Source of the DNA: Rickettsia typhi
GTDB taxonomy: Bacteria; Pseudomonadota; Alphaproteobacteria; Rickettsiales; UBA1997
Assembly (NCBI GenBank): GCA_945862535.1
Contig: CAMAYG010000008.1
Coordinates: 1-61,420, forward strand
DNA length: 61,420 nucleotides
Direction of reading: 5' to 3'
Under the pieces are notes generated by a model. It ran no database searches. It saw nothing but the letters and a program-made list of their open reading frames with translations, and was not told the origin of the DNA. This document shows positions 1-61,420 of this stretch, piece by piece. Position numbers and translations under genes: made by a program. Every line of letters begins with the position of its first letter. Position 1 is the stretch's first letter.

Positions 1-39
1 CCCAAAACTCTTGATAATTAACGATAAAATAGGAAATTA

Positions 40-990
40 ATGGCAGTTCAAGTTATCACTAGAATTGATGACTTGGTTGATTTTTTAAAAACCAAACTGC
101 TATATATGAAACCTTTAAATATTTCTGAAGTAATAGGGCTTATTGATGACAATAAGCTTGAAGAATTGGGTAAGTTTACAAAGTTGATAAAGCTAACCAT
201 AAGATAACTGGTGCTTTCATATTAAAGAGTTTTGTCAGATCGGCATTACTCGGAAAGGCCAATTAGCCTCAGGTCAATTGAAGAAATGGTTAGTAATCTT
301 GCGGATTTATCGTCTTTGCTTAAATCTAAAAGTCAGCATCAGGCTAAAGTTGATCACAGCTCTATTGGCAAGAGATTAGAAAAATTAGAAGTGAATTATT
401 GCAGAGCTATCTATGAAGATTTGGTTTTAAAATTTAATGCTTTATTTAACAAATCAGAGCAAGAAAAACTGTACAGATTTGATTCAGCAATTATTAATCT
501 TTCAGGCAGAATGATTAAAGACAGCCTAAAAATAGGTGGTAAAATGGATGATAGTCAAATCAAGGTCAGTGTTGGCTTGAAGAATACTATTCCCGGTAGC
601 ATCAGATTCTGCAATACTCAAAGCGAAGCTAATGAAGATATCACTCTTCTTGCTGCTATAAAAGATGCTAAGCTGGAAGATGCTTGGATGTAGTGCAGAA
701 GGAATAACGCAGATGTATAAATCAAGATGGGACATTGAGGTATTTTTTAAATTCATCAAACAAAATTTGCAATTTAAACACCTCATCAGCCACAATAAAA
801 ATGGTATGAGTGCTTATATTTACTGCATCTTATTGCCGCAATTTTATTTGCTGTCTTTAAAAAATCAAACCAACTACAAGGTTTTAAAATACCATTACTG
901 CGTTTTACTCTATTGCTCGAAAAAGAGATCATCAAAGACCTGATTATACCGTCAGGAGGCAATCCAAAACTTGTAGAGGATAGGCTATGA
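40..990 (+). pseudogene. Degraded IS4-family (DDE) transposase
   Basis: This is the remains of an insertion-sequence transposase that would cut and paste its own element. Reading has to switch frame several times. An N-terminal piece starts with ATG at 40 and stops at 207. A second frame around 195-265 reads NHKITGAFILKSF. A third, 232-693, carries the first catalytic Asp in the context RFDSAIINLSG and the segment FCNTQSEANED. A fourth, 665 to about 830, carries the catalytic-Glu region YKSRWDIEVFFKFIKQNL, and a last shift near 830 continues to a TGA at 988-990 (ending GGNPKLVEDRL). The region with the second catalytic Asp is missing between about 690 and 700, so there is a central deletion as well as frameshifts. 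It cannot encode an active enzyme. The family call rests on the DDE-type motifs and their spacing. Confidence 0.8.
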
Positions 991-1085
991 TAGTTGATTT
1001 TAAAGGGCTTGAGGAACTTTCGACAGGTGTGGGGGCGATGGGCGGTTTTAGGCAGTTAATTCTCGCAAACTCTCTCTATCGTCAC

Positions 1086-1235
1086 CTTCGCGCGAAGATG
1101 ACGGCAGAAGGTGGATCTTCGCAAGCTTCCGTGCAGGATGACAAGGGAGGTAGATCCTGCAACTTCGTGCAGGATGACTACGGGGGGAGTGCCGTTATTA
1201 TCTATGGATCTTCGCGAGCTTCCGGGCGAAGATCC
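1086..1235. repeat. Cluster of small palindromic repeats
   Basis: At least two perfect hairpins are visible: 1154-1175 with 8-bp arms ATCCTGCA/TGCAGGAT, and 1206-1235 with 10-bp arms GGATCTTCGC/GCGAAGATCC. The words CTTCGC, GCAGGATGAC and AGCTTCCG recur between them, including a direct repeat of GTGCAGGATGAC at 1131 and 1168. Such short, relatively GC-rich palindromes in an A+T-rich genome resemble the dispersed palindromic elements of some alphaproteobacteria. I cannot assign them to a named family. Confidence 0.65.
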
Positions 1236-1353
1236 TGAGCGACAAAATAAATATTAAGAGCCTGTCGCAAATCAAATCAGAATTTAAATTTTAAATTATC
1301 AAGATTTTTAATAATTTTTAGAATTTTATTGGCTATAAGGCTTTATTTTGGAT

Positions 1354-1548
1354 TTATTTGACGAGTTTTTGTATTTGGCACAACAATCCCTGTCTTGATG
1401 TTACAAAACTCAGTTTTTGATCTGCAAGTTTTATTAGTCTTTTAAAGTTGAAGGCCAGTAAAATTAAAGGCCAGACTTTCCATAAAGATCTGGAACTGAC
1501 TTTTAGCAACTCCACGATATCTACTTTGTACCTCATCATCTTCGCACA
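1354..1548 (-). pseudogene. C-terminal remnant of a second transposase (IS5/IS1182-like?)
   Basis: The minus strand reads LWKVWPLILLAFNFKRLIKL, which resembles the C-terminal helix of IS5/IS1182-type transposases (an aliphatic stretch followed by FNLKRLVKL). Only about 60 residues are left. The upstream end merges into a palindrome at 1538-1561, so no start or catalytic region remains. Evidence is limited to this one motif-like segment. Confidence 0.35.
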
Positions 1549-1561
1549 AGCTTGCGAAGAT
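1538..1561. repeat. Palindromic repeat copy
   Basis: Inverted repeat with 9-bp arms ATCTTCGCA/TGCGAAGAT and a 6-base loop. It shares the ATCTTCGC word with the cluster at 1086-1235, so it is probably another copy of the same small element in a different context. Confidence 0.6.
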
Positions 1562-1644
1562 CCATAGCTCACCACAACCGTCATAATGCACGAAGTTGGT
1601 AAGGGTCTATAGAATTATAATAGATTGGCAAAGCGATAAACTTT

Positions 1645-2562
1645 TTAAATCATTGATTCTATTTCTTCCCAAGGTTTTAGAACCTGACTATTTTTAGCAA
1701 TAATCTTTGCTATTTTTGCTTCAAATGATTGATTGCTCATCTCTTTTTCTGTTTCTAGCCGCTCTATTGTAAGTTTATTTTTTATGGTTTTGGCAATTGT
1801 TTTATTGCCTTTTTCGATTGCTAATTTTAGCAAGGTAAATTTCTTGATTTGTGCATTTTCAAAAATAGACAAATCAAGCAATTGTTCAAAATCTATTTCT
1901 GATAATTTTTTTAAGGGGATTTTAGGCGATGGAAAGTCGTAGCAAAGTTGCCCCTCCATATTAGCATTTAAAAAAGGCTTTTGGTTTAAGAAAAAATTTA
2001 AATCTTTTATTTCGTAAAACCCCTGAACTAAATCAAGCATCAAAATAATACAAGACAAATTAAAATTTGCGGTAGACTTTACCAAATTTTGCACATTTCC
2101 CTTTTTTATGCTAAAAATATTTTTTGCTGCGGTCTTTATTTCTACTAAAAATTTAGTTTTGTTTTTTAGGGTTATTAGAATATCTGGGTCGGTTGATTTT
2201 AAACCAGAGATTTTTATTTCCTTGGTTTCATGATAATAAATAAAGTTATGATCTTGATCCTTGCCAAAAAACTCCGCATTTTCAACGAATTTATTATTTT
2301 TAAATAATTCGAGCATTAATTCTTCTACAAACCAGCCATAAATCATATTACGACCATATGCAATTCTATCTCTGCCCATTGCTGTTGGTGAGTTATAGCC
2401 CTTGTTTTTATGTTCAAGAAATTTGTTATATTTATCTTGGTAGTCAATTGCGATTGTTTTAAAAACAGGCTCTGATATTGTTTCTTTAAAAAGCATCTTA
2501 TATAAAATAGTGACCTCGTTAAGATCCATGTCCCTAAGACTTTTTAATGAATTTTTATTCAT
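1645..2562 (-). CDS. Type II restriction endonuclease (partner of the adjacent C5 methyltransferase)
   Basis: Predicted restriction enzyme of 305 residues that would cleave DNA lacking the cognate cytosine methylation. The family is not one I recognise by name. The function is inferred from position, since the gene starts 2 bases after the methyltransferase stop on the same strand, and from a PD-(D/E)XK-like core. Around residues 124-145 the protein reads STDPDILI followed by FLVEIKTA, giving the acidic-X(n)-E-I-K arrangement after a beta hairpin. The C-terminal quarter is Lys/Ile-rich and helical. Methyltransferase-first order is common and protects the host while the nuclease accumulates. 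Recognition sequence is unknown. A solo gene of another kind is possible but less likely given the tight coupling. Confidence 0.7.
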   Translation of the reverse strand: MNKNSLKSLRDMDLNEVTILYKMLFKETISEPVFKTIAIDYQDKYNKFLEHKNKGYNSPTAMGRDRIAYGRNMIYGWFVEELMLELFKNNKFVENAEFFGKDQDHNFIYYHETKEIKISGLKSTDPDILITLKNKTKFLVEIKTAAKNIFSIKKGNVQNLVKSTANFNLSCIILMLDLVQGFYEIKDLNFFLNQKPFLNANMEGQLCYDFPSPKIPLKKLSEIDFEQLLDLSIFENAQIKKFTLLKLAIEKGNKTIAKTIKNKLTIERLETEKEMSNQSFEAKIAKIIAKNSQVLKPWEEIESMI

Positions 2563-2564
2563 AA

Positions 2565-3605
2565 TTAAAACAATTTTAAATTATTATTCGTAAAATTCAA
2601 AATCTGCAGAGCTACCTGTCTTGCAAGCTCTGGAGGCACAGCATTGCCTATTTGGGTTCTGATGTCTTTATGGTTGCCGGCAAAAATAAAACTATCGGGG
2701 AAGGATTGTATTCTCATCGCTTCTCTTATTGTTAGAGCCCTTGTGTCTCTTGGATGAACATTATTTTGGCTAGAGATAGAATTAAAGCAAGTGGTGATTG
2801 CGGGGCTTGGCCTGTCCCACCAAATTCTTTTATAGGTTGTAGAATAGCCTTTTGCGGTCATGCCAGTGATATGTTTATAATTGTGAGCGGTTTCGCCTTC
2901 GGGCACCATATCTAGCCACTTTAGATGATTTTCATTATGCTTCATTGCAAAATGATAATGGTCGATTTTAGACTTTTCGCTACTTCTTAGGCTTTCTAAG
3001 TCAGAAATTACATTTCTTACTGTTTTTGCCTTATTTTTAGTAACTGGTTTGAGTTTGAGGCTTTTTCCTTCTTTGTTGCCAATTATTAAGATTCTTTTTC
3101 TGTCTTGAGCAACATTAAAATCTTTGGCTGAAATAAGGTTAATTTCGCATTGATAACCTATTTTACTGAATTCTTTTAAGATTAAATTGATGATTTTTTC
3201 TCCGCAATGATTTTTCATCGAGATTAAACCAGAAACATTTTCAAAAACAAACCAATTCGGCTTAATTATCGAGATAAACCTAATATATTCTTGCCATAAA
3301 TTGTTGCGAGGATCGTCTTTTTGCCTCTTGCCAGCAAGGCTAAAACCTTGACAAGGCGGACCACCAACCACAACTTCGATATCACCATATTGGTCTTTGA
3401 TTTTAATAATTTCTTCATTGCTAAGGTTTTCTAGGGGCGAACATATTGTTTTGGTGTGGGCTTTGTTGATTTTGATTGTTTCTAGTGCAATATTCCAAAT
3501 GTCTATTGCCAAAACATTGGTAAAACCGCCACTTTGTTCGAAGCCAGTAGAAAAGCCACCACAGCCAGAAAATATATCGATAATTTTATATTTTTTACTA
3601 TTCAT
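2565..3605 (-). CDS. DNA (cytosine-5) methyltransferase, type II R-M
   Basis: A 346-residue C5-cytosine DNA methyltransferase that transfers a methyl group from S-adenosylmethionine to cytosine within a specific site. All landmark motifs are visible in order: motif I IFSGCGGFSTGF near residue 11, motif IV with the catalytic Cys in GGPPCQGFS near residue 87, motif VI FENVSG, motif VIII QDRKRILIIGN, and the C-terminal motifs IX (REAMRIQSFPD) and X (QIGNAVPP). The target-recognition region lies between VIII and IX. Length is normal for the family. It is transcribed ahead of the endonuclease gene with a 2-base gap, forming a complete R-M unit beside transposase debris, which fits acquisition by transfer. 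Confidence 0.93.
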   Translation of the reverse strand: MNSKKYKIIDIFSGCGGFSTGFEQSGGFTNVLAIDIWNIALETIKINKAHTKTICSPLENLSNEEIIKIKDQYGDIEVVVGGPPCQGFSLAGKRQKDDPRNNLWQEYIRFISIIKPNWFVFENVSGLISMKNHCGEKIINLILKEFSKIGYQCEINLISAKDFNVAQDRKRILIIGNKEGKSLKLKPVTKNKAKTVRNVISDLESLRSSEKSKIDHYHFAMKHNENHLKWLDMVPEGETAHNYKHITGMTAKGYSTTYKRIWWDRPSPAITTCFNSISSQNNVHPRDTRALTIREAMRIQSFPDSFIFAGNHKDIRTQIGNAVPPELARQVALQILNFTNNNLKLF

Positions 3606-3679
3606 TGCCAGAAAATTTATTGGTAGAGATGATTATTAAATAAGGTTCTGATTGCTAAATTATTGCAATTAACTGAAGG

Positions 3680-4615
3680 CTAGTCTAGAATATTGTCGAC
3701 AAAGGCTTTGGCATCGAATTCTTGCAAGTCGTCAATTTTTTCGCCAACACCAATGGCAAAAATTGGTTTGTTAAATTTTTGAGCGATAGTAATTAGAGTT
3801 CCGCCTTTTGCGGTGCCGTCGAGCTTTGTAAAAATTAAACCATCGATTTTTACCGCCAAATCAAAAGCCTCGACCTGAGATTGGCTATTCTGCCCCGTAG
3901 TTGAGTCGATAATTAGAATATTATTATGCGGAGCGGTGCTATCTATTTTTTTAATAACCTTGTTGATTTTTATTAGCTCATCCATAAGATTTTGCTTATT
4001 TTGCAATCTTCCCGCGGTATCGATTAACAAAAAGTCGTATCCCTGTTCTTTTGCTAGGCTAAGAGCCCTAAATGCCACCGAAGCTGGCTCTTCCTGAGGC
4101 TTAATTGCAAGCACAATGTCCGAGCCAGATCTTTCTGCCCAATTGCTTAATTGTTCGCTAGCGGCGGCCCTGAAGGTGTCGCAGGCAGCGATAAGAACTT
4201 TCTGCTTTTGATTATTTAATCTTTGAGCAATTTTGCCGATAGTGGTGGTTTTTCCGGCTCCGTTAACTCCGTTAAAAATTATCACATTAGGCTTGATCTC
4301 GCTATTTATTGCTAAAGATTTCTCTTGAGGCAGTAGAATCTTTAACATTTCGTCTTTGATAAGAGCTTTTATTTGCAACACTTCGTCTTCATTATTGCTT
4401 TTGGCAAATTTATGATTTTTGATTTTTTTTATTATATCGCTGGTAATTTTATAGCCTAAATCGCTTGTTAGTAAGAGATCTTCGAGTTCGGCAATTGTTG
4501 CTTCATCGACCTTCTTTTTGCTAAAAATACCGCTAATTGCTGTGCCAACTGCATTGATATTAAATATTTTACCAAGAAGTGAGTTGTTGGTTTTTTTTTT
4601 AAAGAAATTAAGCAT
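3680..4615 (-). CDS. ftsY: Signal recognition particle receptor FtsY
   Basis: SRP receptor GTPase of 311 residues. It docks ribosome-nascent chain complexes carrying Ffh/SRP at the inner membrane so that membrane proteins are inserted co-translationally. An N domain (about residues 1-95) precedes the NG GTPase domain, with the P-loop GVNGAGKTTT at 116-125, DTFRAAA at 146-152, DTAGR at 199-203, DSTTGQN near 237 (usually DATTGQN) and TKLDG at 263-267. The long acidic A domain of E. coli FtsY is absent, as in many alphaproteobacteria; the N-terminal Phe-Phe-Lys-Lys-Lys stretch could serve as a membrane anchor. It lies between the R-M unit and the NlpD-like gene, which is transcribed in the same direction. 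Confidence 0.96.
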   Translation of the reverse strand: MLNFFKKKTNNSLLGKIFNINAVGTAISGIFSKKKVDEATIAELEDLLLTSDLGYKITSDIIKKIKNHKFAKSNNEDEVLQIKALIKDEMLKILLPQEKSLAINSEIKPNVIIFNGVNGAGKTTTIGKIAQRLNNQKQKVLIAACDTFRAAASEQLSNWAERSGSDIVLAIKPQEEPASVAFRALSLAKEQGYDFLLIDTAGRLQNKQNLMDELIKINKVIKKIDSTAPHNNILIIDSTTGQNSQSQVEAFDLAVKIDGLIFTKLDGTAKGGTLITIAQKFNKPIFAIGVGEKIDDLQEFDAKAFVDNILD

Positions 4616-4643
4616 TTAGATGGTTGAATTATGTATTTTGTAA

Positions 4644-5786
4644 TTATTGTGGATTTTTTAACTGATAAAGGCTTTTCACTATCTTTTTGCTATCGGCAAT
4701 ATGGACTTCTGGATCTAAGGCATCTCTACCGCGACGAATCGAAAAATATAATTGCGGTATCTTTGCATTGCCAGAGTTGCCAACCTCGGCAATTTTCTTA
4801 CCTTGGCTTACAGGGCTACCAATTTTTGCTAATATTTTGCCCAAATGCCCGTAAGCGGTTATCCAGCCATTTTGGTGCTTGATAATTATTAGGTTACCAT
4901 AGCCCTTGATTTGGTTACCAACATAAGCGATTGTGCCACTTTCGCTAGCCACAACATCGCTTGCAAGATTTGCTTTAATAACAATGCCATCATTATATAA
5001 TCCGCCTTCTTTTGGACCAAATTTGGAAATAATAGCACCTTTTGTTGGCATTGTAAATTGATAATCTTTTTTTGTGTCGTCGATGTCTTTATTTGCTTGA
5101 GCAGGGTTGTCTTGAATATTTTCTACAATAACACCGTTGTTATTTTGGTTGACGGAGCTAGGTAAATCGTTGCTTTCTACGATAGGTGAATTGTTTTTCT
5201 TTTGATTGCCTACTTCTTTATTGGTTCTGCTGAATTGAGAAATGCGAATTTTTTGCCCAATTTTTATGTTGGTATCAATTCCAAAATCGTTAAAAGCATA
5301 TAAATCGTTTATGGCAACCTGATATTGACGAGATATGCTATATATAGTTTCGCCACTTTTAACCTCGTGATATATTGGCTTCGGTAAAGATAAAACCATT
5401 CCGGCTTTTAGTAAATAAGGAGGTCTAAGGCTGTTTTCAACAATTAGATCGTTTAAAATTACAGAATGTTTCTTTGATAAGCTGTAGAGAGTGTCGCCTT
5501 CGTTAACAATTATTTGGTGCTTTTTTAGAGTGTTATTTTTTGAATCTTTTATTTCGACGATATTTGTTAATTGTCGCTCTTCTATTTTTGTAATTTCGGT
5601 GTTGGTGTTCTTCGCTTTTGCCGTTAATTGATCGGAGATTCCGAAGTATTTCGATTTATTATGCCAACTGTCTTTTGGGTATTTAATGTTGCCACGATTA
5701 ATTACTAAGGCCTTGTTTTGAGAGCATGAAGCAATAAAAATAGTAGTAAAGAGCCCAATAAAGGTAAAGATTTTTATTGATTGCAT
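4644..5786 (-). CDS. nlpD: NlpD/EnvC-like lipoprotein: two LysM domains and a degenerate M23 domain
   Basis: Probable envelope protein that activates a peptidoglycan amidase during cell separation. The N-terminus has a lipoprotein signal with lipobox FIAS and Cys21. LysM domains occupy about residues 91-134 and 139-182, followed by an Asn/Asp-rich linker and an M23 (LytM) domain at about 246-365. The metal-binding residues of true M23 endopeptidases are replaced: NDG at 265-267 where HxxxD is expected and LYFSI where LHFEI is expected, leaving only the His of AYGHL. Loss of zinc ligands is characteristic of NlpD/EnvC, which regulate rather than cut. The AmiC-type amidase at 18991 is a plausible partner. 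The naming is by architecture. Confidence 0.85.
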   Translation of the reverse strand: MQSIKIFTFIGLFTTIFIASCSQNKALVINRGNIKYPKDSWHNKSKYFGISDQLTAKAKNTNTEITKIEERQLTNIVEIKDSKNNTLKKHQIIVNEGDTLYSLSKKHSVILNDLIVENSLRPPYLLKAGMVLSLPKPIYHEVKSGETIYSISRQYQVAINDLYAFNDFGIDTNIKIGQKIRISQFSRTNKEVGNQKKNNSPIVESNDLPSSVNQNNNGVIVENIQDNPAQANKDIDDTKKDYQFTMPTKGAIISKFGPKEGGLYNDGIVIKANLASDVVASESGTIAYVGNQIKGYGNLIIIKHQNGWITAYGHLGKILAKIGSPVSQGKKIAEVGNSGNAKIPQLYFSIRRGRDALDPEVHIADSKKIVKSLYQLKNPQ

Positions 5787-5875
5787 ATTTTGAGTAATTA
5801 TGTTAAAATAATTTAAGCTTTATAAAGACTTCGCTAGCTAAATTTGTGTTAATAATCAACTAACCAATCTAAATA

Positions 5876-6937
5876 ATGACCGTATTGTTTATAGCAACTA
5901 TATTGCTAGTTTTTGCCATTGGAAGCTGTTTCGGCTCTTTTGCTACTTTTGTTAGTTATCGCTATTTTGCAGAAGAAAATCAACAAAATCAAGAGCTAAA
6001 GCAAAATTTTTTATCGGCAGACAGTAATTATAGTAAAAAAAACTTAATAAATATTTTTAAAGATGCTTTAACAAGCCGTTCTATTTGCCCGAATTGCCGT
6101 TATCAGTTAAAGCTTATTAGCCTAATTCCAATATTTTCTTGGTTTTACCAGAAAAGAAAATGTCTTAACTGCAAGGTTTTTATTAGCTGTCGCTACCCCA
6201 TAATTGAAGTAATTAGTGCTTTATTGTTCATTGCTGTTTTTATAATTTTCTTATTTAACAATAATATAACTATTACTCTAATCCTCGATAATAATTGGTT
6301 TTCTTACGATAGAAATATTGAAAAATTAATAAAAATAAACAACTGGAACCTTTGGCAATATTGGCTTTTATTCTGGTTTGCTCTTGTGATTGCTATTGGC
6401 GATTGGGAGCATTTTATCATACCAAAATCTTGGCAAATCATATTTTTATTATTGGTTCTTATAATAAAAATAACAATTTTGGAGCCGTCAATAGCCGTTA
6501 TCGACAAAACAATATTTTACAAAATAACGGATCTCGTAAATTCACAAAGATTTGTTGACACCCTTTTGTCTGCTATTGCCTATCCTGCTTTTTTTGCAAC
6601 TATAGGCTTTTTAGTAAGCTATTTTTTTGCCAAACCTGCAATTGGCATTGACGACATCAGGCTATTATTTGCCATTGGTTTCTTCTTGCCTATACAACTA
6701 ATTTTTGTTTTTACCGCATTATCTGGCTTCTTTGGGTTAATTACTGGTTTAATATTTTATTTGATAGAGAAAAAGAGAATGGCAAAGTTAGATATTGAAA
6801 ATAATAAACACTCTGACCAAATACAAGAAAATTTTAACTTCTCAAATTGTGAAAATTTTGTTTTCCCTTTTGCTCCGGCTCTGCTTGTTTCTATGCTCTT
6901 ATGCTGGTTTTTGGCTAATTATTTATTGTTGGAATAG
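5876..6937 (+). CDS. Prepilin peptidase (A24 family, PilD/GspO-like)
   Basis: Polytopic inner-membrane aspartic peptidase of 353 residues that would remove leader peptides from type IV prepilins or pseudopilins and may N-methylate the new end. The N-terminal membrane segment carries the GSCFGSFATFVSYR signature. The cytoplasmic zinc-type loop has C71-x2-C74 and C96-x2-C99. Both A24 catalytic positions are present: D176 in IGDWEHFIIP, and the GIDDIRLL motif at 257-264, which corresponds to GxGD with a changed third residue. The loop between the first membrane segment and the Cys motif is longer than usual. It is convergent with alaS (3 bases between stop codons). No pilin genes are in the window. 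Confidence 0.8.
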   Translation: MTVLFIATILLVFAIGSCFGSFATFVSYRYFAEENQQNQELKQNFLSADSNYSKKNLINIFKDALTSRSICPNCRYQLKLISLIPIFSWFYQKRKCLNCKVFISCRYPIIEVISALLFIAVFIIFLFNNNITITLILDNNWFSYDRNIEKLIKINNWNLWQYWLLFWFALVIAIGDWEHFIIPKSWQIIFLLLVLIIKITILEPSIAVIDKTIFYKITDLVNSQRFVDTLLSAIAYPAFFATIGFLVSYFFAKPAIGIDDIRLLFAIGFFLPIQLIFVFTALSGFFGLITGLIFYLIEKKRMAKLDIENNKHSDQIQENFNFSNCENFVFPFAPALLVSMLLCWFLANYLLLE

Positions 6938-6940
6938 CAA

Positions 6941-7735
6941 TTATTTTGCTTTAGCAACAATATTTTCTATTTCGGTAATTATATCACAAAAAACATCGGT
7001 TGCATAATTGTCGGTTTTACCTTGCATAACGGAAGCAATTCTCTCTAGGCCCATCCCTGTATCGATTGATGGCTTTGGTAGTGGTAATTTTTTGCCATTC
7101 GCCTCTTTGTTAAATTGCATAAAAACCAAATTCCAGATCTCGACGAAGCGGTCGCCATCCTGATCTTTAGAGCCCGGAGGCCCCCCGGCAATCTCGCTAC
7201 CGTAATCGTAAAATATTTCTGAGCACGGTCCACAAGGACCAACTTCGCCCATCGACCAAAAATTATCATCGGTATCGATTGAAATAATCTTTTCTTCTGG
7301 CAAATTAGCAATTTTTTGCCACAAAGATTTTGCCTCCAAGTCTTGATGATAATAAGTAACTAACAGTTTCTGCGGATTAATTGCTAGTTCTTTAGTAAGA
7401 AAGTCCCAGGCAAAGAAAATTGCTTCTTCCTTAAAATAGTCGCCAAAAGAAAAATTGCCTAGCATTTCAAAGAAGGTGTGGTGTCTTGCGGTATGGCCAA
7501 CATTGTCGAGATCGTTATGTTTACCGCCAGCCCTTAGGCATTTTTGTGAAGTGGCAACTCTTTTAAACTTTGGGGTTTCAACTCCAGTAAAATAATTCTT
7601 AAATTGATTCATTCCGGCATTGCTAAAAAGCAAAGTTGCATCATTGTGAGGTATCAAGGAGCTTGATGGCAAAATTTGATGATCGTTTCTAGCAAAATAG
7701 CCAAGAAAACTACTGCGAATATCGTTAGTTAGCAT
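6941..7735 (-). CDS. alaS: Alanyl-tRNA synthetase, N-terminal catalytic fragment only
   Basis: This encodes the first 264 residues of AlaRS, which charges tRNA-Ala; a full protein is about 870 residues. The class II aminoacylation core is intact: the start [16 protein letters not shown], motif 2 around [19 protein letters not shown], and motif 3 [10 protein letters not shown] near residue 230. The frame then ends with TAA just after the core, near where the tRNA-recognition helical domain should begin. The editing domain (HxxxH) and C-Ala domain are missing. The gene starts 1 base after fadJ and its stop is 3 bases from the convergent prepilin peptidase stop, so nothing is left of the remainder here. 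It is either a truncated pseudogene with another alaS elsewhere, or half of a split enzyme. Confidence 0.88.
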
Positions 7736-7736
7736 T

Positions 7737-9935
7737 TTAATTATTGATAAATTTTTCTTTATCGACGGCCATTTTCTTTAACAAAGGAGAAACCTCGAAT
7801 CTTTCAGGATAATTTTTTGCAAATTCTTCCAGTCGCGATACAACAAGGTCAATACCTATATTGTCGGCATAACGAAGGATTCCGCCATGAAACGGTGGAA
7901 AGCCAGTACCCATAATCATTGCCAAATCTAGATCTCTGGCACTTTCAACAACCCCTTCTTCAAGGCATTTTGCAGCCTCGTTCACCATTTGCAAAATACA
8001 GCGATCGACTATGGTTTTGTCATTTGATTTTTTTGATTTGATTAAGAATTTCTCATTAAAATTTAATATAATTTGGTCTATTTCTTCATCATTTGCTCCG
8101 ATGTTTTTACCATTTTTGTCGTAAATATAAAAACCCTGCCCAGATTTTTTGCCAAGTAAGGACGGGTAACGATCTTGCAATTCTTGCAGAATCATTGGCT
8201 TCTTCATTCTTCTGCCGTAGTTTTCTTCTAGAGTTTTAACAACCTTAATCCCAACATCAATACCAACAACATCGGCAAGCAAAAACGGCCCCATTGGCAT
8301 ACCAAAATCGGCAATTAAACTGTCGATTTTAGTAATGCTATTACCTTCTTGCAATAAATAGCAAGCTTCGCAAATGTAGGTCATTAAAATTCTATTAACT
8401 AGAAAACCAGCAACATCTTTTACTACTACGGGAGTTTTCCCCAGAGCCACTACCACATTAAACAATGTATCTATTGTTTCCTGACTAGTTTCTTTGCCAC
8501 GAATAATCTCGACAAGAGGCATTTTGTTGACAGGGTTAAAAAAATGCATACCAGCAAATCTCGACTTATCTTTAAGGGCGAGTGCCATATCGGAAATAGA
8601 TAATGCCGAAGTATTAGAAGCAATAATAGTGTTTTTTGGTAGATTTTCTTCTATTTGCTCGAGAACTTTTTTCTTAATATCCATATCTTCAACCACTGCT
8701 TCTATTGCCAACTCAACATTATCAAAGCCAGTATAATTAAGGCTGTGCGAGGCATAGAGCATTTTTTGATCTAGCTCGCTTTGTTTGATTTTTCGTCTTT
8801 TTAGCAATGATTTAAAGTTTTTTAGCATTTGTTGATAGCAAGTTGCTACCGCTTTTTCGCTAATCTCTTTAACTCTAACCGAGATTTTATTATTGGCAAA
8901 AAGCCAAGCTATTCCTCCTCCCATAATGCCACCGCCAATTACCGCAACATTGCTAATTGGCTTAATGTTAGAATTTTCCAATCTTGAGCTTTCTGGAGCT
9001 TTTAATCTTTTTTTGATTGATTCTTGGCTGAAAAATAGTTCAATTAGATTTTTTGAAGTTTGACCAATTGCTAACTGGCAAAAGTTTTCTAATTCTACTA
9101 AAAAATCTTTTTCTTTTAATTTACTTGGATAGGTCTTGGCTATTGTCCTTAAAGCCATTATCGGAGCAGGATAATTGCCATTTGTTTTTGCAAGAATCTT
9201 CTTATTGGCACTACTGCAAATAATATTTCTAACTATTGAGAATTTTTCGATTTTTTGTAAAAAAACATTTAGTTTAGAGGTTCTGCGATTGCTAATTTTG
9301 CTACTGTCGACTAATATTGCTGTAGCAAATTTGCTTAATTTTTCCTCGAGAAAAACTTCTGGCACTATCATATCGGCAATGCCACAAGAAAAAGCCTGTT
9401 CGCCCGTAATGATTTTTGCTGTTGTAATCATCTCTATTCCTTTGATTAAGCCAACAATAAGTGGTAGTCTTTGAGTTCCGCCAAAACCGGGAATGATGCC
9501 AAGATTAACTTCGGGCAAACCAATTATCGCTTTAGGATTAGTCGTTACAACACGGTATTTGCAAGCTAAAGCTAGCTCCAGACCGCCACCCAGACACGAT
9601 CCGTTAATTAGGGCGATAGTTGGTATTTTTAATTCTGCAATTTTATTTATGATACTCTGGCCACGACCAACCTTGTTAATTGAGGCTTCGTAATCTTTTA
9701 TTTCTTTAATTTCGCTAATATCGGCACCTGCGATAAAGTTATCTTTTTTGGCACTGCTAATTATCAATATCCTAATGGCTTTATTGCCGTCGATAACATT
9801 GATTGCTTTTTCAAGATCTGCTATTACCGCAGTTGTTAGCTTATTCACTTTAGATTCTGCTAAATCAAAAACTAGATTGGCAACACCATTGCTTTCGATG
9901 TTGAGTGATAGGCTGTGGCTTGTTAATTTTTCCAT
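7737..9935 (-). CDS. fadJ: Fatty-acid oxidation multifunctional protein (enoyl-CoA hydratase / 3-hydroxyacyl-CoA dehydrogenase)
   Basis: Bifunctional beta-oxidation enzyme of 732 residues. It hydrates trans-2-enoyl-CoA and then oxidises the L-3-hydroxyacyl-CoA with NAD. The N-terminal crotonase domain (about 1-300) shows the oxyanion-hole and active-site segments [25 protein letters not shown] and [20 protein letters not shown]. The NAD-binding domain starts at [14 protein letters not shown], and the C-terminal 3HCDH domain has [22 protein letters not shown] and a second C-terminal repeat ending [16 protein letters not shown]. Length fits FadB/FadJ. No thiolase gene is adjacent. The start codon is ATG at 9935. 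It is followed after 1 base by the alaS fragment in the same operon. FadJ versus FadB cannot be separated by eye. Confidence 0.93.
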
Positions 9936-10328
9936 TGTTGTTGAATGTTGATTGGCGGAAGTTTTAATGTCATTGGTCGCCTTTAGGTTAGTATCAAAAA
10001 ATAATTTTTAGATAAATAAAAGTGCGAAACGACAAATGTTAAATCGAACTAAAATTAGTAAATTGATTTTTTAATAAAAAAGCAAGAAAAATTTTATTAT
10101 TAAAGCTATGGTTAAAGGAAATTATTCTAGCAATTTAATAGAATTGATATAATATTTTTAGCAAAATCAATGGTTTTATGCTTGCTTTTAAATTAATTTA
10201 AATCAAAATCACAAGAAATTTAGATTCAAATTAATTTTCGATGCAAATATCATTATCGAGAAGAATTAATTGAAAAACTCTGCATCAAAAACTTTGGCAG
10301 AAGTTGTAACAAATGATCATTAAACACT
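9936..10328. other. Divergent intergenic region, no gene seen
   Basis: About 390 very A+T-rich bases between the divergent fadJ and rbfA genes. It must hold promoters in both directions, but runs of A and T make -10 assignments meaningless by eye. I see no tRNA, hairpin of note or plausible short frame. Confidence 0.5.
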
Positions 10329-10835
10329 TTGTCAAATAGCTATAAAAACAAAAACCCTAATCATAACAAGCAAAATCAAATGCTAAATCTTGCGATGAAT
10401 GCTAATTTTGATGGTGCCGACCCTTCAAAAAAAAACCAAAGACAATTGCAGATTGGTGAAAACATTAAAAGAAATTTGGCAAATATATTTTTTGAAGAAA
10501 ATCTTAACAATTTTGCTGGTTGTTATTTAACAATCACCGAGGCAGATGTTAGCCCCGATGCTAGAAATGCCAAAATTTTTGTCGATGTATTTTTGCAAAA
10601 AGAATTAGAGGCAGAACAGGAGTTGGAAAATAATAACCAAGAATTAGAAAAAGCCAAGCAAGACTCTTTTATCAAGCAAGCAAAATCAATAGTTAGCGAA
10701 CTTAATAAAAATTCTGGTCGCCTCAGGCATTTACTATCAAAGAATGTTAAGCTTCGTTATATGCCAGAAATAAAATTTTATCTCGATCTTCGTCAGCAAC
10801 AGCTAGCAAAAGTGAACAAACTGCTCAATCAATAA
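10329..10835 (+). CDS. rbfA: Ribosome-binding factor A
   Basis: Late assembly factor that binds the 30S subunit during 16S rRNA 5'-end maturation and cold adaptation. The RbfA KH-type domain begins at about residue 35 with QRQLQIGENIKRNLANIF and includes LTITEADVSPDARNAKIFVDVF and the C-terminal IKFYLD segment. An acidic/Gln-rich insertion (ELEAEQELENNNQELEKA) sits between beta strands. The frame opens with TTG at 10329. An in-frame ATG at 10380 would remove a low-complexity Asn/Lys tail and may be the true start; neither has a clear Shine-Dalgarno sequence. It leads the plus-strand run, 26 bases before dxr. Confidence 0.88.
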   Translation: MSNSYKNKNPNHNKQNQMLNLAMNANFDGADPSKKNQRQLQIGENIKRNLANIFFEENLNNFAGCYLTITEADVSPDARNAKIFVDVFLQKELEAEQELENNNQELEKAKQDSFIKQAKSIVSELNKNSGRLRHLLSKNVKLRYMPEIKFYLDLRQQQLAKVNKLLNQ

Positions 10836-10861
10836 CCGCCGAGGTATCGAAAATTTATCAG

Positions 10862-12073
10862 ATGTCGCAATTGCCACAACAAAAATCAATCTCAAATACC
10901 AATTATCACTCAACAAATTATCGAAAAACTGTTTCGATATTTGGTTGCACTGGCTCAATAGGAAAAAATGTCTATCAATTAGTTAAAGAAAATATTAACT
11001 GCTTCGAAGTGGTCGTGCTAGTTGCCAAAAACAATTGGCAAGAACTACTAGAGCAAGCAAAAATATTAAAGCCACAATTTATTGTTATCGAAGACGAGTC
11101 AAATTATCAAAATCTTAAAAATGCCGTCAATACAAGTAAAATCAACTGTCAAGTCTTGTCTGGAGCCGATGCAATTATTGAAACCGCAAAAATCAAGGTA
11201 GATTTAGTATTTATGGCAATTGTTGGTGCAATTGCCATCATGCCTACAATTACTGCGATTAAGGCTGGGTCGAATTTAGCAATTGCCAATAAAGAATCTT
11301 TGGTTATCGCTGGTAATTTTATTACAGAAATGGCTCGCCTTAACAATATCAACCTTATCCCGCTAGATTCCGAACATAATGCAATCTTGCAAATCTTCGA
11401 AAACCATAACCTAGAAAACATTAGCAATATTACCCTTACTGCTTCTGGCGGCCCGTTCTTTAATAACAAAAAGCCACTCGATCAAATCACGATAGCAGAA
11501 GCGATTAATCATCCGAAATGGCAAATGGGGGCAAAAATATCTGTTGATTCTGCAACGATGATGAATAAAGGTCTGGAGCTAATCGAAGCATATCACCTAT
11601 TTGCTATTGATAAATCTCAAATCAAGGTTTTAATTCATCCGCAATCTATAGTTCATGGAATGGTGCAATATTGTGACGGCTCTAATTTGGCAATGCTAAG
11701 CTATCCAAATATGCAAACACCTATTTCCTTAGCACTAAATTTTCCTAAAAGAACGGCCGTTAACAAGATAAAACCCCTAGATTTAGCAGAAATTTCGCGG
11801 CTAGATTTTTTCGAGGTCGATTATTTATATTTCCCAGCACTAAAACTGGCGATCGAAGCTTTAAATAGTAACGATACCGCCGTTGTCGCTCTAAATGCGG
11901 CGAATGAAATAGCGGTTGCCTCCTTCTTAAATAAAGAAATTTCTTTCGACAAAATTAGCAATATTATTGCCAAAACACTCGAAACAATTTCTCATCATAA
12001 AATTAACTCGATAGAAGAAGTTTTATTCTTCGATCAACAATTTAGAAACTTAACAAAATCATTATGTCACTAG
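10862..12073 (+). CDS. dxr: 1-deoxy-D-xylulose 5-phosphate reductoisomerase
   Basis: Second enzyme of the non-mevalonate isoprenoid pathway. It rearranges and reduces 1-deoxyxylulose 5-phosphate to 2-C-methylerythritol 4-phosphate with NADPH. The Rossmann motif IFGCTGSIGKN is near residue 27, after a 20-residue Gln/Asn-rich extension. The cation and substrate motifs follow: NKESLVIAG, PLDSEHNAI with the metal-binding Glu, the flexible-loop region ASGGPF, HPKWQMGAKISVDSATMMNKGLE, and NAANEIAVASF near the C-terminus. Length (403) fits. It overlaps the start of rseP by 10 bases. With uppS and cdsA downstream it ties isoprenoid supply to cell-wall lipid carrier synthesis. Confidence 0.96.
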   Translation: MSQLPQQKSISNTNYHSTNYRKTVSIFGCTGSIGKNVYQLVKENINCFEVVVLVAKNNWQELLEQAKILKPQFIVIEDESNYQNLKNAVNTSKINCQVLSGADAIIETAKIKVDLVFMAIVGAIAIMPTITAIKAGSNLAIANKESLVIAGNFITEMARLNNINLIPLDSEHNAILQIFENHNLENISNITLTASGGPFFNNKKPLDQITIAEAINHPKWQMGAKISVDSATMMNKGLELIEAYHLFAIDKSQIKVLIHPQSIVHGMVQYCDGSNLAMLSYPNMQTPISLALNFPKRTAVNKIKPLDLAEISRLDFFEVDYLYFPALKLAIEALNSNDTAVVALNAANEIAVASFLNKEISFDKISNIIAKTLETISHHKINSIEEVLFFDQQFRNLTKSLCH

Positions 12074-13245
12074 CTACAACATTATTTGGCAACTTATTTG
12101 CTTTTATCGCTATTATTTCTGTAATTGTTTTTATTCACGAATTTGGGCATTTTATCGTTGCCCGTCTTTGTAAGGTAAAAGTCGAGGTTTTTGCTATTGG
12201 TTTTGGCAAAGAACTCTTTGGATTCTGCGATCGCTATCAAACCAGATGGAAATTTTGCCTCTTGCCATTCGGCGGTTATGTTAAGATGCTTGGCGATGCC
12301 GGCGAGGCCTCTAACCCCAATCAAGAACTCCTAGACAAAATGACCGCAGAGGAAAAGTCGCAGGCTTTTGCTTTTAAGAATGTCTATCAAAGATTTGCCA
12401 TAGTGCTTGCTGGCCCGTTATTTAACTTTATTGCGGCAATAATTATCTTAACCTTTATCTTTTTTTTAAAGGGCGAAGCAATAACAAAGCCAATTGTGAA
12501 TCGTGTTGTAGAAAACAGTCCCGCAGCAAAATCTGGCATTATTGCAGGCGACATAATAACAGAAATTTCTGGCAAAAAGGTTAAGGATTTCTCGGAAGTA
12601 AGAAGTTATTTTGCTCAATATGCCAAGGTTTCGGGCAAGAATAAGCAAGAATCTGCCAATCAAAAAAGCAAAGCCGAAACAAATTCGGCAGAACGGCAAA
12701 AAAATATCGCAATAACCCTAGAAAGACAGCAAAAAACTATTACAGTCAATATCACTCCAGAATTAACGGAAACTAGTAATTTGTTCGACGAAAAAATATT
12801 AATGCCAACAATAGGAATTATCTCGAAAGAGCCAGAGATTGTAAAGCTTAACATCGTCCAATCTTTCTTTAGAGCAAATATTGAAACATATAATATTTCA
12901 ATATCAATATTTAAGGCTTTAAAGCAATTAATTACTGGCGAAAGAAGTGTTAAAGAGCTCGGAGGGCCAATCAAAATCGCCAAATATTCTGGTAAAACCT
13001 TTGCTATTGGTTGGTTAATGGTTTTATGGTTTATGGCAATGATCTCGATTAATCTTGGGGTAATGAACCTTCTGCCGATACCAATGCTCGACGGTGGTCA
13101 CCTATTTTTTTATTTAGTAGAAATGATCTTTGGCAAGCCAATTAATCCTAAAACTCAGGCTTTAGCTTTTCGTATCGGCTTTATAATCCTGATAACCCTA
13201 ATGATTTTCACTACCGCCAACGATATTTGGCAAATCTTAGGATAG
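12064..13245 (+). CDS. rseP: Site-2 intramembrane zinc metalloprotease RseP
   Basis: Polytopic inner-membrane protease of 393 residues. It cleaves membrane-spanning substrates such as anti-sigma factors or leftover signal peptides within the bilayer. The zinc motif H25-E-F-G-H29 is in the first membrane segment and the third ligand motif NLLPIPMLDGG is near residue 340. A PDZ domain (about 130-180, with SPAAKSGIIAGDIITEISG) sits between, carrying a Lys/Gln/Asn-rich insertion (about 190-220). Position between dxr and frr matches the common alphaproteobacterial frr-uppS-cdsA-dxr-rseP neighbourhood in a shuffled order; bamA, which usually follows, is not here. Confidence 0.95.
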   Translation: MSLATTLFGNLFAFIAIISVIVFIHEFGHFIVARLCKVKVEVFAIGFGKELFGFCDRYQTRWKFCLLPFGGYVKMLGDAGEASNPNQELLDKMTAEEKSQAFAFKNVYQRFAIVLAGPLFNFIAAIIILTFIFFLKGEAITKPIVNRVVENSPAAKSGIIAGDIITEISGKKVKDFSEVRSYFAQYAKVSGKNKQESANQKSKAETNSAERQKNIAITLERQQKTITVNITPELTETSNLFDEKILMPTIGIISKEPEIVKLNIVQSFFRANIETYNISISIFKALKQLITGERSVKELGGPIKIAKYSGKTFAIGWLMVLWFMAMISINLGVMNLLPIPMLDGGHLFFYLVEMIFGKPINPKTQALAFRIGFIILITLMIFTTANDIWQILG

Positions 13246-13324
13246 AATTTAAAAATCACTTGCAAAAACAATTGAAGAAAATTATTTTATATCAACGATA
13301 AAGCACAACCTTAACTAAAACACA

Positions 13325-13882
13325 ATGATTAACAACATTTCAAACAATACTCGCATAAGAATGGAAGACACTATGGCTTCATTAAAAAGAGATATGGATA
13401 GCATTTCTACTGGCAGGGCAAATCCTGCTTTGTTAGAGATTGTTAAAGCAGAAATATATGGCTCGATTATGCCTATTAATCAGCTTGCCAATATTTCTGT
13501 TGTCGATGCTAGCACTTTAACAGTTCAAGTCTGGGACCGCGACTCGGTAAAAGCAGTAGAAAAAGCAATCACTAATGCTAATCTGGGCTTTAACCCGCAG
13601 ACCGAAGGTAGTAGCATCAGAATTGTCATTCCAAAACTAAGCGAAGAAAGAAGAAAAGAGCTAGTCAAATTAGCAAAAAAATATGGTGAAGATAAAAAGG
13701 TTGCCATCAGAAATATTCGTCGCGATATCCTCGACGATTTTAAAAGAATGGAGAAAGAGCTAGCGGCATCAAAAGACCAGGTTCATGCAGTAACAGATAT
13801 TGTGCAAAAAATTACCGACGAATTTACTAAAAAGGTCGACGAGGTAATTGCTGTAAAAGAAAAAGATCTGATGAAAGTCTAA
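13325..13882 (+). CDS. frr: Ribosome recycling factor
   Basis: Splits the post-termination ribosome together with EF-G so subunits can be reused. The 185-residue length is exactly typical. The conserved segments are present: SISTGRANPALLEIVKAEIYGS in domain I, PINQLANISVVDASTLTVQVWD, the domain II core, and the long C-terminal helices with RRKELVKLAKKYGEDKKVAIRNIRRD. The start is ATG at 13325. It is followed 25 bases later by uppS, preserving the common frr-uppS-cdsA order. Confidence 0.97.
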   Translation: MINNISNNTRIRMEDTMASLKRDMDSISTGRANPALLEIVKAEIYGSIMPINQLANISVVDASTLTVQVWDRDSVKAVEKAITNANLGFNPQTEGSSIRIVIPKLSEERRKELVKLAKKYGEDKKVAIRNIRRDILDDFKRMEKELAASKDQVHAVTDIVQKITDEFTKKVDEVIAVKEKDLMKV

Positions 13883-13907
13883 GAGAAAAAGCTAAATTTA
13901 GGCAAAA

Positions 13908-14639
13908 ATGCTAGAAAACACAGAACCCGATAACGGTTCACTTAATCATATTGCCATAATTATGGATGGCAATGCTCGTTATGCCAAATCAAAAAACCGT
14001 GCCGTTGATTTTGGTCATAAGGCTGGTTGCGATAATATTGCTAAAATTAGCCAGGCTTGCATCGATTTTAAAATCAAATTTCTCACCCTATATGCCTTTT
14101 CTTCCGAAAACTGGCAAAGGCCAAAAAGCGAGGTAGATTACCTGTTAACACTACTAGAGACTTACCTCAAAACCAAATGCCATTTATTACATCGCCAAAA
14201 TATCAAAATTGTTGTTTCGGGCAATTTTTCTCTAATAGAAAAAAGGCTTATCAATAAAATCAACGAAATTCAGGAGTTAACCAAAGAGAATTCGGCACTA
14301 ACCCTAAATATTGCCTTTAGCTACGGCGGTAGGCAAGAAATCATCGATGCCGTAAAAAAAATCTGCCTCGAGGTAGATAAAAAACATTTGACAATTGACA
14401 AAATAAATGAAGAATCATTTAGGTCGTTTTTATATCAGCCAAATCTGCCAGATGTCGATTTAATGATTAGAACTGGCGGTAATTGCCGAGTTAGCAACTT
14501 TTTGTTGTGGCAACTAGCTTATAGCGAACTCTATTTTAGCCCAATTCTATGGCCAGAATTTAGCAAGACCGATTTGCAAATTATTATTCAGCAATTTCAA
14601 CAACAAAATCGAACATATGGTCGCAGAATCTCGAGCTAA
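13908..14639 (+). CDS. uppS: Undecaprenyl diphosphate synthase
   Basis: cis-Prenyltransferase of 243 residues that adds isopentenyl units to farnesyl diphosphate to make the C55 lipid carrier for peptidoglycan. The signature is HIAIIMDGNARYAK with the catalytic Asp20. The usual form is MDGNGRWAK, so Gly-to-Ala and Trp-to-Tyr changes are present. Other family motifs are TLYAFSSENWQRP, NIAFSYGGRQEI and the C-terminal DLMIRTGGNCRVSNFLLWQLAYSELYF (usually TGGEQRISNFLLWQ). These conservative substitutions are probably lineage drift. The 3' end overlaps the cdsA start by 23 bases. Confidence 0.96.
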   Translation: MLENTEPDNGSLNHIAIIMDGNARYAKSKNRAVDFGHKAGCDNIAKISQACIDFKIKFLTLYAFSSENWQRPKSEVDYLLTLLETYLKTKCHLLHRQNIKIVVSGNFSLIEKRLINKINEIQELTKENSALTLNIAFSYGGRQEIIDAVKKICLEVDKKHLTIDKINEESFRSFLYQPNLPDVDLMIRTGGNCRVSNFLLWQLAYSELYFSPILWPEFSKTDLQIIIQQFQQQNRTYGRRISS

Positions 14640-15402
14640 TCACAAAGACAAATCAAAAACTCGCTCTAGCTTCCTAAATATTTACAAATTTTTTGAGGCT
14701 GTTGCAAAGTCTTTTTATAAAATTTATAAAAATTTTCTTTATCTTTATAATATTTTACCCAATAAAAACCTTAAAAAAAGAATTATTTCTGCTATAATTC
14801 TTATTCCCTTGGCAATATTTGCCATTTTTTATTCAGATAGTGTTTTTAGCCTGTTGTTGATTCTGATTGCGATTGTTATGTCTTTTGAATGGCAAGAAAT
14901 CACTAGGCCAGCACTAAATAAGAAAAAGTGGCAAATTATTGGTATTTTCTATATTCTATTGCCCCTATATGCAGTTTTGATAATTCGCAACCAAAATCCA
15001 AAAGTGCTATTTTGGATGTTTACAATAATTTGGGCAACAGATATTATGGCCTTTTTTGTTGGCAAGACTTTTGGCGGAGCAAAGCTCGCTCCAAGAATTA
15101 GCCCAAATAAAACTTGGTCTGGAGCATTTGGCGGCATAGTTGCAAGCTTAGCAATAGGGGTTATTAGTGCTATGTTTTTTGCCGGATCCTTATGGTTCTT
15201 TATGGCATCTAGTGTCTTGATTTCTATTTTTGAGCAAATTGGCGATCTAACCGAATCGCAAATTAAAAGAAATTTTGGAGTTAAAGACTCTGGCTCTATT
15301 ATTCCGGGTCATGGTGGAGTGCTCGACAGGCTTGATGGCATAATATTTGCCGCACCGCTGACCTTATTATTAACATTATATTCGCCCGAAAGTTTTTTAT
15401 AA
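14617..15402 (+). CDS. cdsA: Phosphatidate cytidylyltransferase
   Basis: Integral membrane enzyme that converts phosphatidic acid and CTP to CDP-diacylglycerol, the precursor used by PgsA at 22021. The 261-residue protein has a basic N-terminal stretch of about 50 residues, then several hydrophobic helices. The C-terminal signature runs GSIIPGHGGVLDRLDG, with KTWSGAFGG and ESQIKR before it. ATG at 14617 overlaps uppS by 23 bases, so translation is likely coupled; a start slightly downstream is possible because the first 40 residues are not family sequence. Confidence 0.94.
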   Translation: MVAESRANHKDKSKTRSSFLNIYKFFEAVAKSFYKIYKNFLYLYNILPNKNLKKRIISAIILIPLAIFAIFYSDSVFSLLLILIAIVMSFEWQEITRPALNKKKWQIIGIFYILLPLYAVLIIRNQNPKVLFWMFTIIWATDIMAFFVGKTFGGAKLAPRISPNKTWSGAFGGIVASLAIGVISAMFFAGSLWFFMASSVLISIFEQIGDLTESQIKRNFGVKDSGSIIPGHGGVLDRLDGIIFAAPLTLLLTLYSPESFL

Positions 15403-15454
15403 ACAATCAAAATAGTAATTAACTTTAGCAAAACTATTGCTAACCAACAACATA

Positions 15455-16387
15455 ATGAACAATACTTTTATTAAAAACAATTTAATCAGATTATTGGCAA
15501 TATTTTTATTATTAAATCTTGCCTCGCTAAATCAAGCTTGGGCTTCAAATCAATATTGCGGTCGTGATTCTGTTGCTTTAGTATATGATGCCGATAGTGG
15601 CAACATCTTATTTGAAAAAGATTCCGACAAAGTATCTTACCCAGCATCGCTGGTAAAATTAATGACTCTTTACCTTGCATTTGAGGCTCTTGATAGCGGA
15701 AAAATAAAACTCGATCAAAATCTTACCGTATCTAGTCGTGGAGCCGAAATTTCTCGAGTTAATAATGGCAATAGCTTGCACCTAAGACCCGGAGACAAAA
15801 TTACCGTAGAACAAGCAATAAGAGGGGTTGTGGTCAAATCTTTCAACGAAGCCGCAGTCACTCTAGGCGAAGCGATTTCTGGCGACGAATGGGACTTTGT
15901 TCGTAAAATGAATCGGGCCGCAAAAAAACTTGGCATGAGCAATAGTAGTTTTCGCAATTCAAGCGGTTTGCATGAGAATGGGCAATATACCACAGCATTC
16001 GATCTGGCCAGGCTTTCATATGCTATTAAAACCAAATTTCCGCATTATTACCCAGTATTTGCAAGCAAATCTTTTGCTTATAGCAATCGTCGCTACCGCA
16101 CCCACAATCATGTTCTTCTTGAATATCGCGGGGCAGAGGGAATGAAAACAGGCTTTACCAAGGCTTCTGGCTTTAATTTAGTTGCTGCAGCAACCAGAAA
16201 TAATCGTCAGATATTTTCAATAGTTATGGGTTGCGACACCAGAAAAGCAAGAGACGAATTTACCAAGGCTCTTCTCGATTACGGATTCAAAAAGCTCGAC
16301 AAAGAAGAAGAATTAAGGGTTGCAAGCAAAGTAGATCTACAAAATCAACAGCAATTTAACGAAAGAATCTTAAATAACGATTCTTAG
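15455..16387 (+). CDS. dacA: D-alanyl-D-alanine carboxypeptidase (PBP5/6-like)
   Basis: Penicillin-binding serine peptidase that trims the terminal D-Ala of stem peptides. From the ATG at 15455 it has a signal peptide ending QAWA (about residue 30). The catalytic triad of motifs is S65-L-V-K68, S129-F-N131 (the SxN motif) and K231-T-G233. The C-terminal membrane-anchoring domain of classical PBP5 is largely missing: the protein ends about 80 residues after KTG, so it may be periplasmic and soluble. A TTG at 15437 would add six residues and is not needed. It lies between cdsA and a prepilin-peptidase-like gene on the same strand. Confidence 0.93.
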   Translation: MNNTFIKNNLIRLLAIFLLLNLASLNQAWASNQYCGRDSVALVYDADSGNILFEKDSDKVSYPASLVKLMTLYLAFEALDSGKIKLDQNLTVSSRGAEISRVNNGNSLHLRPGDKITVEQAIRGVVVKSFNEAAVTLGEAISGDEWDFVRKMNRAAKKLGMSNSSFRNSSGLHENGQYTTAFDLARLSYAIKTKFPHYYPVFASKSFAYSNRRYRTHNHVLLEYRGAEGMKTGFTKASGFNLVAAATRNNRQIFSIVMGCDTRKARDEFTKALLDYGFKKLDKEEELRVASKVDLQNQQQFNERILNNDS

Positions 16388-16405
16388 TAAATACCTCAAA
16401 TCAAT

Positions 16406-18506
<2,101 letters not shown>

Positions 18507-18517
18507 TTACCATCAAT

Positions 18518-18991
18518 ATGAATAATTTTAAAATTACCACTATTGGCTATCAAAAACTAAAAGAAGCAATTGCCAAGCTAAAACAAGAAAGACCAAAAGT
18601 TATCCGACAAATTGCCGAAGCAAGAGAATTGGGCGACTTAAGAGAAAATGCCGATTATCATGCATGTCGCGAGAAGCAAGGCTTTATCGAGGCACAAATT
18701 GCCGATCTTGAAGATAAATATCTGCGAGCAGAAATTGTTGATATCAAAAAACTATCGGGCAATGTCGTAATTTTTGGAGCAACGGTTAAAATAGAAAATA
18801 CCGATAACGAAAAACACATAACCTATAAAATTGTTAGCGATTTCGAGGCAAATGTCGATTTGGGACATATTTCCAACACTTCACCAGTTGCAAGAGCCTT
18901 ATTGGGTCGAGAAATTGGCGATCAGGTAGAAATTTCTACTCCTGCACGGACTACAACATATGAGATATTGGCAATTGATTTTATTGAATAA
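18518..18991 (+). CDS. greA: Transcript cleavage factor GreA
   Basis: A 157-residue factor that enters the RNA polymerase secondary channel and stimulates cleavage of backtracked RNA. The N-terminal coiled coil carries the tip acidic residues in ARELGDLRENADYHACREKQ, and the C-terminal FKBP-like domain has the characteristic VARALLGREIGDQVEI (usually SPIARALIGK). The stop TAA overlaps the ATG of the next gene by 1 base. Confidence 0.96.
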   Translation: MNNFKITTIGYQKLKEAIAKLKQERPKVIRQIAEARELGDLRENADYHACREKQGFIEAQIADLEDKYLRAEIVDIKKLSGNVVIFGATVKIENTDNEKHITYKIVSDFEANVDLGHISNTSPVARALLGREIGDQVEISTPARTTTYEILAIDFIE

Positions 18992-21096
18992 TGAGGCTAA
19001 TAGCTTTCCTAACTTTTGTTTTAATTAGTTCTTCTTCTGTAGCTTTGGCAAATGATATGCCAGAAAAATCTGCATCGGAAATATCTGCATCTAAAAAAAA
19101 CAATAAAATAGTAATTAAAAAGGTTAAAACAACAAGCAAAACCCCCCAGAACACATCTTCTCTGGCAAGCTCTAAGTCTTCTGAAGGTAAAAATAATAAA
19201 AAATTACAAAATAGCGATAAAGCCGAAGGCGACAAAGCCAATAAAAACAAGGGAAAGATTAGTAAAGAAAATGTAAAAGGAAGCGGTAAAGAGTTAAAAA
19301 GCAACAATCTTAAGCAAGATAAAAAAAAAATTTATAAATACAGTAATAAAAAAAGCACAGAATTAATAAAAAGCAACAAAACAATCGCTCTAAATAATAA
19401 ATCAACAAGCAAAAACCTGAAAGTTAGAAAGAAGTACATTAAAAAAGAAGAGCCTGCGGTCCCCTTAAAAAACAAAACAGCAACAGATTCGGCAAAAAAA
19501 ACTAGCATCAAAACAGCTAAAAAAGAAGCATTAAAACAAAATAATTCCCCAAAAACCCCTCTCGCCAAAAACAACTCAGAAAAGCATGCCACTAACTCCA
19601 AAGGCGAGATTAGTTTAAAGAAAAATGGCGCCAAAAACAACCCAGAAAAGCAGGTTGCTAACACAGAGGAAATCGCTAATATTGCAATTAGCAACGAGGC
19701 ATTACAGCAATTTAACGATTTCCCAGGGGATAAAAATGCCTCAGTTACAAATTCCTCAGATAAAAATTCCTTAGGGGGCAAGGGAAAGGCCAAAGATCTT
19801 ACAAAGAGCAATAAGAATCAAACAATAAAAATAAATGAATTATTTTTAGGCGAAGAAATCGATGACAACAAAAAATACCTAGAAATATATCTTTCAGATT
19901 ATCCGCAAGAGCATTTATCAAGCGGTGGCCAAATAAAAAAACAAAATAATAATGCAGAATTATTGCAAATTTTTATTCTTGAAAAACCCAATCGACTAGT
20001 TGTCGATATTGAAAATGGCGAACTCAATTCTAACATAAAAGACTTAGATGCTCCACATTTTATTAAATCTTACAATGTTGGCAAAAATAATAATCGCCTA
20101 AGGCTTAGTTTTGAACTTGCAAAGCCAATCAAAATTAGCCAAAAGGTTCTTAAGGAGTTTCCGGGGCAGAATTTACAAAAAATCATTATATTTATCGAAG
20201 AAAAAGAAGAAGTTAATCTGAGTAAAGACTTCATCAATGACGAAAAGCCCGTCACCAACCTGCTTCAGTCAAGAAATACCAATAAATCGCGAGACACCTT
20301 AACCACAAAGGAAGTGCTAGAATTAATGTGCATCTACGAGCCAAAGTTGCCAAATAGCACTATTGGCAATAGTCTTGTCAATAGTGGCAGAAAATATCAT
20401 CATCAAAAACGGCGAATAGTTATCGATGCAGGACACGGCGGTAAGGACCCAGGAACAATTGGGGTAAATAAAACTCAAGAAAAAGACCTCACTCTAAAAT
20501 ATGCTCAAGCTTTGAAGGTAAAATTGGCAGACAACCCTAATTATCAAATCTATCTTACTCGTAATCACGATGAGTTCTTGGCATTAAGAAAAAGGGTAGA
20601 GCAGGCCAGAAAACTAAAAGCAGATCTCTTCATTTCGCTTCACATAAATTGGGTTGACAACCCCGAAACCAAAGGTTTTTCAATTTACACCTTGTCAGAA
20701 AAATCTTCAGACAAACAGGCGGAGCTATTGGCAACCAAGGAGAATCGTGCCGACATCATTAGTGGAATCAATTTTAACGGTGCTAGTAAAGAAATTACCG
20801 ATAGCCTGATTGCAATGTCGCAACGAAGTTCAATGAATTATTCTTCCGAATTTGCTAATTTGGCAATAAGAGTTGCTAAGCAAAGCCAAATCAACACCCT
20901 GCAAAACACTCATCGCTTTGCAGGATTTGCCGTTCTTACCGCCCCAGATATGGCTTCTGTATTAATAGAGCTTGGATATGTGTCGAACCAAGAAGAGGAA
21001 GAGGCCTTAAACAGCGAGGAATATCTTGCTAAAGTAACCGGCTCGCTAAAAACCGCTATCGACGAATATTTTTCTACTGTTTCAATTTTGCAGTAA
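18991..21096 (+). CDS. amiC: N-acetylmuramoyl-L-alanine amidase (AmiC type) with long Lys-rich linker
   Basis: Periplasmic zinc amidase that separates daughter cells by cutting stem peptides from glycan. A signal peptide ends near residue 20 (SVALA). A very long low-complexity Lys/Asn/Ser-rich linker (about 25-285) is followed by an AMIN septal-targeting domain (about 295-400) and the Amidase_3 domain (about 475-695). Zinc ligands are H482 in DAGHGG, E497 in TQEKDL and H551 in ISLHIN, with catalytic E660 in LIELGYVSN. At 701 residues it is far longer than usual because of the linker. Its regulator is probably the NlpD/EnvC-like protein at 4644. The linker composition could reflect a wall- or DNA-binding basic tail. 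Confidence 0.9.
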   Translation: MRLIAFLTFVLISSSSVALANDMPEKSASEISASKKNNKIVIKKVKTTSKTPQNTSSLASSKSSEGKNNKKLQNSDKAEGDKANKNKGKISKENVKGSGKELKSNNLKQDKKKIYKYSNKKSTELIKSNKTIALNNKSTSKNLKVRKKYIKKEEPAVPLKNKTATDSAKKTSIKTAKKEALKQNNSPKTPLAKNNSEKHATNSKGEISLKKNGAKNNPEKQVANTEEIANIAISNEALQQFNDFPGDKNASVTNSSDKNSLGGKGKAKDLTKSNKNQTIKINELFLGEEIDDNKKYLEIYLSDYPQEHLSSGGQIKKQNNNAELLQIFILEKPNRLVVDIENGELNSNIKDLDAPHFIKSYNVGKNNNRLRLSFELAKPIKISQKVLKEFPGQNLQKIIIFIEEKEEVNLSKDFINDEKPVTNLLQSRNTNKSRDTLTTKEVLELMCIYEPKLPNSTIGNSLVNSGRKYHHQKRRIVIDAGHGGKDPGTIGVNKTQEKDLTLKYAQALKVKLADNPNYQIYLTRNHDEFLALRKRVEQARKLKADLFISLHINWVDNPETKGFSIYTLSEKSSDKQAELLATKENRADIISGINFNGASKEITDSLIAMSQRSSMNYSSEFANLAIRVAKQSQINTLQNTHRFAGFAVLTAPDMASVLIELGYVSNQEEEEALNSEEYLAKVTGSLKTAIDEYFSTVSILQ

Positions 21097-21261
21097 CCTA
21101 TTTAAATGTTGGAAATGGCATAAATATCGAGAATTTTAAATTAGCTATTGCAATATTTTTGCTAGATTTTATATTTGAAGTCAAATCCCTTTAAGAGGCA
21201 ACTTAAGAGGCAACATGCCCTTTAGCTAAATATCTATTTCTACTTTATAAAACTTTTCACT

Positions 21262-21936
21262 ATGACTTCGCAATCTAATTCCTTAGGCAAACATACCGTT
21301 AAATCTTACGACAAAGATTTACAAAATATTGCCAATATTCTCGACGAAATGCTAGAATTGGTAATGGTTTCAATCGATATGGTTTATAGATCTCTACAAA
21401 ATAATTCGCAATCTATGGTCGAAGAAATTACCGCTCACGACTACAAAATCAATAGTCTAGATTTTTTAATTGAGAAGAAAATTACTACAGTTTTAGCACT
21501 CAGACAGCCAATGGCCCTAGATCTAAGATACATCGTTTCGGCACTTAAGGTTGCCTCGAACCTAGAAAGAGTTGGCGATCAGGCAAAAAGCATTATTAAA
21601 AAAATTAGCAAAGCCGACGATGCCATTTTTGAACCAAAAATACAAGAGCCGCTACAAGAAATGATCCGCCTGTCGCAAAAAATGGTTTCCGATTCAGTCA
21701 AAGCCTTTAATCAACAAGATCTAGAGCTAAGCGACGAAGTTCTTAAAATCGACGACCAAATAGATAACATCTACAGCAACTTCTTTAAAATTGTCGATCA
21801 GGGTGAATGCAACAAAACGGACATTACCAAAATTATCAACCTAATGTTTATTGCTAAAAGTTTTGAAAGGTTGGCAGACCATGCCACTAACATTGCCGAA
21901 ATAAATCGCTATGTCGTTACTGCCGAAACTAAATAG
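21262..21936 (+). CDS. phoU: Phosphate uptake regulator PhoU
   Basis: Two three-helix bundles that bind metal clusters and restrain PhoR/Pst signalling. The 224 residues show the duplicated PhoU motif: ALRQPMALDLRYIVSALKVASNLERVGDQAKSI in the first half, and a second copy near the C-terminus ending AKSFERLADHATNIAE. The pst transporter and phoB/R genes that often accompany it are not in the window. About 165 bases of A+T-rich spacer precede it, including a tandem AAGAGGCAAC word at 21192 and 21205. Confidence 0.95.
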   Translation: MTSQSNSLGKHTVKSYDKDLQNIANILDEMLELVMVSIDMVYRSLQNNSQSMVEEITAHDYKINSLDFLIEKKITTVLALRQPMALDLRYIVSALKVASNLERVGDQAKSIIKKISKADDAIFEPKIQEPLQEMIRLSQKMVSDSVKAFNQQDLELSDEVLKIDDQIDNIYSNFFKIVDQGECNKTDITKIINLMFIAKSFERLADHATNIAEINRYVVTAETK

Positions 21937-22020
21937 TATTTTCAAATATTATTTGCCAATTATAATAATAAATAGGCAAAACTCGTTATTTTTATAATTT
22001 TAACTAGCAAAATCTAAGAT

Positions 22021-22626
22021 ATGCAATTCAACTTACCTAATAATTTAACAATTTCCCGCATTATTATTATTCCAATTCTAATTGCATCATTTTATATCGA
22101 CGGATTTATTGCTAATGTTGTTGCGGCATTGCTTTTTGCCGTTGCCTGCATTACAGACTATTTCGATGGCTACTTTGCTCGCTCGATGAAATTACAATCT
22201 AATTTTGGTAAATGCCTCGATCCTATTGCCGATAAGCTAATTGTAGTGGTAGCAATTGTAATGCTTATTAACTTTAACTCCCATAATCCGTGGATACTAT
22301 TTCCGGGGCTGATAATAATTTGCCGTGAAGTTTTAGTTTCCGGGCTAAGAGAATTTCTTGCTGAATTACATGTAAATGTTGCGGTATCAAAACTATCTAA
22401 ATATAAAACTGCGGTGCAAATGGTGGCAATTACTGGGCTACTCTTGGGCGAACAAGGTTCGCAATACACTATAGAATCTCTATTTGGTAACGGACTTGAT
22501 TTACATAATAAGGAATTTTTAAAGATTCTTTGGGTCGAGCTATCAAGGCTACTCTTTGTTTTGGCCGCAGCCCTAACCGTTCTTACAGGCTATCGCTACT
22601 TGCAAACTGGTCTTTCAAGGATGTAA
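22021..22626 (+). CDS. pgsA: CDP-diacylglycerol-glycerol-3-phosphate 3-phosphatidyltransferase
   Basis: Membrane enzyme making phosphatidylglycerol phosphate from CDP-diacylglycerol (supplied by CdsA, 14617). The 201-residue protein carries the CDP-alcohol phosphotransferase signature D-G-x2-A-R-x8-G-x3-D-x3-D, here TDYFDGYFARSMKLQSNFG then KCLDPIADK, close to residue 50. Several hydrophobic helices follow. The start is ATG at 22021 and begins NLPNNLTISRI, as is typical. It ends 35 bases before an acquired R-M unit. Confidence 0.95.
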   Translation: MQFNLPNNLTISRIIIIPILIASFYIDGFIANVVAALLFAVACITDYFDGYFARSMKLQSNFGKCLDPIADKLIVVVAIVMLINFNSHNPWILFPGLIIICREVLVSGLREFLAELHVNVAVSKLSKYKTAVQMVAITGLLLGEQGSQYTIESLFGNGLDLHNKEFLKILWVELSRLLFVLAAALTVLTGYRYLQTGLSRM

Positions 22627-22661
22627 TTTTTATAAAAATCACCCATATATTTTAAGTAAAT

Positions 22662-23669
22662 ATGAATTTGAAGTTTATTGACCTTTTCGCTGGAATCGGT
22701 GGAATCCGTCTTGGTTTTCAAGAGCTTGGTAAATGTGTTTTTTCTTCGGAGTGGGATAAGTTTGCACAAATTACTTATGAAGCAAACTTTGGTTACAAAC
22801 CGCAGGGAGACATTATGCAAATTCACGAAACAGACATACCGAGCTTTGATATTTTGCTTGCAGGGTTTCCTTGTCAACCTTTCTCAAATGCAGGGTTAAA
22901 AAAAGGATTTGAAGATACAAGAGGAACTTTATTTTTTGATATTGCACGAATAATAAACTTTCACAAACCAAAAGTTGTATTTTTAGAAAATGTTAAAGCA
23001 TTAAAAACACACAACAAAGGAAATACATATAAAACAATTGAAAACACGTTGCAAGATTTTGGCTATACTGTTTATATGCAAATATTAAATGCCCGTGATT
23101 TTGGTGTTCCGCAAAATAGGGAAAGAATTTATATTGTGGGTTTTTTGGAAAATATTGACTTTAAATTTCCAAAACCATTGAAGCAAAAAATAACTCTGGG
23201 TGACATCTTAGAAGAAAGTGTTTTAGAAAAATACACTATTTCAAATAAGCTTTGGGCAGGACATCAAAGAAGAAAAGAAGAACATAAACAAAAAGGCAAT
23301 GGATTTGGTTATTCGCTTTTTAATCATAATTCACAATATACAAGCACCATTTCTGCAAGATATTATAAAGATGGTTCAGAGATTTTAATTGAACAAGAAG
23401 GAAAAAATCCAAGAAAATTAATACCAAGAGAAGCGGCAAGATTACAAGGATTCCCTAATAATTTCATAATTCCCGTAAGTGATAATCAAGCTTATAAACA
23501 GTTTGGAAATAGTGTTGCAGTTCCCGTTGTAAAAGCAATTACAAAACAAATACAACAAGCGCTAATCAATCCAAGAACTGCCTACAAAACACAAACATTA
23601 GATTTATTCAAAAATACAAATACATTACATGAAAATTCAAAAGATACAAATATCTCAAGAAAAAATTGA
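22662..23669 (+). CDS. DNA (cytosine-5) methyltransferase, second type II R-M
   Basis: C5-cytosine methyltransferase of 335 residues. Motif I DLFAGIGGIRLGFQ is at the N-terminus, motif IV AGFPCQPFSNAG carries the catalytic Cys near residue 71, motif VI is LENVKAL, motif VIII PQNRERIYIVG, IX REAARLQGFP and X YKQFGNSVAVPVV. It is of the Dcm-like group and clearly different from the methyltransferase at 2565. The gene sits between pgsA and ileS and overlaps the following endonuclease gene by 41 bases. Its sequence uses fewer of the CTCGAC/ATCGAT-like words frequent in neighbouring housekeeping genes, which is compatible with transfer. Recognition site unknown. Confidence 0.93.
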   Translation: MNLKFIDLFAGIGGIRLGFQELGKCVFSSEWDKFAQITYEANFGYKPQGDIMQIHETDIPSFDILLAGFPCQPFSNAGLKKGFEDTRGTLFFDIARIINFHKPKVVFLENVKALKTHNKGNTYKTIENTLQDFGYTVYMQILNARDFGVPQNRERIYIVGFLENIDFKFPKPLKQKITLGDILEESVLEKYTISNKLWAGHQRRKEEHKQKGNGFGYSLFNHNSQYTSTISARYYKDGSEILIEQEGKNPRKLIPREAARLQGFPNNFIIPVSDNQAYKQFGNSVAVPVVKAITKQIQQALINPRTAYKTQTLDLFKNTNTLHENSKDTNISRKN

Positions 23670-24648
23670 TATTAATTTACAGTTTTACTGTTTTTTGAAA
23701 TATACGGTCAAGCTTAAACCAAGCGCACAACAGGTTTCAAAAATTATAGAGGAATATGGTTTATTAAAAGACAGTGCGAATCTTTTTAGTCAAAAACTTG
23801 AAGAAATATTCACAACAAAATCCAAGAAAACAAAGCATAATGCGAAGCTTGAAATGGTGCAAGATATGATTGCAAGATTTCAAAAAGAAAAGGATATTGA
23901 ATTATTTGTTTTTGGTCTCAAACTTTATCAAATTAAAGACCTACTCTTACAGGAAGCAAAGATAACAGAAAGCACGGATATACAAAAGCTTGGGAATATT
24001 AATCCTCTTTCCCTTGAATATGATAGAATTTCTGTTTTAAAACCATATACAACAAGGGTAAGCGGGGCTTTGCTTGCATTGTTATTTTTTGATAAAATTG
24101 AGAAAGGTGAGACAAATTTTATGTCAGAAAATGCTTATGATTTCTTGCAATCACTTTCACAAACGGCACTCAAATTTAAGAAAAATGGTTTAGAGCCGAA
24201 TCAAATTTTTATGTTAATGTTTTCGGAAGTTGTTAATCAATCTATTGTATCCGATTCAGGCACAAATTATGAAAGCAGGATACTTTCCGTTCTAAGCAAG
24301 AATGGCATTTTAAACATTGCAAAAACTCACGATAAAAATGATAAAAGCACGGAGTTTGATTTCTTCTTTGAAATTGACGGCAGAACATTTGGAATTGGTG
24401 CAAAAAGAACTTTACGCAAAAGGTATAAACAGTTTATTAAAACTGCTATTACAAGCAAAATTGATGTAATGATTGAAATTACACTTGGCTTGGATTTAAA
24501 TGAGGAAAAAGCTAAAACTATTATAGCGCATGGAACTTATTTATTTGTTGCCGATGAAGTATATCAAACAAGAGATTTTTTGCAAAAACTTGATAAGGTA
24601 TTTTCTGTAAAAGATTTGAATTTAACAAATTTAGTCAGCCTTAAATAA
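23629..24648 (+). CDS. Type II restriction endonuclease (partner of the overlapping C5 methyltransferase)
   Basis: A 339-residue protein inferred to be the restriction enzyme of this R-M unit. It overlaps the methyltransferase 3' end by 41 bases, which is typical of coupled R-M genes. A likely PD-(D/E)XK core lies around residues 240-270: STEFDFFFEIDGRTFGIGAKRT gives an acidic residue, then a beta hairpin, then Gly-Ala-Lys in the position of the E-X-K (the Glu is replaced). The N-terminal half is helical and Lys/Gln-rich. I do not recognise a named family. If the altered catalytic motif is real, activity should be tested rather than assumed. Confidence 0.65.
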   Translation: MKIQKIQISQEKIDINLQFYCFLKYTVKLKPSAQQVSKIIEEYGLLKDSANLFSQKLEEIFTTKSKKTKHNAKLEMVQDMIARFQKEKDIELFVFGLKLYQIKDLLLQEAKITESTDIQKLGNINPLSLEYDRISVLKPYTTRVSGALLALLFFDKIEKGETNFMSENAYDFLQSLSQTALKFKKNGLEPNQIFMLMFSEVVNQSIVSDSGTNYESRILSVLSKNGILNIAKTHDKNDKSTEFDFFFEIDGRTFGIGAKRTLRKRYKQFIKTAITSKIDVMIEITLGLDLNEEKAKTIIAHGTYLFVADEVYQTRDFLQKLDKVFSVKDLNLTNLVSLK

Positions 24649-24744
24649 TATTGACAATAAATAATCAAAACTTTATTTTAGGGGTTATTTATTGTAATTA
24701 AAACACCTTAAAACCTTAGAGTGCAAAATCGAAATCAAAGCATA

Positions 24745-26133
24745 ATGAAAAAAACCTATTATCCGCAAGCCAATCAAAACCTCGATCTAGCAAAAATGGA
24801 GCAAGAAATATTGGCTTTTTGGCAAAAAGAACAAATATTTGAAAGATCGGTCTATAATCGCAATGTTGCAAGCTACGAAGAGGCGGAAGACAACACTTCG
24901 CCTGTTATTAATAGTTGTAGCCTTAACGATCATAAAAATTGTCGCCATAGCAACGATAACAGCCAAGAAACGGCAAAACAATTTGTCTTTTACGACGGCC
25001 CGCCTTTTGCCAATGGCTTGCCTCACTACGGCCACTTACTTACAGGATTCATTAAAGATATTTTTGCCCGCTATCAAACCATGAAAGGCAATAAAGTCGA
25101 AAGAAGATTCGGCTGGGACACACACGGGCTACCCGTTGAAATGGAAACCGAGAAAGAGCTAACCTCTATTCACAATAAGCCAATTGCTGGTCAATTAGCA
25201 ATTCAAGAATTTGGAATCGATAAATTTAACGAAGCTTGCGAAAAATCGGTTATGAAATATGCCGATAAATGGGAAGAATATGTAACCAAACAAGGCCGTT
25301 TTGTTGATTTTGGCAATAGCTATAAAACTATGGATCTTGGCTATATGGAATCGGTAATTTGGGCCTTTAAGGAGCTATATAAAAAGGGTTTAATTTATAA
25401 TAAATTACGAGTCGTGCCCTATTCTTGGGCTTGCCAAACCCCGCTTTCTAACTTCGAAACCCGCATGGACAATGCCTATCGCCAAAAGGAAAGCAAAGCG
25501 GTTACCCTAAAATTTTACCTAAAAAATATCACCAAATTAATTGCCGATCTTGTCAATAAAAACAAGCAAAACACCGGAATTTTTAGCAAAATTAATTTTG
25601 ATAAAGGCGATTCCCATAAAGGCAATGGCGAAAAAGATTTAACAGAAGCAAATAACCTCGATGCCATTAAGTCAATTGCAATGCTAGTTTGGACTACAAC
25701 CCCCTGGACTCTGCCTTCTAATTTAGCGGTGGCAATTAACCGCAACATTAGCTATTCGCTAATTATTACCAAAGAACAGCAGGAAAACGGTGCCACAGAA
25801 GCATTAATAATTGCGAGCAATCTTATTAAGCGATACCAAAAAGAGCTAGAAGGTGCAAAAATTGTGGCGATGCTAAGCGGTCAAGACTTAATTGGCTTAC
25901 AATATCAGCCGATATTTCCATTTTTAGTAAATAAGCCAGAGGTTCTGTCTGCTAAAAACTGCTTTACTGTTATTGATGCAGATTTCGTCTCGACCGAAGA
26001 CGGAACGGGCATTGTCCATATTGCTCCGGGCTTTGGCGAAGAAGACCAAATTGTTTGCGAAAAATATCGAATTCCAACTGTTTGTCCCGTCGATGAAGCT
26101 GGTAGATTTACCAGTGACATCGACAATATTTAA
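24745..26133 (+). CDS. ileS: Isoleucyl-tRNA synthetase, N-terminal fragment
   Basis: First 462 residues of IleRS (full length about 1000), which charges tRNA-Ile. The class I HIGH-type motif is GPPFANGLPHYGHLLTG, followed by ERRFGWDTHGLPVEME. The CP1 editing domain begins with VVPYSWACQTPLSNFET and includes TTTPWTLPSN and GTGIVHIAPGFGEED. The frame stops within CP1, just after PVDEAGRFTSDIDN. The KMSKS motif, anticodon-binding domain and C-terminus are missing. The motif set resembles the eukaryote-like IleRS class found in Rickettsia. ATG at 24745 is preferred over a GTG at 24721. The stop lies inside a tandem-repeat scar that separates it from the convergent dnaE fragment. Alone it cannot be an active synthetase. 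Confidence 0.9.
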   Translation: MKKTYYPQANQNLDLAKMEQEILAFWQKEQIFERSVYNRNVASYEEAEDNTSPVINSCSLNDHKNCRHSNDNSQETAKQFVFYDGPPFANGLPHYGHLLTGFIKDIFARYQTMKGNKVERRFGWDTHGLPVEMETEKELTSIHNKPIAGQLAIQEFGIDKFNEACEKSVMKYADKWEEYVTKQGRFVDFGNSYKTMDLGYMESVIWAFKELYKKGLIYNKLRVVPYSWACQTPLSNFETRMDNAYRQKESKAVTLKFYLKNITKLIADLVNKNKQNTGIFSKINFDKGDSHKGNGEKDLTEANNLDAIKSIAMLVWTTTPWTLPSNLAVAINRNISYSLIITKEQQENGATEALIIASNLIKRYQKELEGAKIVAMLSGQDLIGLQYQPIFPFLVNKPEVLSAKNCFTVIDADFVSTEDGTGIVHIAPGFGEEDQIVCEKYRIPTVCPVDEAGRFTSDIDNI

Positions 26134-26277
26134 GCTGATGAAGCTGGTAGATTTAACATAGATTTACCATAAATTTCATAAATTTATGGGGCGACATCGA
26201 CAATATTTAAGCTGATGAAGCTGGTAGATTTAACATAGATTTACCATAAATTTCATAAATTTATGGGGCGACATCGA
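26092..26277. repeat. Tandem repeat scar at the ileS/dnaE junction, with hairpins
   Basis: Three head-to-tail units beginning GATGAAGCTGGTAGATTTA start at 26092, 26137 and 26214. Unit 1 (45 bp) is the end of the ileS frame. Unit 2 is 77 bp and has the same ends plus a longer centre. Unit 3 repeats unit 2 up to 26277 (GACATCGA), then diverges. The longer centre carries a perfect hairpin with 10-bp arms CCATAAATTT/AAATTTATGG and loop CAT, at 26167-26189 and again at 26244-26266. The repeats are visible directly. That they mark a recombination junction is inference from their place between two truncated genes. Confidence 0.9.
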
Positions 26278-26318
26278 AAAAAGCCTGTTGCTAATTGAAG
26301 AATATTTGATACAGAAAA

Positions 26319-28943
26319 TTAATTGGCGATTTTTTCGATTTTAAAATAAGAATCGCTCTCGTTCACATCGGGCATTAGAATTGGAATATTATGACTTTTT
26401 GCAACCTGAACAAAAATATTGATTTTTGCTTCGTTGTCGATATCTAGGTTCATTGAAGCGGTCAGAAATTCTGGCAAGAAGTGGGCTTTAAGAAAAGCGG
26501 TTTGATATGATATCATGGCATAAGCTGCGGCATGAGACTTGTTAAAACCGTAGCCAGCAAATTTATCTACCAAATTAAATATTTCATTGGCTTGTTTTTC
26601 ATTGATATTATTTTTGGCAGCCCCGCTCATAAATATTTCTCGCTGTTGGTCCATTTCTTCTTTAATCTTTTTGCCCATCGCTCGCCTTAGTAGATCTGCA
26701 CCGCCAAGGCTGTAACCCGCAAGAACCCTAGCAATTTCCATTACCTGCTCTTGGTAAACTATAACTCCGTAAGTTTCACTAAGGGTTTTGGCAAGTAGAG
26801 GGTGTGGATATTCTATCTTTTCCTCGCCATGTTTTCTGCGAATATAGGTTGGAATGTTATCCATAGGACCGGGGCGATATAACGAAATTAGGGCAATAAT
26901 ATCTTCTATTTTATCTGCTCGCATTTGTTTTAATACCGCTCTCATGCCCGAAGATTCTATCTGGAAAACTCCAATTGAATCGCCAGTAGCAAGCATTTCA
27001 AAGGTTGCCTTATCTTGTAAATCGATATTTTCTATTTCGATATCGATATTGCGAGTTGCCTTAATCAATTTAACAGTTTCAGCAATAACGGTAAGGGTTT
27101 TAAGGCCGAGGAAGTCGAACTTTACTAGGCCAGCATTTTCTGCATATTTCATTGAATAGCCAACCGCGGGCATTTCTGCTCCTTCATCGCAATATAAAGC
27201 ACAAATTTCTGCCAGAGGTTTGTCGCCAATCACCACTCCTGCCGCATGAGTAGAAGCATGACGATTTAAGCCTTCGAGCTTTAAAGCAATGTCAACCAAT
27301 TTTGCTACCTGTTCGTCTTCGGCGATGGCATTTTGCAAGTCTTTGTCCATTGAAATGGCTTTTTCTAGAGTTACGGCCTCTACAGCATTAAACGGAATAA
27401 GTTTGCAAATTCTATCTACTTGATTATAGGGCATTTGCAACACTCTACCAACATCTTTCAAGACTGCTCTTGCTTGCAATTTACCAAAAGTTATGATTTG
27501 GGCGACATAAATTTGCGAAACCTTCTGAGAACAATTGTTAATTTCTGCTGTTATAGCACTAATGTTGCTGTTAACATTAAGATTAGCGGTTTTAGTGTTA
27601 TATCGATTTTGCACATAGGTTATTACTTCGTCACGGCGAGACTGACAAAAATCGATATCAAAATCGGGCATTGAAACCCTTTCTGGGTTAAGGAATCTTT
27701 CAAAAAGCAGGCCAAAGCGAATTGGATCTAGATCGGTAATTTGTAGCGACCAAGCAACTAAGGAACCAGCACCAGAGCCACGACCTGGCCCCACGGGAAT
27801 TTGCTGACCTTTTGCCCATTTTATGAAATCTGATACTATTAGAAAATAGCCGGGGAATTGCATTTTGATAATAACTTCTAGCTCGAAATCTAGTCTTTCC
27901 TGATATTCGCTAGTAATTTTTTCTTGATCGTTTTTGCTAGTATTTTCGTTGATAAACTTCTTTTTTAGGCGATTTGTTAAGCCTTCATTTGCCTGAGACC
28001 GCAAGAAATCTGCCTCGCTAAAATTAGGATCGCTGTTAAATTTTGGCAATGTTGGTAATCTTTCATTGGCAATTACAGTACATTTTTTGGCGATATTGAT
28101 AGTATTAGCAATAGCTTCTGGGATGTCGATAAATTTTTCCATTATCCTTTCTGGGCTTTGAAAAAATTGCTCGGGAGAGATTTTTTTATGATTAGCATCG
28201 GACAGGGTAAGGCCTTCGCCGATACATGCTAATATCTCTTGAGCCTCGTAAATATTGGGCTCTAGGAAGTAGGCATCTATCGTTGCCACTAGTGGCAAAT
28301 TCTTTTGCAATGCTAAATTAATTAATTTATCTTCGATTTTTTGTTCGGCAACAAGGTTGTTGCGGCTTATTTCGAGGTAAAAATCTCCTTTTGGGAAAAT
28401 ATTGGTAATATTGCCGATAATATTGGCTAATGTTTCTTCTTGATTGTTGTTAAGTAGCCTGCCAACAATGCCATCAACACCTCCAGAAAGGGCAATCAAA
28501 CCTTCGCTATAGAGGCTAAGAAGCGAAAAATTTATGTGGGGCCTAACCCCAGCAATGCGGTTAATAAAACTATAACTAACTAAATGCATTAAATTTTTAT
28601 AGCCCTGTTCGTTGCGGGCAATTAATGGCATTTTAACTAAAGAATTTTCTGTCTCTAGGTGGTTTTGCTGATTATTGGGTTTTTTATTATTAGAGGTTTT
28701 TAAGCCATTGACGGCAGAAGTTTCTAGTGCCGAGAAGTTGACCAGCATTTCTGCACCAATAATAGGCTGAATCCCCGATTTTTTGCAGGCACTAGAAAAT
28801 TCTAGTGCCCCAAAGAGGTTTTGAGAATCGCAAATTGCCAAAGCTGGTATTTTTAGCTCTTTAGCTTTATTTACCAAATCGCTAATTCTTATTGCACCGC
28901 TTGCTAAAGAAAATGTGGTATGGTTGCGAAGGTTAATAAACAA
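26319..28943 (-). CDS. dnaE: DNA polymerase III alpha subunit, N-terminal part (PHP, palm, thumb, fingers)
   Basis: First 874 residues of the replicative polymerase alpha subunit, usually about 1150. Present are the PHP domain (N-terminal NLRNHTTFSLASGA and LAICDSQNLFGALEF), the GPGRGSGAGSLVAW motif, and the catalytic aspartates in MPDFDIDFCQSRRDEV around residue 400 and in KFDFLGLKTL. The fingers region FAGYGFNKSHAAAYAMISYQTAFLKAH is also present. The frame ends with TAA after MPDVNESDSYFKIEKIAN, just before the RFALGAIKAVG segment that begins the separate C-terminal gene at 36660-37868. The start is TTG at 28943, 21 bases after skp. No intein sequence is present at the break. All catalytic residues are in this part. 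Confidence 0.93.
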   Translation of the reverse strand: MFINLRNHTTFSLASGAIRISDLVNKAKELKIPALAICDSQNLFGALEFSSACKKSGIQPIIGAEMLVNFSALETSAVNGLKTSNNKKPNNQQNHLETENSLVKMPLIARNEQGYKNLMHLVSYSFINRIAGVRPHINFSLLSLYSEGLIALSGGVDGIVGRLLNNNQEETLANIIGNITNIFPKGDFYLEISRNNLVAEQKIEDKLINLALQKNLPLVATIDAYFLEPNIYEAQEILACIGEGLTLSDANHKKISPEQFFQSPERIMEKFIDIPEAIANTINIAKKCTVIANERLPTLPKFNSDPNFSEADFLRSQANEGLTNRLKKKFINENTSKNDQEKITSEYQERLDFELEVIIKMQFPGYFLIVSDFIKWAKGQQIPVGPGRGSGAGSLVAWSLQITDLDPIRFGLLFERFLNPERVSMPDFDIDFCQSRRDEVITYVQNRYNTKTANLNVNSNISAITAEINNCSQKVSQIYVAQIITFGKLQARAVLKDVGRVLQMPYNQVDRICKLIPFNAVEAVTLEKAISMDKDLQNAIAEDEQVAKLVDIALKLEGLNRHASTHAAGVVIGDKPLAEICALYCDEGAEMPAVGYSMKYAENAGLVKFDFLGLKTLTVIAETVKLIKATRNIDIEIENIDLQDKATFEMLATGDSIGVFQIESSGMRAVLKQMRADKIEDIIALISLYRPGPMDNIPTYIRRKHGEEKIEYPHPLLAKTLSETYGVIVYQEQVMEIARVLAGYSLGGADLLRRAMGKKIKEEMDQQREIFMSGAAKNNINEKQANEIFNLVDKFAGYGFNKSHAAAYAMISYQTAFLKAHFLPEFLTASMNLDIDNEAKINIFVQVAKSHNIPILMPDVNESDSYFKIEKIAN

Positions 28944-28964
28944 GACAATCGGCGGATGCTATTG

Positions 28965-29537
28965 TTATTCGAATTTTACTTCGACTTTTTCTATTGCTTT
29001 GTTAAGCTTAGATATTACATCGACAGAAATGTCGAGCGATTCTTCGTAAAATATTGCCTGACTATTGTTAAGAACAACTTGGAAAGATTTTTCTTTGGCG
29101 ATATCGCTAACAACCTTTTTTAGAACTTCGTTAACTTTACTAACCGCTTCTAGCGAAGATTTTTGTAGGATGGCCTGCCTTTTTTCAACATAAACTTTGA
29201 AGTCTTCAACTTTTTTATTAAAAACCTGCTCTTCTTTGGCAAATTTTTCTTTAGAAAGAGTGTTTTTTTTGCTTTCGATCTTTCTTTTTTCTTCTTCTAG
29301 GCTAGTCTGCTTTTTATTTACTTCTTTTTGATATTCTTCTTGCTTTTTTACCACTTTATTTTGGATGTCGTTCATCGCTAAAGATTCTTTAAGAACTTTT
29401 TCGGCATCTATTACCGCAATATTATTAGCGGCATTGGCACTATTAACATTTAAGCAAAGTGTTGTAAAGGCTAGAACGGCTAAGAATTTTTTGAAACTCT
29501 TGTTAAAGACAGTTTTTGCACTCAAGAATGTTTTCAT
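28965..29537 (-). CDS. skp: Periplasmic chaperone Skp/OmpH
   Basis: A 190-residue chaperone that holds unfolded outer-membrane proteins on the way to the BAM complex. It has a signal peptide ending SANA near residue 36, then a short beta strand IAVIDAEKVLKES. A long Lys/Glu-rich coiled coil (about 55-140) forms the tentacles, and a C-terminal strand reads FQVVLNNSQAIFYEES. It is normally next to bamA; here it precedes dnaE by 21 bases and may be co-transcribed with it. Confidence 0.9.
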   Translation of the reverse strand: MKTFLSAKTVFNKSFKKFLAVLAFTTLCLNVNSANAANNIAVIDAEKVLKESLAMNDIQNKVVKKQEEYQKEVNKKQTSLEEEKRKIESKKNTLSKEKFAKEEQVFNKKVEDFKVYVEKRQAILQKSSLEAVSKVNEVLKKVVSDIAKEKSFQVVLNNSQAIFYEESLDISVDVISKLNKAIEKVEVKFE

Positions 29538-29742
29538 TGGAAAATATTTGAAATTATAAATTTAATGGTGATAGTGAATTATTAATACCGCCTCTATGTT
29601 TAAATATAAGGATTACTTAATGTTTTAAGCATAAAATGGTATAATTTGGGATAGGATCCTAAAATTAAAAATTCTTACTAACTAGATAATTAGAAATATT
29701 TTTTTAAATTTCAAATATTTTTTACAAAATAATTAAAGTCAA

Positions 29743-31185
29743 ATGAACTATTGCAAAATAAAGCAAAAACAAACGGAGCCTTTAGTTGGAAATAAAAATA
29801 AAATTCTAGAAGACCAAGAAAGTATTTTGTCACAGCTAGAAAAAGAGATTTTGCACTCAAAGGAACTTGGGCTAGAGCGAAAATTTGTGAGCTACAACCA
29901 TCTAGTAAAATCATTATCCCTGCCAGAAAATTTTGAGCCAGAAAATTTTGAGCCAGAAAATTTTGAGCCAGAAAATTTTAGGCCAAAAGAATTGAGTCTG
30001 GATACCGCAAAGCAAATATTTGATAGCCACAATTTTAACAATAAGCCAATAATTTCCTTTATCGCCAATGATTATTTTGCCTTATCTGGCAATAAAGATA
30101 TTATTGCAACAGCGCAAAAAGCCATTGGCGAATCTGGCTTTGGTGCCGGATCTTCGATTTTCTTGGGTGGAATGCATCAATATTATCAACAATTTATCAA
30201 AAAACTTACTAAATTTAAAAAATGTCAGGCGGGTCTAGTATTTCCTTCGGGCTATCAGGCGGTAATTGGTGTGATTTCGGCATTATGCAATGAGAAAGAT
30301 TTGATTATTGCCGACAAATTCATTCATCAATCGCACATTGCTGGTGCAAAATTAAGCGGAGCAAAATTTTACCGCTTTAAACATAACGATATCAGCCATT
30401 GCCAGTCTTTATTAGCAAATTACCGCAAAGAATTTCGTCGTTGTTTTATTATAAGCGAAACAATATTTTCAATGGATGGAGATTGTGGCAATATTGCAGA
30501 ATTATGGGATTTGGCTCAAAAATATTCTGCCAATTTAATAGCTGACGATGCTCACGGCTTGGGGTTGGTCGATTATTCTGGTTTCTTTAGCCAAAGCAAT
30601 GGCAATAGTCAATATTTACAAATTGGCACGATGTCGAAAGCCTTGGCATCGATAGGGGGCTATGTTGTTGGCTCGGAGCTAATGATAGAATATTTGCAAA
30701 ATTTTGCTAAATCGGCAATTTACACTACGGCATTGCCCGCTTCGGCACTAGCTGTAGCAACTATTGCTTTAACTAAAATTGCAGAAGGTGGCGAACTTAT
30801 TAGCAATGCCATTAATAATAAAAGATTATTCTGTCAGATTTTCAGCGATTATGCTAATAAAATATTAGAGCAAGACAAAATAGCACCAAATCAGGCTAGC
30901 TCAAGCAATATTAACAAGTTGCGGTTAGCAAAAATTGTTACAGAAATATTAATTGCTAAAGAGGAAGAATCTTTGATTGTTCCAATCATAATTGGCGAAA
31001 ATCGCCAAGTGCTAGAAATTGCTAGGAAGGTCGCCGAAAATGGCTTTTTAATTGGGGCAATCCGCCCGCCTACGGTTCCGCCATCAACAGCAAGGCTAAG
31101 AATTACCTTTAACTCACAAATTCCAAAAAAATCAATTGACACTTTAGCTAAATTATTGGTAGAATTAATTATCAATTTCGATTAA
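29743..31185 (+). CDS. bioF: 8-amino-7-oxononanoate synthase (BioF) with repeat-bearing N-terminal extension
   Basis: PLP enzyme of the alpha-oxoamine synthase family. BioF condenses pimeloyl-ACP/CoA and L-alanine in biotin synthesis. Motifs are SGYQAVIGVISAL, DDAHGLGLVDYSG, TMSKALASIGGYVVG with PLP Lys299, FAKSAIYTTALPAS, and the C-terminal IGAIRPPTVPPSTARLRI, which favours BioF over 5-aminolevulinate synthase. At 480 residues it is about 90 longer than usual. The extension (about 1-85) contains four copies of a 15-bp unit encoding ENFEP-like repeats. No other bio genes are nearby, so an ALAS or 2-amino-3-ketobutyrate ligase role is not fully excluded. Confidence 0.75.
   Translation: MNYCKIKQKQTEPLVGNKNKILEDQESILSQLEKEILHSKELGLERKFVSYNHLVKSLSLPENFEPENFEPENFEPENFRPKELSLDTAKQIFDSHNFNNKPIISFIANDYFALSGNKDIIATAQKAIGESGFGAGSSIFLGGMHQYYQQFIKKLTKFKKCQAGLVFPSGYQAVIGVISALCNEKDLIIADKFIHQSHIAGAKLSGAKFYRFKHNDISHCQSLLANYRKEFRRCFIISETIFSMDGDCGNIAELWDLAQKYSANLIADDAHGLGLVDYSGFFSQSNGNSQYLQIGTMSKALASIGGYVVGSELMIEYLQNFAKSAIYTTALPASALAVATIALTKIAEGGELISNAINNKRLFCQIFSDYANKILEQDKIAPNQASSSNINKLRLAKIVTEILIAKEEESLIVPIIIGENRQVLEIARKVAENGFLIGAIRPPTVPPSTARLRITFNSQIPKKSIDTLAKLLVELIINFD
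29923..29982 (+). repeat. Four tandem 15-bp units inside bioF
   Basis: The unit CCAGAAAATTTTGAG is repeated at 29923, 29938, 29953 and 29968; the last copy ends AGG. It stays in frame and adds ENFEP pentapeptides to the N-terminal extension. Copy number could vary between strains by slippage without breaking the frame. Confidence 0.95.
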
Positions 31186-31210
31186 TTTATATATTCAAAA
31201 TCTTTTCACT

Positions 31211-31531
31211 ATGCTAACAATATCAACTTCTGCCAATGACAGAATTAAGCAAATCAAAGAAACGAATCCGAGCAATTTACTAAGAATAGCCATAGATAGC
31301 GGTGGTTGCAATGGTTTTAAATATTTGTTTTCTATCGACTCTAATATTAAAGAGGAAGACAAAATCATTAACGAAGGCAATGAAGCTATGATTGTTGTCG
31401 ATGCAATATCGCTAAAGTTTCTAGAAAACTCTACCCTCGAATTTGTCAAGGAATTAGGAGCGACCTATTTTAAAATTAGCAACCCCAATGCTACCAGCAC
31501 CTGCGGTTGCGGTAGCTCCTTTGCCACCTAG
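31211..31531 (+). CDS. erpA: A-type iron-sulfur carrier (ErpA/IscA)
   Basis: A 106-residue carrier that receives Fe-S clusters from the assembly scaffold and passes them to apoproteins. The three ligand cysteines are in place: C33 in GGCNGFKY, and C98 and C100 in STCGCGSSF. No other isc genes are here. It lies 25 bases after bioF on the same strand and ends before a strong hairpin at 31671. Confidence 0.93.
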   Translation: MLTISTSANDRIKQIKETNPSNLLRIAIDSGGCNGFKYLFSIDSNIKEEDKIINEGNEAMIVVDAISLKFLENSTLEFVKELGATYFKISNPNATSTCGCGSSFAT

Positions 31532-31670
31532 GCTATTTTTTGCCAAAGTAACAAGTTGGTACAATAATCTATCTACTTCTGCAATTTTCGCCCTAAATTT
31601 GTGGGTTTTGCAACTTCGAGAGCAAGGATGATAGAAGTGTAGGCGGAGTTTTGCGAAAAGACCGATTAAT

Positions 31671-31701
31671 TTTTTGCTAAATCGTTGTTATTTAGCAAAA
31701 A
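31671..31701. terminator. Bidirectional terminator-like hairpin
   Basis: A perfect 12-bp inverted repeat, arms TTTTTGCTAAAT/ATTTAGCAAAAA with a 7-base loop, sits between the convergent erpA (ends 31531) and the minus-strand methyltransferase (ends 31707). The A/T tracts at both ends provide a U-tract in either direction, although the stem is A+T-rich and the GC clamp is weak. Confidence 0.6.
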
Positions 31702-31706
31702 TAGCA

Positions 31707-32915
31707 TCACTCATCATAAAAACCTCCTTTTATAATTTCGTTTTCAATTAAATCTGTTCTTAAATTTAAGGCACTATTTGTCGACAAGAAAGCCACTTCG
31801 TGCCATTTTATATTGTTGACAAAAATATCTGTTAACAATTTTTGTTTCTGCAAAAAAACAACTCCGTAACCTCTTTTATTTGGTAATTCTAAGCAAGATT
31901 TATAGGCTTTCATCCCGCTAAAACAAGTAGAAGGTAAATAGACATGGCATTTTTCGAGCATTGCCTTATTTCTTGTGCTAGAAGGAGTTCCGCCATCTGA
32001 TAACGAATAAACTCTGGCAATGGTTTTGCAGGTTCTTTTTGTGGCAAATCTGATGTTTTCTGTTTTTATCTTAGTCCATATTTGAAAAATAGTCGCAATA
32101 TCAACTTTGGTGCCATTAGGATACTCAAAAGAATCGCGAGGAAGTTTTTCGCTATAAGCCAATTTATAACCAGCAACTCTCTTCATCGGCACTCCTTTGC
32201 CGGTGCTATCAAAAAGTGGCGGTAGGATAAAAGCAACAACATCGGCAAAATCATTAGAATGATTAATAAATCTTAGGGCAAGATTGCCTCTTAAACCAAA
32301 TGGAGGATTGCCTATAACAATATATTTTTTAGCTTTTTCTGGGGTGTAATCTAGGTAATTAGTACAAATTAGCTCTTGTGCTAGTTCGCCTTTTGGCTCT
32401 ATGTCGATACCAATTCTGCGATCTTCAGGCAATATATTGTAAAAACTACAACAGCCAGCACTTGGTTCGATAAAAATATAATCTTTGCAGTCTATTTTAA
32501 GATCTTTTAAAACCTCTAAAGTTTTGTTATAACAGTAAGAAGAAATTTCCTTAGTGGTGTAGAATTGATCTTTCTGCCTATAGCTATTTTTCATCTTATA
32601 TTTATTACCAAGCAATCTATTTAAATCGTTGAAATAATTATCGGGAACTTTATTTTGCTTTAGCCAGCGGTTTATTGTCCCTCGATGTATAGATAGGCTA
32701 TTTTCAATATCTTGAATGGTAAATATCTTGAGTAATTCGCTAAATAAATCGAAGGCATTATTTTCTTGCCACTGTTCTTTGGTATTGGCATTTAAGCTTT
32801 TAGAGCATTTAATTACTTCGGCAAGGCTCATTTGTTGAATCTTTGGCAAGAAATATTGTTGTTGGCTATTGTTTGAGCTGGTGTTTGATATTGTTGGTTT
32901 AGCTCTATTTGTCAT
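31707..32915 (-). CDS. DNA adenine-N6 methyltransferase-like protein with N-terminal HTH
   Basis: A 402-residue protein with a SAM-binding EPSAG motif at 150-154, acidic IDIEPKG at 170-176 and the catalytic NPPF at 203-206, the arrangement of N6-adenine amino-methyltransferases. An N-terminal helix-turn-helix-like stretch (about 66-87, FTIQDIENSLSIHRGTINRW) resembles small DNA-binding domains and could direct the enzyme or autoregulate it. The C-terminal half is unknown. No nuclease gene is adjacent, since the neighbours are the terminator and icd, so it looks like an orphan methyltransferase, phage-like or regulatory. It is distinct from the methyltransferase at 35428. Confidence 0.75.
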   Translation of the reverse strand: MTNRAKPTISNTSSNNSQQQYFLPKIQQMSLAEVIKCSKSLNANTKEQWQENNAFDLFSELLKIFTIQDIENSLSIHRGTINRWLKQNKVPDNYFNDLNRLLGNKYKMKNSYRQKDQFYTTKEISSYCYNKTLEVLKDLKIDCKDYIFIEPSAGCCSFYNILPEDRRIGIDIEPKGELAQELICTNYLDYTPEKAKKYIVIGNPPFGLRGNLALRFINHSNDFADVVAFILPPLFDSTGKGVPMKRVAGYKLAYSEKLPRDSFEYPNGTKVDIATIFQIWTKIKTENIRFATKRTCKTIARVYSLSDGGTPSSTRNKAMLEKCHVYLPSTCFSGMKAYKSCLELPNKRGYGVVFLQKQKLLTDIFVNNIKWHEVAFLSTNSALNLRTDLIENEIIKGGFYDE

Positions 32916-32926
32916 CGACTAGATTT

Positions 32927-34153
32927 TTAAACATAATAAGATTGCAAATTGCCAGCTATTTTATCGATAAAATCTTCGGTATATAAATAATGTTCGCCAT
33001 GCTTAACATTGTTACCAAAGGCACAAATTGCTAGGTCTTTGGTCATGTAACCGCTTTCGACGGTTTTAATGCAAGAATTTTCGAGGTTCTGGCAAAAATC
33101 GATTAATTGCTGATTGCCGTCGATCTTACCGCGGAAAGCAAGTCCGCGAGTCCAGGCGAATATTGAAGCAATAGGGTTGGTAGAGGTTGGTCTGCCTTGT
33201 TGATGTTCGCGGAAATGCCGAGTTACCGTGCCGTGTGCCGCTTCTGCTTCCATTATTTTGCCATCTGGGGTAATTAATACCGAGGTCATAAGCCCTAAGG
33301 AGCCAAAGCCCTGAGCAACACTGTCGGACTGCACATCGCCATCGTAATTTTTACAAGCCCAAATAAAACCGCCTCGCCATTTAAGGGCGGAAGCAACCAT
33401 ATCGTCAATTAAGCGATGTTCGTAGACAATATTTTTAGCGATAAATTGTTCCTTGAATTGACTTTCGTAGATCTCTTGAAATATATCTTTGAAACGGCCG
33501 TCGTATTTTTTAAGTATAGTGTTTTTAGTAGATAAATAAAGCGGCCAAGATTTTTGCAAAGCCAAATTAAAGCAAGATAAAGCAAAGCCTCGAATCGATT
33601 CGTCGACATTATACATTGCCATGGCTACACCTGAGCTGGTAAAATTAAAGACTTCTTGCTCTGTTATTTTGCCATCTTCGCCACGAAATTGTAAAAACAA
33701 CTTGCCAGCACCAGAAACCTCTATTTCGCTTGCCTTATATTGATCGCCAAAAGCATGGCGACCAACGATAATTGGGGTATCCCAATTTCTAACAAGCCTT
33801 GGGACATTTTTGCAAACAATAGGCTCGCGAAACACTGTGCCATCGAGGATGTTACGGATTGTCCCATTAGGAGATTTGTAGATTTCTTTAAGATTAAATT
33901 CTTTTTTGCGGGCTTCATCTGGGGTAATTGTGGCACATTTAATACCAACCTGATATTCCTTTATGGCATTGGCGGCATCAATTGTTACCTTATCTGCCGT
34001 GGCATCGCGATTTGGCAAGCCAAGATCGAAATATTTGATTTCTAGGTCTAAAAATGGCAGAATAAGCTTGTTTTTGATAATTTGCCAAATTATACGGGTC
34101 ATTTCGTCGCCATCAAGCTCGACGACTGGGTTTTTAACAATAATTTTTTGCAT
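32927..34153 (-). CDS. icd: NADP-dependent isocitrate dehydrogenase (eukaryotic-type homodimer)
   Basis: TCA-cycle enzyme of 408 residues oxidising isocitrate to 2-oxoglutarate. It belongs to the mitochondrial/cytosolic-like NADP family: N-terminal [29 protein letters not shown], the substrate loop [47 protein letters not shown] and [17 protein letters not shown]. The window also holds a different, Rickettsia-type isocitrate dehydrogenase at 45214. This one ends 11 bases before the orphan methyltransferase start on the same strand. Confidence 0.95.
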
Positions 34154-34283
34154 TTGAGAAAATTTTAATAAATTTAGAGTTTAAAGGACTGTTTCACGAG
34201 ACCTTTGATTTGTTTAATTGTTGAGTTATTAAGTTAAAATATCGAAATAAAATAGCAAGATTTAGCAATATATTTAAAAAATA

Positions 34284-35399
34284 TTACTGGTTATTGTCGT
34301 TATTTACCATATCGGCAACAAATTCGTTAATTTTAGCAAATGTTACTCCGGGCATACAAATAATATGAGAAATCCCGCTATCGCTTGCTAATTGCCATTT
34401 TAGGCATATTTCTTTTTTTGGCTGAGGAAAGACAACGGTAATTGCATCGTGATTTCGCCAAGCTTTGATGCCAATCTTATTTAATTCTTCTTCGGCAAAA
34501 GCTGCAACTTTCAAAGATTCTTCGCCCCTTTTGCTTAGACCTTCGATACCATATTTCTTAATTGCATACCACAATAATATTGGGCTATGACCGTTGCGAG
34601 AGCCAGTGATTGTGGTGTCTGAAGTGCCGATATAGGGAATAATTCTGCCAATTCTTTCTTTGTAAGATTTTTTTACCACCACAACACCGCAAGGAATTGG
34701 CGAGCCAATAAATTTGTGTCCGCTAATTGCTACACTATCTGCACCTTCAACAAAGCTAAATTTTGGTTCTAATTTTAACAAAGCAGAATAAACCCCCGCA
34801 AGGGCCGCATCGCAATGTAGATAATAATTTTTAATTGCCGATTTCTTTAACACCGCCCTAATCTTGCTAATATCGTCTTTTGCTTCGGTCATTGTGGTGC
34901 CAATATTAGCAATGATAATAACTGGCTGATGGCGATGAAGCCTAATATTTTCTTGCAGATCGTCATAGTCAATTTCGCCATTTGCCAAGGCACAAACGAC
35001 AATGCTTGGCATATTAAGCAGATGAATATTTTTTTGAATACTATAATGTGTTGCCTCGGAATAATAAACCATTGCATTAGGGTAAAGCTCGCGAGCAACA
35101 TAGAGAGCATATAAATTGCCTTCGCTCCCGCCATTGGTAACATAGCCCCAACGATTATCAACAGGGGCTTCGAAAATATCGGCAAAGAAATTTACCACTT
35201 CTCTTTCCATCGATCGTGAATTGATGTCGTAGGTTGATTCTATTAGCGGGTCGCCCAAATTATTAAGTGGATATTTTAATAATTCGAGCAATTCTTGATA
35301 GTCGAAATCTGTTGCGACGGGGTAACCAAGAAAATGTTGCGATCTTGCCTTAACCTTGTTAATATATTCTGCGATTAGCTCTTGATAGTTGTTAGTCAT
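34284..35399 (-). CDS. hdc: Histidine decarboxylase (PLP-dependent)
   Basis: Group II PLP decarboxylase of 371 residues. The best match by motif and length is bacterial histidine decarboxylase, which releases CO2 from histidine to form histamine. Visible landmarks are YVTNGGSEGNLYALYVARE, the cofactor-stacking His118 in SEATHYSIQKN, D197 in YLHCDAALAG, and the Schiff-base Lys229 in ISGHKFIGSP. The N-terminal HFLGYPVATDFDY is typical of the HDC subgroup, as is the length near 375. No antiporter gene for histidine/histamine exchange is adjacent. Serine decarboxylase, a close relative, is an alternative substrate class. Confidence 0.82.
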   Translation of the reverse strand: MTNNYQELIAEYINKVKARSQHFLGYPVATDFDYQELLELLKYPLNNLGDPLIESTYDINSRSMEREVVNFFADIFEAPVDNRWGYVTNGGSEGNLYALYVARELYPNAMVYYSEATHYSIQKNIHLLNMPSIVVCALANGEIDYDDLQENIRLHRHQPVIIIANIGTTMTEAKDDISKIRAVLKKSAIKNYYLHCDAALAGVYSALLKLEPKFSFVEGADSVAISGHKFIGSPIPCGVVVVKKSYKERIGRIIPYIGTSDTTITGSRNGHSPILLWYAIKKYGIEGLSKRGEESLKVAAFAEEELNKIGIKAWRNHDAITVVFPQPKKEICLKWQLASDSGISHIICMPGVTFAKINEFVADMVNNDNNQ

Positions 35400-35427
35400 T
35401 TGTTTGTGGTTGTATTTATCTTATAGA

Positions 35428-36402
35428 TTATGCCAAGAAATAAACTTGATTAATTACATCTCTTGCTAGGGCATAGTCAAGCCTTCTTCTGTATTTATTA
35501 TCTTTTCTCAAGCCTTTAAATGGTGTTAGAAATATATCGTAAGTTTCTTTTCTAAATCCATTTAACATTTCGTTAAGATTTTTAATTAATTTTTCAATAT
35601 CACAATCAATCAAACTAGCTGATCTTCTGGCAATTGAAATTCTGGTGATGCTTCTTGAAGAACTGCCAACCTTTTCGGGGTTTATTTCATTGCCATTACA
35701 AAATCTGATAGAAGCCTCGATTGTGTTATCAATTGCAATTAATCCAATTTTTCCAGCTTTGTCGTTAAATTTCATTTCAACTTTATTTTCTGCTTTTGGC
35801 AGTTTTTTTTCAAATTCGCTTAATTTTCCAATAAATTCTCTGTCTTGATATAGATCTACATCTTTAGACTGCCCTTTAAACAATGCAAGACAAACCGGAT
35901 GCTCTGTGTCGTTAAACATTTTGCCATTTAGCAAAATATAGTGCGAAAGCCTATCTCTAAAAAGTTGCGAATTGAGAAAAGAAGCCGGAATTATCGCCCC
36001 AACATTTTTACAATTTTCTAAACATTTATCAAGTGCAAATTTATATAAATCATCATATTTGGTCTTAGGATAAAATAAACCCCGTCTTTTGGCAGAATTT
36101 TGAGCCAAATAAGGGGGGTTGGTTATGCAGATATCGTGATTGCTAGGAAAATCTTTTAAAGTATCTTTAAATAACACATTTTCGTCTTTTGGCTCTATAT
36201 CGTAAGAAATAAAATTATTGCACAAACCCATATTTTGAAGCATCTTGATTAGATTGTTGCTTCCTGCGAAAGGCTCTAAAATAGTGTTTTCTTCTAAATT
36301 ACACTCATTTGCCCAGTCTTGAAAGGCTTTATTGTCAAAGGGATTATATTGAGTAAAATACTGGCCTTTTGTTCTTTTGTTGTCGATAAAATCAAATAAC
36401 AT
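35428..36402 (-). CDS. DNA adenine-N6 methyltransferase (NPPY type), no nuclease partner seen
   Basis: Site-specific adenine methyltransferase of 324 residues from the ATG at 36402; a GTG at 36414 would add four. The KGQYFTQ segment near the N-terminus is typical of the N6-adenine gamma class. Motif I is ILEPFAGSNNL (about 41-51 from the ATG) and the catalytic NPPY is at 95-98. A C-terminal target-recognition region ends YALARDVINQVYFLA. Neither neighbour (hdc, dnaE C-terminus) is a nuclease. A fused nuclease domain is not evident at this length. It is the fourth DNA methyltransferase of the window. Confidence 0.82.
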   Translation of the reverse strand: MLFDFIDNKRTKGQYFTQYNPFDNKAFQDWANECNLEENTILEPFAGSNNLIKMLQNMGLCNNFISYDIEPKDENVLFKDTLKDFPSNHDICITNPPYLAQNSAKRRGLFYPKTKYDDLYKFALDKCLENCKNVGAIIPASFLNSQLFRDRLSHYILLNGKMFNDTEHPVCLALFKGQSKDVDLYQDREFIGKLSEFEKKLPKAENKVEMKFNDKAGKIGLIAIDNTIEASIRFCNGNEINPEKVGSSSRSITRISIARRSASLIDCDIEKLIKNLNEMLNGFRKETYDIFLTPFKGLRKDNKYRRRLDYALARDVINQVYFLA

Positions 36403-36611
36403 AATATCTAACACAATTAATTAATAACATATCAAAAATATTTTGATTATTTTGTTGTTATATTTAAAACAACATTCTTAGATACAGGATTTTAGGCACC
36501 TGTTACTATTTTTGCAAAACACTAATTATGTCGTTATAATTCTTAGCTATTAGTCGCTTTGATATATTTTATAATAAGTAGAATTTCAAGTGTCAAGAAC
36601 TGCTTTACTAA

Positions 36612-36636
36612 TTAATCGGGCATATTAATCGGGCAT
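36612..36636. repeat. Short tandem direct repeat upstream of the methyltransferase
   Basis: TTAATCGGGCAT occurs at 36612-36623 and again at 36625-36636 in the 245-base spacer between the dnaE C-terminal gene and the methyltransferase start. Repeated half-sites near a methyltransferase promoter can be controller-protein or autoregulation sites. That is only a possibility; slippage duplication would look the same. Confidence 0.5.
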
Positions 36637-36659
36637 TGGGACTGCTTTTTGGACTACTT

Positions 36660-37868
36660 TTAACTAGTAAGATTGTTGATTTTTTTAATTTCGGTGATTC
36701 CTTGTAAGTTTTTTAGAATTTTTATTTCTTCAATTGATAGTTGATATTGTTGATTTAATGCAATTCTGGCAGTGTTTTGGTGATTGATGATTTTAAGAAA
36801 AATAGTAATTTTTTGCAGATTATTACTAGTGATTTTTTCTAGCACAGATAAATTGCTTGGGTTAAAGGTGCGGTTTTCTAAAAAAGAGCTTAGGGCAACA
36901 ATCGCTTGGGGTGCATTAATTGCTATTTCTATCGTCATAGTCTTTTGTGCCAAAGGTTCTTGGCTAGTTTCTGGGGCAGGGTTGTTGATTTTATTTGCCT
37001 GAAAATTATTGTTTAAGTTGTTGTTTTTGGTAAAGTTTTTATTGTTGTTAAAACTTTTGTAGTTGCTTTTATTATTGACAATGTCTTCAAAAACCGTTGC
37101 TCGCGCCTTGGTGTTTTTTAGAAAATCGTCAAGAGAAGTGATTTTTTTGACTAAATTCCTTACTCCGCCTTCATCGATTTTAAGCAAATTCTCGACAACA
37201 ATTTGCGATCCGTCGTTAATAAGGTCGCGGGCATTGGTAATAATGCCTTCATCGAATATTGTTGTTTCATAGACTCCGTCGGTATCGGAAAGATAAACAT
37301 AAGCAAAACGACCCCTACCGCCAGAGCGATGCCTACTTGCCGTTACTACTCCTGCCATTTTGACAATATCGCCATCTTTTAAGTCTTCGCGATCGAGGCG
37401 AGAAGAAAAAATTACCCCTCTTTTTTGCAAATCTTCTTTTACCCGATCTAGCGGGTGCTGTTTAGGAAAAAAGCCAAAAGCGGTAAATTCGTGCCTAAGT
37501 TTCTCTTCCTCTTCCCAATCGGCAACCTTTTTTAATTGTGGTTTTTTATTTTCAACAATGCCACCGCCAAAAAAGGTCATTTGATTTGAGGTCTTGGCAA
37601 GGTTTTGCTCGGCAGAATAGGCACTAATTACCTCGAAAGATTCGGCAATTTGTCGGCGATTGCTGTGAATTTTGTCGAATGCACCAGCTTTAGACAATGC
37701 TTCAATCGACTTTTTATTAATTAGCCTTGGCTCTATTCTTTCGGCAAGATGGTAAATATCCTTAAATTTTCCGCCAGAATTTCTTTCTTTAACCATTTCC
37801 TCCATTGCCCCAATGCCTACGGCTTTAATTGCCCCAAGGGCAAATCTTATTGCATATTTTTCACTCAT
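36660..37868 (-). CDS. dnaE: DNA polymerase III alpha subunit, C-terminal part
   Basis: A 402-residue gene carrying the end of the alpha subunit. It begins at RFALGAIKAVGIGAMEEMV, the segment that normally follows PDVN-S-F, and so continues almost exactly where the 26319-28943 gene stops. It holds helix-hairpin-helix DNA contacts, a clamp-binding motif QMTFFGG (about 97-103), an OB fold (IVKMAGVVTASRHRSGGRGRFAYVYLSD) and a degenerate Asn/Lys-rich tau-binding tail. It has its own ATG with an AAGG Shine-Dalgarno overlapping the COQ9 stop, 5 bases upstream, so it is likely translated in that operon. The two dnaE parts are in swapped order on the minus strand, 7.7 kb apart. Confidence 0.92.
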   Translation of the reverse strand: MSEKYAIRFALGAIKAVGIGAMEEMVKERNSGGKFKDIYHLAERIEPRLINKKSIEALSKAGAFDKIHSNRRQIAESFEVISAYSAEQNLAKTSNQMTFFGGGIVENKKPQLKKVADWEEEEKLRHEFTAFGFFPKQHPLDRVKEDLQKRGVIFSSRLDREDLKDGDIVKMAGVVTASRHRSGGRGRFAYVYLSDTDGVYETTIFDEGIITNARDLINDGSQIVVENLLKIDEGGVRNLVKKITSLDDFLKNTKARATVFEDIVNNKSNYKSFNNNKNFTKNNNLNNNFQANKINNPAPETSQEPLAQKTMTIEIAINAPQAIVALSSFLENRTFNPSNLSVLEKITSNNLQKITIFLKIINHQNTARIALNQQYQLSIEEIKILKNLQGITEIKKINNLTS

Positions 37869-37873
37869 TGACC

Positions 37874-38782
37874 TTACTTCTTAGAATTGTAATAAAGCCT
37901 AATAAAAGGCAATTTTCGGGCTAATTCTTGTAATTTCAAAACAATGTCGTTATTTAAATTGGTGTTTGCATTATTCGCTGTGCTCTTTTGCCATTGTGTT
38001 TTGCGGCTTTTGCTGTTGCGGGCCTTATGTGCCGATTCGTCTTCCGTTTGGTAATTTTGTTGATTATTGCAATTGTTGCAAATTTTAGTGGCAAAATTGT
38101 TGATTTTATTTTTTAGTTGATATTTAACACGGCTAAAATTGTTGATTTTTGCTATTTCCTTGTCGATAAATTGGTGAGAATTGTAGTGGTTAATGCTTTT
38201 GTCATAAGCGATTATTGGCAATAATTGATAGATTATTTTGGTAAGAATTAGTCTTTTGCTATAAAAATTATAATCTAGACTGGTATCGAAAATGCTAAAC
38301 CAAATATTATTGGCAAAAAGGTAGGAATATTTGGTGATAACAAAGTCTGTTACCATAAAACTAGGCCTAGAGCCAGTATAATTGCAATGTTTTTCAAGAT
38401 ATGCAGTAATTATCCAAGGGTTTTTTGCCAAAATTTCTACCAAAATATTTAAGGCGAGAGCAATTTTTTTGCTAATTGATTTATTGGCTAAAATTGCCGA
38501 TGAGCTAGCCATTTCATTGGCTATTTTATTTTCAAGATCGCTGTTTAAATGCAAACAATGGTAAGAGAAAAAATCGACCAATTTATTTGGAAAATAAAGC
38601 AAATAAAAATCTTCTTCGTGACTCGTGGTAAGATTAAGATTTTTGCAGGCTAATTTTATAGCAGAAGTGAGGAAGTCTTTATTGGTGTAATCTTGATGGT
38701 TATTAACAATTGCAAGGGTTTCTTGGTAAATTGCCAATTTTTCTCGATCGAAATTAAAGTCTGTCATTTGTAGCTCCTTCAT
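37874..38782 (-). CDS. COQ9-family ubiquinone biosynthesis protein
   Basis: Lipid-binding accessory protein for ubiquinone synthesis (family COQ9, TetR-like fold). The 302-residue protein has the helical N-terminus with YLLYFPNKLVDFFSYH, the central NPWIITAYLE, and the family signature IFDTSLDYNFYSKRLILTKIIYQ (typically D-x-S-x-D-F-N-x-Y-T-K-R-x2-L). A Cys/Asn-rich insertion follows (about 215-260). The restricted occurrence of COQ9 in alphaproteobacteria and mitochondria supports the lineage call. It follows nadK and precedes the dnaE C-terminal gene by 5 bases. Assignment is by motif only. Confidence 0.65.
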   Translation of the reverse strand: MKELQMTDFNFDREKLAIYQETLAIVNNHQDYTNKDFLTSAIKLACKNLNLTTSHEEDFYLLYFPNKLVDFFSYHCLHLNSDLENKIANEMASSSAILANKSISKKIALALNILVEILAKNPWIITAYLEKHCNYTGSRPSFMVTDFVITKYSYLFANNIWFSIFDTSLDYNFYSKRLILTKIIYQLLPIIAYDKSINHYNSHQFIDKEIAKINNFSRVKYQLKNKINNFATKICNNCNNQQNYQTEDESAHKARNSKSRKTQWQKSTANNANTNLNNDIVLKLQELARKLPFIRLYYNSKK

Positions 38783-38797
38783 TGGTAAATCTTTTGA

Positions 38798-39616
38798 TTA
38801 ATAAACAAATTGTTCACGAATGATTCTTGCATCGAGAGAGTGGTCTGCCTCGAACAATATATTGAAACCAAAATCAAAATTCGTGCTAATTTCTATCGAT
38901 TTTATTGATTTAATTTCATTAAAATCTGCTGTAGCATTGACAGTTCTTGTTTCTGGGTCTAAAACATTAACGACAACTCGTGAGTCGTTAGGCAATAATG
39001 CCCCTCGCCAATTTCTTGGGCGGAAAGGGTTAATTGGTGTTAAAGCAACCAAATTGGCAGCTAAAGGGATAATTGGCCCGCGAACCGATAGGTTGTAGGC
39101 GGTGCTACCCGCAGGAGTTGCCAGCAATATGCCGTCGGATATTAAGCAGTCTATTTTTTGACTATCATTAACTATAACTTCTAATTTAGCGGCCTGACTC
39201 GAGCCCCTAAGCAAAGAGACCTCGTTAATTGCAATGTGACAATATTGTTGGTTGTTAATATCTATTGCCGTGGCAATTAGTGGATTGAGTTTGCTAGGAA
39301 TTGCTAATTCTATTTGTTTTAACAAGTTGGAATCTGCATGATAGTTATTCATGAGAAAGCCAATGCTTCCACAATTTATGCCGTAAAAACAGCAATCTAT
39401 TTGCTGGTAATAATGTAGAATATGGAGCATTAAGCCGTCTCCGCCAACAACAACTATTAAGTCGAATTTCTCTTGCGATAAATTGCTAAAGTTGATGTCG
39501 GTTAGGTCGGTCCAATTCTGATAAATTGTTAAGATTTGCTTTTTTGTGGCAATTGCCGAAGCATTGCTATTAGCGGCAATAATTGCAATACGAGAAAATT
39601 TTGATATCAGTTTCAT
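38798..39616 (-). CDS. nadK: NAD kinase
   Basis: Phosphorylates NAD to NADP, supplying cofactor for the NADP enzymes nearby (icd, ferredoxin reductase, dxr). The 272-residue protein has the GGDG motif at 58-61 in VVVGGDGLML and the NE motif in HIAINEVSLLRG. The C-terminal kinase core reads ISDGILLATPAGSTAYNLSVRGPIIPL. It lies 15 bases upstream of COQ9 on the same strand. Confidence 0.95.
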   Translation of the reverse strand: MKLISKFSRIAIIAANSNASAIATKKQILTIYQNWTDLTDINFSNLSQEKFDLIVVVGGDGLMLHILHYYQQIDCCFYGINCGSIGFLMNNYHADSNLLKQIELAIPSKLNPLIATAIDINNQQYCHIAINEVSLLRGSSQAAKLEVIVNDSQKIDCLISDGILLATPAGSTAYNLSVRGPIIPLAANLVALTPINPFRPRNWRGALLPNDSRVVVNVLDPETRTVNATADFNEIKSIKSIEISTNFDFGFNILFEADHSLDARIIREQFVY

Positions 39617-39695
39617 TGACGATTATTTAACCAAATTAGGCAAATGTTTTGCCAATATTAACGGGCTTTAGTGGCTTTTTAATAAATAATTGATA

Positions 39696-40157
39696 TTAGA
39701 AAGGAATTTCGTCGTCTTCTTCGATTGAAATATTGCTAGATTTTCCACCAGATTTACTGCTGTAGTCGTCGCCAAAGCTACGATCGTTGGATCCGCCACG
39801 GTCCGATCTTTCGCGAGCATCGAGGATTTGCAAAGTAGAATTATATTGTTGCAATACAACTTCGGTAGAATATTTTTCGAGGCCAGCATTGTCTGTCCAT
39901 TTGCGGGTTTGTAGCGAGCCTTCGATGTAGAGTTTACTGCCCTTTTTTACATATGATTTAACAATAGAAACTAAACCGGGAGAAAAAATAGCAATACGGT
40001 GCCATTCGGTTTTTTCTTTTTTTTCGCCACTGTTTTTGTCTTTCCAGCTTTCGGTGGTTGCAACAGAGAAGCTAGCAATTTCACGGCCATCTTGGGTGTT
40101 TCTTATTTCTGGATCTTGGCCAACATTACCGACGATAATAACTTTGTTAATTGACAT
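39696..40157 (-). CDS. ssb: Single-stranded DNA-binding protein
   Basis: Tetrameric OB-fold protein protecting single-stranded DNA in replication and repair. The 153 residues start SINKVIIVGNVGQDPEIR, include FSVATTESWKDKNSGEKKEKTEWHRI, then a Gly/Ser-rich linker and the acidic tip EEDDEIPF that recruits partner proteins. It is divergent from the 40472 gene across a 314-base spacer. Confidence 0.97.
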   Translation of the reverse strand: MSINKVIIVGNVGQDPEIRNTQDGREIASFSVATTESWKDKNSGEKKEKTEWHRIAIFSPGLVSIVKSYVKKGSKLYIEGSLQTRKWTDNAGLEKYSTEVVLQQYNSTLQILDARERSDRGGSNDRSFGDDYSSKSGGKSSNISIEEDDEIPF

Positions 40158-40471
40158 TTTAAGAATTTATTTAATTAATTTTAGTGGTGTAAAGTTTTTA
40201 AGCTTTATTACAAAATGATTTAGCAAATCAATTAAATTATTTGAGGGTTTTTTTATAAAACAAGTATTTATTTACTAAAAATTCACGACTGCTAACTCAT
40301 AATTGTCGAAAATTATATCGAAGCTTGTAAAATCTTAATTCCATCGTATTTTAGCTATCACTAGATAGTTTTTTGATTTTATTATAATTAAAATTTATCT
40401 CTAAATTAATATTTAAAATTTTACTTGCTATTTAATGACGATAAAATAATAATAACATAATCATAATAATC
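40158..40471. other. Divergent intergenic region, ssb / CaaX-protein gene
   Basis: About 310 highly A+T-rich bases. A possible promoter for the plus-strand gene is TTGCTA at 40425-40430, a 16-base spacer and TAATAA at 40447-40452, about 20 bases before the GTG start. This is weak evidence in such a background. No tRNA or stable hairpin is seen. Confidence 0.3.
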
Positions 40472-41536
40472 GTGGAAAAAATAAACCAAACAGACCTAGA
40501 ATCTACATTCTCTAACTTTTACGATAATGATAACAAATCGCAAGAAAGCATAATAAAACTGCTTAAGCTTCTGAACTGGCAAGGGTCATCAAAATTAGCA
40601 AGTGCTATCAAAAATATTAATGCTCTAACTGCACAATTTTATTCAGAATCACCCACTAATGAACAATTTGAAAAATTTCAGAATTTAATAACATTGTATC
40701 GAGAAAAACCACCTATACTGAATTTGCAAGAATTAGAAACAGATTTTGAAAATCTTAAAAAATCTTTAGAGTGTATCAGCTCAAGTCAACAATTGCAACA
40801 AATTGATCTTAATCTTAGCGCGAATGATGACGCTCAACAGGAAGGTATTAGTATGCTAGGTGAGACACTTCATCTTGAGGAAATTAATATAGTAATTCCA
40901 GCAGTTCAACAAGGAGTTAGCGCCCATTTATTATTTTTCAACATAGAGTGTGCATTAAGTAATTTTTACTCTTACTCACAAGCTAACTCGGAGCTTGTAT
41001 TAAAGCTTGCATTAGAGTGTTTTGACTCACAAGAAATAAGTAATGGCTTTATTTCAAATATGTCACCTGAAGAAGGGAAGAATCTATTAGCAAACTTAAT
41101 AACTTTTGCCGGTGATATTAATATTCTAGCTGGACAATTTTATTCAGAAACAATCCCTGAAGAACAACTTCAAGAATTTAATAATTTAAGAACATTTTAT
41201 CGAACAAAACCACCTATACTGAATTTGCAAGAATTAAAAACAGATTTTGAAAATCTTAAAAAATCTTTAGAGTGTATCAGCTCAGGTCAAAAATCTATTA
41301 GTAAGCCTGATTATACTGTCGAAGAAGAGAGCAAAGAAGATGGTATCGAATCAGTTAAACAACCTGCTATTGGGCTTGATAATGCTGAAAAACTAAGGAG
41401 GGAAGAAGCTGTTGATCTAGAAACAAATATAGAAACAAATAAAAATAATGGTCTTCCCCCTTTTGTAATTGTAGAAAAGCCAACAATAGAAGGCAAAAAG
41501 AAATCGAAGTGCGGTGAATGTTGCATCACTTTCTAA
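40472..41536 (+). CDS. Internally duplicated protein with C-terminal CaaX-like box, candidate effector
   Basis: A 354-residue protein I do not recognise. It consists of two related halves (about 12-107 and 160-275); each has an N-terminal F-Y-containing helical part, AQFYSE/GQFYSE, then PPILNLQEL-TDFENLKKSLECISS. The second copy of that last block is nearly identical in DNA (40706-40789 and 41207-41290, 2 differences in 84). The tail is acidic and then polybasic, ending KKKSKCGECCITF. The last four residues, Cys-Ile-Thr-Phe, fit a CaaX prenylation box, preceded by extra Cys and Lys as in Ras-like proteins. Bacteria lack prenyltransferases, so this fits a protein modified inside a eukaryotic host. 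There is no signal peptide, and GTG is the start. Function is unknown. Confidence 0.75.
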   Translation: MEKINQTDLESTFSNFYDNDNKSQESIIKLLKLLNWQGSSKLASAIKNINALTAQFYSESPTNEQFEKFQNLITLYREKPPILNLQELETDFENLKKSLECISSSQQLQQIDLNLSANDDAQQEGISMLGETLHLEEINIVIPAVQQGVSAHLLFFNIECALSNFYSYSQANSELVLKLALECFDSQEISNGFISNMSPEEGKNLLANLITFAGDINILAGQFYSETIPEEQLQEFNNLRTFYRTKPPILNLQELKTDFENLKKSLECISSGQKSISKPDYTVEEESKEDGIESVKQPAIGLDNAEKLRREEAVDLETNIETNKNNGLPPFVIVEKPTIEGKKKSKCGECCITF

Positions 41537-41642
41537 AATAAAATTGCGAGGGTCGGATTATTTCTGGCTCTCGTGCCTTCGTTTTCGATCTTACCCAGTC
41601 TGCCATCGTGACGAGACAATGGTTTTAAACTCCTTGTTGCCT

Positions 41643-42098
41643 TTAGAATTTTAGAGGCCGAAACACTCTGGTGCCGAATGGTAGTAAAGATTTATCGAAT
41701 TTTTCTGGCTTAAACACCCTAGAAAACTCCTCTTCCCATTTAAAAGCGAGGGATTTTTTGCAATATGAATCGATATCTTATTTATCTTTTTTAAATTTAT
41801 CTTGACCTTCATTAAGCAATTCTCCTTGTTTTTCAGTAATTTCCGACACGATTTTGCCATAGAATTCGCTGTAATATCCTGCAATAACTTTGTCGTTAAT
41901 TAATGAATTGCCAATTTTTTCGTTATCGCCGATTAAGTTTTCGAGGTCGGAGCCAAAATTATAAGAATGCAAAATAACGATTTTATCAATTATTTCGTTG
42001 GAAATGTTAAGAAGGTCGAGGTTTTGATCTGCTACAAAGTGTTTATAAAACTTTGTAATTCTTATGTCTTTTTTACTATTCGTTATAAAAACAAGCAA
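41643..42098 (-). pseudogene. Hypothetical gene interrupted by an in-frame stop
   Basis: On the minus strand a frame runs from about 42137 (just after a TAG) to a TAA at 41643-41645, broken by one in-frame TAA at 41778-41780. Before the break it reads RVDDLLVFITNSKKDIRITKF through ILHSYNFGSDLENLIGDNEK. After the break, in the same frame, it continues KSLAFKWEEEFSRVFKP and ends GTRVFRPLKF. Both sides look protein-like, so this is probably one decayed gene, also missing its 5' end. I do not recognise the family. A TTG at 42098 is the first usable start. A 106-residue shorter protein remains possible. Confidence 0.5.
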
Positions 42099-42278
42099 GT
42101 CATCAACTCTCGTGCCGTCTTTTTGGGTTTTCTATTCTGTTAAATTTTGGTGAGGTGGATCATATTGTTGCTTAGCTTTATTTGCCGATTAGAATCTTGC
42201 TAATTCATGACATTGTTGTTAATCTAAAGATCGATTATCGACGGGGGTTAATTAAACTTAACCACTAGTCTTGCTTAA

Positions 42279-43247
42279 TTAGATTTTAAGAACAATAGAG
42301 CCAATGCTTGCCTTGCTTTCTAGGGCTTGATGGGCACGAGCAACATCTTTAAAATCGTAGGATTTGATTTGTGGTCTTATAATTTTTTTCCTTAGGGCCG
42401 CGAAAATCTCTTTAGAGGTTAAAACACATTCTGAACGATTATATTTATAGTGAAAAACCAGAGGTCGAGCAAGATATAATGAATTTAGCATCATGTAGCG
42501 ATGATCTAGCGAGGTAAATTCGCCAGAAGATTCGCCGTAGTTAATGCAGATACCAGTAGGCCACAAGCATTGTAAAGATTGCTCGATAGTGTCTTTGCCA
42601 ATGCCATCATAAACCGCCCCAACCATTCCGCCTTTGGTAAAATTTTTAACTTCTTCAACTAAATTTTGGGTGCGATAATTGATAACTAAATCACAGCCTA
42701 ATGATTGAGCAAAAGCGATTTTACGGTCGTCGCCTACCGTCCCTATTACTTCTAGGCCAATGTTTTTTGCTAAAACACAAAGGATACTACCAACTCCGCC
42801 CGCAACAGAATGGATAAGAATCTTCTTTGCTCTTTTTGCCAAGAAAACTCGATGCAATAAAGCATGTGCCACCATTCCTTTGAAGAGATAGCCGGCGGTT
42901 TCAATATCGCCAATATCCCTGGGAATATCAATAAGGTTGCTTTGTGCAATTAACCTTTTTTCGCTATAAGAACCAATGCCTCCCGTAGCATAAGCAACTC
43001 GGTCGCCAATTTTATAATCTACTACTTCTTCGCCAACTGCCTCAATTACTCCGCAACCCTCCATTCCTAAGACAGAAGGGAGTTTTGATAGGGGAAATTG
43101 CCCGCGACGGAAGCAAATGTCGAAAAAATTTACTCCGATAGCGGTTTGCTTAATTAGAACCTGATCTTTTCTTGGTTTTGGTACAGCGGTTTCAACAAAT
43201 TTTAAAACATCTGCGGATCCAGTTTCTTTAATTATAATGCTTTTCAT
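42279..43247 (-). CDS. qor: Quinone oxidoreductase (zinc-independent MDR family)
   Basis: NADPH-dependent quinone reductase of 322 residues from the medium-chain dehydrogenase/reductase superfamily. Features are the N-terminal GroES-like domain with VGVNFFDICFRRGQFP (usually GVNFIDTYYRSG), the PSVLGMEGCGVIEAVGE segment, and the nucleotide-binding GGVGSILCVLAKNIG with VIGTVGDDRKIAFAQSLG. Zinc ligands of alcohol dehydrogenases are absent. It is last in the minus-strand run, after ymdB by about 70 bases. Confidence 0.9.
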   Translation of the reverse strand: MKSIIIKETGSADVLKFVETAVPKPRKDQVLIKQTAIGVNFFDICFRRGQFPLSKLPSVLGMEGCGVIEAVGEEVVDYKIGDRVAYATGGIGSYSEKRLIAQSNLIDIPRDIGDIETAGYLFKGMVAHALLHRVFLAKRAKKILIHSVAGGVGSILCVLAKNIGLEVIGTVGDDRKIAFAQSLGCDLVINYRTQNLVEEVKNFTKGGMVGAVYDGIGKDTIEQSLQCLWPTGICINYGESSGEFTSLDHRYMMLNSLYLARPLVFHYKYNRSECVLTSKEIFAALRKKIIRPQIKSYDFKDVARAHQALESKASIGSIVLKI

Positions 43248-43318
43248 AATAAATTGCTAAAATTTGGTTGTTGTAGAGGTTGATATCATTTTCTGTGTCT
43301 AAATTGCCATATATTTTG

Positions 43319-44146
43319 TTAGACTGCTTTAAACATCGAAATATTATTGTCTGCCATTAAAATACCGCCGATTTTAATTGGTGTAATTTTTTTGGCAAGA
43401 CCGTTGTTAGAAATTTCAATTATTGTCCCACAAAATGTTGCCTCGCCATTAGCTGCAATAAAGCGATCCGCCCTTCTTTTGTTGAGAAAAGATTTGAGGG
43501 GAGCAGCAATTTCCATGCCAATAACAGAATTGTAATCGCCACACATTCCTGCATCGGTTTGATAAGCGGTGCCATTTGCCAAAATATGGCAATCATTAGT
43601 TGGAATATGGGTATGAGAGCCAACAACTGCCGAAACTCGACCATCAAGGAAATGGGCCATCGCCATTTTTTCCGAGGTTGCTTCGGCATGAAAATCGACA
43701 AAAATTGCCTCGTAATCTTTGCCTAGCTTCTTAGTTGCAAGTAGTGTATCTATGGCATTAAAAGGGCAATCAAGTTGATATTTCATAAAAACTTGCCCCA
43801 TTAAATGCACGACCAAAACTTTATTACCTAAAATATCGAATTCACCAAAGCCATTACCGGGTAAATGACTAGGAAAATTAAGCGGGCGAAGCAAATTATT
43901 TTTTTTGCCAATGAAACTGCCAATGTCTTTTTGATCCCAGATATGATCGCCTCCGGTTAAGACATCGATTCCGCAATCTATCAATTCTTGATAACTATTT
44001 TGATTGATGCCAAAGCCCCCCGAAGCATTGTCGCAGTTCACAATAGTAAAAGAGATTTTTTCTTGATTTTTAATTATTGGCAAATGTTTAGCAATTGCCA
44101 AGCGACCTGCACGACCAACAACATCGCCACAAAATAATATTTTCAT
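43319..44146 (-). CDS. ymdB: YmdB-family metallophosphoesterase
   Basis: Binuclear metallophosphoesterase of 275 residues (TIGR00282 family), known in Bacillus as a 2',3'-cyclic nucleotide phosphodiesterase affecting RNA turnover. Metal-binding segments are visible: FCGDVVGRAG at the N-terminus, NCDNASGGFG (usually NGENAA, so Glu is replaced by Asp), TGGDHIWDQKD, VDFHAEATSEK and VGSHTHIPTND. The Asp-for-Glu change is conservative at a metal ligand. It overlaps the ferredoxin reductase gene by 1 base. Confidence 0.92.
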   Translation of the reverse strand: MKILFCGDVVGRAGRLAIAKHLPIIKNQEKISFTIVNCDNASGGFGINQNSYQELIDCGIDVLTGGDHIWDQKDIGSFIGKKNNLLRPLNFPSHLPGNGFGEFDILGNKVLVVHLMGQVFMKYQLDCPFNAIDTLLATKKLGKDYEAIFVDFHAEATSEKMAMAHFLDGRVSAVVGSHTHIPTNDCHILANGTAYQTDAGMCGDYNSVIGMEIAAPLKSFLNKRRADRFIAANGEATFCGTIIEISNNGLAKKITPIKIGGILMADNNISMFKAV

Positions 44147-45165
44147 TATGATTTGATAATGTCCGCTCCCTTACTAGTCGAATGCTCAAAATGAAACACC
44201 GAATTAGGGAAAATAATTTTATACATCGAATGGCAAGCAAAAGCGGCCTCGGAGAAAGAACTAAGAATTAGCTTTAATTTATTGGGATAAGAAACAACAT
44301 CGCCAATAGCATAAATGCCACTAATTGAACTTTCCATTGTTGCCGGATTAACCTCGATATGAGTTTTATTAAGGTTTAACCCCCAATTAGCAATTGGTCC
44401 CAAGCTAGTAGATAAGCCAAAAAACGGTAAAAGAAAATCTGCCTCGATAGTTTTGATTTGGTTGTCGAAATCGATAATATCTATTGCCGAAATAATGCCA
44501 TTTTCTCCGTGCAAATTATGTAATTGATATGGGGTAAGTAGCTCGATTTTGCCTTGCTCCCTCAGTTGTTCCATTTTCCTGATACTATCCGGAGCAGCAC
44601 GGAATTTATCACGGCGATGAATTAACTTCACTTTACTGGCAATTTCACTAAGATTTATCGCCCAATCAATTGCCGAATCGCCACCGCCAGCAATGGCGAC
44701 GATTTTATTGCTAAAAATCTTTTTATTTTTAATGGCATAAAAAATGCTTTTTCCTTCAAATTCTTCTATTTTTGATAGCGGAGGACGGTGCGGACCAAAT
44801 GCCCCAGCACCTGCGGCGATAATCATTGTTTTGCAATAGATTTTTGCTTGCTTCGAAGTTGAAACAAGCATTTGCCCGTCGGGTAATATTTCAAAAGATT
44901 CGACGATTTGATTGAAATGATAAAACGGATCGAACGGCTCTGCTTGTGCTTCTAGCCGTTCTATTAACTCACTTGCCAAGATTTTTGGAAAAGCAGGAAT
45001 GTCGTAGATTGGCTTTTCTGGATAGAGAGCAGAGCATTGCCCGCCAATAGTTTCTAGAGCCTCAACAACATGGGTTTTGATACCAAGCATCCCAGCTTGG
45101 AACACTGCAAATAGCCCAGCAGGCCCTGCACCAACAATAAGCAAATCGGTATTATAAGTTGTCAT
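44146..45165 (-). CDS. Ferredoxin-NADP(+) reductase, thioredoxin-reductase-like
   Basis: FAD-dependent reductase of 339 residues resembling the YumC/alphaproteobacterial FNR group. FAD motif LLIVGAGPAGLFAVFQAGMLG is at the N-terminus, then GGQCSALYPEKPIYDIPAFP, the NADPH motif IAGGGDSAIDWAINL, and the C-terminal IYAIGDVVSYPNKLKLI. The redox-active CxxC of thioredoxin reductase is absent, which supports a ferredoxin/flavodoxin partner. It probably provides reduced ferredoxin for Fe-S cluster synthesis. It lies between icd and ymdB on the minus strand. Confidence 0.92.
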   Translation of the reverse strand: MTTYNTDLLIVGAGPAGLFAVFQAGMLGIKTHVVEALETIGGQCSALYPEKPIYDIPAFPKILASELIERLEAQAEPFDPFYHFNQIVESFEILPDGQMLVSTSKQAKIYCKTMIIAAGAGAFGPHRPPLSKIEEFEGKSIFYAIKNKKIFSNKIVAIAGGGDSAIDWAINLSEIASKVKLIHRRDKFRAAPDSIRKMEQLREQGKIELLTPYQLHNLHGENGIISAIDIIDFDNQIKTIEADFLLPFFGLSTSLGPIANWGLNLNKTHIEVNPATMESSISGIYAIGDVVSYPNKLKLILSSFSEAAFACHSMYKIIFPNSVFHFEHSTSKGADIIKS

Positions 45166-45213
45166 GATTTAGTTAATTAAAATGATTTATTGTGAATTAT
45201 TCGCCCCAATGAA

Positions 45214-46758
45214 TTATTCACCCTGCCCGCTAGTGTAGCCAGCTTTGCCGTTAAATAAATAAAGATTTTCAATTTTAACAAAATCGAAACCCTCATTAGT
45301 AAATTGTTGCAGAGTTTCGATGATGTTGTGCTGACCAATGTCAATTGCTGTGTTAATAATGTCGCTACTATTTTTGCCAGAAATTCCTTTGCCGATAAAT
45401 CTTAAAACCACTAGACCGGGGCGGTGTGTATCTGCGGTTTTGTCGTCGAGAAGTGGCCATAAAACTAAGCCCTTGGCACTAATGGTTTTAATCTCGAAAA
45501 TGCTATTTTCAATTAATTTGATTTTGTTAATTAGGCTAATGAAATCTTGTTGCCAGTTAAGAAAAAGATCGAAGCCAATTAATTTGCCACTATTGCTGAT
45601 TGATATTTTATTTGCTTCGGCAGATTGATTGGCGGTAACTCGTCCGAAAGAATCTTGATTTTGCGAGCCCTGATTTTGCAAGTTATTACTTAATGAATTT
45701 TCTTGAAAATTGGCGATTTTTAGTTTTTCTGGCTTGCGACCTAATCTGGCGATTAGAGCATTGGTAAATTCTGTGGTGCCAACCTCGATTTTACTTTCTT
45801 GTTCGTTGTAAATGTCTGGAGTATGAACACCGTCTTCGATGGTTTTATATAGGGCATTGGCAATTAAATTGGCGGTATTATATTGCTTAAGATGATTTAG
45901 CATCATTATTGTTGCATTAATAAGACCGCTAGGATTAGCAATGTTCTTGCCAGCAATATCTGGGGCAGAGCCATGAATGGCTTCAAACATTGCAAAATTA
46001 TCGCCAATATTGGCAGAGCCCGCCAAGCCAACCGAGCCAGAGACTTCCGCCGCCACATCGGAGATAATGTCGCCATAGAGATTAAGGGTAACAATAACAT
46101 CGAAAGACTGAGGCTTATTAGCAAGCTTTGCCGTGCCAATGTCGATAATATAATGGTCGTGGGCGATTTGTGGGTATTGACTCGCAATTTCTCTGAATAT
46201 CTTGCTAAATAATCCGTCGGTAAGCTTCATAATATTGTCCTTAGAAAAACACGAGACTCTTTTTCTGTTGTTGGCAACGGCATATTCAAAGGCAAAACGA
46301 ACTATTTTTTCGCAACCGCTACGGCTAATGGTCTTAAGGGCAGTAAAATCGTTGTTGGTGTATTGATATTCAATGCCAGTGTAGAGATCTTCCTCGTTTT
46401 CCCTGACGATTACTAGATCGATCGCCGAAAAATTACTGACCACAAAAGGGGTAAAGGATGTTACAGGACGAATATTGGCAAAGAGCCCAAGTTTTTTGCG
46501 GATTGTTACATTAAGGCTTTTGTAGCCACCGCCCTGCGGTGTGGTAATTGGTGCCTTGAGTAATATTTTGTTGCGAATAAGAGTTTCCCAAGCCGATGGC
46601 ATAAGGCCAGAATTAAAGCCCTTTTCATAGATATTTTTACCGACCTCGATTATATCAAAATCGAGCTTTGCCCCTGCGGCTTGCAAAATTCTTAGGTTGC
46701 TTTCCATGATTTCTGGGCCGATGCCGTCGCCGAAAGCAATAGTAATTCTTTGTGTCAT
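45214..46758 (-). CDS. icd: Isocitrate dehydrogenase, Rickettsia-type with C-terminal extension
   Basis: A 514-residue member of the isocitrate/isopropylmalate dehydrogenase family. The N-terminal 330 residues have the catalytic core: FGDGIGPEIM, GGGYKSLNVTIRKKLGLFANIRPV, VRENEEDLYTGIEY, NLYGDIISDVAAEVSGSVGLAGSANIG and EAIHGSAPDIAGKNIANP. A Gln/Asn/Ser-rich linker (about 345-385) leads to an extra C-terminal domain (about 390-505) of the kind present in Rickettsia Icd. It is distinct from the NADP type at 32927; use of NAD is possible but not provable from this. ATG overlaps the hdaA stop by 1 base. Confidence 0.9.
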   Translation of the reverse strand: MTQRITIAFGDGIGPEIMESNLRILQAAGAKLDFDIIEVGKNIYEKGFNSGLMPSAWETLIRNKILLKAPITTPQGGGYKSLNVTIRKKLGLFANIRPVTSFTPFVVSNFSAIDLVIVRENEEDLYTGIEYQYTNNDFTALKTISRSGCEKIVRFAFEYAVANNRKRVSCFSKDNIMKLTDGLFSKIFREIASQYPQIAHDHYIIDIGTAKLANKPQSFDVIVTLNLYGDIISDVAAEVSGSVGLAGSANIGDNFAMFEAIHGSAPDIAGKNIANPSGLINATIMMLNHLKQYNTANLIANALYKTIEDGVHTPDIYNEQESKIEVGTTEFTNALIARLGRKPEKLKIANFQENSLSNNLQNQGSQNQDSFGRVTANQSAEANKISISNSGKLIGFDLFLNWQQDFISLINKIKLIENSIFEIKTISAKGLVLWPLLDDKTADTHRPGLVVLRFIGKGISGKNSSDIINTAIDIGQHNIIETLQQFTNEGFDFVKIENLYLFNGKAGYTSGQGE

Positions 46759-47477
46759 TATAGTTGTTTTTGAGATTGTAAAATATTGTTAAATTCCTGT
46801 AAATTTGGCATTTTCTTTTTTTCTTGGCAAAAGAAATTTAGCATTTTTGCTAAATCGTTAATTTGTCGATAGGTAAAATCTTGATATTTTTCTAGTTGAA
46901 TTAGTAGATTGCGGTTAATTTTAATTTGGCGATTCGCCATCTGATTGGCGATTAGTATTTTGACGGTTTCGGTGCTAGGATTATCGATATTTGCCTGACA
47001 AAAATTAACGATTCTCGATTGCAAATCTGCCAAAGAAAAATTTGGCAAAATATTGCTACTCAAGACAATAAAACCACGATTTTCAATAATAAAATTAACG
47101 AGATGCAATAATTTTTCTTGTTTATTGCCAAGGTTAAATTGCTGACAATTTTCGATAATATAAAAATTATTCGCTACATCGGACATAAGATAATTCTTGC
47201 TAAAACCATCGATAAAAAAATTATTAATATCAACAAAATGCGATTTAGCATTATTAGGCAATATGCTGTTCGAAAATAAATGATGAAGCAAATGAGTTTT
47301 ACCAGAGCCTTCACTGCCAATTAAAACAATCGCCGGAGGCAAATAATTGATTGGCGATGCGATAAAATTATTGACTATTTGCAGAGCAAGGGCATTTTCC
47401 CGAGTGGCAACAAAGGGCTTTTCTAAAAAAAGATTGTTTTGATAACCGTCGAGTAAGTCGAACAAACTAAGCATCAT
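46758..47477 (-). CDS. hdaA: DnaA-related regulator HdaA
   Basis: AAA+ protein of 239 residues related to DnaA domain III, which with the sliding clamp promotes hydrolysis of DnaA-bound ATP and prevents re-initiation. The N-terminus MMLSLFDLL resembles the QLSLF-type clamp-binding motif. The P-loop is LIGSEGSGKTHLLHHLF, and the Walker B region is unusual (FYIIENCQQF in place of a DD/DE pair), as is common in Hda. The DNA-binding domain IV of DnaA is absent. ATG at 47477 is chosen over an upstream TTG. It lies between petA and icd on the same strand. Confidence 0.85.
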   Translation of the reverse strand: MMLSLFDLLDGYQNNLFLEKPFVATRENALALQIVNNFIASPINYLPPAIVLIGSEGSGKTHLLHHLFSNSILPNNAKSHFVDINNFFIDGFSKNYLMSDVANNFYIIENCQQFNLGNKQEKLLHLVNFIIENRGFIVLSSNILPNFSLADLQSRIVNFCQANIDNPSTETVKILIANQMANRQIKINRNLLIQLEKYQDFTYRQINDLAKMLNFFCQEKKKMPNLQEFNNILQSQKQL

Positions 47478-47485
47478 CAATAACT

Positions 47486-48163
47486 CTAGCCAATTTTAAT
47501 TAAATTTTCGCTAATAAACTGAAACGGTGGAACCTCGAGATTTTTCGGAGCCGGGCCTTTGCGAATTCTGCCAGAAGTGTCGTATTGCGAGCCGTGACAA
47601 GGGCAAAACCAACCTTTATATTCACCCTGACCGCCAATTGGCACACAGCCAAGATGGGTGCAAATACCAATGGTTACTAGCCATTGCTCCTTGCCCTTTT
47701 TAATACGGTCTGCATCGGCCTGAGGGTCTTTTAACTCGGAAAGCTTAACTTTAGTTGCCTCTTCGATTTCTTGCTTAGTGCGGTGCTTGATAAATATTGG
47801 CTTTCCTCGCCACATTACCTTTTTTTCTTCGCCTTCTTTGATTGACGAAATATCGACCTCGACCGAAGCAAGTGCAGAAACATCATCCGACGGATTCATC
47901 GAATCGACAAATGGCAGAAGGGAGCAAGCGGTGCCAGCAGCAAGAGCGGCATAAGTGCTATTTACCAAAAATTTGCGACGACTAGGACTGGCGATTTTTT
48001 CGCCATTTTTAGCAAGATTTTTGCTAATATTTTCGTCAAAATTTTTCATTTTCTCGGCGTCTAGCTTAGTTTCGTCTGGCTTATTTGCGATTTGACTATT
48101 TTTGTGAAAATTACTTTCTTGATTAACAGAATCGCCAGAATTTTCTTGATTTTGATTGTTCAT
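47486..48163 (-). CDS. petA: Ubiquinol-cytochrome c reductase Rieske iron-sulfur subunit
   Basis: Electron-carrying subunit of the cytochrome bc1 complex. The 2Fe-2S ligands are C168 and H170 in CTHLGC and C187 and H190 in CPCHGSQYD, with the disulfide pair C173/C189. A Tat-type signal anchor starts at [17 protein letters not shown] (about 61-77). The preceding 60 residues are a hydrophilic Asn/Lys/Glu-rich extension that is unusual for this protein. petB and petC, which usually follow, are absent, so petA has been separated from its operon. It is divergent from the CRISPR-cas operon. Confidence 0.95.
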
Positions 48164-48519
48164 AATACAATAGTATAATTATTACCTTAATTTGCTAGTT
48201 ATTAGCTAATATCAACACAATCAAAGTTAATTGTAAAGTATTTTTTTCTTACGATTTAAGGGTTAATAAAATTAAATAATATTTTCGTTATAAAATCGAT
48301 TTATTTAAGAATATAACATTCTGCAAAAGCGGTTTATAGCTTGCAATTTCTATATTGACAAATAAAAATGCAATTTTAAAATTCCGCCCCCTGCAACTAT
48401 CTTGTAAAATATCTTCAAAATATCTACAAAGCCGTTATCAGGCCTTTATAAAATTGACTTTAACGAACCATGCCGTCTAATTATCATGGCTTCTAATTTA
48501 TGGTGCAAAAACTATTAAA
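48164..48519. other. Divergent intergenic region petA / cas2-3
   Basis: About 355 A+T-rich bases that must hold the petA promoter (minus strand) and the cas operon promoter (plus strand). Apart from the promoter candidate at 48454 I see no stable hairpin, repeat or stray CRISPR repeat in it. Confidence 0.5.
48454..48483 (+). promoter_or_regulatory. Candidate cas operon promoter
   Basis: TTGACT at 48454-48459, an 18-base spacer and TAATTA at 48478-48483 form a sigma70-like pair, with the -10 about 36 bases before the cas2-3 ATG. It is the best-spaced pair in the spacer region. An overlapping operator for the embedded BRO/DinD-like protein would be expected near here if that protein autoregulates; no clear palindrome is seen. 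Confidence 0.4.
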
Positions 48520-51500
48520 ATGTTAATAACTCTTATTAGCGAGTGCGAAAAGAAAGCTTTGCCTAGAACCAGGAGGGTTCTCGATGCTTTCGCTAATCGC
48601 ATCGGTGAAAGAACTTGGCAAAGCATCATCACCGAAGAAGGCTTAATTACCATTAAAAATCTACTCAAACAAACCGCCACCAAAAGCACAGCGGTTTCTT
48701 GTCATTGGCATCGCTCTCGGAGTCGGAGCGAATTATTATGGATCGTTGGCAATCGCCATAAATTCAATGATGAAGGTTGTGTTGCGGTGAATTGGACGGA
48801 TTCAAATCGATTAAAAAATGAATGGCAAAACGATTGGGAATATCTGCCAGTAATTAAGTCATTATCGGCATTATCAGCACTTCTTCACGATTGGGGCAAG
48901 GCCTCGGCGATTTTTCAAAAAAAACTCACAACTAGTTCAAAAAAAATAATCGACCCCCTTCGCCACGAATTTGTTTCGGCAATTTTATTTTCAATTTTTG
49001 TCAAGGAAGCGGGCAATAGCGACAAGGCTTGGTTGACAAAAATGTCTAACGGTGAAATTAACGAAAATGAATTAAAAAAATTTCTTTCGCAAAAAAATTT
49101 TAATGCAAACTCTGATGCAAAGGAAAATAATATTTTTGAAGGCCTGCCAACCATTGCAAGCCTAGTGCTGTGGCTTATTTTAGCGCATCATAAATTGCCA
49201 TATTTAAAAGAAAAAGACAGATTAGCTTATCAAGATAGCGAAAAAAATTACTCTTTCTCGGCAATTTTAAAAATTATAAAATCATCTTGGGGCTATGAAA
49301 ATATAAGCGAAATAGCTCTTAGCGAATGCTTTAATTTTTCCAAAGGATTGCTTACAAATTCTAGCGAATGGCTGAAGCAAATTAGAAAATGGAGTGCGAA
49401 GATTTTGCAAGAAGAGCAAAAAATTATCGAACAATTTAATAATAATTCAATCCGTTTAAGCCTTTATTTATCTAGGCTTTGCCTGATGTTAGGCGATCAT
49501 TTTTATTCTTCTTTAGAAAAAAATAATGATTGGAAAAGTGAAGTTGAATTATTCGCCAATACCGATAGAAAAACCAAATCTTTAAAACAAAAACTCGATG
49601 AACATTTGGTTGGAGTTTGCAAAAATTCTTTAAATATTGCTCAGACTTTAAGTCATTTTAGCGATGGTATGGACTATGCTTACGACTTAAAAAAATTACA
49701 AAGAAAAAGCCCCAAAGGCTTTGAATGGCAGGATAAGACGGTCGATAAAATCGTCAATTTTAAAAAATCGCTTAAAAATTCTAGCCACGAAAATTGTGGA
49801 AATTTCATAATCAATATAGCCAGCACGGGCTCTGGGAAAACCATCGCCAATGCCAAAATCGCTCAAGCACTCTCGCAAAATCATGATAATTTGCGATTTG
49901 TTTTGGCTCTCGGGCTTCGAACTCTAACTTTGCAAACTGGAGATGTTTATAAAAATCAACTCAATTTATCAAGCGACGAAATCGCTATTTTAATAGGCTC
50001 GAAAGCAATTCAAGAATTGCACGAAAATAATAAAAACGAAGATGATATTTTGGCAAATGAGGAATCTGGCTCCGAATCAATTGAGTCTTTGCTCGATGAA
50101 GAATTAGATTCTTCGCAAGAATTAAATTTAGATTTTTTAGATGCGGTGATTCCAAAAAATCATCCGCAAAAAAATAAATTGAAATCTTTTTTATATAAAC
50201 CAGTTTTAGTCTGCACTATTGATCACATTATGTCGGCGACCGAAACTGTCAGAGGCGGAAAATATATCCTTCCTGCTCTTAGATTGCTTTCTTCGGATTT
50301 AATAATTGATGAAATTGACGATTTTAACAACATTGATTTAATTGCCATTTCTCGTTTAATTCACTTGTCGGCAATGTTTGGCAGAAATGTTATGATTTCT
50401 TCGGCAACCATTACTCCATCAATCGCCGAAGGGCTTTTTAATGTTTATCAAGAAGGCTTCAAAATTCATGCAAATTTTCGCAAGAAAACCCAAGCAGTTT
50501 CTTGTTCAATAATTGACGAATTTAATAGTGAAATAGAGCTGTTTTACAAATCAGATTCTCGGGAAAATATTAATTTATTTAAAGGTTTTTATGCAAAATT
50601 TATTAACAAAAGAATTACCAATATCAATCAACAAAATATTCGTCGTAAAGGCTTTATTGTTGATTGCGAAGCCTTAAAGAAAGACGACAAGAAAGATGAG
50701 AAATATTTCGAAAAAATTCAAGAAACCGCAATTGAGCTTCATCAAAAACATCACTTTTTCTACCAAAAACTGCATAAAAAGATTTCATTTGGTGTAATTC
50801 GAATTGCCAATATCGACCCTTGCATTAAATTAGCAATTCACTTGCTCAAGACTAATTTACCCGACAATTTTTCAATCAAAATAATGCCTTATCACAGCAG
50901 GCAAATAATGCTTCTAAGGCAAGATCAAGAAAAACATCTAGATAAAATTTTATGTCGAAAAGAACAAAATAATCAAGATCCCCAAGCTTTTGAAGACAAA
51001 ATAATAAAACAGCACCTTCAAGACACATCGGAAGAGAATGTTTTATTTATTTTAGTCGCCACTCCGGTTGAAGAAATTGGTAGAGATCACGATTTTGATT
51101 GGGCAATTATTGAGCCATCTTCTTTTCGTTCAATAATTCAATTAGCGGGAAGGGTAAAAAGGCACCGCAACCTTGTTACTCTTGAGCCGAATATAGCAAT
51201 TATGCAATATAATTTAAAAGGTTTAGAAAATAAAAATGAACCAGTTTTTTGCCACCCCGGTTTTGAAAAACGAGGCATATTTAAACTCGAAACCCACGAT
51301 CTAAAAAAATTAATCGATGAAGAATTAATTAATAACTCTATAAATTCAATTCCAAGAATTATTGAAAATAAACAACTTGAGCCTAATAAAAATCTTATCG
51401 ATCTCGAACATTTTGCCTTATGCGAATCGCTAATGAATTATGAAAAGAAAGGTGTCAATTATTTACAATCTTGGCTAAATCAATTTTGGTATTTAACGGC

Positions 51501-51879
51501 TCTGCCCCAGCAATTTAATCGCTTTCGTCAAGATATTTCTAGCGATGAGGATGATAAAATTTATTTAATCTACGAAAATGGCGAATTAAAATTCAAAAAA
51601 CGCAATGAAGATGGCGAATTTAAAACCACAGAAAATCAATTAAAAATTTCTATTTCGGATCTTGACTTATTAAAATACAAATCAAGAATTTGGCTCGAAA
51701 GAAACTATCAAGATCTGCTGGAGCAAATATATATAAATCGTGAAAATCTAATAGAAGATTTAGAAAAGATTAAAATCAATAATTCCAAAAGATATGGCGA
51801 AATTTGCCTTGGAAATTTTAACAAAGACCACGACAAAGGCTGGATTTACAGCGATTTCTACGGTTTACGAAAAAAATAA
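48520..51879 (+). CDS. cas3: Cas2-3 fusion: type I-F adaptation/effector nuclease-helicase
   Basis: A 1119-residue fusion. The N-terminal Cas2-like domain (about 1-95) reads LISECEKKALPRTRRVLDAFANRIGERTWQ and CHWHRSRSRSELLWIVGN, the I-F form that binds Cas1. The HD nuclease domain has H123-D124 in LLHDWGKAS, with HEF near 149 and AHHKLP near 220. The superfamily 2 helicase follows: P-loop STGSGKT near 435-441, Walker B DEID at 597-600, ISSATIT near 628, and motif VI QLAGRVKRHR near 877. It degrades target DNA recruited by the Csy complex and joins Cas1 in spacer capture. Length fits I-F Cas2-3. It is first in the operon, whereas in most I-F systems cas1 stands before it. Confidence 0.95.
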   Translation: MLITLISECEKKALPRTRRVLDAFANRIGERTWQSIITEEGLITIKNLLKQTATKSTAVSCHWHRSRSRSELLWIVGNRHKFNDEGCVAVNWTDSNRLKNEWQNDWEYLPVIKSLSALSALLHDWGKASAIFQKKLTTSSKKIIDPLRHEFVSAILFSIFVKEAGNSDKAWLTKMSNGEINENELKKFLSQKNFNANSDAKENNIFEGLPTIASLVLWLILAHHKLPYLKEKDRLAYQDSEKNYSFSAILKIIKSSWGYENISEIALSECFNFSKGLLTNSSEWLKQIRKWSAKILQEEQKIIEQFNNNSIRLSLYLSRLCLMLGDHFYSSLEKNNDWKSEVELFANTDRKTKSLKQKLDEHLVGVCKNSLNIAQTLSHFSDGMDYAYDLKKLQRKSPKGFEWQDKTVDKIVNFKKSLKNSSHENCGNFIINIASTGSGKTIANAKIAQALSQNHDNLRFVLALGLRTLTLQTGDVYKNQLNLSSDEIAILIGSKAIQELHENNKNEDDILANEESGSESIESLLDEELDSSQELNLDFLDAVIPKNHPQKNKLKSFLYKPVLVCTIDHIMSATETVRGGKYILPALRLLSSDLIIDEIDDFNNIDLIAISRLIHLSAMFGRNVMISSATITPSIAEGLFNVYQEGFKIHANFRKKTQAVSCSIIDEFNSEIELFYKSDSRENINLFKGFYAKFINKRITNINQQNIRRKGFIVDCEALKKDDKKDEKYFEKIQETAIELHQKHHFFYQKLHKKISFGVIRIANIDPCIKLAIHLLKTNLPDNFSIKIMPYHSRQIMLLRQDQEKHLDKILCRKEQNNQDPQAFEDKIIKQHLQDTSEENVLFILVATPVEEIGRDHDFDWAIIEPSSFRSIIQLAGRVKRHRNLVTLEPNIAIMQYNLKGLENKNEPVFCHPGFEKRGIFKLETHDLKKLIDEELINNSINSIPRIIENKQLEPNKNLIDLEHFALCESLMNYEKKGVNYLQSWLNQFWYLTALPQQFNRFRQDISSDEDDKIYLIYENGELKFKKRNEDGEFKTTENQLKISISDLDLLKYKSRIWLERNYQDLLEQIYINRENLIEDLEKIKINNSKRYGEICLGNFNKDHDKGWIYSDFYGLRKK

Positions 51880-51947
51880 ATTACGATTTAAAAGTTCAAG
51901 CTAATTTGTAAATTGCAATCAATAAAAACCCTTAACACCCAAAATTT

Positions 51948-52793
51948 ATGAAACACCCAAAAGAATTATCAAAAATATCAATTTTTAAAGGCAAAAAAAT
52001 CCGAAAAACTCTTCATGAAAATGAGTGGTTTTTTTCTGTTATTGATGTTGTAAGTGCTTTAACTGAAAGCTTAAACCCCAGAGATTATTGGTTTAAAATG
52101 AAAATTAGAATGAGCGAAGAAGAATCTTTTCAGTTGTCGACAATTTGTCGACAGCTTAAAATGGAATCGTCGGATGGTAAATTTTACGAAACCGATTGCT
52201 CCAACACCGAAGGCATTTTCCGTATCATTCAATCAATCCCATCGCCAAAAGCCGAGCCATTTAAAAGGTGGTTGGCAAAAGTTGGTTATGAAAGAGTTCA
52301 AGAAATTGAAGACCCAGAACTCGCCACCAAAAGAACTAGAGCCCTCTACAAACTCAAAGGCTACAGCGATGATTGGATTGAAAAAAGAATGCGAGGCATA
52401 ATTATTCGCGAAGAATTAACCGATGAATGGAAAAATCGCGGTGCCAATGAGCAAAAAGACTACGAAATTTTGACCGCCGAAATTTCTAAGGCGACATTTG
52501 GAGTAACTCCCAGTGAATATAAGAAAATTAAAGGCTTGAAACGCCAAAATCTTCGTGATCATATGGATGATTTCGAATTAATTTTTACCATGCTTGGCGA
52601 AAAATCAACCACCGAAATTCACAAAACTGAAAATTCTTACGGCAAAGAAAAATTAAAAAAAGATGCGAGTCGCGGAGGCAGAATTGCCGGCATTGCAAAA
52701 ACAGAATTAGAAAAAGAAATTGGCAGAAAAATTGTTTCCAAGAAAAATTTCTTACCACCTAAGGAATCAACCAAAATCAATAAGGAGAGCTAG
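51948..52793 (+). CDS. BRO-N / DinD-like protein embedded in the cas operon
   Basis: A 281-residue protein with an N-terminal BRO-N (antirepressor-like) domain: SIFKGKKIRKTLHENEWFFSVIDVV, PRDYWFKMK, QLSTICRQLKM and SNTEGIFRIIQSIPSPKAEPFKRWLAKVGYERVQE. The C-terminal region (KIKGLKRQNLRDHMDDFE, then a Lys-rich tail) resembles DinD, a damage-induced protein. BRO-N domains bind DNA and are usual in phage and mobile elements; DinD of E. coli is reported to inhibit RecA. It is 68 bases after cas2-3 and 4 bases before csy1 on the same strand, so probably co-transcribed. It is not a standard I-F component. It may regulate the operon, act in adaptation or DNA repair, or be a passenger. Confidence 0.8.
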   Translation: MKHPKELSKISIFKGKKIRKTLHENEWFFSVIDVVSALTESLNPRDYWFKMKIRMSEEESFQLSTICRQLKMESSDGKFYETDCSNTEGIFRIIQSIPSPKAEPFKRWLAKVGYERVQEIEDPELATKRTRALYKLKGYSDDWIEKRMRGIIIREELTDEWKNRGANEQKDYEILTAEISKATFGVTPSEYKKIKGLKRQNLRDHMDDFELIFTMLGEKSTTEIHKTENSYGKEKLKKDASRGGRIAGIAKTELEKEIGRKIVSKKNFLPPKESTKINKES

Positions 52794-52797
52794 AGAT

Positions 52798-54264
52798 ATG
52801 GATAGCGAAAAAATTATAAATCAAGTTCTTGAGGTTCTTAAAAATAAAAAAATTGAAAATGATGCCGATTTAAAGAAAATTATAAAAAGAATAGATGAAG
52901 AAAGCGATAAACTAAAAGTAATTACTAAGAAAAAAAACGAAGATGACAATAATACAATCTTAAAATTACAGTCTAAAATTTCAGACTTAATTAATAAAAA
53001 AGATAATCAGATGGTTGATCTAAGGTTAAAATTAAACAACGATTACTCTATTGAACTCTTCGTAAAAAATATTTTTTATGCAAAAAACAGTAAAAGCGAA
53101 AGCGTTAAAATAGAAAACTTAAAATCAAATATAACCACGCATCCATATAAATTCACTAATCCAACAATTGAAGCTAATTTAATCAATTTATTTTATTCAA
53201 AAAAACAAATTAAAAAAGACGGATATTTTTATTCTGGAAATATTAATGAAAGCGATGCTTTTGACTGCTCTGGCAACGCTAGCACCATTCCAAAATTGGT
53301 AGAGATATATGAATTTTTAAATATCAGAATTAACAACAATTCTGCAATTATTGATTTAATAAATGATGATAACGATTTTATAATTAGAACTTTAGAAAAT
53401 ATCAAAAAAAATCATCAGGATTTTAAAATAAATTACAAAGATTTTAAAGAAAAACTAAGAGATTTTTATTATTCAAATTCTAGCTTAAAATCGACTCATA
53501 GCCTTATTAAGCAAGTTTATTTTCCTACAAAAGAATCTTATCATTTGTTGTCAATTTTGTCGCCATCAATTTTGATGAATGAGTTAAATTTAAGAATTAA
53601 ATCAACAAACAAAATATCTTATGAATTAAGATCCAATGAAAAAGATTATGCAAAATTTTCTAATTTGTTTGTAATCGGCTTTAATGACGGTGACTTTTAC
53701 AAAATGCTAAACATTAGCAATATAAACAAAAATAACGCTGGTAAATTCTATCTCCTACCATCTTTACCGCCAATCCTTGAAAAACGCGATGTCAGACTGC
53801 CAAAAACTGATTTCTTTCATCAATCTCTCAATAAATATCGCTTTAAATCTCACTTCGAACAATTAGAAAAATTCATTCAAGATAAAAGAAATAACAAAAA
53901 AATTCGTGATTCGATCACTGATATTATTGGCTCCATAACCGATGATGTAATTAATGTAATTTATAAAATTCGTGATTTCAAAATCGGTTGGAGCGAAGAA
54001 GAAAATTATAAAAATTTATCAAAAAATCAAAAAATTTTACTCGATAATTTTCATCAAGAAGATAGATATAGCAATGATTCATGGCTTGATGATTTTATCG
54101 AAGATTTAGCTCGCTGGATTTTAAAATGTTATAATAAATTTTATCCCGACACCGCCAAAAATTTTGGCGATGATGAGTTGGCGGGCTTTGAGAGAAGAAT
54201 AAATATTAATTTACCATATGAAGTTAAAAAATCATTAAACCAAGATAAGGAGTATTTTAGATGA
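52798..54264 (+). CDS. csy1: Csy1 (Cas8f), large subunit of the type I-F surveillance complex
   Basis: A 488-residue Cas8f that caps the 5' end of the crRNA complex and reads the PAM. Conserved segments are LIKQVYFPTKESYHLLSILSPSIL (about 240-263) and FYLLPSLPP (about 319-327), then the helical C-terminal bundle. It is about 50 residues longer than the Pseudomonas protein because of an N-terminal coiled-coil-like extension rich in Lys/Asp/Glu. ATG at 52798 is preferred because it has AAGGAG at 52782-52787, about 10 bases upstream, and follows the BRO gene stop by 4 bases. Its stop overlaps the csy2 start (ATGA). Confidence 0.92.
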   Translation: MDSEKIINQVLEVLKNKKIENDADLKKIIKRIDEESDKLKVITKKKNEDDNNTILKLQSKISDLINKKDNQMVDLRLKLNNDYSIELFVKNIFYAKNSKSESVKIENLKSNITTHPYKFTNPTIEANLINLFYSKKQIKKDGYFYSGNINESDAFDCSGNASTIPKLVEIYEFLNIRINNNSAIIDLINDDNDFIIRTLENIKKNHQDFKINYKDFKEKLRDFYYSNSSLKSTHSLIKQVYFPTKESYHLLSILSPSILMNELNLRIKSTNKISYELRSNEKDYAKFSNLFVIGFNDGDFYKMLNISNINKNNAGKFYLLPSLPPILEKRDVRLPKTDFFHQSLNKYRFKSHFEQLEKFIQDKRNNKKIRDSITDIIGSITDDVINVIYKIRDFKIGWSEEENYKNLSKNQKILLDNFHQEDRYSNDSWLDDFIEDLARWILKCYNKFYPDTAKNFGDDELAGFERRININLPYEVKKSLNQDKEYFR

Positions 54265-55283
54265 GAAGATTTATTTTAATTCCACACTTAAAAATTCACA
54301 ATGCCAATGCCCTTAGTAGCCCGTTTACTATTGGCTTGCCAGCCATGACAGCTTGGCTTGGCGGAACTCATGCTTTGCAACGAAAATTAAATCAAAATGG
54401 CTTTGAAGATTTGATTTTTAAAGCGGTAGCGGTGAGTTGCCACAATATCGATTTACAAACTTATAAGGCCAAAAATGGTTACGATTCTTCGTTAATTTTA
54501 ACTAGAAATCCGCTTGATAAAGATAGCAATCCACCATCAATTATTGAAGAAGCTCGATGTCATCTTAAAGTTTCGCTATTAATTGAATTTAGTGGAGCGG
54601 ATGGCGAAGAAATTGAAAAACTCGAAGATCAAGTCGATAAAAATAATAAAAATAAAATTTCTAAAACTGGAAAAATTTATCACCAATTACAAAAAATGAA
54701 ATTCGCTAGTGGCGATATTTTGGATTTTGGAAAAATCGAAATTTTATATCTTAATGAAAATGGCGATGAATTCAACCAGCAATTAAAAAAAATCACCAAT
54801 AAATTAATGCTCGGCAATGTTATTATTTCAAGAAGCGATTTAATGAAAGAGGCTATGGAGCAAGGCCAAGACTCTCTCGATGCCATGCTCGATTATTTAA
54901 AAATTTATCATCAAGTTGAAAAAGAAGATAAAGAAAATATCGAAAATTCCGCTTCGCCAAATGATAAAAATCTTGAAGATAAAAAAGTAAAATGGAAATC
55001 TTATCGCAAAAGTTCAGGCTGGCTGGTGCCAATCGCCGTAGGCTTTCATGGCATTTCTGAAATCGCTGAAATTGGCAAGGTTAAAAATCAACGCGACCCC
55101 GAAACACCTCATCGTTTTGCTGAAAGTATTGTTACTCTAGGTCAATTCATTATGCCTTATCGCATCACCGATATTGATGAAATGCTGTGGGAATATGAAT
55201 ATCAAGCAGAAAATAATTTATATTTATGCAAAACTTTAAAAACTTTTAATAATTTAAACAAAAACAAGGAGCAAAATGTCTAA
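54261..55283 (+). CDS. csy2: Csy2 (Cas5f) of the type I-F complex
   Basis: RAMP-fold subunit of 340 residues that holds the 5' handle of the crRNA together with Csy1. Typical features are the N-terminal RRFILIPHLKIHNANALSSPFTIGLPAMTAWLGGTHALQR, the central GWLVPIAVGFHGISEI and the C-terminal PHRFAESIVTLGQFIMPYRI, close to Pseudomonas Csy2 spacing. An Asp/Lys-rich insertion (about 115-135) and another (about 225-245) account for its slightly greater length. It has AAGGAG at 54247-54252, overlaps csy1 by 4 bases and csy3 by 8. Confidence 0.94.
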   Translation: MRRFILIPHLKIHNANALSSPFTIGLPAMTAWLGGTHALQRKLNQNGFEDLIFKAVAVSCHNIDLQTYKAKNGYDSSLILTRNPLDKDSNPPSIIEEARCHLKVSLLIEFSGADGEEIEKLEDQVDKNNKNKISKTGKIYHQLQKMKFASGDILDFGKIEILYLNENGDEFNQQLKKITNKLMLGNVIISRSDLMKEAMEQGQDSLDAMLDYLKIYHQVEKEDKENIENSASPNDKNLEDKKVKWKSYRKSSGWLVPIAVGFHGISEIAEIGKVKNQRDPETPHRFAESIVTLGQFIMPYRITDIDEMLWEYEYQAENNLYLCKTLKTFNNLNKNKEQNV

Positions 55284-56403
55284 AGAAAAAATACCAAGCG
55301 TTCTATCATTTGAAAAAAAATTAGTGCCGTCAGATGGCTATTTCTATGGAGCCAAATGGAATGAAATAAATTTTGATAATCTTCAAGAAACTAAAAAACA
55401 ACCACTAAGAATTATTGAAAAATCGGTGCGAGGAGTTATTGGTAATAGATTTAATTCAAAAGATGCTCAACTTTTTGAAAAAGATCCAAGCAAGCTTGAT
55501 GCAAAGGTTGAAAACGCCAATTTACAAACCATCGATTCTTGTTTTCTCGGAGAAAGTCAAGATACTTTAATCATGCATTTTACTTTAAAAATTTTAAGCG
55601 GTTTGGAAAGTCCTTGGGTGTCAAATGGCAAAGAATTTAATATTTTATATCCGCAAATTATTAAAAAATATCACGACAAATTTGGCTTTTATGAATTAGC
55701 CAAGAGATATGCCATTAACATTGTCAATGCCCGTCATTTATGGAGAAATCGAGTTGGTGCCGAAAATATTAAAGTTTTAATTAAAATAAATAATCAAGAA
55801 AATATTTTAAAATTTGATGCTAAAAAATTTGATTTGAAAAATTTTGATTATTCGCCAGAAGGAGATTTACAAACTTTAACCAATCACATTGCTAATGCTC
55901 TTGCAGGCGTTAATGAATATGCAGATAATGCTTTAATTTTAGATATTAATGTTTTTGCTAAAGTTGGAATCGCACAAGATGTTTATCCGAGCGAAGAGCT
56001 CGTTCTCGACAAAGGAAACTCAAAAGGTAAAGGTGAAAAAAGTAAAATTTTATACAAAATTAAAATCAATAATGACGAAGAAATTGCAGGAATGCATTCG
56101 CAAAAAATTGGCAATGCATTGAGAACAATTGATTCTTGGTATCCAGAATTAAATGACAATGGCAATAACCCAATAGCTATTGAGCCTTACGGCTCGGTTA
56201 CAACTCTTGGTAAGGCATTTCGTAAACCAAAAGTCAAAAGTGATTTTTACAGTTTATTTGATAATTTATTTTTAGGCAAAACCTTGTTTGAAGCTATGAA
56301 GGATAATGATTTACATTATATTATCGCCATATTAATTAGAGGTGGAATTTTCGGCGAATCAGAAAAATCAGGCAAAAAAAACAACGACTCAACCGAAGAA
56401 TAA
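55276..56403 (+). CDS. csy3: Csy3 (Cas7f), backbone subunit of the type I-F complex
   Basis: A 375-residue Cas7-type protein that polymerises along the spacer part of the crRNA to form the helical backbone. Family segments include LPSVLSFEKKLVPSDGYFYGAKW-like N-terminus, VRGVIGNRF, NLQTIDSCFLGESQDTLIMHFTLKIL, ARHLWRNRVGAENIKVLI and EPYGSVTTLGKAFRKP. Strong AAGGAG at 55266-55271 suits the high copy number needed (six per complex). The last residues are a Lys/Asn/Asp-rich tail. It overlaps csy2 by 8 bases and is followed by cas6f after 4 bases. Confidence 0.94.
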   Translation: MSKEKIPSVLSFEKKLVPSDGYFYGAKWNEINFDNLQETKKQPLRIIEKSVRGVIGNRFNSKDAQLFEKDPSKLDAKVENANLQTIDSCFLGESQDTLIMHFTLKILSGLESPWVSNGKEFNILYPQIIKKYHDKFGFYELAKRYAINIVNARHLWRNRVGAENIKVLIKINNQENILKFDAKKFDLKNFDYSPEGDLQTLTNHIANALAGVNEYADNALILDINVFAKVGIAQDVYPSEELVLDKGNSKGKGEKSKILYKIKINNDEEIAGMHSQKIGNALRTIDSWYPELNDNGNNPIAIEPYGSVTTLGKAFRKPKVKSDFYSLFDNLFLGKTLFEAMKDNDLHYIIAILIRGGIFGESEKSGKKNNDSTEE

Positions 56404-56407
56404 TTTT

Positions 56408-57268
56408 ATGAAATTTTATCAAGAAATTACATTAATTCCCAATCACGAGATTGATAAAAGTTTTATCCTCGCCCGCCTCTTCTACCTTACCCATCTAGGT
56501 TTGGTCGAGGTGGCGAAGATTGGCAATAATCCCAATAAATCCAATATTGCCATTGCCTTTCCTGATTATCAATATAACGAAAATATTGGCACTAAAAAAG
56601 ACGAGGGCAATAAAAATACCAACAATGAAAGCCCTGCCAAAAAAGGCTTTGGCATTATTGGCTCTAAGGTTCGTCTCTTTGCAAAAAATAGTGTAGATTT
56701 AGAAAATTTCAATGCTAATTCAAGATTTTCATCAATCATTGATTATGTTAAAATCACCGAAATTCTCGAGGTGCCGGCTTCTAAAATCAGCTCTTATGCG
56801 GTTTTTATGAGGCATCAAGAAAAATCCAATCTGCAAAAAATTTCTAAAAGATATTTGGATCGAGAACAGAAATTATTGAATATTATAAATAATTCACCAA
56901 ACCAAGCAGAAATCACTAAAGCTCAACAACAATTAACAGCTCGCCAAAATCGCCGTCAAAACCTAGATATTAATCAATTTATTGCCAGCGAAGAATATAA
57001 TAAAAAACAATTAGCAAAAGTCTTTTTGCCTTATATCAATGTTAAAAGCAATGATAAAAATTCCCCAGAAAAATTAGAAGAAAAATCACCAGAAAAACCG
57101 CAAGAAAATCAGCAAAATTATTTTAAATTATGGGTCAAGAAAATTAAAGTTTCGGCGGAAGTTTCCGGTGAATTTAGCACTTACGGCTTCGCTCAAAACC
57201 TTAATGGCAAAGGTTCGGGCACTAATTTAGTCGACATAAATCAACTGCCTACCATCCCTGAATTTTAA
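56408..57268 (+). CDS. cas6f: Cas6f (Csy4), crRNA-processing endoribonuclease
   Basis: A 286-residue nuclease that cuts the repeat hairpin and stays bound to the 3' end of the crRNA. The N-terminus FYQEITLIPNHEIDKSFILA-like matches Csy4, with His29 (in YLTHLGLVE) at the position of the Pseudomonas catalytic histidine and AIAFPDY after it. The QEKSN segment corresponds to the QAKSN region containing the second active-site residue. An Arg/Gln-rich helix (TARQNRRQN) likely grips the hairpin, and the protein ends YGF...PEF. It is about 100 residues longer than Pseudomonas Csy4 because of insertions. ATG at 56408 is chosen; an ATG 66 bases upstream lies inside csy3 and adds non-family sequence. 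Confidence 0.9.
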   Translation: MKFYQEITLIPNHEIDKSFILARLFYLTHLGLVEVAKIGNNPNKSNIAIAFPDYQYNENIGTKKDEGNKNTNNESPAKKGFGIIGSKVRLFAKNSVDLENFNANSRFSSIIDYVKITEILEVPASKISSYAVFMRHQEKSNLQKISKRYLDREQKLLNIINNSPNQAEITKAQQQLTARQNRRQNLDINQFIASEEYNKKQLAKVFLPYINVKSNDKNSPEKLEEKSPEKPQENQQNYFKLWVKKIKVSAEVSGEFSTYGFAQNLNGKGSGTNLVDINQLPTIPEF

Positions 57269-57278
57269 AATTTAGCAA

Positions 57279-58223
57279 ATGGCAAATCATTTTAATTCCT
57301 TGGATTTAAAAACTATTTTACATTCTAAGAGGGCAAATATTTATTATCTCGAAAAATGTCGGGTTTTGGTCAAAGATGGTCGGGTGGTTTATTTAACCGA
57401 AGAAAAGAAACAAAATTCTTATTACAATATTCCCATCGCCAACACTACAGTAATATTGCTTGGAATCGGCACTTCAATTACCCAATCTGCGGTTCGTATG
57501 CTCGCTTCGGCATCGGTCTTAATTGGCTTTAGTGGCAATGGCGGAACTCCATTAATTTCTGGCAATGAAGTTGAGTGGCTTTGTCCGCAAAGCGAATATC
57601 GCCCGACTGAATATTTACAAGGCTGGATGAGATTTTGGTTTGATGATAATAAAAGGCTCGAAATCGCCAAAAATTTTCAAAAATCTCGCTTGCAATTCTT
57701 ATTACAAACTTGGAAAAATGATCGCGATTTAAAACAAGAAGGCTTTGTAATTAACGATGAAATTGAAAATTTACTGCAAAATTTTTATCAAGAAATTGAT
57801 TTAGCAAAAAAACCGGGGGACTTACTCCTGCAAGAAGCTCTGCTTACTAAACAACTTTACAAAATTGCCGGCAAAATTACTAAAATTGAAAATTTTACTC
57901 GCGAAAGAGAGGCTGGCGATTTGGCTAATATTTTTTTAAATCACGGTAATTATCTGGCCTATGGCTTGGGTGCTACAACTCTATGGGTTTTGGGCATTCC
58001 TCATGCCTTTGCAGTAATGCATGGTAAAACTCGCCGAGGTGCTTTGGTCTTCGATGTAGCCGATTTAATTAAGGATGCGATTATTCTGCCTTGGGCATTT
58101 ATTTGTGCCAAAGAAAAAATGCGCGAACAAGAATTCCGTCAGCAAATTTTACAAAAATTTATCGAGCACAAAGCCTTGGATATGATGTTTGAAGAGGTCA
58201 AAACCAATGCCCTAAAATTTTAA
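57279..58223 (+). CDS. cas1: Cas1 integrase, type I-F
   Basis: Spacer integrase of 314 residues that works with the Cas2 part of Cas2-3. The N-terminal beta domain has LDLKTILHSKRANIYYLEKCRVL and TTVILLGIGTSITQSAVRMLA. The C-terminal helical domain has the metal ligands Glu186 (LLQEALLTKQLY), His248 (AVMHGKTRRGALVFD) and Asp259/Asp262 (DVADLIKDA). It is 10 bases after cas6f and 235 bases before the first repeat. In most I-F loci cas1 heads the operon before cas2-3, so its location at the array-proximal end is unusual. Confidence 0.95.
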   Translation: MANHFNSLDLKTILHSKRANIYYLEKCRVLVKDGRVVYLTEEKKQNSYYNIPIANTTVILLGIGTSITQSAVRMLASASVLIGFSGNGGTPLISGNEVEWLCPQSEYRPTEYLQGWMRFWFDDNKRLEIAKNFQKSRLQFLLQTWKNDRDLKQEGFVINDEIENLLQNFYQEIDLAKKPGDLLLQEALLTKQLYKIAGKITKIENFTREREAGDLANIFLNHGNYLAYGLGATTLWVLGIPHAFAVMHGKTRRGALVFDVADLIKDAIILPWAFICAKEKMREQEFRQQILQKFIEHKALDMMFEEVKTNALKF

Positions 58224-58458
58224 TTATTACCTACTTTAATTAGCCGAAAAAAACCATCAAACAAAATATTTTTCAAAAATTAGTTTTGCATTATAAAATC
58301 TTTCTAATAAAATCAACCCAAATTTTAACCAAATTTTTTTTGAGAATTCTGAAGCCCCGAAAATAAAGGCTTCGCAAGACTATCAAAAAACTTTGGTTAA
58401 AAACCAAAAATACCTCCAGCAATATTGATTTATCTCGATATTTTCAAAATATTTTCGT
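58224..58458 (+). promoter_or_regulatory. CRISPR leader
   Basis: A+T-rich 235-base spacer between cas1 and the first repeat, the expected place for the array promoter and integration signals. Two inverted repeats are visible: GAAGCC/GGCTTC (58351-58373), which could end the cas transcript, and TTTGGTT/AACCAAA with an AAA loop (58392-58408). The I-F integration host factor site (WATCAA-N4-TTR) is only approximated (AATCAACCCAAATTT near 58311). Orientation (array read on the plus strand) follows from the repeat's 3' handle. Confidence 0.7.
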
Positions 58459-61420
58459 ATAAACTGCCGCACAGGCAGCTTAGAAAAATATCTTTCTTTA
58501 GGCATCAATGATATCACCATAAACTGCCGCACAGGCAGCTTAGAAATTCAGAAAAATATATAAATTGGGAATAAAAATATAAACTGCCGCACAGGCAGCT
58601 TAGAAATAAAGAAAGATATTGGAGTGATAATGTTGCATATAAACTGCCGCACAGGCAGCTTAGAAAAATTAAATTTACAATTACCAATCCAAATATCCAT
58701 AAACTGCCGCACAGGCAGCTTAGAAATTACGGCGATGACCAAAGAATTGGATTAGCTTATAAACTGCCGCACAGGCAGCTTAGAAATCGGGAAAGTTGCA
58801 ATATCACTACTCTTTATTATAAACTGCCGCACAGGCAGCTTAGAAAAGTCTTTTTTGTGCCGTTCTAGTCGTTCCGAAATAAACTGCCGCACAGGCAGCT
58901 TAGAAAAGCAAGATTTTCTTTCAACGATCTATAAAGTCATAAACTGCCGCACAGGCAGCTTAGAAAAAAAGCATAAATGTCATTTTCGTAAATTTTGAAT
59001 AAACTGCCGCACAGGCAGCTTAGAAAAAGTTATAATTGAAGCGGCCGTTGATCGTGCAATAAACTGCCGCACAGGCAGCTTAGAAAGCAGGTTGGCACTT
59101 GTTGACTCTAGACGAGTGATAAACTGCCGCACAGGCAGCTTAGAAAAACAGCCAAAGCAGTTTTCACTTTAAATGTGCATAAACTGCCGCACAGGCAGCT
59201 TAGAAACTTTCAATAACTACCCTCAGCTCATAATTATCATAAACTGCCGCACAGGCAGCTTAGAAATACAACCCTTACAACGGCGGTCTTGGAAGAATAT
59301 AAACTGCCGCACAGGCAGCTTAGAAAAGCAAGAATAAGAACACAAGCTGGATCGTTTTATAAACTGCCGCACAGGCAGCTTAGAAAGAAGAGCTAAAACT
59401 GGCATCTGTTATAAACAAATAAACTGCCGCACAGGCAGCTTAGAAACACTGTCAATAATATTTCCGCTACTGTTAAAAATAAACTGCCGCACAGGCAGCT
59501 TAGAAAGTATTTTTTAGCATTTTCTAAAAAGTTGCTTGATAAACTGCCGCACAGGCAGCTTAGAAACTATTTTCATTTTATTTTAACTTTTTTTAATGAT
59601 AAACTGCCGCACAGGCAGCTTAGAAAAGCCGTTTTGCTTAACAGCAGCTAAAACTACTATAAACTGCCGCACAGGCAGCTTAGAAAGAGCCTAAAGGATT
59701 CTTTTGCTATTGCTTTAGATAAACTGCCGCACAGGCAGCTTAGAAAATTTTGTTTAACAGCTTCCAAAACTACTTCTTATAAACTGCCGCACAGGCAGCT
59801 TAGAAAGTGTTATCGTGCTTGAAAAATAGTTAAGTGCTATAAACTGCCGCACAGGCAGCTTAGAAAGTTCAAGAATGGGGGGTAGGGCTTTACAATGTGC
59901 ATAAACTGCCGCACAGGCAGCTTAGAAAAACAAATCAAGAAAATCTGTTTAAGGTTGTAAATAAACTGCCGCACAGGCAGCTTAGAATGGCCATACAATA
60001 GTAGAAATATAAACTGCCGCACAGGCAGCTTAGAAACGTAATCAACTGTTCTAACTCTTGTTTAGCTAATAAACTGCCGCACAGGCAGCTTAGAAATTGT
60101 CTATGTCGCCGAAGAAGTCGTAATCTTTATAAACTGCCGCACAGGCAGCTTAGAAATTGCCAACAACCCTGCCGTTGCATTCCACGGGATAAACTGCCGC
60201 ACAGGCAGCTTAGAAATTGTCTATGTCGCCGAAGAAGTCAAATTCTTTATAAACTGCCGCACAGGCAGCTTAGAAAACGGCACCGATGCTATACAATTCG
60301 ATAAAACAATAAACTGCCGCACAGGCAGCTTAGAAAACCTGATCTGAAGATCTGTTAAGTTGCCAGCCATAAACTGCCGCACAGGCAGCTTAGAAATCAA
60401 GAGTCAACAAATGCCAGCCTGAATCCTGATAAACTGCCGCACAGGCAGCTTAGAAACTTAAAACCAAAATACTTTGTCAAGCAACTTTTATAAACTGCCG
60501 CACAGGCAGCTTAGAAAAAGTTATAGTTGAAGCGGCCGTTGATCGGGATATAAACTGCCGCACAGGCAGCTTAGAAAACCTCTTTATTGTTTTGAAAACT
60601 TTTGCTTGCATAAACTGCCGCACAGGCAGCTTAGAAATTGGGATTCTGGACTTGTCGGGGTCTTGTTAGATAAACTGCCGCACAGGCAGCTTAGAAAGTC
60701 AGCTTCGAGCGGTTCACAAAATTCTTTTAATAAACTGCCGCACAGGCAGCTTAGAAAATAAATTAAATTTAGGCAACTATTAGATGCTTATAAACTGCCG
60801 CACAGGCAGCTTAGAAAAACAACGGCAGGAATGTTAGAAAAAGTGCTTGAATAAACTGCCGCACAGGCAGCTTAGAAACTCTATCGTAAAATAATGGATT
60901 GGTTTTAATAATAAACTGCCGCACAGGCAGCTTAGAAATAATCATTGTTATCTCATCAACAAGAGTTAGGATAAACTGCCGCACAGGCAGCTTAGAAATA
61001 CAACCCTTCCAACGGCGGTCTTGGAGAAATATAAACTGCCGCACAGGCAGCTTAGAAAAGAAATCATACCAATCGCGAATTTCTCATTCAATAAACTGCC
61101 GCACAGGCAGCTTAGAAATAGATTTTTAAAGGCTATAATGCTAACTGATATATAAACTGCCGCACAGGCAGCTTAGAAACGCCGCTACAAAAGTTGTTGC
61201 TTTTAGTTTTTATAAACTGCCGCACAGGCAGCTTAGAAATTAAAATAGTTTTGGAAGCGATTAAAAAAGACATAAACTGCCGCACAGGCAGCTTAGAAAT
61301 AGAGTACAAAAAAAACGGTGTTGTTGCACTTATAAACTGCCGCACAGGCAGCTTAGAAAGCACTTTAACGATTGTATTTACGATCCGACTCATAAACTGC
61401 CGCACAGGCAGCTTAGAAAA
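58459..61420 (+). CRISPR. Type I-F CRISPR array, at least 50 repeats, runs off the window
   Basis: Fifty 28-base repeats (ATAAACTGCCGCACAGGCAG then CTTAGAAA) start at 58459 and every 60-62 bases thereafter; the last complete one is at 61392-61419. The hairpin is CTGCC-GCACA-GGCAG. Cutting after base 20 gives the 8-base handle CUUAGAAA, as in Pseudomonas I-F (CUAAGAAA). Spacers are mostly 32 bases, with 33 at spacers 34, 40 and 45, 34 at spacer 24, and 20 at spacer 26. Repeats are essentially identical across the array apart from repeat 26, whose last base is T. At least four spacer pairs are near-duplicates (see findings). Open frames across the array are artefacts of the repeat. Confidence 0.99.

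Follow-up and report, generated by a model that had tools for sequence, protein, structure and literature searches.

A DNA polymerase III alpha gene divided into two separate reading frames without intein sequence in a family of Rickettsiales

The dnaE halves and their surroundings in the window

The window, i.e. the whole stretch of DNA that was analysed, comprises 61,420 nucleotides (positions 1–61,420 of contig CAMAYG010000008.1; assembly GCA_945862535.1, Rickettsia typhi, GTDB lineage Rickettsiales; UBA1997). It carries dnaE, encoding the alpha subunit of DNA polymerase III, as two reading frames on the minus strand: an N-part (26319–28943; 874 aa, TTG start), ending just past the first strand of a hairpin (..SYFKIEKIAN), and a C-part (36660–37868; 402 aa, ATG start). 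A COQ9-family gene (37874–38782, minus strand) lies directly upstream of the C-part across a 5-nt gap, with the sequence AAGG overlapping its stop codon and the ATG of the C-part 5 nt past that stop. The gene upstream of the N-part (28965–29537, minus strand), which we take to be Skp/OmpH-like, has a relative near dnaE-N in 11 of 16 split genomes; no clear ribosome-binding site was seen upstream of the N-part TTG. On the other side of the N-part are one half of ileS, another split gene (ileS N-part, 24721–26133, plus strand; 470 aa), and, in the interval separating the ileS-N and dnaE-N ends, two exact tandem copies of a 77-bp hairpin-forming repeat (26116–26269).

Pfam domains identified were PHP, DNA_pol3_alpha and DNA_pol3_finger in the N-part and HHH_6 in the C-part. 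The N-part contains the PHP, palm, thumb and fingers regions and three Asp, presumably catalytic, located by alignment with E. coli alpha at codons 427 and 429 (PDFDIDF; 27657–27665, minus strand) and at codon 610 (VKFDFLGLKT; 27114–27116, minus strand), all unchanged in 17/17 aligned N-parts. The C-part contains the second hairpin strand, a tandem HhH, a beta-clamp-binding motif (QMTFF, consensus QMSLF; 37569–37583, minus strand), of which the Q and final F are unchanged across 21 aligned C-parts, and OB and C-terminal regions. The OB region was aligned to 5fku up to residue 1077, while the putative C-terminal region is recognised only by fold match (~390 columns); the best nine fold matches of the predicted C-part structure are all DnaE-type polymerases. 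The AlphaFold model of the N-part has a mean pLDDT of 51.7, too low for structural conclusions. Aligned to E. coli alpha, the N-part runs through residue 825 and the C-part starts at residue 831, so that almost no residues have been lost. All of the DnaE1 hallmarks (PHP, polymerase core, fingers and catalytic Asp; tandem HhH, clamp motif, OB and C-terminal regions) are present, except that they are not encoded as a single polypeptide chain.

A preliminary description of the window had proposed two translatable dnaE genes that together cover the protein almost without loss, with start signals for the C-part at the COQ9 stop. Both frames are indeed open over their full lengths, and coverage and start signals are as described; the catalytic residues and the clamp motif would, as also proposed, lie on different chains. 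In the same description, an intact dnaE elsewhere would have reduced both parts to relics. Genome-wide, there is a single PF07733 match and a single C-part match, both inside the window, and an intact dnaE was not found in this draft assembly (1.54 Mb, 37 contigs, 93.48% complete).

Occurrence and sequence evolution of the split

Among 62 genomes of the family, the C-part is a separate frame in 40, from nine genera (touching a contig end in four: G040, G063, G067 and G074), dnaE is one full-length frame (1213–1383 aa) in 14, it is cut by a contig end in two, and no match was found in six. None of the family genomes listed has full-length and split dnaE together; nearly all are drafts (1–340 contigs), and absence of an intact gene is bounded by their completeness. 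In one genome (G014) a TAA codon interrupts the frame of the C-part.

The position of the break is highly uniform. The N-parts whose end is complete, 30 in number, all terminate at one and the same hairpin (29 measured, 2–7 residues past the strand, plus G004), and 37 of the 38 C-part starts examined lie 2–18 residues before AIRFGL. In eight intact rows of the alignment, the loop joining the hairpin strands is 21 residues long. These short N tails and C heads leave no room for an intein, and no intein halves are present at the break, in agreement with the preliminary description, which had set the locus apart from the split DnaE of cyanobacteria on this point.

In 33 of 38 genomes having both, uppP is followed by dnaE-C on one strand, the gap between the two matches being <200 bp in 29, 210 bp in one and 699–831 bp in three. 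The distance from uppP stop to C-part start is −13 to +4 nt in 25 of 29 cases measured, including seven with a 4-nt overlap. The C-part is unlinked to uppP in five genomes (G000, G002, G010, G043 and G070), and in G002, of the same genus as the window, it is likewise preceded by a COQ9-family gene. G004 has both halves on one 767-kb contig, on the same strand and ~58 kb apart with the N-part first, and in G070 the halves are back to back; in the remaining family genomes listed with both halves, these are on different contigs. The swapped order of the halves in the window is a local feature. A recent rearrangement of a single genome was rejected after the family searches, which show a fission that is old and common to nine genera, with the C-part mostly behind uppP.

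In a survey of the order (297 genomes) for independent splits, C frames of <700 aa outside the family numbered five among the matches listed (G270, G144, G292, G279 and G082), all running off a contig end; a 910-aa C frame (G216) was also among the matches listed. A survey of the class (389 genomes) gave, among the matches listed, HHH_6 frames of 1078–1329 aa save for four (372, 389, 535 and 910 aa), two of which begin no more than 130 bases from the start of a contig. The C-part of the window scored below these matches, so that diverged splits could be missed in this survey.

Split genomes form one group in trees of both the N-part (53 rows; SH-aLRT 99) and the C-part (54 rows; SH-aLRT 95), obtained by quick searches with support from SH-aLRT only. 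Purifying selection acts on both dnaE halves. For close C-part pairs (nine listed, dS 0.2–0.93) dN/dS is 0.05–0.11, about as low as for intact dnaE, and for distant pairs (dS >1) it is 0.20–0.38. These latter values, and branches that are longer in the C tree than in the N tree, indicate that the C-part evolves faster.

Interpretation and relation to known systems

The arrangement is best explained by a single ancient fission of dnaE, after which both chains were kept and reassembled without splicing (probability roughly 0.85). In the ancestor of the nine genera, a single cut would have divided dnaE within a variable hairpin on the protein surface (around E. coli residues 825–831), and the 3′ part of the gene would have come to rest behind uppP, later moving behind COQ9 in g1, the genus to which the window belongs. 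The N-chain would have been retained as polymerase core, and the C-chain as the carrier of the HhH fingers tip, which binds DNA, and of the beta-clamp motif, OB domain and C-terminal domain. As dnaE lies in two separate genes without a splicing element, the enzyme very probably consists of two chains that clip together. Reassembly would take place without a covalent bond: the hairpin strands, one retained on each side of the cut, probably pair along the old fingers/HhH interface, and clamp, DNA and tau may hold the chains together.

Alternatively, no stable two-chain alpha subunit would form: polymerisation would be the work of the N-chain alone, and the C-chain would now be an accessory factor of its own, acting as an adaptor for clamp and tau and joining the N-chain only in the replisome. 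The cut lies close to the limit between two rigid bodies of E. coli alpha, palm-fingers and tip-of-fingers, as these are defined in the available text of PMC4703070, which fits both the fission outlined above and this alternative, and in some DnaE3 polymerases the C-terminal domain is absent, in certain cases together with the OB domain (excerpt of PMC3919608). However, both a hairpin strand and the HhH block are retained in the C-part, the site at which it begins is nearly constant across nine genera, and, in the same excerpt of PMC3919608, (HhH)2 is nearly universal within the C-family polymerase chain; we regard this alternative as unlikely.

Decay of both parts, with replication by another polymerase or by an intact dnaE missed in assembly, would be compatible with the incompleteness of the genome and with the in-frame stop in G014, but appears very improbable given that full-length and split frames never occur together in the family genomes listed, that dN/dS in close pairs is roughly at the low level of intact dnaE, and that the catalytic Asp are invariant and the clamp motif kept. 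An assembly artefact might be suspected in a window where half of ileS and a tandem repeat beside the dnaE-N end are found as well; recurrence of the split in 40 family genomes and the single contig of G004 make this the least credible of the explanations, and assembly error, raised in the preliminary description, very unlikely. Covalent joining of the halves by RNA or protein trans-splicing via an unrecognised element has parallels in the intein that splits cyanobacterial DnaE and, according to published text available in excerpt, in the PolB of Nanoarchaeum, which could be trans-spliced by one. Here the N-part ends in a stop codon, the C-part begins with a start codon, and the termini are too short for an intein, so that trans-splicing seems scarcely more plausible than an artefact.

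The two-chain reading can be set beside known divided polymerases. In cyanobacteria, a bacterial DnaE is likewise produced from two separate genes, the halves being spliced into one chain and the break lying at a FAEY/CFN site. The cyanobacterial halves carry intein parts, unlike those of the split Rickettsiales genomes, where the cut is ~75 residues further on and the equivalent of the cyanobacterial site (FAGYGFNKSH) is whole inside the N-part. Split DnaE is thus already known, by inteins at another site, and the old intein-free cut is a new variant. Among the open-access PMC papers listed, none describes a DnaE split without an intein, which is weak evidence of absence. The split PolB of Methanobacteriales is also a replicative-type polymerase in split genes, although of archaeal family B and not bacterial family C, and its origin is attributed to erratic excision of an intein (available text of PMC4104785), whereas the intact dnaE relatives examined at the cut site have only a short loop there. 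E. coli DnaE1 has the same domain set (PHP, Pol3, (HhH)2, clamp motif, OB and C-terminal domain) in one chain, while the alpha of the split Rickettsiales genomes is encoded as two; this E. coli architecture is common to 91% of the DnaE1 group, and in the survey of ~2000 bacterial genomes from which the figure comes PHP, Pol3 and (HhH)2 are nearly always in one polymerase, the splits mentioned in its available text being the cyanobacterial intein ones and a small number of fragmented sequences that mostly reflect frameshifts (PMC3919608). Two further papers were considered as precedents and rejected: judging by their available text, the symbiont in PMC7679464 lacks any dnaE, and the fission in PMC5322561 affects alaS. 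A long-lived intein-free cut through the core, if real, would mean that a replicative polymerase can exist as two chains, and would offer a naturally occurring model for split-polymerase design, as well as a system for studying how essential enzymes survive fission.

In the genus containing the window ileS is also cleanly split, the partner of the ileS N-part being located at G000:C3:39828-41819 (minus strand). Inversion mediated by the repeat at 26116–26269 was rejected as the origin of the dnaE split: the repeat is at the ileS end, elsewhere in the genome it matches over a single stretch of 22 bp, and the division of dnaE dates from much earlier. Taken together, the gene arrangements suggest that these bacteria probably have an obligate two-chain Pol III alpha that forms without splicing, with one core fission stable across nine genera, and, in one genus, an IleRS split likewise, with its two catalytic signature motifs on separate chains. 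The leucyl-tRNA synthetase of Aquifex aeolicus, a class I synthetase of two subunits, is an analogue of the ileS split, with LeuRS divided there and IleRS here.

The two dnaE genes and the position of the cut

In the window genome (G000, genus g1; draft assembly of 1.54 Mb in 37 contigs, 93.48% complete, the window being from contig 8) dnaE is divided between two minus-strand open reading frames, as the preliminary description had proposed: an N-part of 874 aa (26319-28943) carrying the Pfam domains PHP, DNA_pol3_alpha and DNA_pol3_finger, and a C-part of 402 aa (36660-37868) carrying HHH_6. In alignment with E. coli alpha, the N-part reaches residue 825 and the C-part begins at 831. A search of the whole draft for an intact dnaE elsewhere returned one polymerase-family match and one C-part match, both inside the window. 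By Pfam scan of the window, a C-5 cytosine methylase, a neighbour without Pfam match, a second such gene and an Eco57I-type methylase surround both parts (22662-24648, 31707-32915, 35428-36414), and the gene at 29743-31185 encodes a PENFE-type repeat near its start, from a 15-bp in-frame repeat (29922-29996).

The 30 N-parts whose 3′ end is complete share one stopping point: 29 end 2–7 residues past the strand FSIE, and the 30th, from genome G004, terminates FTVEAI; four others (G003, G034, G055, G070) are truncated by contig ends. The C-part starts at an ATG 2–18 residues ahead of AIRFGL in 37 of the 38 examined (the family's 40 minus G063 and G074), the 38th row being G014's downstream piece. 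A loop of 21 residues links the two strands in eight intact rows of the family, and one of 32 does so in G009; the loop pattern found no match in five further family rows (G020, G045, G047, G048, G049). Because C-parts of genera g3, g9 and g10 retain part of this loop at their start, e.g. MSTEVKKYDNNGKELAIRF vs VKKYHEDKELAVRYG in intact g11, the cut is placed inside it. The cut point is fixed across split genomes and, with N tails of 2–7 and C heads of 2–18 residues across the family, the break has no space for an intein, in keeping with what had been read from the window.

Distribution and origin of the split

Split dnaE is not an accident of a single genome: 40 of the 62 family genomes have the C-part in its own short frame (four of these frames, in G040, G063, G067 and G074, run to a contig end). 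The same family-wide C-part search found one long dnaE frame (1213–1383 aa) in 14 genomes, matches cut by contig ends in two (G005, G050) and no match in six (G001, G013, G037, G044, G046, G054). An N-part search, with matches in 52/62 genomes, gave the same division, and none of the genomes listed by either search has split and intact dnaE together. Genera with split dnaE are g1, g2, g3, g5, g9, g10, g12, g13 and g14; those with intact dnaE are g4, g6, g7, g8 and g11. Outside the family, five C frames <700 aa among the matches listed (297 genomes of the order) are contig-edge effects. One of the 40 short frames, in G014 (L081, on contig 49), has a single in-frame TAA after QMNFFG, which may mean decay or a third piece or may be a sequencing error; the frame is open in G055, which has the only other g12 C-part. 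In G070 (G070:C66:4256-7611, L130) the dnaE parts adjoin but run in opposite directions, with uppP on a different contig.

Separate trees were built for the N-parts (53 rows, 830 columns) and for the C-parts (54 rows, 367 columns, without G014 and G020), both quick searches with SH-aLRT only and without bootstrap. In each, a single branch separates all split rows from the others (SH-aLRT 99 for N-parts, 95 for C-parts), and g3, g9 and g10 group against the rest (98 and 93). In 33 of the 38 genomes in which both were found, uppP (PF02673) is followed by the C-part on the same strand, with <200 bp between matches in 29, 210 in one and 699–831 in three. The C-part is unlinked to uppP in G000, G002, G010, G043 and G070; a COQ9-family gene precedes it in g1 (G000, G002), and, of the two g9 genomes G010 and G043, G010 has in this place a gene that we take to be gyrA-like. 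In none of 11 intact-type genomes compared do dnaE and uppP share a contig, which is weak evidence as these are drafts. Spacing from uppP stop to C-part ATG was measured at 29 loci: it is −13 to +4 nt in 25, seven of which have the 4-nt overlap, and one of the four outside this range (308 nt) is G014's downstream piece. Such spacing is expected of a gene that is translated and coupled. Gene order agrees with the trees, and together they point to a single origin for all dnaE splits.

Sequence constraint and a predicted two-chain polymerase

Nei-Gojobori counts (own script) were made for same-genus pairs, lowest synonymous difference first. Among 14 listed C-part pairs, dN/dS is 0.05–0.11 in nine (dS 0.2–0.93), 0 and 0.03 in two closer pairs and 0.20–0.38 in three with dS >1; listed N-part pairs give 0.04–0.12 (dS 0.38–0.95), against 0.06 for G008/G018, the sole intact pair within this dS range. 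From this comparison the C-part is clearly constrained, though evolving somewhat faster, in line with its longer branches in the trees. All 17 aligned N-parts keep the three catalytic aspartates, and the clamp motif QxxxF is present in 37/38 C rows, the remaining one (G014) having QMNFF on its upstream piece.

In PMC4703070, E. coli alpha is divided into rigid bodies comprising PHP (1–280), palm-fingers (281–432 and 510–810), thumb (433–509), tip-of-fingers (811–928) and tail (929–1160), with the clamp motif at 920–924 and the exonuclease held by the PHP domain; the cut at 825/831 is close to the palm-fingers/tip boundary of that map. By the same map, the N-chain would hold the active site and PHP domain, and the C-chain the DNA-touching HhH tip, clamp motif, OB domain and tau-binding tail. 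Both hairpin strands are retained and may pair across the chains, and clamp, DNA and tau could help to keep the chains together. For the C-part model (mean pLDDT 75.9), the nine highest-ranking PDB fold matches are DnaE-type polymerases; the N-part model (51.7) was unusable.

A 2013 survey of C-family polymerases describes cyanobacterial intein splits and a few fragmented sequences, mostly frameshifts (PMC3919608), and PMC4104785 describes split PolB in archaea (Methanobacteriales, Nanoarchaeum). Among the matches listed from the open-access literature, no report of an intein-free split DnaE was found. The family's dnaE is predicted to work like these split polymerases, but falls outside both the intein-split DnaE and the PolB group.

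A split ileS and other synthetase features

Only the N-part of ileS lies in the window (24721-26133). The C-part (664 aa), the sole C-half match in the window genome, is in the interior of contig 3 (G000:C3:39828-41819; L206:3826-5820) and begins at exactly the segment next after the N-part end, leaving HYGH and KLSKR, the HIGH- and KMSKS-type signature motifs, on separate chains. Within g1, both halves occur in G000 and G002 and the C-half in G001 (79% complete), where no N-part was found; the cut point is the same in all. Most other genomes have one frame of ~800–1057 aa, shorter frames having been partly checked for contig ends. Four comparisons give dN/dS 0.07–0.11, three of them unreliable with dS >2. 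This second split lends support to the idea that clean fission of central enzymes is tolerated in these genomes.

The IleRS C-part contains an inserted GNAT acetyltransferase domain (PF13302), with matches running through this stretch also in G004, G014 and G054. Directly at the ileS N-part end, a 77-bp hairpin-rich repeat is present in two exact copies (26116-26269; fold z-score −6 for 26100-26300), with just a 22-bp match elsewhere in the window genome. LeuRS of the window genome (1100 aa; L099:4056-7358) has a ~250-residue insert past the editing domain, which we take to be transglutaminase-like.
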